Part shown: positions 1 through 64,000 of the stretch, in pieces | How positions within the stretch are numbered: the stretch's first letter is position 1 | Layout: every line of letters starts with the position of its first letter | Assembly: GCF_003073045.1 (NCBI RefSeq) | Contig: NC_037592.1 | Location: 6,860,047 to 6,924,046 of the forward strand | Reading direction: 5' to 3' | Length of the DNA stretch: 64,000 bases | Source of the DNA: Pomacea canaliculata | Lineage: Eukaryota; Mollusca; Gastropoda; Architaenioglossa; Ampullariidae | The notes under the pieces: generated by a model | The model's database searches: none | What the model was told of the DNA's origin: nothing | Seen by the model: the letters and a program-made list of their open reading frames with translations, nothing else | Position numbers and translations under genes: made by a program

Positions 1-205
1 CATTTTTTATTTGTTAAGGTCACGGCTATGACAAATACCAACTTTATTAATGCCAGTGGATAATTATACTATGAAGTTGTTCTAAGATACAGAAATAAAC
101 AAAATAAGATAACAATGTGGACAAGGTTGTGTCACAAATATTTCCATGATATTGTTGCCTTAACCAGCCCAGAAGCTAAGTTTTAGTTGAATAAACTTTC
201 CCCAG

Positions 206-868
206 TCTGGCGGACTCGCGCGAAGCTTTCTCCGGGGGGACCTCAAGTATGAGCAGCGGGACGGAAGTGACGCACAGCATTTTCATCGGCGAGACGGACA
301 ACAATGGCATCCAGTATGAGTCGAGAGTGTGAGTGAATAAGAGACCAAGTGATTTGTGTGTCACAAAGAGTTCCTTGAGTAGGTCAGAATTGATGTAGTT
401 CTTGCAACGCTAAGTGTGTGCGCGTTTTGCATGAGTGTGTGAGAGAGAGAGAATGAAATGTCAGAAAACGTTCCAATCCCGATTTTTGATGTCGTCAAAA
501 GATTAGAAAGTCTGACTGGAATCGGTGTCTACCAAGGACCTAATTTCATCAAGCATAGCTACTTCGACCGTTTCGACACGCAGACCCTGACGGGGTCAGC
601 TGGCAACACCGTGACCCGACACGCCGGCGGCATCAGCTTCAAACGCTCCAACGCTTACCCGACCATGACGTCATGCTACATGCAGAACATCACGTTTGGC
701 TACTGTGACGGGGTGGGTGGTTTTATGTGTTGTACGACTGTCTTGTTTAGGTGGGGTGGTAAACTCGTCTTGATCGCACCGTTGTAGTGCCACCGATCAC
801 CAATATCTGTAGATTGGGATGTATGATGTCAACACCCTAAAATTAGGGTGATTATGTGAATTAATTGC

Positions 869-914
<46 letters not shown>

Positions 915-3900
915 CGGTTGGAGTATCATCATTGTCGTCAGAAATCACATTTACAGAAAGAACAGATGACAGGTCACGTGTAACGTCAGACATGCTGAAT
1001 ATAGATGAAGAAATAAAGAGGAATAAGGGAATAATTGGACCGAAGCACAAAGGAACGCTCGAGGGAAGGAACAGTCAATCAAACTAACGCACGCACGCAT
1101 GAACGAGCGATCGAACACACAAACGAAAAAATGTTTGACGTAACCGTTGACTAAGATCTGTGGTTCGTTGACAGGAACATGGAGGGAACTGGGTTTTCCA
1201 TGGCAACGCCTCTGTGTACGGGTGGGAAGAAAGGGACGGAAATCTGGGTATATTCTTGCGCGATGCGGATGGATCTGTGACCGGGACGCCAAACGCGTGT
1301 CTCGTCAGGAACTTCCCCTTCTACAAGGGTCCGGAATGTTCCGACCGACCTACCTGGGGCCTGACTGTCTGTCCCTACCGCTACATCAAGGTAAGACATA
1401 CACAAAGCGGTAACAACTATGTGGTTAGTAACAATCAGAAGGTAAGTACATCAAATAAGCACTCCGAATGTCACTGAATCCTGTTTTGTGTTGTGGTCAC
1501 AGATGGAAATTCTAGGCGCCGGAGGAAGTCTTTCAAAGCCCAACAAAGACAAGACACCGATGATCATCAGACGAGATGACTCGCCTTATGACAAACCATT
1601 TGTCATTGAAGGTCAGTAGGTAAATAAGTCAGTAAGTCAGTGAGTGAGCCAGTCAGTGTGTTGGTCAGTGAGTCAGTGATTCAGAAACACAGCAAAAGAA
1701 AGTTAGCTAGTGAAACATCGCTTGCTGGCTGTCATGTTTGCGTGCGTGCGTGCATGTGACGAGTGTTGATTATTCACTTATTCGCAATAAGCAGTGAACA
1801 GATAGTCTTGGAACTGGAGAAGGCGTCCTGTCATGTGTCACATCAAAATGAACAAGTTATTTGCTTGTGCACACTCAGATGTCTGTGCAGGTCTCATCAG
1901 AAATGAATATCTTCTCCGAACACACAAGTCGTATCTCATCGACTTCAATAACCAACTGACTGACGGAGGCTTCCCAGAATCCATCAGTTTCTCCGGCTAT
2001 GGTGTAGAGAAGTAAGTGAAAGAACGATATATTTATAAACGGCAAACAAAAACGCACATAAATATTTATTAATTCATCTACAGAAAAATTGACGAAAGCA
2101 TTCATTAAACTAACGGAGATAAACTTTGATGAAAAAAATCTGTAGATTTGTCTCCATCACCAGCTCCATTTTCTACAAATTTTGTACAGATGGTGTTATG
2201 CAAGTGGCGTTGACATGATGTGTTTTCAGAGGTGACGTGGTAAGAGTAGGTATCTGTCAACCCCTGGACGTAGACGGGTACAGTGTAAGGAGCTTCTACC
2301 CGGCTGTCATCAAGGACAATGCCACGTGGGCATCGAGTCTGGAGGAGCTGGACGCCGACACAACGGGCAGAGTGTTCTTCCACGACAAGCAAAACGGGTA
2401 ATGAATCCAAAAGTCTGATAAAATTGTCGAGAACCAGTCAAACACTCCCATCTGTACATATTCCTACAATATGAAGGGCTAGTTTTTAGCAAATATTGCC
2501 GAACAATACTTCAGATATCGAAGATGCACAATAGTACAAGGTCTTTTGTCCACCGTGAATAAACACGTAAACACGCCTCTGTGAACAGGATCCTCTTCTT
2601 TAAGCTGCTGAGTCGACATGTAAGAACAAACGACACCCAGCTTTGTCCGGGTGGATATTGCTTTCAAGTCAAGTTTGATGTCATAGGCGGCAACCTGAAG
2701 AGGATGAGGTCATGTTTTGGCATCTCAGTGCCACCCTATGTTGACAACACTGTGAGTATTTTTAAGTCCTTTCTCTAAAAATTATTTATCTGTCTCGGAC
2801 AATATTTGTTGATATTTCTCTTATTGTTTACAATTGCAGAGCGCAGTGTACATGCACGCACGCGTTTACACTATACAAGTGTACAAACATCAGGTGTGAA
2901 GACAGAGAACTGAGCATATGGCCACACCTGTGTTGTGATGGCATTGAAGTTCATGTAATTTTTTTGAAAGTTAGTTTTCAAACATTAACTCTTGGTTCAA
3001 TCCGAGACAAAGGCGATGTGATAAAACGTTCCTGAGGGTCAGGTGATCAAAATGTCATCGCACGTGAACCATATGTCTAGTCAACCCTCTATTTCTGTCA
3101 ACGATACGACACATCTTTGTCTTTGAGTTTCTTGATGTTGATTTACTTCTCGTGTGTGTGTGTGTGAAAACAAAAACAGAAAGAGATAAAGGATGAGTTT
3201 CTAATCGGTTCTAACAGATTATGTCTTTGTTTCCACTTTATCAGCCCAAACCACAAGTTCCAGAACCAAAGCCGTGTCCTGGTCACGCGTCTCCTGAGGT
3301 ACAGCTCTTTATTTCATGGTTCACTGAGTTAGCTCAACACGAGAGACTGAAATTCAGGCTTTAGACAAGGACGGAATAGGCTGAAAATCCAAAACGAGTT
3401 TATGATATGTAAAAAAAATGGTACATTGTATGACCTCTTGGGTGGCTTAACTAAACACAAGGAGGGAAATAGTTGTGAAGTGTAGAGGTGACGTGCACTG
3501 TAGAGTGAGAGAAACTGAAGCGTGACGTGTGTAGTGTGACAAGGACTACAAGGTGGTACATATTATGAATTCATAGACTTGTGACATTACAGGGCCTTGG
3601 AGCACTGGACTGGTCTAAAGTGGGTTTTGTTTCCCATGAAAAGTACTCTGTCCAATGCAACAACTCTTCAAGTGGTACAGGTAAATGTGTGTGTGTGTGT
3701 GTGTTTGTGTTTGTGTGTGTGCTTGCATGATTAATAAGACCTTACTCCACGTTTAGTACAAAATTAACAAGACTTTCTCTATGTTGTGTACCGTCTACAG
3801 AATAAAAATCATTTCATTTGCATAAGCTCTCGCCTTCCCACTTTACAGTCCATCAAACACACACACATCAAGCTACATTCACCTTTTTCTGACTGCTTTT

Positions 3901-4986
3901 GTTCAGTGACTTCATCGACGGTGGTGGGCTGCTTCGTGGAGAAATATGCAGGTCTTCAGAATGAGACGATCATTCTAGGAAACTCCATGACAAACCGCTG
4001 GTGCCTAGAGAGGTGTGTGAGCTGTCTTTCTTAGAAGAAGTTGCAGATGTTGCTGTGTGTATGCATGAATGTACAGGTTGATGCATGAGCCGCTGGACAC
4101 CGTTTGAAAGAAAGTAGTCACAGACAAGCAATGAATCTTTGCATTTGAGAAAAAAGGAATAAAATACTGGTATCAGGACAGGAATATTATTTTTCTTTTC
4201 ATAAAAAGCTTAGCTGCTTCAATTGTGACTAATAGATTGGATCGAGTTATTTAGGCACGTACAAAAAAAATTCAATAATAATATTCAATAATAAAGAAAT
4301 GAAACAAATTAATTAATTTTAATTAACACGCTATAAAACTAATTATTTTTTGGAAAATATCTAATATTTTATCTTAACTGGAAAACATTAAACCAGTCCG
4401 GAAGTGCAACGGAGGCCTACTCTGTTTATTATTTATCTACTATTGTTTATTGCCCACAGGTGCAAAGGTCGCGGCTACGCATACGCAGGCCTTTTACGAG
4501 GCGACCGTTGCGTTTGCGGTAACACTCTTGACCGGCAACCACAAAGTATGGCGGACCCACAATTGTGCCGAAAGTACCCATGCTCTGGTGACGTCACGGA
4601 GTTCTGTGGTGGGATTAAAGAAGTATACGTCATAAAGACAGAGTGTAAGTGCACTCCCTTCCCCAACACACACTTTAAGTAATTTTTTTCTTGTAAACTA
4701 CCTGTTAATCTTTTCTTTTGTCGATGTTATTGGTTTTGTTGCTTTCCTGTTTTGCTACTAGTATATTGCCTGATGAACCACTCACCAATCTGTGACAGAT
4801 TACATTGGAAGTGGTTTTGTTACTTTCGTCTCATTTCAGAAGTTCTACAGTTTGTCGGACATGTTTCTGGAAGAAAAGTTCTTTCCGGAGTCTGTCTCGC
4901 TGACTTTCAGACCGCCTGCGGCAAGTCTGTACCTCCTGGCACTCCACAGTGAAATACGAATGTTGTTTTACTTTTTGTATGTATAA
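206..4986 (+). CDS. CEMIP-like hyaluronan-binding protein with C-terminal WSC domain (3' part of gene)
   Basis: Proposed exons: 206-328, 502-712, 1175-1390, 1503-1611, 1891-2011, 2230-2397, 2589-2751, 3245-3298, 3593-3680, 3907-4012, 4460-4644 and 4799-4986; all junctions are GT/AG and phases agree. The translation follows the C-terminal half of human CEMIP/CEMIP2 from memory, for example GTEVTHSIFIGE, LRDADGSVTG, MIIRRDDSPYDKPFVIEG, and GILFFKLL followed by a Cys pair. Exons 3907-4012 and 4460-4644 form a WSC domain (VVGCFVEKY ... CKGRGYAYAGL ... RCVCGN ... CSGDVTEFCGG), a carbohydrate-binding cysteine-rich fold. CEMIP proteins bind and help degrade hyaluronan at or outside the cell surface; that role here is inferred from family. 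The 5' half (signal peptide, G8 domain) lies left of the window. The last exon is uncertain: an alternative frame at 4752-4952, or splicing to 9409, is possible. Confidence 0.8.
869..914. repeat. (TTA)n microsatellite
   Basis: About 15 uninterrupted ATT/TTA units in an intron of the CEMIP-like gene. Read on the minus strand it gives a poly-asparagine open frame that is not a gene. Confidence 0.95.
3683..3722. repeat. (TG)n microsatellite
   Basis: Interrupted TG dinucleotide run directly behind the donor site of the exon ending at 3680. Confidence 0.85.
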
Positions 4987-5227
4987 AAAAAAATACAAAA
5001 ACAAACAAGCGAATAAATTAATTTCAAAAAGCCAATAAATGAAAGAAACTATTATTCTTGTCTCAGCATTATTTCTTTTTTCTGATGAAATTGGAATCTT
5101 ATTGCCTCCTCGGTGAAAATTGGTGTCCATGGCGAAAAGCGTTTCAGAAGAAAATTGTTTGTAGACCTGTAAAGTTCATGAAATAAAAATTCCACTGCGT
5201 TGTGTGAGTGTGCGTGTTTTACTTTGA

Positions 5228-5386
5228 GCCTGCAACTAAGGCGATATCACGGCAAAGCATCCAGCCTCTCAACAGACGTCACACACAGAAAAAGAGCTGA
5301 GTGCCGAAGATAAGATTTGAACCCAGGACAGCCCGTCCTAACTGTATAGATGACAGGCGCTAACCTTCGCGACGACGGACCGCCTA
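5228..5386 (-). repeat. tRNA-derived SINE
   Basis: On the minus strand the sequence opens with GGCGGTCCGTCGTCGCGAAG, then a box-A-like GAAGGTTAGCGCC and, about 40 bp on, a box-B-like GGGTTCAAATCTT, followed by an unrelated body that ends near 5228. This is the layout of a tRNA-headed SINE with an internal pol III promoter. It lies just 3' of the CEMIP-like gene. No target-site duplication was identified. Confidence 0.6.
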
Positions 5387-5617
5387 AAAGAAAGAGAGAA
5401 AAAGAAAGAAAGAAAGAGCGTTTTTGTACGTGTGTAGGTTCGTGCATGTAAGAAAATTAAAGAAAAAAATAATAAAAGGAAATAACTACTGCTCGCATTT
5501 GACACTTTAAAGAACAAATAGAAATGTCAAGTCCAGTGAGATCGCGACAGTTAAATGAAATAAAATGTCATGCACTAATCTCAAGGGATAATCGTACACC
5601 TCATTAAAGAATAACGG

Positions 5618-8600
5618 GAAGTCTATCTATATCTATCTATTCCTCTTTGTGCATCAGGTTGCACATAAGGCCTCAACCAGAGTCCGCCACCGATGTCGAT
5701 CGGCTGAAACCCGCTCTAGGTGACCCCATGTCCAGCCCTTTCCTTTCATCTCCCTTTCCACTGTTCTTCTCCAAGTTTCCTTTGGGCGGCCTCGTTTTCT
5801 TCGGCCGTCTGGAGTCCATCGTAGGGCGACTCTGGAAAGGTCTGCTGTCTGCTGGCGGAGCACATGTCCAATCCATCGCCAACGCCTTCGTTGAACCTGC
5901 GTGGTGATGGACTCGGTTTCACTTCTTCGGTGGAGTTCTTCGTTGGTGATGGTGTTTGGCCAAATGATGTTAAGTATGCGCCTGAGGCATCTGTTTTGGA
6001 AGACGTCAAGCTTGTTACTGATGGTTTTGGTCATCTTCCAAGATTCTGATCCGTAAAGGAGGGTGCTGATCACATTTGACTTGAAGATTCTCAGCTTGAT
6101 CTTCTGGCTGATGTTTTTTGCCTTCCATGTGCTCCTGAGTGAGGCAAAGGCCTGACTGGCTTTTGCCAGTCGGGCTCGAATCTCCACCTCCGCATCCCCA
6201 GTGTTTGACATTTTGGACCCAAGATAGGTGAAACTGTCAACTTCCTCAATCTCTTCTCCATTTAGTTTGATGCTGTCTTGGACTCTGGCGTTCACTCTCA
6301 TACTGTTAGTCTTTTTTGTGCTGACCTTCAAGCCAAGGTTTCCAGCTGTTTCTGAGAAGGCCTTTGTTTTTTCCTGCATGTCTTGGTGGCGGTGTGACAG
6401 CAGGGCAATGTCATCAGCAAAGTCCAAGTCTTCCAGTGCTGTTGTTGCTGTCATAGTCATGGTCCATCTGAGCCCTCTCCTCTCGCTGTCGGTGGAAGTC
6501 TTCATGATCCAGTCCATGGCCAGGATGAAGAGGAACGGCGACAGAATGCAGCCCTGCTTCACCCCGGTACTGACGTTGAAGGGGTCTGTGAGCTCCGTGT
6601 CACAGACAACCTGGGATTTGAAATCGCTGTACAGCATTGCAATGACCTGAACAAGTTTTGCAGGGACTCCGTAATGCCTCAGGATCTTCCATAAGGACTC
6701 GCGGTGGATGCTGTCAAAAGCCTTCTCCAGGTCGATGAAATTGATGTACAGCGGTGTGTTCCATTCGTTGCTCTGCTCCAGAATCTGTCGCAGAATGAAG
6801 ATGTGTTCGGAGCAGGATCGCCCAGGGCGAAATCCTGCTTGCTGTGGTCGGAGGTCTTTCTCAAGAGTTGCCGTCAGTCTTGACAAAACAATCTTGCTGA
6901 AGACCTTGCTGGTGAGGGAAAGAAGTGTTATGCCCTCCAATTATTGCAGTCTCCAAGATCTCCTTTCTTGGGTAACTTGAAGATGAGCCCTGTCTTCCAC
7001 GCAACAGGGACCTGCCCTGATTCCCAAATTTGCCTGAAGATTTCAGTCAGCTTGGGAGCTGTCACATTCACGTCTGCTTTCAACATCTCTGCTGTTATTC
7101 CATCTGCCCCTGGTGCTTTGCCGCTCTTCATTGTCTTGACTGCTGCTGTCACTTCTTCCAGGCTTGGTGGTCTGTGCAGATGTCAAGGTCTATAGCTGCT
7201 GGCTGGATGTCTGCAAGCTGAGGGGATCTGGTCTGTTCAGAACCGACTCAAAATGCTCCCTCCAGCGCTGTAGTTTTCCTGCCTCTCCCTCGACGACATT
7301 ACCGTTCACGTCTTTCACTGGCACATCACTGTTCTTAAACCCGTTGTTTAGCTGTTTGTTTATCTTGTACAGTGTCTTCAGGTCATTTTTACTTGCTGCA
7401 TTTTCTGCTTCATCTGCCAGTTTCTCTATGTGATATCTTTTGTCGGTTCTTGTCATCCTCTTTACCTCTTTGTTCAGTTTTGCATATCTTTGTCTGTGTT
7501 GTTCCTTCAGGCGTTCAGATCTGGTGCTGTTGATTCTTTGTTTGGCTGACTTTCTCTCTTCTATCTTCCTCCATGTCTCTTCTCTGATCCACTGTTCTTT
7601 CTTTTTCCGTTGGAAGCCCAGTATTTTCTCTCCTGATTCCTGTAAGACTCGATTGAAGTCGTCTAAGGTCATCTCTTGTTGGTCTCCTAGTGCCTGGAAC
7701 CTGTTCTTTACTTCCATAGCAAAGGCCCTTTCGGTGGCTGGATTTTTTAGTTTGCCGGAGTCCACTCTCTGCTGACGTGCCTGTTTTCCTCGTGATCGAC
7801 GCAGCTTCAGAGAAACATTAATTTTAGATAAACGTGAATGGCTATCACAAGAGTGTGGTCACTGGCAATGTCTGCTCCTCTGTAGGCTCTAACATCTTGA
7901 AGTGAGCTCCTCCATTTTCGGTTGATGATGACATGGTCTATCTGGTTCTTTGTGATCCCATCTGGTGATGTCCATGTTGCCTTGTGGATGTCTTTGTGTG
8001 GGAAGAGTGTGCCTCCAATCAGTAGGTTGTTTTCTTCACAAAAGTCTGCCAGTCTCTCTCCGTTGTCATTGATGGTTCCGATTCCATGTTTGCCCATGAC
8101 ATGCTCCCTGCAGGTGTTGTCACTTCCCACCTTGGCATTGAGATCGCCGATGATGAGCAACATGTCGTGGGCTGGAACGCTTTCTGAGGCTGCCTGGAGC
8201 TGATCGTAAAAAGCATCCTTGTCTTCTGCCTCAGAGTCATTTGTTGGTGCATAGCAGGCTAGCACTGTCAGCTTGGTGTACTTGGAATGGAATCTTGCTC
8301 TCAAAAGCCTGGGTCCATAAGGCTTCCATTCCAGCAGTGCCTTTTCCGTTTTCTTGTTGAGGAGTAGAGCTACTCCTTCAGAGTGCTGAGCGTCTGATCT
8401 TCCTGAGAACAAGATGGTATGTCCTGACGCTAGTCTCCTCTTTCCCGTGCGGGTCCATCTGACCTCACTGACTCCCAGGATGTCCAAGTTGTAGTTGTCA
8501 AACTCCTTGACTAATTGGAGCATCCTGCCAGTCTGGTACAAGGTCTGGACGTTCCAGCACCCCACCCTCAACTTCTGCCTCGGCTTCAGTAAATCCGCTG

Positions 8601-8900
8601 TCGGGGCGCCAGCTCCCTTTCGGGTTTGGCTGTCGTCCGTCATTAGTCCAGTCACCTGGTGTGCTTCATTACCTTCGCCATCTGTGACGAGTTCTCTGGT
8701 TTTAGTTTCTGTAACAGGATTTTTTTTACATGGTGGGGTTGTTAGCCCTACCACAACCTATTTTACCTCTAGGTGAGGTGTCCACCTTAGTCGCCTCTTA
8801 CGACATGCCTGGCTGGATGGCAGGGACCCTATTCTTGCAATGCTTGCTAGGCAAGCATACCCCGGGGTCCCACAGGGGAACGGGAAGTATTCTGGGGAAT
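5618..8900 (-). mobile_element. RTE-like LINE (endonuclease + reverse transcriptase), inactive
   Basis: Minus-strand non-LTR retrotransposon. The 5' UTR (about 8760-8900) is GC-rich. The endonuclease is at 7839-8754, with APE-type motifs LRVGCWNVQTL, GDLNAKVG and a terminal SDHTLVIA. The linker is at 7190-7800. The reverse transcriptase is at 5654-7152, with KSGKAPGADGI, KQGCILSPFLF and FADDIALL, and a C-terminal region with RRWRWIGHVLRQ and GRRKRGRPKETW. The 3' end is a short (ATAG)n-type tail at about 5618-5640, as in RTE elements. It is broken: a 17-bp insertion near 7821 shifts frame at the end of the endonuclease; one-base losses are visible near 7230, 7165 and 6930 (frame changes at LNRPDP, at CTD/PPSL and at NNWRG). 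The RT C-terminal half is one long open frame, so decay is moderate. RTE versus RTE-X assignment is tentative. Confidence 0.85.
7819..7838. repeat. 20-bp exact repeat, copy inside the LINE
   Basis: TAATTTTAGATAAACGTGAA, identical to 9298-9317. Here it interrupts the LINE coding sequence exactly between the end of the endonuclease and the linker; removing 17 bp would restore the frame. Confidence 0.9.
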
Positions 8901-9039
8901 ATATTAACGATGTGAGAACAAAGAGAATTTATGAACAGACTTGTAATCAGACTCTCACAGGGGTCTGACTCCATGAAATTTTTGGGATAATTTTGTTTTA
9001 GTTTGCAAGTCGGTGATATCTGGAAAAATCTCTCAATAG

Positions 9040-9166
9040 CCAGGCTTGCTAACAGGTGTCATATAAAGATATTGTCCCTAGGCAAAATCTGAACCCATTA
9101 TGTTTTAGTTTTGACTTCAGTGTTGACAAGGAATGGTTTAACCACTACACTACCGGGCGCCCACCC
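9040..9166 (-). repeat. tRNA-derived SINE fragment
   Basis: Minus strand begins GGGCGCCCGGTAGTGTAGTG (box-A-like TAGTGTAGTGGTTAA) with a box-B-like GGTTCAGATTTTGCC about 60 bp on. It lies between the LINE 5' end and the exon at 9409 and differs from the SINE at 5.2 kb. Confidence 0.55.
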
Positions 9167-9297
9167 TAACACAAAGTATTTGGGTGTAGACGTGTGAATA
9201 CCTTTGACAAGTAATATTCTGGTGTATCTCCTTTATAAATTAAGTTAATAAAATTCTATTCACAAAATAGACTAAAAAAGCGTACACTAAATACAAG

Positions 9298-9317
9298 TAA
9301 TTTTAGATAAACGTGAA
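9298..9317. repeat. 20-bp exact repeat, copy outside the LINE
   Basis: Same 20 bases as 7819-7838, in the same orientation, about 400 bp beyond the 5' UTR of the LINE. Confidence 0.9.
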
Positions 9318-9408
9318 ATTTTAAACACACACAAAACTGTCACCAGAGGCACAAAGACTAGTTCTTTGCATCTTTTACCTTTATATCTTTCACCTCTTTT
9401 CTTCACAG

Positions 9409-9558
9409 CGGAAGTTAGTCTTTCACTATGAAATGACATTCGGGCTCACAACTGTTATGTGTCAGGCAGACAGACAGACAAACGGCCAGACAGACACCAG
9501 GATCAGAGACTTCTCCTCCATCAGCTGCAGCCAAGCCATCAAACTGCTAGGCTTGTGA
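9409..9558 (+). CDS. Possible alternative terminal exon of the CEMIP-WSC gene
   Basis: A very strong acceptor (long pyrimidine tract ending in cacag at 9408) precedes an open frame of 49 codons ending in TGA at 9558. An AATAAA follows at 9710-9715, so this looks like a real last exon. It lies on the same strand, downstream of the LINE. If joined to the exon ending at 4644 in its phase, the frame stops after a few residues (ending EVSLSL); if joined in phase 0, it gives a longer cysteine-poor tail starting RKLVFHYEMTFG. I cannot tell which is used, or whether it belongs to an unrelated transcript. Confidence 0.35.
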   Translation, partial: RKLVFHYEMTFGLTTVMCQADRQTNGQTDTRIRDFSSISCSQAIKLLGL

Positions 9559-9709
9559 CATGACACAACAGCGAGTTCTGTCAGACAGTCACGGACGTTT
9601 CACAACACATCGCCGGGTGGGACCCTCGGCGTCACGAGAACCATTTGTCTGCACCCGTGAGAAGGGCTTTGCTGCTTATTCGGAAATTTTTACGAGAACA
9701 TTTTTTTCA

Positions 9710-9715
9710 AATAAA
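9710..9715 (+). terminator. Polyadenylation signal AATAAA
   Basis: AATAAA about 150 bp after the stop of the possible exon at 9409-9558; supports transcript ending near 9730. Confidence 0.35.
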
Positions 9716-9997
9716 TGTTCCTGCTATGATTTATTAAATGTCATGAGGATAACCAAGGAAAATAACCTCGTTCCGTCGCGAAAAGTACATTTCTGTACAT
9801 TGGTATACCTCCTCACTCTGTCTTCTTAATTTAAAGACTTACAAAGAAACCTAAAGTTTAACTTTTTATAACGAGCTGAGGGACTGTTAAACTGTGAACT
9901 ATTTACATTTATATAAACCCTTATGTATTAGACAACCAGTCACGTGATCAAGGTGACCTACATAGCAGAAACGAAAAGGAGGCCGATGGGGGAAAGA

Positions 9998-10158
9998 TAA
10001 GGTCCGCTTACACTCTGTCTTCATGATGTATACTTCTCCTACCACAGACTTTAGTGACGTTACCAAAGCATGGGTACTTTCGGTTCAATTGCAGGTCCGC
10101 CATGTTTTGTTGTTTCCGCAAACGCAATGGTTTCGTCGGGAAAGGCCTGCGTAAAGAA
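9998..10158 (-). pseudogene. Decayed inverted copy of the WSC exon of the CEMIP-like gene
   Basis: The minus strand resembles the exon at 4460-4644 base for base over about 150 bp: TACGCAGGCCTTT, then GTTTGCGG, ATGGCGGACC, a shared CCGAAAGTACCCATGCT, and AAGACAGAGTGTAAGC including the donor site. Several stops and indels break the WSC frame; the longest remaining piece keeps RKYPC and VCG. It is a segmental duplicate, not a retrocopy, because intron donor bases are included. No intact neighbouring exon was found. Confidence 0.75.
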
Positions 10159-10159
10159 T

Positions 10160-12200
10160 GAAAAATGAAAAAAAGAGCAGCTTCATAACAAGAAAAAAAA
10201 AAGAGGAGGTTTAGAAAAAGAAAGAATGTTAGCATCTTAAGTTGTCGCCAGACAAGACAGGGGAGGTGATAAAGCAGGTGATTATATTTCTTGCCATTGC
10301 CTTGCTACATCAATTGTGATGTTAATGACCCACAAAAGTAAGCCCATTAAAGTGCCAAGACTCTTCAGGCTGAGCAAGAAGTGTATTTTTGTCTAGTTTT
10401 TTTTATATAAACACACACATACTCCCTTTGCTCGGTATGAAAAGATTCCCAGGTCATTCCCAAGGCAGCAATCCCTGTTCCTTCCACGTGCAGGTCTGGC
10501 CGGACACGAACCGTCCAGCCATAGTCCCGTCACCACGATGACGTAGCACAGCGCTCCATCCAACAAGACACAGTCTTCCCTCGTGATTACCTGTAGTTGC
10601 TGAAATTCAGACATGGTATAAAATTCTATAAATTTGTTCAAGTAATTTTGTTTGTCCAGTTAATGTCATTATTTAATAGTCTGTCATGCCAGCAACCGGG
10701 CGGTGTTTATAGTCAATTGCTTCATTATCGCTGATAGTTTTCATCGTGCAGGTTCTCTCTATATATATAATAGAGAGAGGTAGTGTGTGCACAAAGAAGT
10801 GTTTAGAGTATAAATAAAACGTTAAAAATTAGTTTAATACCACTTCGTGTAGCTTCTGACTTTATCAAAAACAATATGATGAACAACAACAACAACAACA
10901 GCCAAAGAATAAAAACAGCCAAAGAATAAAAAGAGCAAAAGAAAAAACAAAAAAAGAGCAAAACCGTCGACAAATAAAACAGGAGATGAAAAAGAATTCA
11001 TCGACATGTGGATAAGCAGGTATGTTTATCACTTGATACATAGGTAGAGGGTAGGTTTGTTAAGAAGAAGCATTATATAAAAGTTTTGTATCACTAGAGC
11101 AACAGATGAATCAAACAGTCGTACACTAGTATGTCAAGAGGAAAAGTGATAATTTATGTTTAGACATCATGTTATTATTTTCGAGTGAGAGAGAGAACTA
11201 TAGATAGAATTAAAGAGAGCGAGAGAGAAGGAAAAGGATGAAGAGAGCATACCAGTTGTCATCTGTCATGTCTTCATGTTTTAAGACGCGGAAAGAAGTC
11301 CTTCATGTCCTTTCACATGGCGACAGTTAAATAAAATGGATGCCACACACTAATGTCCCCTAAGTCAGTCATTCTGTCAGAATAACACAACATAGCATAA
11401 CTCGTGAAAATATGCAAACTTTATTGTAGTGTCCGAGTTCCTTTCTCACCCTCTTTTTCCTGCATGTAAAAAATGAGTTTGCACGCTTTCCAGCACAAAA
11501 GCATCTTTGAGAGCAAAGCCATCCATCACACCTAGCACCACATTAACTATGGGTCTTTAGGTCTTATTTTCACTGCGGGCTTCTTTGTTCTTTGGAGTAG
11601 TTGGACAGGGTTGTCTCTCCTCCCTGCGTCTTTCACCAGTTTTTCATGTTAATACATAATTATTTTCACACAAGATCCCTCTTTCATAAAACACACACAC
11701 ACACACACAGAAGAAGATACACGCTCGCATGTAGAACACATCTGTTATTTGCATGCATGCACGAGCTCTGATACTTCCCTCCCCCCAGGCAACATTGCCA
11801 AAGAAAAAACTTTAGTTGATAATTATGTATGCATTTCTGGTTCACAAGACTTTGTTTATGAAACTTTGCTTTTTAAAACACCCTCGTATAAAAGTGAAGT
11901 TAATCAAAGCACGCGTAGACTTACAAAACAACCAGTCCTCGCTACCCTCTTACCAGATATATTGAATGCTTCCTGTTTGACGGTGCATTCAATTTCATTC
12001 AATTTCACAGAGATACACATTTTTCAAAAGACTTTTTTGGTTGCTAATCTACTGCACAGCCCTTTAAGGAAAACAAATAACAATTGTAATCAATAACAGA
12101 TTTTTTAATGTTTTCCTTACAAACATGAATAACTATTGCGCACAGACAGCTTCTTGAAGGGCATCCAGCAGAAAACATTTTTTTTTAAAGGGAGATAAGC
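10160..12200. other. No gene recognised
   Basis: AT-rich spacer. It holds a hairpin-like tctctctatatatataatagagaga near 10757-10781, (AAC)n near 10885, GA-rich tracts near 11186-11235 and (CA)n at 11691-11709. Minus-strand 10440-10600 is open in one frame (CVLLDGALCYVIVVTGLW) next to the decayed WSC exon, but I recognise no family and see no convincing splice sites. Confidence 0.5.
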
Positions 12201-12205
12201 TGCCA

Positions 12206-12211
12206 TTTATT
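12206..12211 (-). terminator. Polyadenylation signal for the lectin gene
   Basis: AATAAA on the minus strand about 215 bp after the lectin stop codon. Confidence 0.45.
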
Positions 12212-12427
12212 CAGTCACATCCTTTATCACTCCGGTTTAGGAGACAGTTTTATAAACGACGTATAAAAGGCATCACCAATCCACAGAAAGGGAACATTAT
12301 ATTTCTGTATAATATTTGTAAACACGTTGGAAGTAATTATGTCATTACTAGTCCGGCAAGCTATCAGAAAACCTCTGAACAAGTTTCCGACCCAACCGCC
12401 ATGACAGTTTGTTCGAAGAATGTCCAG

Positions 12428-14717
12428 CTAGCCCGCTCGATTTTGCAGAGATGCGAGAACGTTGCCCAGCCTGGCCATCAGAGCTGCTCGGGTCGCAGAA
12501 TTCATGTTTAAGGCAGCCGCTGGGTTTAGTCTAGCTGGCAAAGAACCTGGTACCTGCATTGGCAACGACGAACTTCCGGTTCCCCCGGAAGTTCCCGTGT
12601 TGCTGCTCGCCTTGTCTGATCCGTAAGGCAAGGCTGGGACGGCAGAAAAATGAGAATGGGATGCTGCTGCTGCTGATGATGACGACGACGACGATGACGA
12701 TGATGCGGGAGACGGTCTGCTTTGGGATAAAGCTGGTTGTTGCCCTGTCTTTGTTGAGGAAGCTTGCTGAGCTCCGACAGACAGTGCACTGAGCGGGACT
12801 GAAGGCTGGGGCTGGATCTGGGGCTGAGGCTGGAGCTGGGGCTGGGGCTGTGCCTGTAGTTGATTTAACCCAGCAGCAGGGATGCTGAAACGCCAGCAAA
12901 AATAACCACTGAATGCTACAACATGCATCAAAACAGAATGAAAACCTATTTGAACATGTCATGCGGTAACTTTCAGTAGGACAACTCAACAAAAAGTTTA
13001 AACTAAAGTTGATTTCGTGTCCCTAGCTAGAGACCACTTAAGTAATTGAAAAGTTTGTTAGTTGTTGACTGTTTTTAATATTTGTAAATACATGTATATG
13101 AATTGTATGCATTACAAATTTATGTATGGTAAGGATATAAGACAGCCACCTCTGCTGACTTTGGGGTTAAGACACAGAATGGACGCCTGTGCAAGCCAAA
13201 TTATTAAATGAGCAGTGTGGGTAATAGATTTGTCACCTGGCCAATACAGGCTTCATAAATTTCTAATTATTTCGATTATAAGTAATACAAGTGATCTATA
13301 TATATATATATGACACACCTTAAAAATATTCTTGAAGTCTAAACTTGGCTTTGGCATTAGTCTACATTCCATATGATAACTTAAGCAGCAATGATTCATA
13401 AACCCATATACATTCCCCCATTCTACTCTCTCCCCCTGTACCACAAACAAGCATACATTTCCCATTTCATCCTTGAAATACATGCAGTTCGCACTTTGGA
13501 CGAACCCGTGAAATGGGTTTTGGGGGGAGTTGGGTGTTTAATTAAATGTCCTGACTTACAAGCGCTGCCTGGGTTGGCATAAACAAATGGTTGGCTGGGT
13601 AGGATGGGTCACTGACGGTGTTTCTAGCTGTGTGAATGAAACCCACATCTTAAAGAGAGGCTTACCTCACAATACCCGTAGTGTTGTAGTCTGTGTGTTC
13701 AGTCTTGTCTCTCTCGGGTATAAACAAGAATGATATGGCTTTTTCTGGGATGGAGAGACTTTACCTCCATTCTACATTTAGAGCCCCAGGGACTTTTTTG
13801 CAGCCCTAATTATGGACTGGAGCGCAAGAAGAGAGGGATAGAAAATGCATGAAGAGGCTGCTTTCTGCATTAACACCTGGGCCTTAACTATTGAGGATCG
13901 GATGATTGCTTAAGATCTCGCATCCTGCCCTCATAATTTCTCGCTGGACGTGACACTTGTTTCCATGGCAAGACTAGCAGTTACTTGGAGTAAAACGGCC
14001 TAGAGCCAGAGATTTTTAAAAAAAATGCACTCCGATTGGCTCTTAACAGGAAAGAGGGAAACAAAAGATTAATTAAGCCACTTACCTGGCTGAGCAGGGG
14101 TTCCCACCGGTGGCCATGCACTTCTCCACGCATGCGTCCACGCTGGCGAAGGAGGTGGGCGGCACGCACTGGTACTCGACCTCCATGTACTTGAGCACGT
14201 CAGGACACGGGTCAGACAGGAAGGTCGCCGTGTCCACCAGGACCTCACACATGAACCTCCCTTCACACCGGTACCGCATGTACTGGGTGGCGTCCGTCTT
14301 GCACATCTTTTGCAGCATGAAGTTGTCGCCACACCTGTGACAGCGTTCAGCAAAGATTGAAAGTTTTGCAGGCAAGAGGTAGTTGGTTGTCAGTGGGGTG
14401 CTGGTAGATTTTCCTTGGATTTCTTTTATTTTCTTTTTTGCTTTTTATGGTGGGTGGGTGATCTATATGTATACATTCTATTGGATTTCAAAATACTTGC
14501 ATTTCATTATCTTTGCAAGTGTTAGCAAGTGTGGTGAGCTCTACTCACTTGAATACACTCCCCGGTTGGCGGCCGAACTTGGCAGAAAGGATGAGACTTG
14601 GCCCGTGTAACACTGGATGACCAGCATGTCGCCTTCGCACGCGTAGACCGAGTAGCCGAGGGCGAGAGCTGACCACTGCAGCGTCACTAGCGCCACCAGG
14701 CACGCCTTGCTCAGCAT
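12428..14717 (-). CDS. Secreted SUEL-type (rhamnose-binding) lectin with Q/P/S-rich tail
   Basis: Three exons: 14717-14549, 14334-14086 and 12884-12428. Exon 1 encodes a signal peptide (MLSKACLVALVTLQWSALALG) and the lectin start (YACEGDMLVIQCYTG). Exon 2 gives the rest of the domain (CGDNFMLQKMC, CEGRFMCEV, FLSDPCPDVLKYMEVEYQC) and an extra Cys-pair segment. Exon 3 gives a low-complexity tail of Q-P repeats and serine runs, ending in LARLNPAAALNMNSA-like sequence, about 150 residues. SUEL domains bind galactose or rhamnose; the product is probably extracellular, perhaps mucus or defence related (inference). Oddity: the signal-peptide frame and the lectin frame of exon 1 (SAKFGRQPGSVF) differ by one base near 14598, and exon 1 ends in phase 1 while exon 2 needs phase 2. 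One added base would fix both, so this is an assembly error or a real frameshift. Confidence 0.7.
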
Positions 14718-15714
14718 CTTCTCCTCAGTCTTGATGATCTGCGATATTGAGGTCGCAAGCTTGCTCGTATGCAGTTGGCCCTGTATATTTAATGAATATG
14801 TTTATGAAGGGGGGGGGATGAACTAAACGACCAAATGTACCAACATTAAGTTATGGTAAGTAGAGACAACGTTGTTAATAGAATGGATTTACATTTTTTT
14901 CCTTCCGTTCAACTTTCTTAGGACCAATATAACTTTGAATAACCACGACCACGGGAACCAAAAGGAAATTGAGATAAATTACACAGTTTTATAGAATCAA
15001 ATTAGCACTTAATCTGCAGAGTAATGCCGATGTAAAGAGAGAAGAAGAAGAGTAAGCATCGGCTGTTCTTTGTCTGTAAGTGATGTAAAAGGAAAATGTT
15101 TTATCAAGTTACATAACGATAACAAGTAAAAATGAAATTTCTGAAAACTAAAAATTAAAAAGTAATGCCAGACAGAAAAAAATGCTCATATTTTACAACT
15201 GTTTTTCCAAAATGAGTGTATGATTTTCGGGTATGTCTCATGTGCTAAGTAATTTTAATGTTCACCAGGTTCTTCCCTGAAAAGTAAGAATATTCTAGTT
15301 TGCATTTCTTTTCTCGTTCGTTTGAAATACCTAAAATATCAGTATAATACTTTACACAGATAACCTTAGCTTTTTTTTTTTAACGGCAAGACTTGTTCTT
15401 TCAAATTTTAAACAGAGTACAGTATTTGACCACATGGCAAGGGGAAAACTTATTAAGTCAAGGCCACTCACCCCTCACTCAGAAACTTTTCACAACTCTG
15501 CTGCTCGCGAATTTTTCGCCAGACACTCAGACATTGCAAGTTTTATACCGTCTCTCAGGGCTGTCAGATTCTTGGGGCTCGAGGGTGCATGAGGAAGGGA
15601 CGGAAAGCAACAGATTTAAGTCAGGGCGTAAACAATCGCAGTCACGTGACACAATAAATTGTGACGTCGCTGCAAGATGACAGATGCTTCCTGACTGCTC
15701 ACGCCAACTTTAAA

Positions 15715-15870
15715 TGCTAAATACTCTTCCCGGTTGGTGGCCTAATTTGGCAGAAAAAAGAGGATTTGGTCGATGTGACTCTGGATGACCAGTATGTCGC
15801 CTTTGCACCCGCAGACCGAGACGTGAGTTGACCACTGCAGCGACCCTAGCGCCACCACTTCTCGAGCAAC
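15715..15870 (-). pseudogene. Decayed duplicate of the lectin first exon
   Basis: Minus strand matches lectin exon 1 over about 150 bp: GGTGGCGCTAG, CTGCAGTGGTCA, AAGGCGACATACTGGTCATCCAG, CCACCAACCGGG. The start codon region is altered and the frame ends in a stop, so it is not a usable exon. It sits about 1 kb upstream of the working copy, in the same orientation. Confidence 0.75.
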
Positions 15871-15879
15871 AGGTCAAAG

Positions 15880-18270
15880 GTTATCCCCTCCTCTGTGATG
15901 TTTTCTGTTGGCAGCCATCTCCATTCAGGCTGAAGTTTTTTGGGGTTTTTTTTTTCGTTTTTATTTTTTTTTTCGTGTTGTTTTCACAATTATGAAGATA
16001 TCAAGTTTTTTTTTTTTTTTGTTTTTTTTTTTTGTTGGTATATTGTGTATGTCAGTGTGAAGAAAGTATGCGTTATTATTTTTTAATAGTAAAGAAGAAA
16101 CAAATTCTAGTACTTACTGGAGAACTGCGCACATTTCTCGAAAAATCAGTTATTCAGAGCTGTTTTATGGCTGATGTTTATCTTCAATTTGCAAGTGGTG
16201 ACAAGTTTTTCTTGACATGCATGCTTCTTCAAATTTGATTATTTTAGCATCTTATGAAAATATATTCTGGCGGCTTCACGTATTTTATTGGAACTAACAA
16301 GACCCAAAAAAATGAGAACGACCAAGGAACACCTGACCCCACCAGCTCGAGACAGACGGGAAAAAATCTCCTAGAGCCAGATACAAAGTAAAGTACATGT
16401 TAAAGATGATTAACGAGCTTTTGATGGCCTTTTACAGAAGAGAGAGAAGAGAGGAGGGAGAAAAGAACCTTGTTCCGAACATTATCTGTACGCTGTGCTA
16501 AATCTCAAAGTATTTACTAGAGAACCAAAAAACATATTTGTCAGAAAATGGCAACAAATTACACTTGTTCGAGAGCAGCAACAAACTACTCGTTAAACAG
16601 AGCAACAGATTATTTTGTTCGAGAGCAGCAGCAGATCTTAACGCCTTTTCCATTTGATTCATTGCATACAAGTTTGTAAGCGACTGTAACAGTAAAAGTA
16701 TATCTATATAAACTATTTTACGTGGATTTTAGGCTTCCTCCTCTACCCGGAATACTTTAATAACCAACCACACAAACACATTAAGAAAATTACTACTATT
16801 TACACAAATCATTTCAAGTAAAAAATTGTACTTTAATTATAAATCTTTGTACAAATGTGTAACACTACGGCAAAATGACCTAATACGCTAGTAACATAGG
16901 TAACAAATTATTATACATAAGAATGCACAAACAATACATAAAGGTTCCTCTTGTCAAAAAGTGCACAGCCTGCAGCAAGTCTGCTATTATTTTGATTTTC
17001 TTAAAGCAAAAAAACCTGATTAGTGCACTAAAACTGAGAAATTTAAAATGTCTTCCTAATCACCAATACATACAGCAGCAATGTTTAGTTATGAAGATAA
17101 AAGCAGAACAAAAGAAAAGAGTTCAGAATTGCATACGATTCACTGCCCTTACAGTCAACTATATGGTGTAGACTGTAGACAAACAAATCTTTCACACTGA
17201 GCACAAAAAATATCACTAGTAGCTCCGCCCAAAGGGTCGAATTCAGACAAACAAAGCTTCTTGTCGAGCAAGTCTCTTGTCACTGCCATGCAATTCGGTA
17301 ATTATTTTTATTTCGTCGACGCCGACGTCCCATGGTCAAAAGAAACTGCCACCGGGATGGGAGGCATCATATCCAGTGACAAGAACGACCCAAAACACAT
17401 CAAAATAAGAAGACCGCATACCTAGTAACACAGACGATACTGGCGTTTGAAAGACCCGAAACAATGGTGTGGATTGTTTCTCTGTAAGCTGTCGGAAGAC
17501 CTGTCCTCTGTAAAAGCATAGTTGTTTTTTTTTTTATTTTATTGTCGAGAGCTACGAGTAGGACAATAAACAGGCCTTGGCATCCCGCTGGCAGAATTCG
17601 TTGTTGCGACACAGTGTTTGCAAAGCTGTTGACAGAGCCGAGACCCTTCTTTACTCCATACATATTTTAAGCCTTTTCGGGATCCTTTTTGTCCCATTTC
17701 AAACAATTTTCTCCAGCATTTAATATAAACTTTAAGGCAACAGCTGGTGTATCATTATCGTTATTGCGAGTGGTCGCGGCGGCAGTAGTGGTTGTCGTTG
17801 CCCTTATTATTTTTCAGTGGGTGCTGTATTGGTTGCGGTGGTGGCGGAATGTGATGTGATTGTGATGGTGCAGACCAAGTTAAAAACAAATATGACTATG
17901 ACGACGACAGAAAAGACAAAGATGATGAAAGATGATATCCAAGAAACTGTTATATTCTATTTCAATTGCATCACAGTAATCACCTCTCCCAAAGTAAACT
18001 CAAGTCAATATCGTAAAAAGGGCACTTAAAGAGACAGTGACCGATTCTTTAAAAATAGGTTCAAAAATATGTCTGTTAACTATGTAATTTTCCAAGCCAC
18101 TGAAGTGATAGGTGGTCTTAAGTCAGAGATGTCAATCTTTTAGGTTCACAGACAGCCTCATACTCAAAGTCAACAGGGGCTTTTTATGAAGCCATTCGTT
18201 CGTCTGTAGCTCCACCTGGATTGTTGCAATTGTCTAATTACAGAATTACATACCTAACTTCCATGACCCG
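15880..18270. other. No gene recognised
   Basis: Holds long T tracts at about 15940-16035 and AT-rich spacer. Short open frames here show no family resemblance. Confidence 0.5.
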
Positions 18271-18272
18271 GG

Positions 18273-18278
18273 TTTATT
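18273..18278 (-). terminator. Polyadenylation signal for the PARP gene
   Basis: AATAAA on the minus strand only about 11 bp after the stop codon at 18289-18291. Confidence 0.4.
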
Positions 18279-18288
18279 CTCACCGCAA

Positions 18289-21200
18289 CTAAAATAAGAT
18301 CACGTACGCAGGATAGGCCTGAGCCGAATCGAATACAACGTACATGCTGGGGTTGGTTGTATTATCACAAGCGCTGTTGTACGGCCTCTGTTTGGGGTCG
18401 CCGGAGTCGATGGGCGGTTTTGTCATTGTGCTATTCCCTGCCACTGTCCGACCGCACAGCACCCGAGCCACAAAAAGAGTCTTTGCTGACTGCAATGGGT
18501 CAAGGTCTAACACGGAGGTGGAATAACAGAGTGTGGAAGCTTGTTCAAGACCTGAAGCCATGCAGGAACACTTAATGCTAGGGTGCGTGTGTACTTGATA
18601 GCGTAGAGATACTCTCCACTGGCCTTTTCTTCATTCCTGTCACTGAACTTCAGTGAGTAGCTAGCATGCTTTGCGAAGTAGCATCCTGAAACAAAAATTA
18701 TTCAACTCAAAATTCCTGAGACTGAAGCAATCTGCAGTTAATCATTAATACTTCAGTAAGTTGTGAAATTTTAACAAACTGAAAAAAAGTTATGACATTT
18801 ACAATATTCTTGCAACGATTGGAAGCAGATAGCCAGCAGCAGAAGCAGATACGCAGGCTAGTTGGACATTCGAGTGGTGCAGCATATCCCTATGATTCAG
18901 CTGCTGACACCAGACCCCACTTTGGCTTCGGGAAGGAAAGACAAAGAAGTGATGGGGGCTGCTTTCAAATAAAAAAATAAGCCTGTCTTGAAAAAAGAAC
19001 CTCACACCCAAATGGTTCATGGGATTTCAAATATCTGTGGTCTTTGGTGTAGAAAGATGCATTCTGGAACTGAATTAGGCGAAGGTTTTAAAAGTCTGCA
19101 ATCCAGCAACAATTTAACAAAAGCTGATTAAAAAATAGCAATTAATTCATGCCTATGTCTACATGTACTCATGCACACACTTGTGAAACATGTAAACATT
19201 TACAAAGAACAAATACGACTTGGTGTCTGTCATCACCGTGTACTAACCTTTGCCATACACTGTGCCATTGCGCCCACAAAGGCGCCAGTCAAACCCCTCG
19301 CTACATATGTCATGAGCAAAGGTGGCCTCAGTTCCATGAAAGAGTAACTTTTCGTTGAGCTGGCCCTTTCCAAAATCATCGACCATGTGCTGGCGAGCTC
19401 TGAATAAAACAAAACATTGGAATGAATGACAAATAATATCTGTCCGACACGAAGCAAGTTTCTTGTTAGCTGTTTGTTGAAAAGTTGCCCGCACATTTTA
19501 ATACACAGGACTCATATGCATAGATATAAGCCATTCACCCATGGGTAATGTTGCCCTAACTTGGTAGGACCAATGGATAAAGTTAACCCAACAGGCAAAC
19601 TTATTTTCAGATTTATATCGATGGTGAAATTAACTAACGGATGTGCAAAGCTAAAAAAACCCATAAAAAGTGATTTCCACCCCTTTTATATATCATGAGG
19701 TTTCTACTTTCCTCTTTTGCTGATGCTGTTGTTATTAATGCTAATGACAACAGCAGTAGTCATGGGAGGAGAGTGGGCGTGGGGTAGGGATGAACCTGTT
19801 GTTTTATGCCAAGTCAGTAACTATAACAATAAGGATATATCATAACACATCAACCAGCCTTGTCAATAGACGCCACAGTAGAGGCAGAATGAAGTAACAA
19901 AGAATGCAGTATTGTATGAAAAGGGAGCATAAGCAACAGGAATCCACTAAGAACTCGCCAACATCTTGGATACTTGATAAGAATCATTAAAAAAATAATA
20001 ATGAAAAAAGAAAGAGTACATCAAATGGTTCAGTAATGACTTGCTCACAGGGCATATCTTTCCCAGAGATGCACATTTTGTATGCGTGAAATTTGTGGAT
20101 TGTTGTAACCAAAGTTAGGATAAGTGACCTCTACCCTCCTAAGGATCCTCTTGAATTCTCTGCTCTCCCTAAGTACATTAACCAGCAAGTACTTCTGCAA
20201 CAGGAATAATTTATGCACACATATATTCACACTGATCGTAGATTGCGGACACTGACATAATGCATGTACTACAGCGTAAATACCCATATAAAAATACTTA
20301 TACATGTTGTCTATAATAGGAATATGTAATTTTCCTGAAAAAAAAAAAAGCCAGCAAATGACTGGTTTCTACAAGCATGTACTTCACACACCAGCTAAAT
20401 TGCAACCAAACTTTATCATCAGATTTTTGTAAAATCTGTTTTTAAAATAGTACATGTAGAGCCAAAACACTCAACAATCATCATAATGGATTACCATTCT
20501 GTGTAACACATACACTGGGTTCTGTGCATGCTTGCTAGCTTATCTACATATCTCTAGGACATTAACAAGTGAACAACATTGACAGATATCTCTTGTAAAC
20601 AGAACTCTCCACACAGATTGCCAAGATAATCCATGTCTAATTCTATGATCCACAGGTACCTTGTACTTGATGCCCTAGGTATTTTACAATTTTCAAAAGT
20701 TAGCTATGCTTATACATGCACATAAAAGATTTATCCTGTCTGAAGATTCACTAACCTGTTGAAAATTTGGTGGAAATGGCGCCCAGTATCGAGGAGCAGA
20801 CACTGGAGACCATTCCTGAGTGGTTTTTGACCCACAGGACACATGACTAAACTGATAAAGGTCTTTCTTGCAAATCTGGCAGTATTTCTGGGAAAAATAT
20901 AAAAGCATCATAACAAGAAAACGAAGATGATATTAATGGCTATGATACAGAAGGAGGAAGAGAATAAAGTGGAGAATAAAAGACAACAAGAATTTGGTGA
21001 CAATAATACTGATGATGAAAAAAGAATGTCATTATTAGATTTAACATCTTTTGGTGCTAAAGATTGGTAAAATAAAAAATTAGAAAAATATTGCCTCTAA
21101 ACAAAACATTACATCTCTTCAAAATTAGCAGTGTACACAGACTAGTGACCCTAACCATCCACGAAGTGTTAACTTTAAAAAAAAAGATATTAGTCTTCAC

Positions 21201-24200
21201 ATGCCCAGATAGATGTAAACAAAAAGCATGCCCAAAGCTTATCTGTTCAGCTATCTTTATGACCAGCTGATGGAATGTTGTAATGAATTTCCTCAGAACT
21301 TTGCATAGAAGGGTCGGCCTTTGTTTTGCAGTGAATTGTAAGGGAGGCAACAGCTACCAATATCTTTTCCTTGACAACTTTTGAACCCATCTGCCTAATT
21401 AATTCATCAATCAAAAAATGTTAGGAAGTGTCTACCAAAATTTTCGTTGATAATGGAATAAGGAAACGAAAGAAGCCCCTTGAGCTTCATCTGTTTGATA
21501 ACTTAATTGTCAATCAGCTTTTACTGAAACTCACTTGTGAGCTGTTGCTGTTGATTAAACGGAATCCTATTTCCTTAGGACTTAATACCATCATGTCCAT
21601 ATCGCTGATTAACTTGAATGTTTCCTTTTCTGATTTTTCTTTCAGTAATTCCATAACAATGTACGGCAAAACTTTCCTTGCTTCTCCTGCTTGAGAGAAC
21701 ACAAACATCAAGAACACAATTTTAAAAAGCCGATATGGATAAGAATACATATGTTGAAAAAATGGCACCATCTTTCCTAAACAAAAATCACAAACTGTTC
21801 TTAGTTTTGTTTATATTAAAATGTTGCAAACACTTGCATAACATTTTAAAAGCATGATTTACTTGATGAAAGCAGTATTCCAAATCTTGCCATTGTTTAT
21901 TTTATACAATGATGTCACACTACCATTCTCCTTCACATAATACACAATGCTACATGCATGTGAACATCTTAACACATTCATAAATCTATTTCTCTCAGGG
22001 ATCATAGAGACAAAAATCAGGATCTCAGTAACCATAACATTGAGATGTTACTTGTAAAGTAGCAATCATTTCTAAAAGTTACTCGTAACAATTGCATTTG
22101 AAGGTAGCAATCATACTGAGTTTATATCCATGGGCATCAACCATTCAATTTACCTATAGGTAAAATTGTTCCTAACTTGATTAGGGAACCAGCCAATAAA
22201 GTTAAACCCAAAATACAAATTATCTCCAAATTCATGAGTCACTGTAAAATAACATACTGGCAGAAATTCCCGAAGAGAGGCAAGATTGCTAAAAGATACT
22301 TAAAAAGAGGAAAAAAATACAAGAAAGTCCAATTCATTCACTATGATGGCCATCGTAAATACTAGATGGCAAATATTGTTTGCTTTCTTTAGGAAACATA
22401 ATGACCTACAGAAAAAGCCAAAGGAATGATAGATCTAATTCAACATTAATAAATAACTAATTTTAAACATGTCACACTTACGTAATGGAACAGTCTGTTT
22501 ACAATTAGGTGCCAGACACTTGATATAAGCCTGGAAATAAGAAGTGAACATAATTAGACCCACATATCCTTATCTCAAAGACTAGAAGAGAAAGGAATAG
22601 TTGAATTGTTTAGGGACATTGACCAAGGCAGAAAAGGATGACTCAGTCAGACATTGCTTTGGACAAGTAAGTAGAAGTTAAGTGTTATCATCATTCAGTT
22701 GCACCCTGTTTTGGAGTATCCAGGACTTTATGTCAGCTATGCATTCTTGTCTCCCCGTCAGTAATTCAAGTTCAGTAAGGAGAACTGGCTGATAAAGCTG
22801 TGTATCATCACTAGTGAGTCAAAACTTAAATAGTCCTGTAACATGCCTCTGTAGGTGATAATAAAGTTTCCTTTGATGACATTTCAACACATGTTTGGCA
22901 TAGTAAGTGACCATCTCTGCACTGAGCAAAGCTGTCCCGTCCAATCAATGAACTGCATTTGCCACACAGCTGCAGGCGCTGCTGAAACTCTGAAACTGAA
23001 GGGAAGTAGCAATGATTTCAAATAGTTCTTGTCACAAGTTACACTGGAACAAAAATCAAGAAAATCAATCATTGACTGAACACCCACTTTAAAACTAATG
23101 TTCACTGAATGACAGAAGGTTATCATAAAAAAAACTACCAGAATGAGGCAGAAATATGGGCAGGTGATGCACAAAACTAGCCCTTACTGATGCAACAAGC
23201 AGAGGGGAGACCAAAGTGCCTTGTTAGCTGATATAGTCTCTAATGCACCAAATAGTTTATTTTCAACTTTTCTGTGAAAGGTAAAATTCTACTGTTTATA
23301 AAATCTGATTATCAGTCTATTATGCGCCAAAGATGCAAGCCAAAGTATCTGCATTAATATTTTGTGCTGGCTCTTCCTTCCAAATGAAGGTGGTTGAGGA
23401 AGTGGCTTTTCCAACTGCATTTGTTTTTTATGTCGTCATCAGTTGCATAGCCTCCAGTTACACATTCTAAGCTCCCAATAACTCGCCAAATGACCATAGA
23501 GAATACATAACTGCGAGTGTACAGTACTGACCATCAATAACATCCTCTTTTTCTTCTTCTGCACAGCTTTGGATAGAGGCATCTTTGTCCATTTCATTGA
23601 GGTCTATATGATCATCAACTGACGTAGCAGCTACTTCAAATTCTGGTGCTGAAACAAAACATTTCTAGTATAGTTAAAAAAAGATAAATAAATCAGAAGC
23701 TTGTCAAGACTATCTTGCACTTCATAATAGTTCTTTCCTCCATCCACAAACATATCCTTTCAAAATGCATTATGATAACCACAGCCTTCAAAGGGTTACT
23801 CTTTCGCTAGAACAATGTAAAACATTCTCAATATTTCTAGCTTTAAAGCCAACTGTCATACCCACCATTAAATCTATTCTACACCTTAAACCACCTCTCA
23901 CCTCAATAAACATTGTAATACATATATATATATACCTGCAATGCTTTTGATTCTAGTGGAACTGGTTTCAGATGTTGCAGTATTACAGACTTGCTCCGTA
24001 TTCTCTTCAACGTTCTGTGCATAGTCTTCACCTTGAATGACACCTAATTTTTCTTTATGTTTATAGTCTTGGTTTGGTACATTTCTGTCTGCTTTATTAT
24101 CGTCCAAAGAAACATCCCTTGACTGTAATCAGAACAATAAAGCTTTACAAGAAGCGCCTCAAAGCCTGAAAAAGAAAGCTTTATTTTAAAACTTTCTCCA

Positions 24201-27200
24201 AAAAATGTTTATAATTAAAGTCTCCATCTCCAGTCTTTTCAGAAATTGATATTTTATAAAAACAGATAAAGGGGGGCAAAAACCAAGAAGAAAATGTAGA
24301 TAACATAAGGATGCATCAAACACTTTACCATTATATACTTTGAACTTGTTAAGAATTTTTAGCTGTCTAACCAGACCAAATGAAATGTATTCTCTGTTAC
24401 AGGCAAGTTTCTTAACTAGTGAGCAAGAGGACAAAAATATAATGTGAAATATGCTCTTTCATGATGTTCGCCATCTTACAACTTTAATGGATACAACTTA
24501 AATGGTCCGTTAACATGCCTCTGTTGTTGAATAAGTTTCACTTGATGACTTTTTAACACATGCTTTGCATAGGAGGTGTTTGTTTCTGTGCTGAGTCAGG
24601 CTGTCCAGTCCAGCAAATAAACTGCATTTGTCACATACCACCTGCTGAGGTTCTGAAACCAAAAGGAAAAAAGAACAATGATTTTAATTAATTCTTGCAA
24701 TACAATAAACAATTTCCCGTAAAATTAAAAAGATAAACTGACAAACTCTCTTGCTACAACCTATAGGTTAAAATTACCATGGTGAATAAAAAAGTTTCAA
24801 GATTCTTCTTTCTGTCACTCAAGGGGTATTGAGATATTAAAAATATATCCATTATATAACATTAATGACTAACACCAGTTCAGTTCTATACATCAAAGTC
24901 TGCATTTAACCCCCTTTCAAAAGCAAAAACAAAAAAAAGTAACACATACTTGCACTTTCTTTTTCTGCAATAGAACTGGCACTAGAAATGTCTTCAGTAT
25001 CACAAACTTCATCAGTGTCCCTGTCATCTTCTTGCACAAGGTCTTGATTATGAATGCCAAACAAAATTTTTATGTATACATCATCCTCCGTCTCTTCCAG
25101 GTCTAAATCATCATCGGTTGACTGCGATCAGAACATAAATGTATACAGGTCACATTTTAAGTCTCCAAAGAGATCTTTTAAAATGGTTCCTGCAGAGTCA
25201 TAACTTGTTTAAATGCTTATTATTATAAGAATCCGACCCTTTTAGAATGAATAAGGAGGCAGAAATAAAATGAATGCAACATCAACATAATACTTACAGT
25301 GTTTTAAAAAAATTATACTAATAATGTATTTATAGTGCGATGCATGGAAAATTATTATGCAAAATATACACACCTACAGAACAAAGGGAAATAAACCAAG
25401 AATGATGTGTAGCAGTGTGTGAATGGAAACAACAAAGAAATTCAGAGGTAGACAATTGAAATCAGGCATGGTATTAAAAAAGTGTGCAATACAATAATCA
25501 AAAAGTATGAGATACAGAACAGAATACTAATGAAACAGAATCATTTTAAAAACTTCAGGTAACCATACTTGAACCATAAATGTATTGTTGTAAACTGAGG
25601 GTTTAACTTGAGTTATTTTATTTAGAATATAAGCTACAAAAGTGTTCAACACACAACACATATAACATAGTACAGGAATACAGGTAATCACACATAACAA
25701 CAAACCATTTAAGATAATTTGTAATAATATAATAAGATATAATAAAGACCTCAGAGACAGAACCAGTCATTTAGTAAGTTGTACTAACTTCCTCAGACTG
25801 GATGGCCAAAGATTCCTCTCCCAATTGACAAGCATCATATAATGTTTTCCCTTGGAAGTTGCCTTCCTGGCAAAAACAATTGAGACATATGCTCAAACAT
25901 GGAAGCAATTTTAAGACTTCAATAGTTAACAGGGTTACGAAACTTTGATTTCCTGAAATATCTTCCTATCATACCAATGCAAACAATATGATGCAAAACC
26001 TACAGAACCTTAAATAATCAATGGCAGATTTCAACCAAGAACAATACTTTATTTGACAAAGATAAAGACTCTACAACATATTTTGACAAAATGTAACAAA
26101 TAAAACTTATTAATATTTTCATCTGTATACTCACGCCAAGTTAACTTCTTAAAATTTCTTAGATTGATGCATTTTACAGACATCTTGATTATACTAAAAG
26201 TAACAATACTTTTTGTCAATGCTATGGATGCAGTTTTGACAAAATTAAATACATATAATGATCATGATAAACTACATCATATCTATTTTCTCAGAGTATA
26301 GAACTTTCAGAAATTATAAATAGACAATAGCTCTCAAGATGGGGAAAAAAAACGTTTCAACAAGACTTTCTGTCCACAACCTACCTAATCAGGATATTTC
26401 AGCATTCCTTTCATACAATTTATTGAACTTAAGTCTGGCACCTTAAAAGAGGAAACATGCAAAAACTATTTAACTCTGGAAACAGAAAAGACACAACAGT
26501 CAAAAAAATGCTTCTTACAATGTAATCCGAATCCTTTATTCTGCTATCTGAATCTTCTTCTTGGTGAACTTTACTTTCTTTCTCATGGATCTTATCGACG
26601 GGCATCTCACTTAATGATGCCAAAGTGTCCATATCAAATGAACTAACTGAACAATACTGAACCTCAGATCTGCATGATTCCTCAGACTGTGAGTCATTTG
26701 GCAGATAATCCACAGCATTGTGAAAGACTTTCCTTCTTTTGGTTTCCTGACCCAGACTACTATTCTCAGTATTTTCTTCAGTCCAGGAGTCACAGTCCAT
26801 GGTGGCAACAGGCAGTAACTTTCGCTTTTGTGTACTTTCTGTGTCCTTATTCTGGACGGATATCCCATTGGTCCGATCATCATCTGTAGTCAGAAGGCAC
26901 TTAAAACCTGCAAACAATTAATTTCAATTTTATATGACATTTGTTGTTATTATTTTTGTTTTGTTCATATGTTTTCCGAGGGCAGAAAGTTAAAGGGTAT
27001 ATAAAATAGTAGAAGTTATCAATCTGACAAAACACATATATGAAAAAGAACAAAAACAGAAAACTAAATAACAGCGCACTTCAGAACAGAGTCTATGCAT
27101 ATATTTACTTAATATTATGTCCTATAAAAAATTCTAAAACCAGGATACATGTCGTGAGTTGTGATAGGTCTTGTACTGTTTCATCTACAAAAAGTGTCTT

Positions 27201-28112
27201 ATGTGCATCATTTGTTCTACGTCACTTGAAGCAAAAAAATACATCATTTACAAAAGAAAAGCAGTTGCTCTAACATGTCCAAGTGAGTGGGAAAACACAA
27301 CATATAAAAACAAAAACCAGTTATTTCCAAATACTTTGGTTATGGCTACTGGGATTGAATTTTGCCTGCAAGATTAGCTGGTGATTCCCATAGTCATAGG
27401 TAATTGCAATGTTCTACATTATTTGGCTATATAACGAACTTTACTAAGAAACCTGATATAAATCCATAATTTCCAACAGAATTTTTAGTGGATTGTGTCC
27501 AAGTTTGCTAAAAGTGATTTCTTCTTATAATCTCTGACCAAAAATTATGAAAAATATACAAAATTAAAGCATGAACTTTTCGCTTTTCACCCGCTATATT
27601 TTGCAAAACCTGATCCATATAATCACCGCGCAACAATGAATTCTTCAAAGGTACCATTTTCACTTTGTCAAAAATAGCTGCCGGTGGAAAGTAATCAAAT
27701 GGTTGTGATTTTGTCTTTGACATACATATCAACAAGAACAAAATGCAAAATATGACACTTAATTTGGAAACCCAATCATTAATTTTATGGGGGATTTTTG
27801 CATAGAAACTGAGCTATATAATGTAACAGATAATTCTTTTAAAATGATCTAATAGTGCACTCTTCAATTAAGATCCAAAAATAAAATAATATTTATGTTA
27901 GTGAAAATTAAGATTGTTGTCAAACTAATGAACAAACCTGAATCTGAAGCAAGGATTTCATTTACACAGTGATAAAAGAAAACTTCCTCTGTGACTGCAT
28001 CCTGGTTATGCTTAACACCAGACATAATCTGCTGGACTCTCTCTGCATCAACGTTTGGAAAGATGTTGCGCAGTTTTGTGTATAAGTTCATTTCTTGTTC
28101 CTCGGTTATCAT
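18289..28112 (-). CDS. CUE-like / RNF216-type RING1 / PARP catalytic domain fusion protein
   Basis: Exons proposed: 28112-27938, 26907-26519, 25866-25789, 25120-24950, about 24655-24530, about 24114-23936, about 23650-23533, about 22990-22840, about 22531-22481, 21686-21535, 20887-20756, 20194-20049, 19399-19248, 18685 to about 18570, and about 18502-18289. The start is a CUE/UBA-like helix set (LRNIFPNVDAERVQQIM). Next come acidic, Ser-rich segments with a basic KRRK patch, then a zinc finger spaced C-x2-C-x11-C-x3-H-x2-C-x2-C (CRDGHLLCQTC) followed by CLAPNC and ARKVLP. This is the same spacing as RING1 of RNF216 as I recall it; no IBR or RING2 follows. The C-terminus is a PARP domain: PRYWAPFPPNF, RIQNVHLWERY, LLFHGTEATF, ICSEGFDWRLCG, GTVYGKGCYFAKHASYS, NPSMYVVFD. 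The catalytic positions read H-Y-M, so mono-ADP-ribosylation is predicted. The splice around 22850 is unresolved. Confidence 0.75.
19527..19613. repeat. Dispersed repeat, copy A
   Basis: Shares the pattern CCATTCA..CCC/TATxGGTAA..TTG.CCTAACTTG..TAGG.ACCA..xATAAAGTTAA.CC with 22132-22215; both are in introns of the PARP gene. Family unknown. Confidence 0.5.
22132..22215. repeat. Dispersed repeat, copy B
   Basis: Diverged partner of 19527-19613, same orientation. Family unknown, perhaps an old SINE or MITE. Confidence 0.5.
22840..25120 (-). repeat. Tandem internal duplication of the acidic + RING module
   Basis: Two copies inside the PARP gene. Copy 1 is the exons at 25120-24950 and 24655-24530; copy 2 is about 24114-23936 and 22990-22840. 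The RING exons share DNA such as CATGTGTTxAAAxGTCATCAA and ACAGAGGCATGTTA. The acidic exons share a EVCDT / QVCNT element followed by a Ser-rich stretch. Copy 1 has lost the third Cys and the DGH motif (QHRNKHLLC), so only copy 2 keeps full RING1 spacing. Confidence 0.7.
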
Positions 28113-29373
28113 ATCTGGAGTTCAAGCAGAATTTTCAAATACAATTGGCCCCAATTTCAACAGTAAGATTACCGTATTTTAAAATGTCTTTTCTCAATTT
28201 ATTAAAACCTTGACTGGAGCAAAAGGTGGTGTCTTCCGTGTCTCGTATGTAAACATGAGTCATAGCATTTTATATCCTCCTGTGGCCAAGGTCGTGTTAA
28301 AATTTATTTATCTAAAAGTGAAAGTTGAATACTTCGTGGAACAGGAAACGTATGCCTTGCTCATGCGCAAAATGGTGTCTTCGTTGGTTTGCCTGCGCCA
28401 TAGCAACAATCCATTGTTTTTTATTTGACGTCATCAATTTTGCGGTCTCCATCCGGAGGCCATGTTGCGCATCACGCTCGCCAATCCATTGCTTCAATAA
28501 GACGGGAAAAAAAATGACATTCAATCAGGCAAAAAAAAAACCCAACTATTTTTTAATAGTATTCGGTGTGTGTTATCAGTCTTCAGCTGTACGTACGTGC
28601 TAAATCACATACGATACTATTTGAAGGGCTTTTGTATATATTTGCATATCACACATATAATACAAATAAAAGTCTGAGAGCCACAATTAACAGCTCTACA
28701 AAATGAATGCCTTTAAATTCATCCATTCATGTGTGGGTGTGTGTGGATGGGGGGAGAAATATAATTGATAACCAACTTAGATGGAGGTGGGAAGGGGAAC
28801 TCGAAGATCAAATTATATAGTGTTCGGCCGGGTTACTTAATTTATAGCCTTAAGTCTAGAGAGCTATATATATATATAGTTAATTCTACTGGATTTGAAT
28901 GAGCATTAAAATATGCATGAAAGCTGCATGGTTAATTGCTGTATCTGATGGATCTGCTGCTATCGTAGGTCACAGTTTTGTTCCATTTTAGTCCTAATTA
29001 ATTCTGTGGCCTGCAAACTTATAAACCTCCATGACCTCAGTAACTTATTACACCATCTAAAATAAAACTAATTATAAGTATATATAGAGTATGGCGCCTG
29101 ACGTCCGTCAATATATATATTATATCTTTCAATGATGATCAAGTACGCCATGCGATCTCGGCGCAGTGTCTTCTTAACCAGACACACTGACAAGTGTATC
29201 TCTGTTTTCTTGTTTTTAGTGTGTTTATAAGATTTAGGGGACAGTTTGAAAACTGTGTGGGAATGTGAGAATGTGTAAATGTCAACATTTTGACCTCTGC
29301 CCTCGACATGTGGTGAACTCTGCAATCCGATTGGGTGGCCTCAATAAAGTCAAGGCCACAACCTAAGTAAGCA
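28113..29373. promoter_or_regulatory. Shared upstream region of two head-to-head genes
   Basis: About 1.26 kb separates the start codon of the minus-strand PARP gene from that of the plus-strand MADF gene, so promoters and 5' UTRs of both must lie here or overlap. It is AT-rich with a (TA)n tract near 28865-28880. No clear core promoter element was identified. Confidence 0.35.
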
Positions 29374-31559
29374 ATGGACACGCCATTGTTCGCGTTAAAC
29401 GCTATAGAAGTCGACAAGTTTATCGATAAATGGGAAGAACACCCGTGTCTCTGGCAAGTAACACATCCGAATTACAGATCGAGAGTGTCCAGAAGAATAG
29501 CTTTGCAAAATATCTCTGACGCATTTGGTCGCGGATGGACCATAGGTGAGTATGCCAACTTCAAGTGGCAGCTATAGTGGCTCACGTTTGTAAAACGCAG
29601 GTCGCAGGTTCTCGAGCGAAGAATTCTAACAGTCTCCGAGTGCACAGTCTCTTTAGAGAATCCTTTTTGTTAACTAAGTTAAAATATTGTGAAGAAATAT
29701 TTTGTCATTAATTTGTGAAATGGTGTGGGTTGTGTAGAGTAAGAAAGAGAACTTCAAATCGGAGCAGACGACAAGTGAACTCTTGCGTTTAGAAGTTCTG
29801 TCGCTGCTGAGTTGTATTTACGCGGAAATATTCGAAATATAAACAAATTAGAACTTTTAATGTCAGATAGGTGTTGCTAATATTTTTATAAGACATTATA
29901 TTGTGCATCTCGTATTGACAAACTTAGGTAGTGCATGTATATAGGTACTCGGCCCGCGCTTTCAGCAAACAAGGGCAGCGCACTGGGTGTTACTGTAAAC
30001 CTGTTGCGAGTAACTCGCATTGTAAACATTACTCAAGACTGCTCTTAAAATTTAATAAAGTATATAATGTATCCAACAGAATGTTACAGTATGCCATTTC
30101 CATCGTTGACTTTGCCAGGTATTTATAAATGCTATAGAATATGGTGTTGAAAAAGTGTCTTCCGAGTATTTTTCTGACATACAGTTTCCCCATCGCCAAA
30201 ACAGGCGCATGTACCCAAAGATGTAATCAGAAATTGTTATATGACTGAAACTAAAAGACTGAAGAAAGGAGCAAGTGAAAGCATGAAACATACCATAGAT
30301 TGCTGACATTCCCAAAGACGTATAGATTACACTAACATGAATATCTTCACAATCTGCTTATGAAACAAAAATTGAAAGTAAGAAGTATGTAGATATATAA
30401 TGTAGCAAATTATTTGTCAGAAAAATATAAATAATTACTCTTGCTGATGTGCATACATCTTTGTTAAGTATGCTTTTGCAGTACTATTGTTATAAATGCA
30501 GATATAGTGCCATATCAACATAATGCATGTATTGAGATGCACCGAGAAATATTTCAAGAAAATGTACAGAAAAATAAATAATATTTTAATCTTTTAGAGA
30601 TAAATTGTCTAAAAAAGGTTTTAAACCAAAAATATCTATCCATTGTTTTTCAACAGATCAGGTAAGAAGAAAAATTGAAAGCCTAAAGACATATTGGCGA
30701 GATCAAAGGAGGAGGGAGAAATATGCAACCACAACTGAAGATCCTACTGGGCGCAGAACAGTCTGGACATATTATTACCGACTAAGTAGCTTCTTAGGTT
30801 CGCAGACTGAAGGCATTCCAAATAACTGGTCACAAAGAGCTTCTGTGTGCTCAGAAGAAACTAATTCCAATAATGCAAATGTAAGTTATATAAACTGCAA
30901 TACAAGTTTTTTAAATCATGATCTAGAAAATACTAAGTAGGTAAAACTGGAATCTGAAGAGTATTGTGATTTTTATCCTAACTCTAGCTGATCTGTATCA
31001 TAGCTAGACCTGTTAAAAATACCAGGATATACATGAATGCATTAAAGACGCACATTGCTGTTGCACACCTGAAATGAAACTTATGATCGCTCTATTGCAG
31101 TTTTTAAACAGAGATGAAGAGAGAGATAGAGAGGGATCAACTACACCAGACATCAAGTTCCCATTGGAAGTCAGTGGTGGTCCCTTAACACCATCTCCTA
31201 CAACATCTTCTCAGACGGTCACATCTCACCAGGAATTACAGCCATGCCCATCACCCTCACCTGAAAGAACATGTATACTTCCACCACCGTCAGCAAAAAA
31301 GAAGAGAATGTTGGAGAATACAAGTGGCAAGTCCAAATCAGATCAGTTCGAAGAATGTGTTGTCGAAGTGTTAAGAAATCTTCAAGGAAGCATCAAAGAA
31401 CAGAAGGAGTGTAGAGATTCCATCTATAACTATGTAATCACTGTGGGTGACAGGCTCAGGGAAATCAAGAACAAACGAAAGTTGCTAGAGACCAAGGCTA
31501 ACATTGACAAAATAATTTATGAAGCACTTATTTCAGAGGCATCTGACTCTGATGACTAA
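29374..31559 (+). CDS. MADF-domain protein
   Basis: Three exons, 29374-29545, 30657-30880 and 31101-31559, with matching phases, encode 284 residues. The N-terminal MADF (Myb/SANT-like) domain is split by intron 1: FIDKWEEHPCLWQVTHPNYR, RRIALQNISDAFGRGWTI, then VRRKIESLKTYWRDQRRRE. MADF proteins bind DNA as transcription factors or act as helper proteins of PIF/Harbinger transposons. The middle is Ser/Pro/Thr-rich with a basic KKKR patch. The C-terminus is a predicted helical stretch (QFEECVVEVLRNLQGSIKEQ, then LREIKNKRKLLETKA) ending in acidic SEASDSDD. I see no canonical BESS motif and no neighbouring transposase, so either a host regulator or a domesticated transposon gene is possible. Confidence 0.85.
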
Positions 31560-32840
31560 ATGACAGTTGACATTTTCTAGACCTGGTCAAGACAGACAAT
31601 CCTTCTTCACTGGCACTGTTATATTGAGTCCTTTTTGAATTATTATTTCTTTTGATTTATTAATAACTAAAGTTTATCTGTGATATCTCTAACTCAGTTT
31701 CTACTGATGATACATTTTTTATTTTAAAGTTTTTTTAAAAAAATGGTTAAGGTACCACCTACATATACAAATGCAGCACCGTATCATATTTATAGGTATA
31801 TGTACCTATCAAAACAACAGTGATAATTGTTACATTGCAGCTAGCTTGAAATGAAAAAAATTTAGTAACAAAATTAGTGACTTACAAGAGATAGAAAACC
31901 AGTGTGTAGTGTACTCTTAGTTTTGGGGAACTACAAACAAACAAAATTGAAATTTTTATTCTCTAAAACTAATGGCTTTTAGATTGCTTCTTTTCTCACC
32001 TTTTAAAGCTTTTATTAAAAGTTATATTCAAAGGTGGAGAAAAAGAATTTGAGACATCAAAGGGTTCCAAATAGTGCTTTACATAATGGCTACCTGTTAG
32101 AAAAAAAAAAACAAGACCGTTTTGTTTAAAAATTCATATATGACTTTGCTATGACATTCCTATTGATTTACACTTCATTTGGTGATGAATTCAGTAAAAA
32201 TTCATCATGAAATATAAAACATTTCCATTTTAATTACTGTTTTTGTGTTACTCTCTCAATGTAGGTAACTGTTTTCAAGAATTTTCATACACTGACTTGC
32301 AGTATCCTAACGGGCACAAAAATACACAAACACACAATCTGATGATAGTACAGCATTTCTTAACATGATAATAAATAAACAAGCATCTTGGGTTTGGTAT
32401 TGTGAGGGGGGGGCTGTTCGCCTGTGAGATTGAAAAACAAGTTACAAGAATCAAAAAATATATCCACAAGAATACTCTTATATTTTTTAATAGTCTACAC
32501 TCTCACTTCTTTTAATGAAAGAAAAAAGTGCTCTTAACATATTGCACAAAGTCAATTACATGTTAAGTCTGTTAATGAACTATCCTTCATAGTTGTAATT
32601 TGTGGCAACCTTTTTTGTGTCAATTTTCAATTTCCATTCAAGATGTTACAAACCATTCCTTAAATATCAAAGTCAATTTTTAAATGATAGCAGTCTTTCC
32701 AAACTTCTATTATAAATGATACTTTAGCTTACACTTGCACCTTCTGTCTCACACAATCATGAACACATAACACAAGCAGAAACAAAAAGGGATAGGGAAA
32801 AATACATTTAAAAAATCTTTTAAGTTATAAATCCAATAAT
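31560..32840. other. No gene recognised; probable 3' UTR and spacer
   Basis: AT-rich sequence downstream of the MADF gene. AATAAATAAA near 32370 could end its transcript; otherwise nothing is recognisable. Confidence 0.4.
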
Positions 32841-32844
32841 CTGT

Positions 32845-32925
32845 GCATTGGGCAAAGCTGTTTGTTGCCATCAGTGAACTGCATATATCGCATATCAGGA
32901 CACACTCCTGAAGCTCCCGAAATGC
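32845..32925 (-). pseudogene. Orphan third copy of the RING1 exon
   Basis: The minus strand encodes ELQECVLICDICSSLM then ATNSFAQC, matching the RING exon of the PARP gene (QQRLQLCGKCSSLIGRDSF, AQC) with the same C-x2-C-x11-C spacing. The similarity stops before the DGH motif. It lies 4.7 kb upstream of the PARP start, beyond the MADF gene, with no PARP exons nearby. Confidence 0.6.
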
Positions 32926-32944
32926 TGGCTACTCCAATGGTCAG

Positions 32945-33135
32945 TCTTCGTTAATTGCATCCATCTGGCCTGACAACTACCCTAACCTCACTTCGCCAGA
33001 TCAGATCCATCCCTTCTTACCGAACGGGGAAAGGGAAAGTTCGACCTTTAAAGCCCACCTTTTCCATAACATACTTAACAGGTCGACAACTTTACGTGTG
33101 TGCATTTCGTGCGTGGCGAGTATAGCTTCTAGTTA
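32945..33135 (+). mobile_element. Possible 3' fragment of a CR1/L2-type LINE
   Basis: One frame reads NGERESSTFKAHLFHNIL, which resembles the SxxSFKxHLKTHLF ending of many CR1/L2 reverse transcriptase proteins. The fragment is too short for a firm call. Confidence 0.35.
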
Positions 33136-33139
33136 AACA

Positions 33140-34000
33140 AGGTGCAATTATTATTGGAGCACACTAATAACAGTAAAGAAGTATATAGTGGAGTTTATTC
33201 AATAGATCAGTAAAGTACGCAATTTGCTTGTATGTGAGAGAAAGAGGGAGAGAGAGAAAGTGGATCCGAGTCAATATAAATATGTATATCACTTGAGTAA
33301 TTTCCATAAAAAATATTTTCCGTTTTGTTTACTTACGAGTCATTATACTGAATAGTAGCTTAATTGTCTACTTCTGTGGTCGAATTGACCGGTCGCTACA
33401 TTCAAAAAGAAAACGATTTGATTTATTCATAAACATTTTTTTATTACTAATTGAGCAGTCAGACTGACCATAAGTCTTTGTACTCTCCATATTGGCAGTT
33501 CAAAAGTGATGCCAATCCAAGCTGCATCAATCAGCTGGTGTCCACCTTTCCCTATGTACACGTTTGAAAGTCACGCACAGTTGTCTAGGGTCAAACTTCG
33601 TAAAGACCATCCTCATCTGTCAGAGGGCGTCTATTTTTTCATCATTTGTTACTATAGAAAGGTTTCAGTTCCCATCGAGACTTTGCAGACACCATTTTTG
33701 TTTGTTGACGACAAGTTAAGCAGCTTACTAATCGGTGAAAAAATCACCGTTCTGATGCTCCCCGTCCATCTTTCTAACGACTTTAGGTATTAGAGATTTG
33801 GCATATTTACAAAAAACCCAGAGCATTTGATCAGCCTGGTCAACACATATTTTGGCAGGAAGGGTTAACAAAATTATGTCCCCTGACCCTCTAAGATACA
33901 TGATGCTATTTTTGTTTTTAAAATCTTCTATACAAATGCAATAGTTATATGTGCGTGAATATTTTGTGTGCGGTTGTGTGTGTGCTTGTGTTCCCGTCGA
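33140..34000. other. No gene recognised
   Basis: Contains a GA-rich stretch at 33236-33260 and probably the 3' UTR of the minus-strand cysteine-rich gene that stops at 34005. Confidence 0.4.
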
Positions 34001-34004
34001 CCAT

Positions 34005-37000
34005 CTAGAGAAGGCGCTGCACAAAAAAAGAGATGAGGGTTGCCATGGCCGCCATCTTGACTGCTGCTGAAGTGTATCCTGCTGCTCTGCTTGCACTGTC
34101 AAGTCTAGCATGCTCCTCGCCGCCTGCATTTTGAGAAATTGGAGCATGTTACAGCATGTTCTGACCAGAAAAACAATAATTTAGAAAATAAAAATAACTG
34201 TACATTACTTCCTTTCCTGACATGAGGTATGTTTCATCGTCTTCCGACTTATACTCCAACCAGTTGAAATTACTTGAACAAAATTTATTCATAATTACTA
34301 TTTGCTATTTTATTTTAATAACTCACAGCACACCAGAGATGCCATAAAGAAGCTTCAGAGTGCACCTTAGGAAACTGGGAGCTTTTTGAGAGCTTTAAAG
34401 TGACTGATTTGTATGAGCATTACAGCAAGAAAGTAATTACTGACTCAGCCTTACAAAATATAATTTCAGAACTTTACTTGATAACAGTAGAATGTTTTGA
34501 GAATTTAATAGATTTTTTTAGGATTTTTTTAACATTACAGCTTTTTTTAATTTTTTAGAACTGTCGTTAGTAAGTTTTATTTATTTACTTTTTTTAAAGA
34601 GTATTACAATGCATGTTTTCATAGTTTTACATTGTGCGGGTTCTAAGTTCCATGTGTGGGTTTAGCTTTCCAAGTTTTCACACTTTCTTACCATGTGCAT
34701 TGTTGTTTGCTCCGCTGGATCCTGACAGCGCTGGAGAAACTGGGAAACGCCAAAAAATTGCTAAGTATTATGTGCATGTTGAATATGAAGGGACCTTTAT
34801 TAATATTTTTAAAAAGCTGTCACAAATCTATTCTTGCCATAAAATGTCTAATTCCAGACATTGAAAATTTAAAATACACAAAAGAGTCTTCTAGCATTTA
34901 TGAATATTCCAGTATTTATAAATTTTGGACTTTGTTGTTAAAATAAGATGTCTTTTATTATCATCATATCATCATCATCATCATCATTATTATTATTATT
35001 AAGTAAGGATTCTGTGACATTTTAAATTTCATTAAGTTGCAATCTTCTGAAGTCTTAAAGGTTGCTGTCAAGTATAAGGGTTCTTTCAGATTTCAGAAAG
35101 TGTCATTGTTTTTATGTGCATCACAAATCTTGCCTTTATTTTCACAGACGTCCAGCTTGGACTTCTGCAGCGTTGTCAGATGGCTTTTTATCTGTTGGTC
35201 GTTGGACAGCATACAGTTCCCCATCAGCTCCCCACTCACTGCCTTCACGACACACCCCAGCGCCATGTCCATGTAACTGTCACAACGATATAACACGTGA
35301 ACATAGGTTGGACATGACTTTCTCACATGCACATACTGCCACCAGCGCACACCTAGATACGCATGTGTTGTGGTCTAGGTTATGGAAAGTAGATATTTCG
35401 AACCTTACATTGCCCAAACCTCCTAATGCCATCTTTAAAACCCTAACCTCGTTTGGTTGTATTACATGGAGTCAGTGGGTTTCTCAAATCACATTTTTTG
35501 TCTGCAGCTTCTGTGTTCACTCTCTCTCTAGAACTAACTTGAAGAACAGTCCCATAAGTTGAGATGTATGTAGTAGTTCTTTCTGTCCGGGTCTGGCGAA
35601 TGCGTTCTCTGATCAATTTCTATGTACATGCCCTTGAACAAGCTTTGTGACTTGTTGCTGCTTGATATTATTTGGTACATGTACTATGTTCCCCCATCGC
35701 AATCCCACCACAGAACTAGCTACCACGGTACTTACTCGCACCAGGTTGTACCATTGAAGACGACACTGAAGTCAATGAGTGAGCGGGAGGCGATGATGTT
35801 CTCCGTGCAGGTGTGGAATTCAGGGCACATCGACAAGCGGGTGTTGCCCAACACTACAACAATAGACCTGTCGTCAATTCTTTACATCTCATCACTGACG
35901 TCATTGATAACATTGTTTTGTGTCCACAATAAAGACAATAGTCAATAGATGATGAAGGTCAGGGTTCGAAGAAAAAGGTTTAGATGATAGTTTGGGTTAC
36001 AGAAATGAATAAAGTAAAACAAAAATGCTGTTCAAGACGAAAATTTTAATACAATTGTGCGAAATTGGTGTAAAATAATTTTAAAACACTGGGGTATATC
36101 ATCACCAGAGATGATAAAAGCATATCTACTGCATAGACAGCTATGACCTATCCTTTATATGCACATATAAATATACACATACATGCTTTCACAGACACGA
36201 CACGTGCGTAAACTTGCGCTTTTTTTCTCCCTCTCTCGCACACACACACTGGGACAGAGGGACTCGCACACAAACTGCATGGCACAGAGCAGCTCACACA
36301 GTCACTCACGGTTCTGACAAAAGCTGCCTGTCAGCTTGCCCAGCGCCGGGAAGTCCACGCCCGTTTCGTGATGTGGGATGTTGCACAGCTGCAGGCTCGA
36401 CTCCACGCACGGGAAAAATGTGGAGAACCTCCTGCACACAAGTCACGTGCGTCACTAATCGCTCCTGCTGCTGCACAACCGCTGGGTTAGCTGCTGGATG
36501 TCGGGTGTGGGGACACAACCTCAACGCGCTATGCCTGCTACTCCACAGACACGTCTGAGCACCTTCTCCCTGGCTACCGCTTTATCTCGAACATCCATCA
36601 CCAAGCTAGCACTAGATTGTCTGACGTATCCTTAACCTATATACCCCTATCCTGTCTGGAGTATGTTTCGCCAAGATATAACTGTTCTGACTGGAACTGG
36701 TGGTGTACATACATAGGCTTTTGATGGCGTCCCTCATTGCCCCTTGCAGATGAATCGGGCCCACAATACAGGGAACTATTAAGCTGCAATTTTCTGTCCT
36801 TGTTTTAGGAGTCTGTTTATTGCCCTGCAGAAGCTAACCTCCCATTCCCTGCCCCGCCTCTTGCAACCCCACCTGACCACCGCTCTACATCCCCAAATGA
36901 AAAAAAAAGGGAATACTCACGAGCACAGAGGTGAGGGTGACGTCATGAGGAACGATCCGCCAACGAACGTGTTCAGGCACACTCTCAGGGGCAAACATGC

Positions 37001-40000
37001 CATAAGCTGCTGGAGCTCTGGAATCAAGGTAATCTCATGGTTATGACAAGAACTTCACGAAAAATGTCCTAGACTGGCTAATTTTGTGTAAAGAACATCG
37101 AAGTTTCTATCCGAAAGCTCGTGGACATTATGTCTTTTTATCTGCGTGCCCTCCTGCCTCTATTTTCCCGTTATTTTTATCTCTGCCTTTCCGTGTTTAT
37201 CCAGCCTACGTGTGTCTTCTTGTCTGTTCTGTCTTTCTGTCTGTCTGGCCGTCACTCGTTCATTTATTTTTTCCAGAAGACATTGTCGCAGCTCACTCTT
37301 GTCACACTGTGCCGAGTACATCTGCCTCAGAAGCTTCGCTGTCCTGACCACCTCCACCTTCTGCTGACTGCAGGCGGGTTCCACCCTGTCCACGCACTGT
37401 CCGTAGTCCTCCACAGACCTGCACGGGGACGATGGAAGCACAAACGGTGAATATTATTACGTCATTGCAGAAACAGTTATTTCTTAATTATCCGTTCTTA
37501 GCGAGTATAACCAATCAAGCTATTCTTACGAAACGGTATTCCCAATCGCTGCATTCCCCCTGCATAAATTCTGTTCCTTCAGCTTACATGCTTACATAAG
37601 CTAATAGAAGGTTCATTGTGAAAGGTAGCTGCGATGAGTTGGCATTGTGACGTCACAATAACCGTTTAATAGTCTTAACCACTAGTAAACGTTTTTCTTT
37701 CAAACAAAAGTTTGTCCAGTCAATTTAATGTACACGGGGAAGGGAATCTTGTGAGCTCTGATAGAATGTTTTCTGAACATACTATTATTTTTAATGGTTT
37801 AGAGAGAACAAAATGATTGGCGGATAATGGTACACAAAAGCAGCTTACTTGCAAACTAAACTAGCTCCTCCGGGTGTCTGCAAGGCGGAGAGGAAAGTGT
37901 TATTGAAAGTTCTGTAGCAGCTCTGAAACTCTACCATGCATTTCTGGGATGTCTCCCCACGGTCTGGTACAGTGGAAAAAAAAAACCATCATCATCAATA
38001 TCATCGTCGTCATCACTTGACATCATCCGTTACCACTATCTTCCTACATCCACCAGCTTCTTTCCATCATCATCTATTTATCATATATCATCCGTTATCA
38101 GCAACAGCATCCCCATTTTCCCATTTACAACTGAAATATGCAACTGTGAATTAGTTTATTATAGTTCTCCATAAAACGATTAGAAAATAGCCAATCCTTT
38201 ATATGAGCTAAAATCATTAGGAATTCTATTGGAGACATTTGTTTACGAAAGACATCTGTCAATATCCTTGACAAAAACCTAATTGAAAACAACTAACAGT
38301 AAAACAATTAGATCAATATAAATTATTTAATTTTTATACTTAGGAAACATCAGTGCTCGCTTTGTTCACCGAACTGTTGCTATACCGAGAGAAATGCGAA
38401 TTCACAAACATGAAGACTTTAACAAAGTTGTCTCCCTTAGAGAGGGCGAGGGTGATCAGGAGATTGCCTTTTAAAATGTAAGTTATTCGTAACCATGCCA
38501 TTAATTTTAAGAGGGGGAATCACGATTGATTGATCAGATTCATTCTAAAAGGTTTCATCGCCTTGAAGCCGCAGGGGCAGTGAACCATCTCCTGCTGTCT
38601 TTACCTCCCTGAAAGAAATTGGATAACCACTTCTAGAACAGTGCCAGGTGGGAAGAGGGAGCAATCCAGCTACAGGTCGCAGCAGCAGCGAACCAACGAA
38701 AATCTGATCCACGGTCCAGCACACGGACCTCGAGACTAAGGATTCATACCGATTCATGTTACACACTCTATATCCTCATCTTAGCGGACATGGTAAAACG
38801 CCTCTTTCTGCCAAAATTTAAATGGTTTGCTTTCTATAGACTCTAAAGCAACCGATTCTTACTAAAATTTTGCAATGCAGAAAGTATTTGAACTGCTTAT
38901 AACTGACATTGTTGTGGGTGGGTTGGGTGAAGTGGTAATGATGCCTGAGGACTACTCACCCGCTCCGCAGACCACAGTATACTGACGCTGCATTGTGGCG
39001 AGGCCTGTTAGAGCCTGGTTGGTGAAGTGCTGGCAAGCTGTTATATTGTGGACGCCATTCAAACACTTGGAGTAGTCCTCGATTGAGCTGTGCGCGCACG
39101 CGTATACACACACACACGCACTACAATTAGTATTTTTTTACTGTAGCTTGTTGATAACATTATGAACTGGCAGTTTAACACATGCGCAAGAGTGTTCTAT
39201 CTTAAATTTTTTGTAAAGAGTACATAGCAAACACTCTATCTCTCTCTCCAATCCTCTCGATCTCAATGTCAAATCAAAATGGCGGCCTCTTACCCACAGA
39301 TGCCAGTCAGACTGTGCAGGGACGCAGCAGGTACAAAGCTACTGTTAAAGTTGAGGTAGCACTGCATGGTCTGGTTCACACAGTCGGACATCACCTCGCC
39401 CCCAACGTTATTAGCTGAACAAAACGTCAGAGAAGAAAATGTTTTTGTTGTTCTTAAAATTTCATCTCAATTTCTGGAAATATTTAAAGCGACAGAACAT
39501 AGAAACGCTTCATCGAAAAGAAGCAAGATTTGATTTATAGTGGTGATAATGATAGCTCGCGCAATGAACAGTCAACAAACTGATATTAATTAGGATCAAT
39601 ATTCAAATAGTAGTTATCAAAACAACAGAATGTCGGAACTTCATGTGTGAAATGTGTCAATGGCATACGAAAGGCCTAAAGAAGACACAGTGCACAGTGA
39701 CCACCTCGAAGACAAACACACAGGCAGACAAACAGACATTCAGCGTGAGATACAATAGAAGACTGTCCAAAATAAGACAAGGATGTCCTTGCGACTAACC
39801 AGTGGAACACATGGCGCTGTACTTCCTTTGCAAGGACCGAATGGACGTGATGGGACCCGCCATGTACTGTCCACAGTCCGTCATCATTCGCTCGGCGCAC
39901 AGTGTGTACTGGTCCAGGGACCTAGATAGCGCAAAAAAGCCAACCTGAAATCATTCTTTCTATCTCAAATTATATATTTTAAAATAAAAGAGAACCTAGA

Positions 40001-41310
40001 AAACGAATTTGCGTTTATGACATCAATCATATTACAGTACAGCAGTAAATACAACGCAGCATAACAGATTAAATAAATCTCTAATGACTGAGAGCTGATG
40101 AAGACAGCCGCTAACGGGTTTCTGTCATTTGAATTTTATTATGACTTGTGACTACATAAAATGCTGTATCTACATATCTATGTGTTTGTCTGTTTCGAAA
40201 TATTTTGTACCCGGGCACCCCTTTAAATTTGTTTACACGGAGTTTCAGCTCATGCATCCTTCCTTACGCGCACAAAGCAGTGACGTTGAGTTTCGTAACG
40301 GCCGGGGTGAAGGTGTTGTTGAAATCGTCGTAGCACTCTTTGCCCATCTGTCCGCACTTCAACACCAGCTGCTGCGGCGACAGGCTTTGCCCCGTGGTGT
40401 CTGCAACAGTGGTCGTAAGTCATATAACCTCCTTAGTGAAGGAGTTTACCTGAGAAAACTGTCAGTGACATCATACTGTTGTGGTAATTTAAACTGTAGG
40501 AAATAAAATCCTTCAAATACGAAACACGTTCATTTCAAAACTTTCGCCATTTTAACTTCACCAATTTGACCTCCTTTCGTGCGTTCACTCTGAAATACAC
40601 ATGATCTGTGTCTGGAGCTAGCATCACCACACACAACACATCTCCCTATTACTGGCCATCTTTATGGATTGTTTACACGAAAAAAGCTTACTAGCGGTTG
40701 CATTGCGGCAAGAGCTCTCATAATCTGGTTCGATGAAGGTGAGGATGCTGTTCACAGTTTGCGTACTCGGGTCGTCGCAAGCGCCTGGGGTCCCGAGGCG
40801 AGTTTTCAGACAGACTATCTGCTGCCCCATCGCCCTACGACACAAAGACCGAAAACATTATTTCTTCTGGAGAAGGGGTAGGGAGCGAAAGAAAGACATG
40901 TTACTGTATACAGAGCTTAACAGAACCCTAAATATTCATCAGTGGCATCCATCATGACAACAAAGAACTTGAGTTCTTTAAGTAGTCAATATTGGAAAAC
41001 TGGGGGAAAGCAGGGATGGAGTGAATTCATAGTAAAGAGGTACAGAGATGAACAGATTTGTCGTAAATGTGTGCGTGCACGTGCTTACAAACTGTGAAGC
41101 CGTTGCGATGAATGAATGATTAGCGGAGCAAAGGACGTTAAATGGAAAACAAGAACTGGAAGGAAAGATAACTCACTCGCAAGATTTTTCCCTGATAATG
41201 GCAGTGTCTGTAACCGGAACAAGCTCCAAGATTTTCTGGTTGAAGGCAGACGAGCATTCACGGTAACATGCTGTGGAGGGCGCCACCAACACGTGCAGTG
41301 TGGTCGCAAC
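34005..41310 (-). CDS. Secreted protein of six tandem two-exon cysteine-rich modules, GPI-like tail
   Basis: Exons pair as a then b: 41310-41171/40834-40692; about 40400-40268/39921-39799; 39418-39300/39088-38961; 37963-37854/37421-37293; 37017-36922/36432-36310; 35853-35736/35276-35156; last exon 34123-34005. Every a exon enters in phase 1 and leaves in phase 2 and every b exon does the reverse, so each pair is a symmetric module of about 80 residues. The a exons show C..xxxxC(Y).xFNxTF..L..(L)C (for example CMVEFQSCYRTFNNTF); the b exons show S-[LIV]-[DE]-[DQ]-Y..C....C....R..Q..Y[ST]..C (for example SLDQYTLCAERM). The final exon ends in a hydrophobic stretch (MAAMATLISFFVQRLL), like a GPI signal. 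N-glycosylation sites are frequent (NNTF, NSSF, NVT). The family is not recognised. The start is not located; more exons may lie at 41.8-45.1 kb. Confidence 0.7.
34958..35000. repeat. (ATC)n/(ATT)n microsatellite
   Basis: Mixed trinucleotide run in an intron of the cysteine-rich gene. Confidence 0.9.
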
Positions 41311-41756
41311 TAAAAAAAGGTATGGGAAGACAATAAGCAGATGAGCAAAAACAAAAATTTTAGGGCGTTTGGATGATTCTGGCCTATTAAGTAGTCAACT
41401 GGGAACCGTGTTCATATTCACTGCCCTGTCAAATTAGCACTTTATGTTCCTTGACAAATAAATCGGAATGATATTTACAGCCATAATATTACAATTTCAT
41501 GTTCATCGACGAATGTTATTTACTGTCCTGTCAAATATTACTACTTCAGGCCTTCAGCAATATTTAGCATGTTCACAATAAACTTGTCGCGACTCAGGGT
41601 TGGATTTCATGTCGAGGACTTAATCAAGTTTCAGTTGACTGTGTGGGGTTCATAATGCTTATCGCATGTATGACGGACACATATCCATTGCAAGGCACAG
41701 GTTACCGGCTTCACTGGCCTATTGGTAGGTTACAGCTTCAACATGAATGCCAACCT

Positions 41757-43492
41757 AGTCATGAGAATTTTCCTGAAGTCGTAGTTACGAAGCGAGGGGA
41801 CATTGTAGCCCAGGGTCAGCGTGGTGCACGACAGGTCAAGCATCTTGTTTCTGAAGTTATAAAGTGGTGTGTAGGCCTCGTTGGTGATGTTTAGCCCATG
41901 AAGACTTAGTTATGATGCGATATCACAAAGATACCCTGGGGTAAAGAAACAAAATAGCATCCGCGGGGTTTGGGCATTGCATTGTAACAAGATGCTTGTT
42001 CACGAGTTCCCCATTTTGCCCCAGGGTAGCGACTTACTCTCGCCTCGTAACTACGGGTACTGGCTGTGTCAAACGCATACCAAGAAGGGTAAAGGTGATG
42101 GTGAACATGTCAGCCCCGGGTATCGAACAGCTGTCCTCAGCTCTCTAAGTTTCTGGACTATTTCCTGCTGGTTCACTGTCTGCAAAACATAAGATTTAAA
42201 ACTTGCATAAAATGCAAAGGTTTTTGATCATTTTCTCAGATATGGTGGATGTTACAAGGCGGGCGTTTACAGGACGGATAATGTCTGCAAATAAGTATGA
42301 GGGGGGCGTTTGAAGTTATGATTTAATATTTATTTGTATAATTTATAAAGATTTTCTAAACTTAAATTGTTGCTCAATATTTTATTTAATAATTTGTCAA
42401 AACCACTTTAAACATTTGTGTGCTCATTTCCGTTTCCTGGAATATTTTGTTTAATTATTCTAAAAAGCCTTTGAAGTAAGATGTACTGTGTTTCTTCGTC
42501 CAGTGATTTGGACTAGACCACCCATAGGTTCTGTCGCAATTTTGCGATATGTTAAATGGGAATCCCATCGACAAAATCTCCGTTATCTAGGACATAAAAG
42601 AACGCAAATCATTGATAATTACCGCTTGTCTTGGTATTAAACAGGCACTCCTGGCCGTTCAGAGATCTTTCGCTAACTTTGTTTTTTCACCGACCTGACC
42701 AGACCTGACCCTTGCTCTCTCTCTCTCTGCATTCAACTCGCCGGGATATGGCCTCCGTTGCTGACATGGAGTTAAACAACAACAACCATCCATGGGTCAA
42801 AGATTTGACCCCGCGGTTTTAAAAATCTTTTATTCTGTTTTTTCCTCTTAGTACACTTTCTTTTTTATGCCTCTTCTCCTTGTCAGGCCATTGTTATTCT
42901 TCCTGTACTTTTTTCTTGTTATTTCAACTTTTTTTTGTCGTTGCTCGCATTCGCTCTCCTTTCTCTCCCCGTCTCTGTGTTCGTCTATATCGATTATCTT
43001 TTCACGTCCCTTCTTTGTTTATATTTACTTTAACCCTTTTTTATTTCTTTTAGGCGGCTCCTCACACTTGTAACTGCCTTTCTGTTTTGTTTTCTTTGTT
43101 TTGGGCACTGTCATATAAACTAAAACTTCCGCAGTCGAGAATGTTGTACAAAGTCAAACTCTGTGGGTCCTGTGCCTGAAAACCACCATAGAAGTCTACT
43201 ACACGCCAAGATGGCCGGAATTTACAAGAGTATAACACGGCAACAACCCGATAAATTTTCACCTGTCAGAGGCCGTTACCATGGAGCCGCGCGCTTGTCA
43301 CCTGTCAACGCCGGGGAATATATCCCCCTGTCCTGCCGTCCCCCTCCTTGCAAACATTTTCAGAGATTATCTCCGAAGGACCATCCCGATGAAGCGCGAT
43401 GAAATATTTGTTGAGAGATGAGTTTGACTCACGCCTGTTGACTTGGGATAAAGCTCTGGCATTGAATCGTAGTCATCTGTTGTTGCAAGGCT
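41757..43492 (-). CDS. Possible further 5' exons of the cysteine-rich gene
   Basis: Candidate minus-strand pieces: 43492-43433 (acceptor and donor both good, 60 bp), 42179 to about 42090 (TVNQQEIVQKLRELRTAV, then a Cys) and about 41890-41760 (ITNEAYTPLYNFRNKMLDLS, then C). They have the flavour of the modules (NF..., L..SC endings), but their phases do not fit the strict alternation and no signal-peptide exon was secured. A hydrophobic open frame near 45.2 kb ends at a donor at about 45085 and is another weak candidate for the start. Confidence 0.3.
41930..42075. repeat. Dispersed repeat, copy C
   Basis: Shares GGGTAAAG, ACAAGATGCTTG, a CCCC.GGG pair and CG.xxGTAACTA.GG in the same order and spacing with 54475-54590. 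It overlaps part of a candidate exon region. Family unknown. Confidence 0.5.
42690..42795 (+). repeat. SINE-like 3' end
   Basis: Ends ATGGCCTCCGTTGCTGACAT then GGAGTTAAACAACAACAACC, a GTTAAACAACAA-type 3' terminus that I know from mollusc SINEs. The tRNA-like head was not found. Confidence 0.4.
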
Positions 43493-43499
43493 CTGTCAT

Positions 43500-44340
43500 A
43501 GGTGGACCGTAAAGTTTAGAAAAAAAATATTTGTTTTTTTTTGTTTTTTTTTTGTTTTGTTTTTTTTTTTTGTTTGTTTGTTTGTTTTTTTTTGTTTTTT
43601 TTTTTGTTGTTTTTTTTTGTGGTCATTCTTCTTGTTTTCTGTATCGCTTCAAACTGTTTAAAGAGAAAAAACACTTTTGCTTACACATCAACCCTCCTTC
43701 CTCTCCCTCCGCTACTAACCCCGCTTGCCCCCACTTTGTGATGAAATGAAACGTGCACTCAGGTAAGACAAATCTACATCTACATGAACATCTGTCTTAT
43801 AAAGCAATGTGGACTCGGCAGTGATGAATCGCAGACTCACTCTTCATGGGTTTTTTCCTTCTTACATTTGATTTTGACTGATGACTACTTTTAAAATCAC
43901 ATTATTGTATGGTAATTTTTGTCGTCTGTGTAAAATGTATTTTATAACAATGTAAATTTTAAAATACTTTATTGCCAGTCTTGATTTGCTCTGAGGTGAC
44001 CGTCACCTTGGCCAGTGACAAGGGAAATGACAGTTAGGAAAGTGAAATAACATACTAAATGTTAACTTAAAAAAAGAAAAGCAACTCCAGGAAGTCCTTA
44101 TGAATGCACAACGAATATAAATCAATCTTTATCTCAAAGGACATCTGTTCTTTGAGCAATCCATCATGGAACCGCCTGTCTGGCCGTGCATGCTTTCACG
44201 CTTGGAGGATCACAGTCTTCTAAACCCTTGTTTTATTTGAAACTGTGCTAGACGTTGAAAATGTGTTCTGTTTGCCTGCTTGCAGATTTACGGATACCCC
44301 GGCTTAAGGCAAACATCAAGTTCACACAATAAGCTCTCTC
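43500..44340. other. Intergenic or intronic, with long T tracts
   Basis: T-rich low-complexity sequence at 43529-43618 produces meaningless Phe-rich open frames on the plus strand. Nothing else is recognised. Confidence 0.6.
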
Positions 44341-44365
44341 AGTTCTCTCCGAGCAGAGCTTTGGA

Positions 44366-44512
44366 GGGAAAAATTAACCTTGACAACTTTACAAAGCTGT
44401 AAAAGGAAAAGTTAACCTTTACAACTTTACAATGCTGTGGAAGGAAAGGTTAACTTTTGCAGCTTTTGCAACTTTACAAAGCCGTCGAAAGAAAAGTTAA
44501 CCTTTACAAGTT
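44366..44512. repeat. Minisatellite, about four units of 38-47 bp
   Basis: Imperfect tandem units with the core AAGGAAAAGTTAACCTTTAC followed by AACTTTACAAAGCTGT; unit 3 has a small internal insertion and unit 4 is truncated. Confidence 0.85.
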
Positions 44513-44514
44513 AA

Positions 44515-46820
44515 ACACCGATACAGTTAAATGAACCATCCGTCTCCTTCTCGATATAGCATGAGTTCTTGTTAGTATGTTTACTAACACATTTTATAAT
44601 GTTAATATCTAGACCTTATCTTTGCCTTTCGTTGACCATCATTTGTGTCTTTTTTTCATTCTATGTGTTTACAGGCTCTGCAAGTATTTTATGTTTAAGA
44701 AAATCTTCCCTGTTAACTTCAAACCTAAATTTAGCTGAGTTTGGCTGCTTGAAAAAAAAAAAAAATCCAAGAATTGAAGGAACAATACAAAGCCACTCAA
44801 AATCAGCAATTAAACAAGAATTTCCTTCAAATTCACTGAAACCAGGATATGTCAGACGATGGGAAACAAACGACAGAACATATTCCTCAGACAAAAGGTA
44901 ATTTTAAATTTAAAAAAAAAACCCCAAAGTGTACAGAAATTAATAGTAAAAATCTAGGATCAAATCCGGGATGTCGATTCAATGCTTTTATGCAATGCGA
45001 AAAAAAAAAACTTACTTGGATGTGAGCTGCCTGCTTTTTGCGCCTTTGCGATGATCACTGGTCCATGTCAGACAGAAGTTACCTCATGCGTGAGCCGTTC
45101 CACTTTGTCAGCTGCCTGAGCCTCTGCTCCCCAGAAAGGAAACAATGTCTTGCTTTTGTTCCAAGGAAACGCTTTGTGGACAAGTATCAGAGTAGCACCT
45201 ATGCAAGTCAAGACAGTTGTGGATAAGAGGGATAAAAAGGATAGGAGGGGGAGAAACAACGAAAGAACCTGTCCTTGAGTGACGTTCACCTCCAACTGCT
45301 GTCGAGATGGGTGGAGGGCAAAGGTGAAGAAGGTAGGACGTCACAGTGGAGAGCCCGCACCGCCTCTAGAGACAACGAGGTTGACGGTGGAGATTGACTG
45401 GAAGAAGTGGGGACTTGGCAAAGACAGGAAAGGGGAGGAATGATGGGAAGAGGGAGGGGGTTTGAGTACGAGTGAGGGGTTAGGGACAACAGGTTGACAG
45501 AGTCTTACGTGATTTGAGTTGTCTGAGTGGGCACAAGTGAGAGAGAGAGGGAGGTGTATGCTTTTGGGCTCAGGTAAAACTTTAATGACCCTTCTAAACT
45601 CTTTTGTTCAAAATGTTTCTCCTCTTCACATTATATTTTTGTTTGTTTTTGTTTGTTGTTGTTTTTTTTTGTTTTTTTTTTTTGTGTGTCTTCAATGATG
45701 TGTCAATCGTGATGTCAAGGAGAGAAATATGAACTCTTCCAGCCATCTTCATCTGTCCCCACACAATGTCTTTGTCAACACACACACACTCACGCGCGCA
45801 CACACACACACACGAGGCTGTGTGTACGTTTAAGACATATTTGTCTCCCTTTTTTAACCTGCAGCTCTCTGTCCCCAGAGCTTCCACCTTGTTTGCCGCG
45901 GTCAAAACAAATAAATAAACACATTTCAACATCTCTGCATTTTATTTTTTGTCTGTAAACATATACTGGTAGACTGCACAGCCCTAAATGAACAATTTAC
46001 AATGGTGATAGTATCTATATCCTCTGGTAATCTAAAGCACATGAACTCTGTGTAGATGGACAGCGTTGATGGAAAGCTTACAGATATTTCAGATATGTTC
46101 ACTGAGATGAATTATTTTTCATTATACTGCCGAAGACTTCAACAACCAATGCCCCACACATGCTCACCATGAATCTCGATGTTAAACTGATTTGTTCCAA
46201 GATTTGTGGGCGAGCACCTACCCACACACCGTTTCCTTTTTGCCCGTAGCAATGACAAGCGCTGGACTGGCAAGGATTTGTTTCACTTAGAAATATTAAT
46301 CTCGTGGAAAAAAAGAACCTTTTGTCTACTGACAAGCTACATTGTCAGCTGACATAAACTTCTGTCCCCTGGCATAGAAAAATGGTGACAGAATAATGAA
46401 GACTAGATAATGGCATAGATATCTCCATCTGTCCTCGAGATTATACAGCAGGCAGAACAAGGTAGATAAGCATGAAGGGAGGCCGAAGAATTTCCTGTCT
46501 CTTCTGCGAATGTGCAGAAAATTTCCAGCATCTGTAATGTTGTGGTGTCTGATATATGTCTCTGCGAAAAAAAAATTAAAATAACTTTCACTCAAATGTT
46601 GAGCATCTGTGTTTTTTTTAAAATAACACTTTGCTACTATTTTGTTCCAAACTTCCCCCCCCCCCACACACGCATTTACCCATCAACTACATCCTGAGCA
46701 CCCTCACCCATTAATCCCTCAAATACATTGCTCTGTCACTATCCTCATCCAAGATATTTCTCTGACAGACAAGAGCTAAGACACTGACCTGCCGTGACCC
46801 TGTGCGTCACAAGCGAATGA
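44515..46820. other. No gene recognised
   Basis: Spacer between the cysteine-rich gene and the SLC1 gene, with T-rich runs near 45660-45690, a CA/CG run at 45779-45812 and probably the SLC1 3' UTR. Short open frames do not resemble known proteins. Confidence 0.45.
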
Positions 46821-46821
46821 T

Positions 46822-49800
46822 CTACACTCCGACTTGAAGGAGCCTTGTCGCTGGCCGCATCGCCTCCGCCCTTCGCAGGCTCCCCAAACTCTCGAGGTTG
46901 ATTTCCATAACAACATCGTCGCCAGCATCGTGATCTTCAGGAGGGAGAGACGACTGGCATAAAACGAAGGTGGTCATGGCACAGTAGGCATGACTCAGCA
47001 TATTCGAGGCTGACCGCAGCCGATCGCTGGAAAAAAAAAGTTCCAGTAAAGAAACATGCAGAATCCTGGTGCCAAAGGTGTTTTGTTTCACCAAACTCCG
47101 CCTTTTTATTAGTCCCCCTTCAATCCTTCTCTCCATCTCCGCCCTCCCCATTGTAAGACAACAAAATTAAACTTAAAATAGTTATTATGACGCATGTCAC
47201 AGCAGTGGAAAATAGTAGGATCGTTATATTTTCACTTATTTTTTTCGTTTCCTTTTTTTCTTTGCTATTTTCTTATGAATGGCAAATTAAAATTAAAAAA
47301 AGTTTTGAAATCCCTCTTAAGGTCGGCGATTTGCACCTGATGCGTGACTCAATGACTTACATTATCCATTCCGTGGCAAACAGGAGACCAATGGCGTGTG
47401 TTGGTACGTTGAGAGCCGTTAGGTTAATGAGCACAGCAACCAACCCGGCACTAGGGACTGATGGGATGGCCAGGGACACGACAGTGGTCAGCACCCTTGG
47501 TAACACAGAGAGAGAGAGATAAATGCAGAAAACATACATTCAGAGAAAGAGTGAGTGTGTGTGAACAACGGCGTGTGCGTGACCCCATAATCAAACTATA
47601 TGTGACAAGAAATGATACCCATGTGAGCATGACAGGTTAAAGATTTAGCTTGTTGCAATTTTGCTTTCAAGTGACAAGGTATGGTACAATCAAAGAGGAT
47701 ACCCTTTTTACTACCACTCACTACATCACCAAACCTGAGTAAATAACACATGTACACTTCGGTACATGACTACGAGAACACAACAGTGTGTATGTGAGAC
47801 CCAGAGTGGCAGCGGCCACACACACACGCACACATAACGTCACACATCGATACATTTATACAACCGTACACACAGACACACAGAAAAACAGACATATTTA
47901 TACACACAGTTCATTACACAGTCACACACACACAATGCGGCAGCGGTACCACAAAAGGACGAGTCCAGCGGCGCCCAGCTCCACGTCAGAGATGTGCGCG
48001 ATGAAGATGCAGGAGACGGCGAGAAAGATGCACGAGCCGTCCCTGTTGATGGAGGTGGCGAGGGGAACGACGAAGCGCGTGACGCGCCTGTCAATATGAG
48101 TGACGTGCTCCAGACTCTGCAGCGTCTCCGGTATGGCCATGGCCCTGCGGAGTCCCCCACCCCACAATTCATCAGTCATATTGACACACTAATATGAAAA
48201 AAAAACCCCAATCTTGTCATTGTTAAGTTGCCTTCATACTGTCGTCAACGTTATCATATTCAGTTAATGGAATATTGCATTGTTCATCCACCAAGAGTAC
48301 TTGATTTATTAGGGAAGGTTAACGGTAGGCTGGACTCTGCCGTCATCCTGTCATGCCCTAGGCATGGTAAACTACTCAAAGACCGCTGCCAACAAGCTAT
48401 GTGACTCTCTCCTGACATGAACAGTATGTTGTGGTTTTATGGCACGACAGGACGCTGTGCTTTTCGACAGACCCGAGGACTTACGAGCTGGCAGCGGCAA
48501 ACGACACCATCCACGGTCGGCCGAGGGTCAACAGGAAGGAGTAAGGGTTCTTCCGGATCAGCAGGAAGAAGAAGGCGGGCACGACGAGCAGCTGGTAGAC
48601 GAGCAGTGACGTCACCACGGTCAAGCAAAACATTCCCAGAGAGCGCACGGCACTTGCCAGGTCGCCCATGCCCATCACCGCCACGGCGATGAGGCTGGCG
48701 ACCCCTAGCGGCGTAGCCCTGCGCAAGGACATTAAGGCAAATGTCTGTAATTGTATAAATCTGCGAGAACACGATTGACGTTATTGTCAACGACGACGAC
48801 GATGATGATAATGATGCGGAAGAAAGCGAAAGGAAGAGGGAATAAATAAAACAAAAGAAGGAAGGAAAGAAAGAATAAATAAATGAGGACGAAAATGGAT
48901 GGGAAGAAAGAATTCTTTTATTAAAAGAAAGAAAAAATGGACAGAATGAATATGTTTGGATTATATGTAAAGATTTTTATACTAAGTATGTCAGTGCGTG
49001 TAAGTAGGTATGTATATACTTGATGCATGTTTGAGCACGTGCTGAATATACTCCTGTCTGTGAGCTCTCACCACACAAACCAGCGGAGAATTCGTAAAAT
49101 GATTTCATTTGCTGCAAAGAAGAACTGGAAAAACGGTCGTCCCACCGTCCCCACGCTGGCTGTTGCCATTCCAAACACCAGACAGCACAGCACCAAGCCT
49201 GCGATGGGGGTAACAAATCTTTTATAAAAAGCCAGCCCCTTTATATGATTTTTTTCTCTCGTTTTTTTAGGCAACAACATCGGGCAGTTTTTAGAGCAGT
49301 ATTTGTGTGTGTGGACAAGTGTGTGTGGGTTGTGCGGCATGATATTTGAGAATTCACATTATCTTGATGGCATGTCCTGACATCGCAAGGCCATTGGCAA
49401 CTGGACACATGGCAAGGACATGCGAAGGGCTATGGAGGCCTAAATCTGTCAAAACTCCAGTTTATTATACAGACGTGTGTTATTTGTAGTGTCCGCCTGC
49501 ACTGACCATAAAGGATGTTTTAGCTAGCCCATCCCTAGCCATGTAATAATCACTCTATTTGACACAATCTGGTGGCACAATCGCAACATACTTTCTCACG
49601 CCATTCTCTCCCATCCTAGGGGAAGAACTCATAAAAATCTCCCAAAACTGTTACACCTTGCTTACAAAGGATTCCTTATCTGCAGCATTGATTCTTGACT
49701 ATTCTGACACCGTGGAAAAATAAATCCGCTTTAATAAGCCATCTCCTTCGTGAAGTATAAACGTTACTGCACAGTGTACAGAATAGAAAGAGCGGATTAC

Positions 49801-52800
49801 ACGAAGAGCGCATGGATGGATATTTCTGTCTGTGGCGGTGGAGGGGTCATCCTTCTTCAGCGACGCGTCGGGATCACAGAAGTTAAATATTACCTCTTGT
49901 ACTTGACAGACCATGTTCTTCGCTATTTCTCCTTACGGCGAAAGACAAATGATTTATTCTTGTTTTGGATTTTTCTACGTATGTCTTCTGTGTCTTCTGA
50001 GGACTAATTGATGGGTGAAGACAGGTTAACAACCACAAAGTATGCATCAGGGACTCTTGTTTGACACAAATGCAGTGTTTTCCACAGATGCCGAGCATTT
50101 TGTTGTGCAGTGGATGTCAGTGACTCCCTAAATTAATCTGTTTAGGAACACATTTTCAAGTACTCATATGCAGTGATGGAAGGAGAAAAATGAAATATAT
50201 TTGAAACAGGCGAAAGTGGTGGAACTACGTTCTGGAAAAAAAATTATTGCAAAAAAGGAGTTTCTGAAATCCGAAGATGCTGCACATTCGTCATTCCTAT
50301 AAACCATATATCCTTTTCTGTCCTAGTAACAAGCTTACATGTGACTGTCATGGAGAGATACATACCGAGGATGTTTGTAGAGGGCGTAGTGCCAACGCCC
50401 TTGACCCTAAGCACCTGCAAGGTCTCGTTGAGGGCCTCCCCGGAACTATTAAGTCGAATTCGCTTCTCCACTACATTGTACTTTGTCTGAGCCTGTGAAA
50501 ATCCTCATAAACAGGAGCATTGACATTTATTTTTAAACCAAGTTCAGCAACTTGTAAACTGTTTGATAACACAGTTTACTCAGGCTATCTAAAGGTCACC
50601 AAGAGGGCAATTATTTTAAATGAAATGACTGATATAGCTCGTAGTCCCACCTTTTGGAAGGGCAAATGGTATTTTTTATCATATCATCTGAAAAAAACCA
50701 ACAACTTTGCACTCTCGTAGAGCTTTAGTTAAATCTTCTTTCCGATCAATCAGTCTTTCTGGTAACAGTGATTAGCTAGAGGTAGAAACTTTTAATTGCA
50801 TATTAGACACGTGAGATTTTAGTCAATGCAGTACTATTTTTACTAGTGATGCTTCAAAAACCATGGAATTTGACTGTACTAAAAGTCTCACCTGCTGAAA
50901 ACTGGCCGCCACTATATTGTCTGGGAAAATGTTTCTGCCAAAAAAAAAAAAATCTTCATTGTTATTTTATAAACGCCAACATGTTTTAACTGTCAAGACT
51001 ATGCTTTATAATCAATTTAACCCCATTTCAATATATAAAGGCCAAAAAAAAATACTGATTTGTTTTCTTTAACTCAAGGGTACCTTATAAGATCAGCAAA
51101 AATATCAGCTGTGTCCATAGCGATGAGTGGAACAGATTGCTCAACCTCCCAGGGCCACCCCTTCACCTAGTAAAGATGAGAATAAAGGCTTCATCACACG
51201 GTGGGACCGAAGTTAAGTGTGAAGAGTGAAGAGTGGGTGAATATGGCTAATCATGTTTCTACAAAGCTTTAAATTCAGTGAGAAAAAAATGTGATCAGGA
51301 AATATTTATACCGAAAACAATTCATTATTATATATGGTTGATCAGTTCTTGAACAATTCTCTCACTCCACTTTGTAGAGCTATAAGATTAGTTAAGGCAA
51401 CTGTCTGAAAGTCTACATTAAATTAATGTTGCATTGCAAAATCTCCTCATAAAAAAAATAAAACCAGATCAGCGTTTTGCCAACGAAAAAAAAAACGCGT
51501 TTCAAAATCAGTTTTTCGCCTATATACTAAGTTTGAATAAACAAAAGCATTTACTATACGTGATATAAAAATCTCATATAAAGTATTTGAACGTGTTCCC
51601 TGTTTTAGCCATGAGGTTTTTTTTTTTATAAAATCTTTCAAAAACTGATGAATGGTTGACTCCGCAGCAGTCGTACAAACATGCGCGAGTTGAAGTCTCA
51701 TGCTTGTCTTCAGTTTAGAGAATAATAAACAAATTTCAATTCATAAGAATTTCATTATCTAAAGAACGCGCACTTACCTGGCTTGATAGCGCACGTCACT
51801 GCAATTCCCACTAAGCAAGCTAAACTATTGGTCACCACGATGTAGGTTAAGGCCACGACACTGATCTTTCCGTTACACTTGGGGTCCAGTGATGCGGTGC
51901 CTGCAACAAGTCTTACACTTCTTTGGAACAAACTGGACCATTAACGAGGGTTGTCCTATCATATAGTCTGGACCATGTGAGTAGCAGTTAAGACAATGAT
52001 CTCTAAAGCTTCTCATTGGAGTCGCTCCCAGACGCATCTTGCATCAGACTAAAGATTAGTTGATAAATTTCTGATGAGCTAACCATGCCATTCGGACTTC
52101 AATCTTTTCATTGACAACTACTCCTTAACAATAGCCACAGATCAGAGCAATATCACAAAGGCAACATCGAAAGGAAACAAAAGTTAGGTAGAGTTCTCTT
52201 TTCTAGATACTGTGGAAGATAACTCAGTTGTAAGGAAGTCGAAGAGGATTGCGAGCAAGCTGGAAGGGAGAGAAGGTTGTTGTCTCTCACCTGTGATGAC
52301 GCTGCAAATGATGAGCGGAAGAATCATCATTTTCAACATCCTCATGTATACCTCTCCAGGTAAACCTGTCAGAAGAGCGGAACGATCAGAGAAGACAGCT
52401 GATAAATATTTGGTGGAAGTGATTACAAACTAAAGACAAAATGTTAAAACCATACATTTTCCGTGGGGAAAGATGCAAAATTTCTGGCTTTACCTAAAGA
52501 CACGTGACCAGGATACACGAACCTCTCGCGACCTTTTTAAAGTTAAAATAGCTATTACATAAATAATTTGGTCAATATTTTACTTTTCTGATTTTATATA
52601 AATTTATTTATAATTTCTAATACTTTGCAATTTTTTCTAGAATGCATCACTTGGTGTTGGGTTTAAGGACCTTTAGTGTAGTTTTTTTTTAATAATTTCT
52701 CTCACTGAAAAAAGGGCAGAAAGCATGGCCTACTTGGATATCTTTTGTATGTGGTGTAATACATAAAAGTTATGAAAGTCACCATGCTTGTAACAGTCTT

Positions 52801-53596
52801 TATCTCTTCTGAGTGTAAAGCATTTTTAGCTGAACTCATTTCTCAAATGTGACTGGCAAAGTTGACGTGGGGGTTATAACCTTTCAATCTTCTACCCACA
52901 GGTCAACAACTCTCCAGACCTTAAAACATCGACCTACTATACTTTATCTTATCTAGGATAAAATCTATTCGAGTACAAGTGAAGCGATTTCTTAAATTGA
53001 AAAAGATTTAGATAGTAAAAGAGCTGCTTTGAGAATCTGCAAAAATATGACAAATGACCAATGTTATTTATCTCAGTCGGCAACTATACCCGGAAGTGTG
53101 CTCAATAACAAAAGTTACAAAATAATGACAGAATAAGAGCTAGGTACAAGATAAGTCAAGCGCTGTGCTTAAGTGTCGAAAATAAAAGTGCTTGTGTCTG
53201 ATGCCTTCTGTTCTGGTTTACGCAGTCTTCTGCACCTCTCCTGTTTTGTTTATTATTATTATCACCCGTTTGTGACAAATATTTTAGATAAAGTGACAAA
53301 AGTAGAGAACAAATTTTCTCTTCGCTTTTTTTCCCCTCTCTCTCTCTCTGCCACACATAAAAAAACGCACTCAGAGAGAGAGAGAACAAAGCATAACTCT
53401 AGAGTCGTCGCATCCTGACCGTGCCCTACTCACCGATCCAGACGATGGCGTCTAGAGATGGCTGTAATGTTCTTACACCAGCACCGAGGGCAAACCCAAC
53501 GACAGCGAAAATGGTGGTGAGCAGCACCAGCAAGTTGGCGCAAAGGAAGTTGCGGCAGCATCGCCTGCTGCACCAGTCCTTCCGGTCCAGCGTCAT
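46822..53596 (-). CDS. Divergent SLC1-family (excitatory amino acid transporter-like) carrier
   Basis: Eleven exons: 53596-53434, 52365-52291, 51900-51778, 51166-51084, 50934-50892, 50492-50366, 49198-49072, 48718-48485, 48144-47950, 47495-47361 and 47036-46822; about 506 residues. SLC1 proteins co-transport Glu/Asp or neutral amino acids with Na+. Family landmarks in order: N-terminal membrane helix (FLCANLLVLLTTIFAVVGFA), PGEVYMRMLKMMILPLII, GTASLDPKCNGK, DIFADLIRNIFPDN, a glycosylatable loop, hairpin 1 (FAAASSAMAIPETL), TM7 (SINRDGS where the family has NMDGT), hairpin 2 (AIPSVPSAGLV), TM8 (EWIIDRLRSASNML). The Asp, Arg and Asn of TM8 that contact substrate are kept; NMDGT has changed M to R and T to S. 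The exon beginning at 51166 needs phase 0 but the preceding exon ends in phase 1, a one-base mismatch. Substrate cannot be told from sequence. Confidence 0.85.
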
Positions 53597-53599
53597 CGT

Positions 53600-54818
53600 G
53601 GAGGTCTGAGAGGCAGAGCGCTCCTTGTCATGACTGAAAATTACCCGGATCTTGAGACCTGTTGATCGTTTTGTTTAGTGCCCATGGACACAAAATGACA
53701 ATCCCACTCAGACATGGAGTCACATACGTTCTCGGCCCAGTAACCGTTTTTACCGGCTGCTTACTATACAAGTTCGTAACTATGTTATCATGGCACGGGG
53801 GCGGGGGAGGTATGCATACAAACGCGCTTGCACGCTGCGTACTGACGCACACATACAGACTGGCATATGCACTCATGCGTACACAAATGTTCATACACAT
53901 GTACTTGAACACACACACACAGAGCAGGACAGACTACAAAAGCAGGACTCTTGACTTTAAAAAAAAAGCACTAACGAATTCTCAAGAGCTGATAAACAAA
54001 CTAAAATAAGACCACACCTTGAAGAAAGTATTCATCAACAAAATCCCAAAGTTTGGACCTGCCACCTCATATGAGGGCAAAGAACTGTCTTATCTAACCA
54101 GCTATAACATAGCAGACCAGAACCTCAATGTAATTCACTCCCTCAGTACCTTATCTAAAAGAAGGTTGCTTGAAATGGCTATTTCAGGATCATGGGATTG
54201 TAGTTTAAAAATGAGTGCATTTCATTGCCATGGAGTAACCGAAAAATCAAGCTTTATTGCCTTAGCTATAAACCAGTATCCAGGCCCTTATAGAAGTTAA
54301 CCAATCTATGTCTCGCATTCCATTTTTGTAACAACATTTGTACATTCAAATTCTTGTTCCTTGAATATCTGTAGGTCACATACATGAATTGCAGGCACAA
54401 ATTCAAAAATTTCAACCTTCAGCATAAATGGGTTAATTTACCCCGTGGCCTTAGTTAAAAAGATGTCATAGGGTAAAGTAGCCATGGGGTCTGAACAGCT
54501 TTGTAATTAGAGACAAGATGCTTGCCATTTACTACCCCCAGTTTACTATGGGGCAACAACTTATCCTTGCTCGGTAACTATGGAAATGGTAGGGATAGAG
54601 GTAAATGAAGAAAGGAATAGTTCTTTGTTCTGTTGTGATTTGTCGAGAAATGGTTCAAGTATTGTTCACTTCTTCTTGCTGACACTGACTAGCAATCCCA
54701 TTTATAGTGCTAAGACATGGTTATTTGAAACCGCGCAGTCACCCAGCAACAACTGCTGTGTATTCTCAAAAACAGAAGAATAAATGAGAAACAAGATAGT
54801 GTTGCTTATGTCCACTGC
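53600..54818. other. Spacer between SLC1 and RECQL; no gene recognised
   Basis: Includes upstream sequence of the SLC1 gene and a 93-codon plus-strand open frame at 54019-54300 with no recognisable family. A dispersed repeat lies at 54475-54590. Confidence 0.4.
54475..54590. repeat. Dispersed repeat, copy D
   Basis: Partner of 41930-42075: same order of GGGTAAAG, ACAAGATGCTTG, ATGGGGCAACAACTTA and CGGTAACTATGG elements. Confidence 0.5.
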
Positions 54819-54819
54819 A

Positions 54820-54825
54820 TTTATT
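54820..54825 (-). terminator. Polyadenylation signal for RECQL
   Basis: AATAAA on the minus strand about 130 bp after the RECQL stop codon. Confidence 0.55.
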
Positions 54826-54952
54826 TCTGCAGTCAAAACAAATTCATGGGTGAAGAAAAGAATCTTCATCTAACAAACATTTATGAACAAATCATCTCCC
54901 CTAAAGATAAATCCTGTTTCTTGACAATATCTCTTTACTCAAACATTTGTAT

Positions 54953-62025
<7,073 letters not shown>

Positions 62026-62217
62026 TTTGTGACAGTTAATAAGACAACACAATAGATAACGAATTAGACTTCATGCAGATAACAACAAGAGGACAACACT
62101 GGAAGCTGCAGCAGCCATATCGAAGGAAAACTAGACGAATCGCAGGAAAAGCATTTTGGTGTGAGAACGTGTAAAACTAAAAAGATATATAATATATATG
62201 ACCACCACACTTCAGAG

Positions 62218-62289
62218 TCCCAAGTGGTCTAGTGGTTAGGATTTCGCGCTCTCACCGCGACGGCCGGGGTTCGATTCCCCGCTTGGGAA
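62218..62289 (+). tRNA. tRNA-Glu (anticodon CTC)
   Basis: 72-nt cloverleaf without intron. The acceptor stem TCCCAAG pairs with CTTGGGA; box A is TGGTCTAGTGG; the anticodon stem TCGCG/CGCGA carries loop CTCTCAC (anticodon CTC); box B is GGTTCGATTCC. CCA is not encoded, as expected in eukaryotic nuclear genes. A T-rich run (ATTTTTTTTTT at about 62307-62319) about 20 bp downstream can serve as pol III terminator. It lies about 190 bp from the RECQL start, pointing away from it. Confidence 0.97.
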
Positions 62290-64000
62290 CATACTTTTAT
62301 TTTAATTTTTTTTTTTAGTGGCTTCTTATACCAAGTATCCTCACTATTGCATATGCCGTTAGAATTCTTTTCCACTCATTCGGCAAGAGCGTGGGCCTTT
62401 CCTGTATATTTGTGCTTGCGGTGAGCGATATTTTCCGCATCGCATGTGTCGCACACTCTTTGTTGATTAGCCGACCACTACAGTACAGCGTTTTGTCACG
62501 TCCGGTATTTAGGGTGCGATCACACTTTTTATTAAATATATCGAAAACCGTTTACCTGTTAGTGATTTCTTGTTCGAGGCGTTCATTTTTAACACGAAAG
62601 AAGTCTTTTGAGCATGACATGTTCCAGCGTTTGGGTTGGTCTTTAACATCTTTTACTATAATCTTACATAGAAAGTCCGTTAAAAAATATACATGTATAT
62701 ATCACACATCTTTGACAAATACATGTATAGCAAGCCACAAAAACACACGCAAAAGCACTCAAATGCTCATCAATGAGTTTTCTCTAAATGATGATCGAGG
62801 ACGTGCCTATAGTTATCTGAATGCCGAAAGCCTACTGATCAGCATCGACCAGCATGACTGCCTGAGGTCATCTAAACTTCGAAAGCCCTACTCAGTATGA
62901 ACCCTACTTGTGCAATCTTCTTTCACTGATTACTCAGTCACTTCTTTCTGTCGCGAGAAAAATAGAACAATCTGAGGATGGCCAGATATACCATGTAAAT
63001 AAAGACCTTGCTAATGCCTTTCCTGTAAAACACTGATATAGCTTTTTTTTTTTAAATCTGCGACTCAAAATGCGTATTTATTTTGTACAGTGTCTCGTCC
63101 ACCTACTTCTTAAAAAAAAAATACAAAACTCCCACAAAAAGAAAAACGTTTAAAAGAAAAAAATGACCACCGAGTGACTAGACGGATAGATAGACGAACG
63201 AATGAAAAGTTAACAGCATCATAAAAATAACTAACAGAAAGCTCTCGAAAGTTTAGTAACTTTTATTGGAAAATTATGATTCACAACTTTTTTCAGGGGT
63301 TTTTTGGTAGGATTCTATGGGTTCAACGTAAAATCTAGAGGTTGTGATAAATTAAAAAAAAATACTGATCGATTATTCTTGTTTATGTATGATCATATTA
63401 TGAACATTTGTTTGTTCCATGATCCTTACACCAGTCAATACAATGCTAGTCCATTTTTTTTTTTTTTTTTACCCTTTCTTTCACTTTTTTTCACTAAATT
63501 GCTTAGTTGTCATCCTCCTCTGCACATTTGCGACACTTTCCATCCTTGCTGCTTGTTCCCTGATTCCTCTTTTCGTTTTCTATGTTTGTCTTTTATTACC
63601 TGTCTGCACGGTTGTTCCTTCTGTCCTTCGTATACTCTCCTATACTTGTCTCAAGGACTGAGAGCAGGTTCCTATGCAAGCGTTATCAAGTATACGGTAT
63701 GGTTTGAAACCGGGTTAATTCTCCTACTATCAATATAGTGAGCAGTGGTTAGTAACTGGTCAGGGCATAGACACAGATCGCGTCTGACATGGTCTTAGGT
63801 CAGTGTAAACAGAACCTAAGATTAGAGCATCGTGCAGCCCATAGCCGTGAATCAACGATTCCAAAGCACATGAGTCGTATGCTGGAATGTTTATCGAGCA
63901 TATGCTTGCGTGTACATGCACGGTCATATAATAATATTCGTGAAATAATTTAACTGTAATAATATTGTGTAACAATAATCGAATATTCTAAGTCTTGAAA
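62290..64000. other. No gene recognised
   Basis: AT-rich sequence with a T run near 63455-63470. A 169-codon plus-strand open frame at 62391-62900 has no family resemblance and no clear splice or start context, so it is treated as chance. Confidence 0.5.

What the first reader, a model, noticed from the sequence alone, without database searches (positions are those of the whole stretch)
18289..28112. RING1 finger of RNF216 type fused to a PARP catalytic domain
One minus-strand gene appears to join a CUE-like ubiquitin-binding start, acidic linkers, a zinc finger with the C-x2-C-x11-C-x3-H-x2-C-x2-C ... C-x4-C spacing of RNF216 RING1, and a complete PARP domain (H-Y-M catalytic positions, so mono-ADP-ribosylation expected). 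Known partnerships such as DTX3L with PARP9 use two proteins for ubiquitin ligase and ADP-ribosyltransferase work; here both could sit in one chain. I know of no standard family with this order. The lack of IBR and RING2 suggests E2 recruitment or ubiquitin binding rather than full RBR catalysis.
Basis: partly seen in the sequence, partly recalled or inferred. Interest (0 to 1): 0.8.

Follow-up and report, generated by a model that had tools for sequence, protein, structure and literature searches.

The report
Snail ubiquitin-ligase RING fused to PARP
An apple-snail gene joins the front part of a ubiquitin ligase (RNF216) to an enzyme that attaches ADP-ribose to proteins, in place of the ligase's own catalytic end, and related fusions occur in many molluscs and an annelid, suggesting one protein that links two major protein-tagging systems.

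Summary
A minus-strand gene (28112 to 18289, 15 exons by my reading; Pomacea canaliculata LOC112559334) encodes in one chain a CUE-like domain, an RNF216-type RING1 and a PARP12-type catalytic domain (H-Y-M). It is not unique: 43 of 179 retrieved proteins (two of them models of this gene) match an RNF216-type RING profile, all 43 with PARP. Family A (31; named sources are bivalves, gastropods, a chiton, an annelid) has RING1 only, usually after a SIM-like start. Family B (bivalves plus this gene) has CUE, RING1 and IBR, with PARP where RNF216 has RING2. RNF216 exons, including a RING2-like one, and a family A gene lie elsewhere in the genome. A and B share two RING introns that RNF216 lacks, pointing to one ancestral fusion. 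Best reading: a ubiquitin-guided mono-ADP-ribosyltransferase built on an RBR ligase that lost its thioester domain. Dual writing is possible but untested; RING1's E2-contact residue here is Lys. Ten literature searches listed no such fusion. New variant of the known ubiquitin-PARP fusion kind.

The parts
27938..28112 (-). exon 1: start codon and CUE-like three-helix domain (aa 1-57)
26519..26907 (-). exon 2: acidic linker
   Evidence: only part of it is in P0001
25789..25866 (-). exon 3: linker
24950..25121 (-). exon 4: acidic linker
24519..24652 (-). exon 5: duplicated first half of RING1; third Cys replaced by His, no C-x4-C of its own; GC donor
   Evidence: 73% DNA identity to exon 8 over 212 bp; dN 0.34, dS 0.24 over 40 codons
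23936..24122 (-). exon 6: acidic linker
23532..23648 (-). exon 7: acidic linker
22847..22995 (-). exon 8: RNF216-type RING1, first six zinc ligands (C428-C453); GC donor
22482..22530 (-). exon 9: RING1, last two zinc ligands (C472, C477)
21535..21686 (-). exon 10: RING1-IBR linker helix and degenerate first half of the IBR (zinc Cys lost)
20756..20887 (-). exon 11: second IBR zinc site C-x2-C-x8-H-x2-C (C537-C552) and lead-in to PARP
20049..20194 (-). exon 12: PARP catalytic domain, N-terminal part
   Evidence: in P0001, not in P0002
19248..19399 (-). exon 13: PARP, catalytic His648 (LFHGT)
18552..18685 (-). exon 14: PARP, Tyr680 (CYFA) and short insert at the site of the long insert of relatives
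18490..18551 (-). 62-bp intron, spliced in P0002, retained in P0001
18289..18489 (-). exon 15: PARP C-terminal part with Met771 at the third triad position, and stop

Best explanation
Shown by sequence: the gene is an RBR-type ubiquitin ligase front end (RNF216-like CUE and RING1, part of an IBR) joined to a PARP12/14-type mono-ADP-ribosyltransferase domain that stands where RNF216 has RING2, the domain that carries ubiquitin as a thioester. Inferred mechanism: the CUE domain and the RING1/linker-helix surface dock the enzyme on ubiquitin, ubiquitin chains or an E2-ubiquitin conjugate, and the PARP domain then mono-ADP-ribosylates what is held there (a ubiquitylated protein, ubiquitin itself or the E2). 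Full RBR catalysis is excluded by anatomy because RING2 is gone.
Confidence: 0.55

Rival explanations
1. Dual writer: RING1 still recruits E2-ubiquitin and directs ubiquitin transfer, so one chain both ADP-ribosylates and ubiquitylates, perhaps making an ADP-ribose-ubiquitin hybrid as Deltex ligases do with PARPs.
For: All eight RING1 zinc ligands are kept in the snail and are invariant in the 8 B and 7 A rows aligned. RNF216 RING1 binds E2 canonically, and its C517A change did not lower discharge, so the odd residue at this place need not matter (PMC9834252, passages). ADPr-Ub is made by Deltex with PARPs (PMC12687431, sections 4, 5, 9 read). The snail has Lys after the last zinc Cys, the place of the RING linchpin (role recalled).
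Against: RBR RING1 domains hold E2-Ub in the open form for transfer to RING2 (PMC9834252), which is absent here; Lys, Ala, Gly, Ser or Asn at the E2-contact place in the eight B rows aligned; no DTC domain in the Pfam scans.
Confidence: 0.2
2. Remnant: the RING/IBR part is a non-functional leftover or mere scaffold, and the protein is a plain PARP12-like (perhaps antiviral) mono-ADP-ribosyltransferase.
For: In the snail the IBR has lost one zinc site; the extra RING half-exon shows no constraint against exon 8 (dN 0.34, dS 0.24, 40 codons); the row has a long end branch (1.05); PARP12 and PARP14 are among its nearest PARP relatives.
Against: RING1 zinc ligands and linker-helix residues are invariant in the aligned B proteins including the snail, and 31 family A proteins, from molluscs to an annelid, keep the RING.
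Confidence: 0.2
3. Artefact: two neighbouring genes (RING, PARP) read as one.
For: P0180 (unnamed source, 535 aa, 78 members) ends just after RING-IBR; P0002 shows that automatic models here can over-join genes (a lectin domain appended).
Against: Exons 10 and 11, between RING and PARP, keep frame, are in both public models and align with the RING1-IBR-to-PARP stretch of relatives; in relatives the order is in one open frame on contigs barely longer than the frame (P0091: 865 aa on 2839 bases; P0096: 859 aa on 2748).
Confidence: 0.04

Closest known systems
RNF216/TRIAD3 (RBR E3 ligase; PDB 7m4m, 8eb0)
   Same: CUE then RING1 (then IBR in family B) in the same order; best sequence and fold match of the RING part; RNF216 is drawn with SIM and CUE (figure legend, PMC9834252; the legend covers HOIL-1 too, the assignment to RNF216 is my reading)
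   Different: No RING2; PARP domain there instead; snail IBR half lost; extra RING half-exon. The same genome has RNF216 exons with a RING2-like exon on C8
PARP12 and PARP14/15 type mono-ADP-ribosyltransferases
   Same: Catalytic domain, H-Y-hydrophobic triad
   Different: No CCCH zinc fingers, WWE or macrodomains called by Pfam in the snail or in nine proteins scanned, P0001 among them; an insert in the catalytic domain at one site, long in relatives and short here
DTX3L with PARP9, and Deltex with PARP10/14
   Same: Couples a ubiquitin-system RING with a PARP
   Different: Two chains there, one chain here; RING is RBR type, no DTC (PMC12687431)
PARPs with ubiquitin-system domains: Dictyostelium U-box PARP, fungal UBCc-PARP6/8, PARP10 UIMs
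   Same: Ubiquitin-related module and PARP in one chain (PMC4245714, 12 of 14 passages shown)
   Different: Other modules and lineages; the passages shown mention no RING1 or IBR fused to PARP

Membership tests
PARP (PF00644), clade of PARP12/14 | PARP catalytic fold above Pfam cut-off | tested here: met
   94.7 bits against cut-off 26.7, aa 589-786
PARP (PF00644), clade of PARP12/14 | H-Y-[hydrophobic] mono-ART triad | tested here: met
   H648, Y680, M771 aligned with PARP12
PARP12 proper | CCCH zinc fingers and WWE domain | tested here: not met
   Pfam lists only PARP at E up to 1
RBR E3 ligases / RNF216 | RING1 with RNF216-type spacing | tested here: met
RBR E3 ligases / RNF216 | IBR with two zinc sites | tested here: not met
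   second site only in the snail; pattern found in 12 of 12 non-Pomacea B proteins, 0 of 31 A
RBR E3 ligases / RNF216 | RING2 with catalytic Cys | tested here: not met
   PARP follows the IBR remnant directly; a RING2-like exon is in the separate RNF216 locus (by eye, Pfam gives only a weak IBR_1 match)
RNF216 | CUE domain upstream of the RBR | tested here: inconclusive
Deltex E3 ligases | RING followed by DTC domain | tested here: not met
   no DTC in Pfam scans
Active E3 ligase / active ART | enzymatic activity | not testable with these tools
   needs purified protein

The most novel reading that the evidence does not exclude
An ancient lophotrochozoan event swapped the thioester-bearing RING2 of an RNF216-type RBR ligase for a PARP domain, giving single-chain enzymes in which the RING1 platform presents E2-ubiquitin or ubiquitin chains to an ADP-ribosyltransferase. 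Family B would read ubiquitin through CUE, family A SUMO through tandem SIM-like motifs; the product would be ADP-ribosylated ubiquitin or a hybrid ADP-ribose-ubiquitin mark made by one protein.
Probability: 0.2. Interest if true: 0.88.

Novelty: new variant of a known kind. Interest (0 to 1): 0.62.

Why it matters
ADP-ribose-ubiquitin cross-talk is studied mainly through two-protein pairs (Deltex and PARPs). A natural single chain in which RING2 of an RBR ligase is replaced by a PARP domain gives a compact system for asking whether RING1-bound E2-ubiquitin can serve as substrate or guide for ADP-ribosylation. It also shows that the RBR front end can be kept, in bivalves with its IBR intact, after the ligase's catalytic domain was lost. 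Oysters, mussels and apple snails are accessible sources of the proteins.

Tried and rejected
Rejected: that the gene is unique (43 of 179 retrieved proteins, two of them models of this gene, match the RING profile and have PARP); that the snail simply lacks an IBR (exon 11 keeps one zinc site at the spacing of relatives); that it is RNF216 itself with a misread end (separate RNF216 exons with a RING2-like exon on C8); that exon 5 is a full second RING (no C-x4-C follows it, third Cys is His; it could splice to exon 9 in frame instead of exon 8, which I cannot test without RNA). Sisterhood of A and B in the PARP tree is unresolved; the shared introns favour one origin. Family B in other gastropods: none seen, but one search lists only the best 120 of 463 and the snail's own protein is not among those 120, and (a RING1-IBR query) found 8 proteins, not the snail's, so absence is not shown. 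Structure models are weak overall (mean pLDDT 46.8 and 47.6, 13 sequences each). Searches are second looks at Foldseek's matches, not full searches. In one search the family A RING profile also drew F-box/WD proteins (E 2.9e-4, no single stretch significant), which I take as chance.

Literature: ten searches. I saw only the listed rows (titles and starts of abstracts; 20 of 51 papers, 29: 10 of 48, 30: 10 of 37, 51: 10 of 87, 69: 12 of 14,665, 94: 12 of 29, 70: 2 of 3; 19: none found; 50 and 93: both of 2), and none of them describes an RNF216/RBR-PARP fusion. Subscription papers and preprints are not held. Seen further: outline, abstract and sections 4, 5, 9 of PMC12687431; passages of PMC4245714 (12 of 14 places), PMC9834252 (12 of 39 places), PMC9334734, PMC13023353.

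Full report
WHAT IS THERE. The window lies at G000 C3:6860047-6924046 of a 440-Mb genome. The gene product is identical, over the matched part, to P0001, LOC112559334 isoform X4 of Pomacea canaliculata, on a contig of the same length as C3. Exon ends chosen by eye at splice sites on the minus strand give 15 exons, 28112 to 18289, all in phase, 788 aa. P0001 holds 13 of these exons in full and exon 2 in part; it lacks exon 15 because it reads into the last, 62-bp intron. P0002, another public model, splices that intron but lacks exons 1, 3, 5, 9 and 12. Two introns have GC donors; these follow exon 5 and exon 8, which are copies of one another (73% DNA identity over 212 bp including flanking intron).

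RELATIVES. Two protein searches returned 179 proteins in their lists (one search lists 120 of 463 hits). A RING1-IBR profile finds a match in 43 of the 179, all 43 with a PARP domain; the other 136 gave none at E up to 1 (my spliced model, also in that file, is not counted). The 43 are 31 of family A, 10 of family B (P0090-P0099), and two models of the window gene (P0001, P0002). In all 31 A proteins the match ends at profile position 105 of 156 or earlier, and none fits the IBR zinc pattern; 12 of 12 non-Pomacea B proteins fit it (counting P0180 and P0181; P0180 has no PARP). Named A sources include Mytilus, Pinctada, Haliotis, Biomphalaria, the chiton Liolophura and the annelid Lamellibrachia; named B sources are Saccostrea, Argopecten, Pinctada, Potamilus, Sinanodonta and the protobranch Solemya. 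P0091, P0095, P0096, P0099 and P0180 have no named source; in the tree P0091 and P0096 fall beside Saccostrea (100/100), and P0095 and P0180 are 91% identical to P0091 over the RING-IBR part, so I take these four as oyster-like. One B record is named 'E3 ubiquitin-protein ligase RNF216-like' (P0092).

FAMILY A START. Within the first 80 residues, 20 of 31 A proteins hold two or more SIM-like motifs (hydrophobic core with acidic flanks, my own pattern), against 2.3% of shuffles of the same stretches, 1 of 15 B rows and 1 of 136 others. A figure legend for RNF216 and HOIL-1 lists a SIM and a CUE, which I read as RNF216's (PMC9834252). So, loosely, A may keep the SIM and B the CUE of the ancestor. 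No A row hits the CUE profile (0 of 31; 13 of 15 B rows do, P0002 and P0181 do not; the profile was built from nine B segments).

ORIGIN. The profile of RING1-IBR (eight B rows, the snail included) hits RNF216 at E 1.8e-26 and the next RBR, ARIH2, at 1.4e-5; the A profile hits RNF216 at 1e-6. The same genome holds, on C8, RNF216-like exons in order: a CUE-like exon, RING1, IBR, and a RING2-like exon that I recognise by eye beside the RNF216 sequence printed (Pfam gives only a weak IBR_1 match). It also has a family A gene on C3 at 4.951-4.963 Mb. Comparing, the window gene and the A gene share two RING introns in place and phase (phase 0, four codons before the C-x4-C pair; phase 1, in the codon before the E that precedes the L-P of the linker helix) and three PARP introns (before the first PARP strand, phase 0, judged in A from the acceptor side only; phase 2 and phase 1 around the catalytic His exon). 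In RNF216 (one C8 copy read) the RING intron lies elsewhere (phase 1, 17 nt before the Cys) and the second is absent. I read this as one fusion ancestral to A and B. Whether the three PARP introns are older than the fusion was not settled (one search did not show the needed exons of other PARP loci).

TREE. On 61 PARP domains (21 of 31 A, 10 of 11 PARP-bearing non-Pomacea B, 29 of 136 others, my choice, and the model), A is one clade (95/94) and B with the snail is one clade (99/98); how A, B and the PARP14-type group join is unresolved. The snail's end branch is long (1.05), so its place within B is unsure.

HOW IT MIGHT WORK. Shown: no RING2, so no RBR thioester step. Shown: RING1 zinc ligands and several linker-helix residues are invariant in the aligned B proteins including the snail. 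From the literature: in RNF216 RING1 binds E2, and the RING1-IBR helix with the IBR binds an allosteric ubiquitin (PMC9834252, passages). Inferred: ubiquitin or E2-ubiquitin is held by CUE and RING1/helix, and the PARP domain marks what is held. Against E2 recruitment: Lys at the E2-contact place in the snail (P0001 residue 382, which the fold alignment sets on RNF216 517) and small or polar residues there in the other seven B rows, though the C517A change in RNF216 did not affect discharge.

NOVELTY. Ubiquitin-system domains joined to PARPs are known (U-box in Dictyostelium, UBCc in PARP6/8, UIMs in PARP10; PMC4245714; PMC12687431). None of the rows that ten searches of an open-access library listed describes an RBR front end with PARP in place of RING2 (calls and limits under Tried and rejected). 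I file it as a new variant of a known kind, not a new member of RNF216 or PARP12, since defining features of each (RING2; CCCH/WWE) were tested and not met.

UNCERTAIN. No RNA evidence was available; P0001 and P0002 are database gene models. The complete PARP domain in the snail rests on splicing of a 62-bp intron whose donor (GTCTTG) is weak by eye. P0180, a product ending after RING-IBR (78 members), may be an isoform or incomplete.

Noticed in passing
G000 C8 about 25.315-25.336 Mb (L013-L015): RNF216-like RING1 and IBR exons occur twice, about 18 kb apart, with near-identical translations: a likely tandem duplication of RNF216 in the apple snail.
   Followed up: partly
G000 C3:4951124-4962963 minus (L020-L022): A family A gene (SIM-like start, RING1, PARP) lies 1.9 Mb from the window gene on the same chromosome.
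   Followed up: yes
G000 C2:4309929-4536919: A cluster of 18 PARP-domain matches, many in long open frames (up to 1105 aa), within about 230 kb: a local PARP expansion.
   Followed up: no
window 18490-18551: A 62-bp intron inside the PARP domain, retained in the public isoform X4, which truncates the enzyme: possible activity switch or weak splice site.
   Followed up: partly
window 24519-24652 and 22847-22995: Two copies of the RING exon, both with GC donors and phase-compatible with exon 9, so they could be used alternatively.
   Followed up: partly
P0180 (unnamed source, 535 aa, 78 members): A product that stops just after RING-IBR, before PARP: a possible PARP-less isoform.
   Followed up: no
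window 12431-12958 and P0002: Public model C0Q70_04788 appends a downstream gene (PF02140 lectin domain) to the RING-PARP gene, probably an over-joined prediction.
   Followed up: no
window 5657-8757 minus: Reverse-transcriptase-like and endonuclease-like open frames, by eye a LINE-type retroelement.
   Followed up: no
P0099 (unnamed source, 1145 aa): A family B protein with an added fibronectin type III domain (PF00041), by eye between CUE and RING1.
   Followed up: no
PMC13023353 (passages): In the snail Bellamya purificata a gene named rnf216 is reported as sex-associated and higher in testis; whether it is true RNF216 or a RING-PARP fusion is not told.
   Followed up: no
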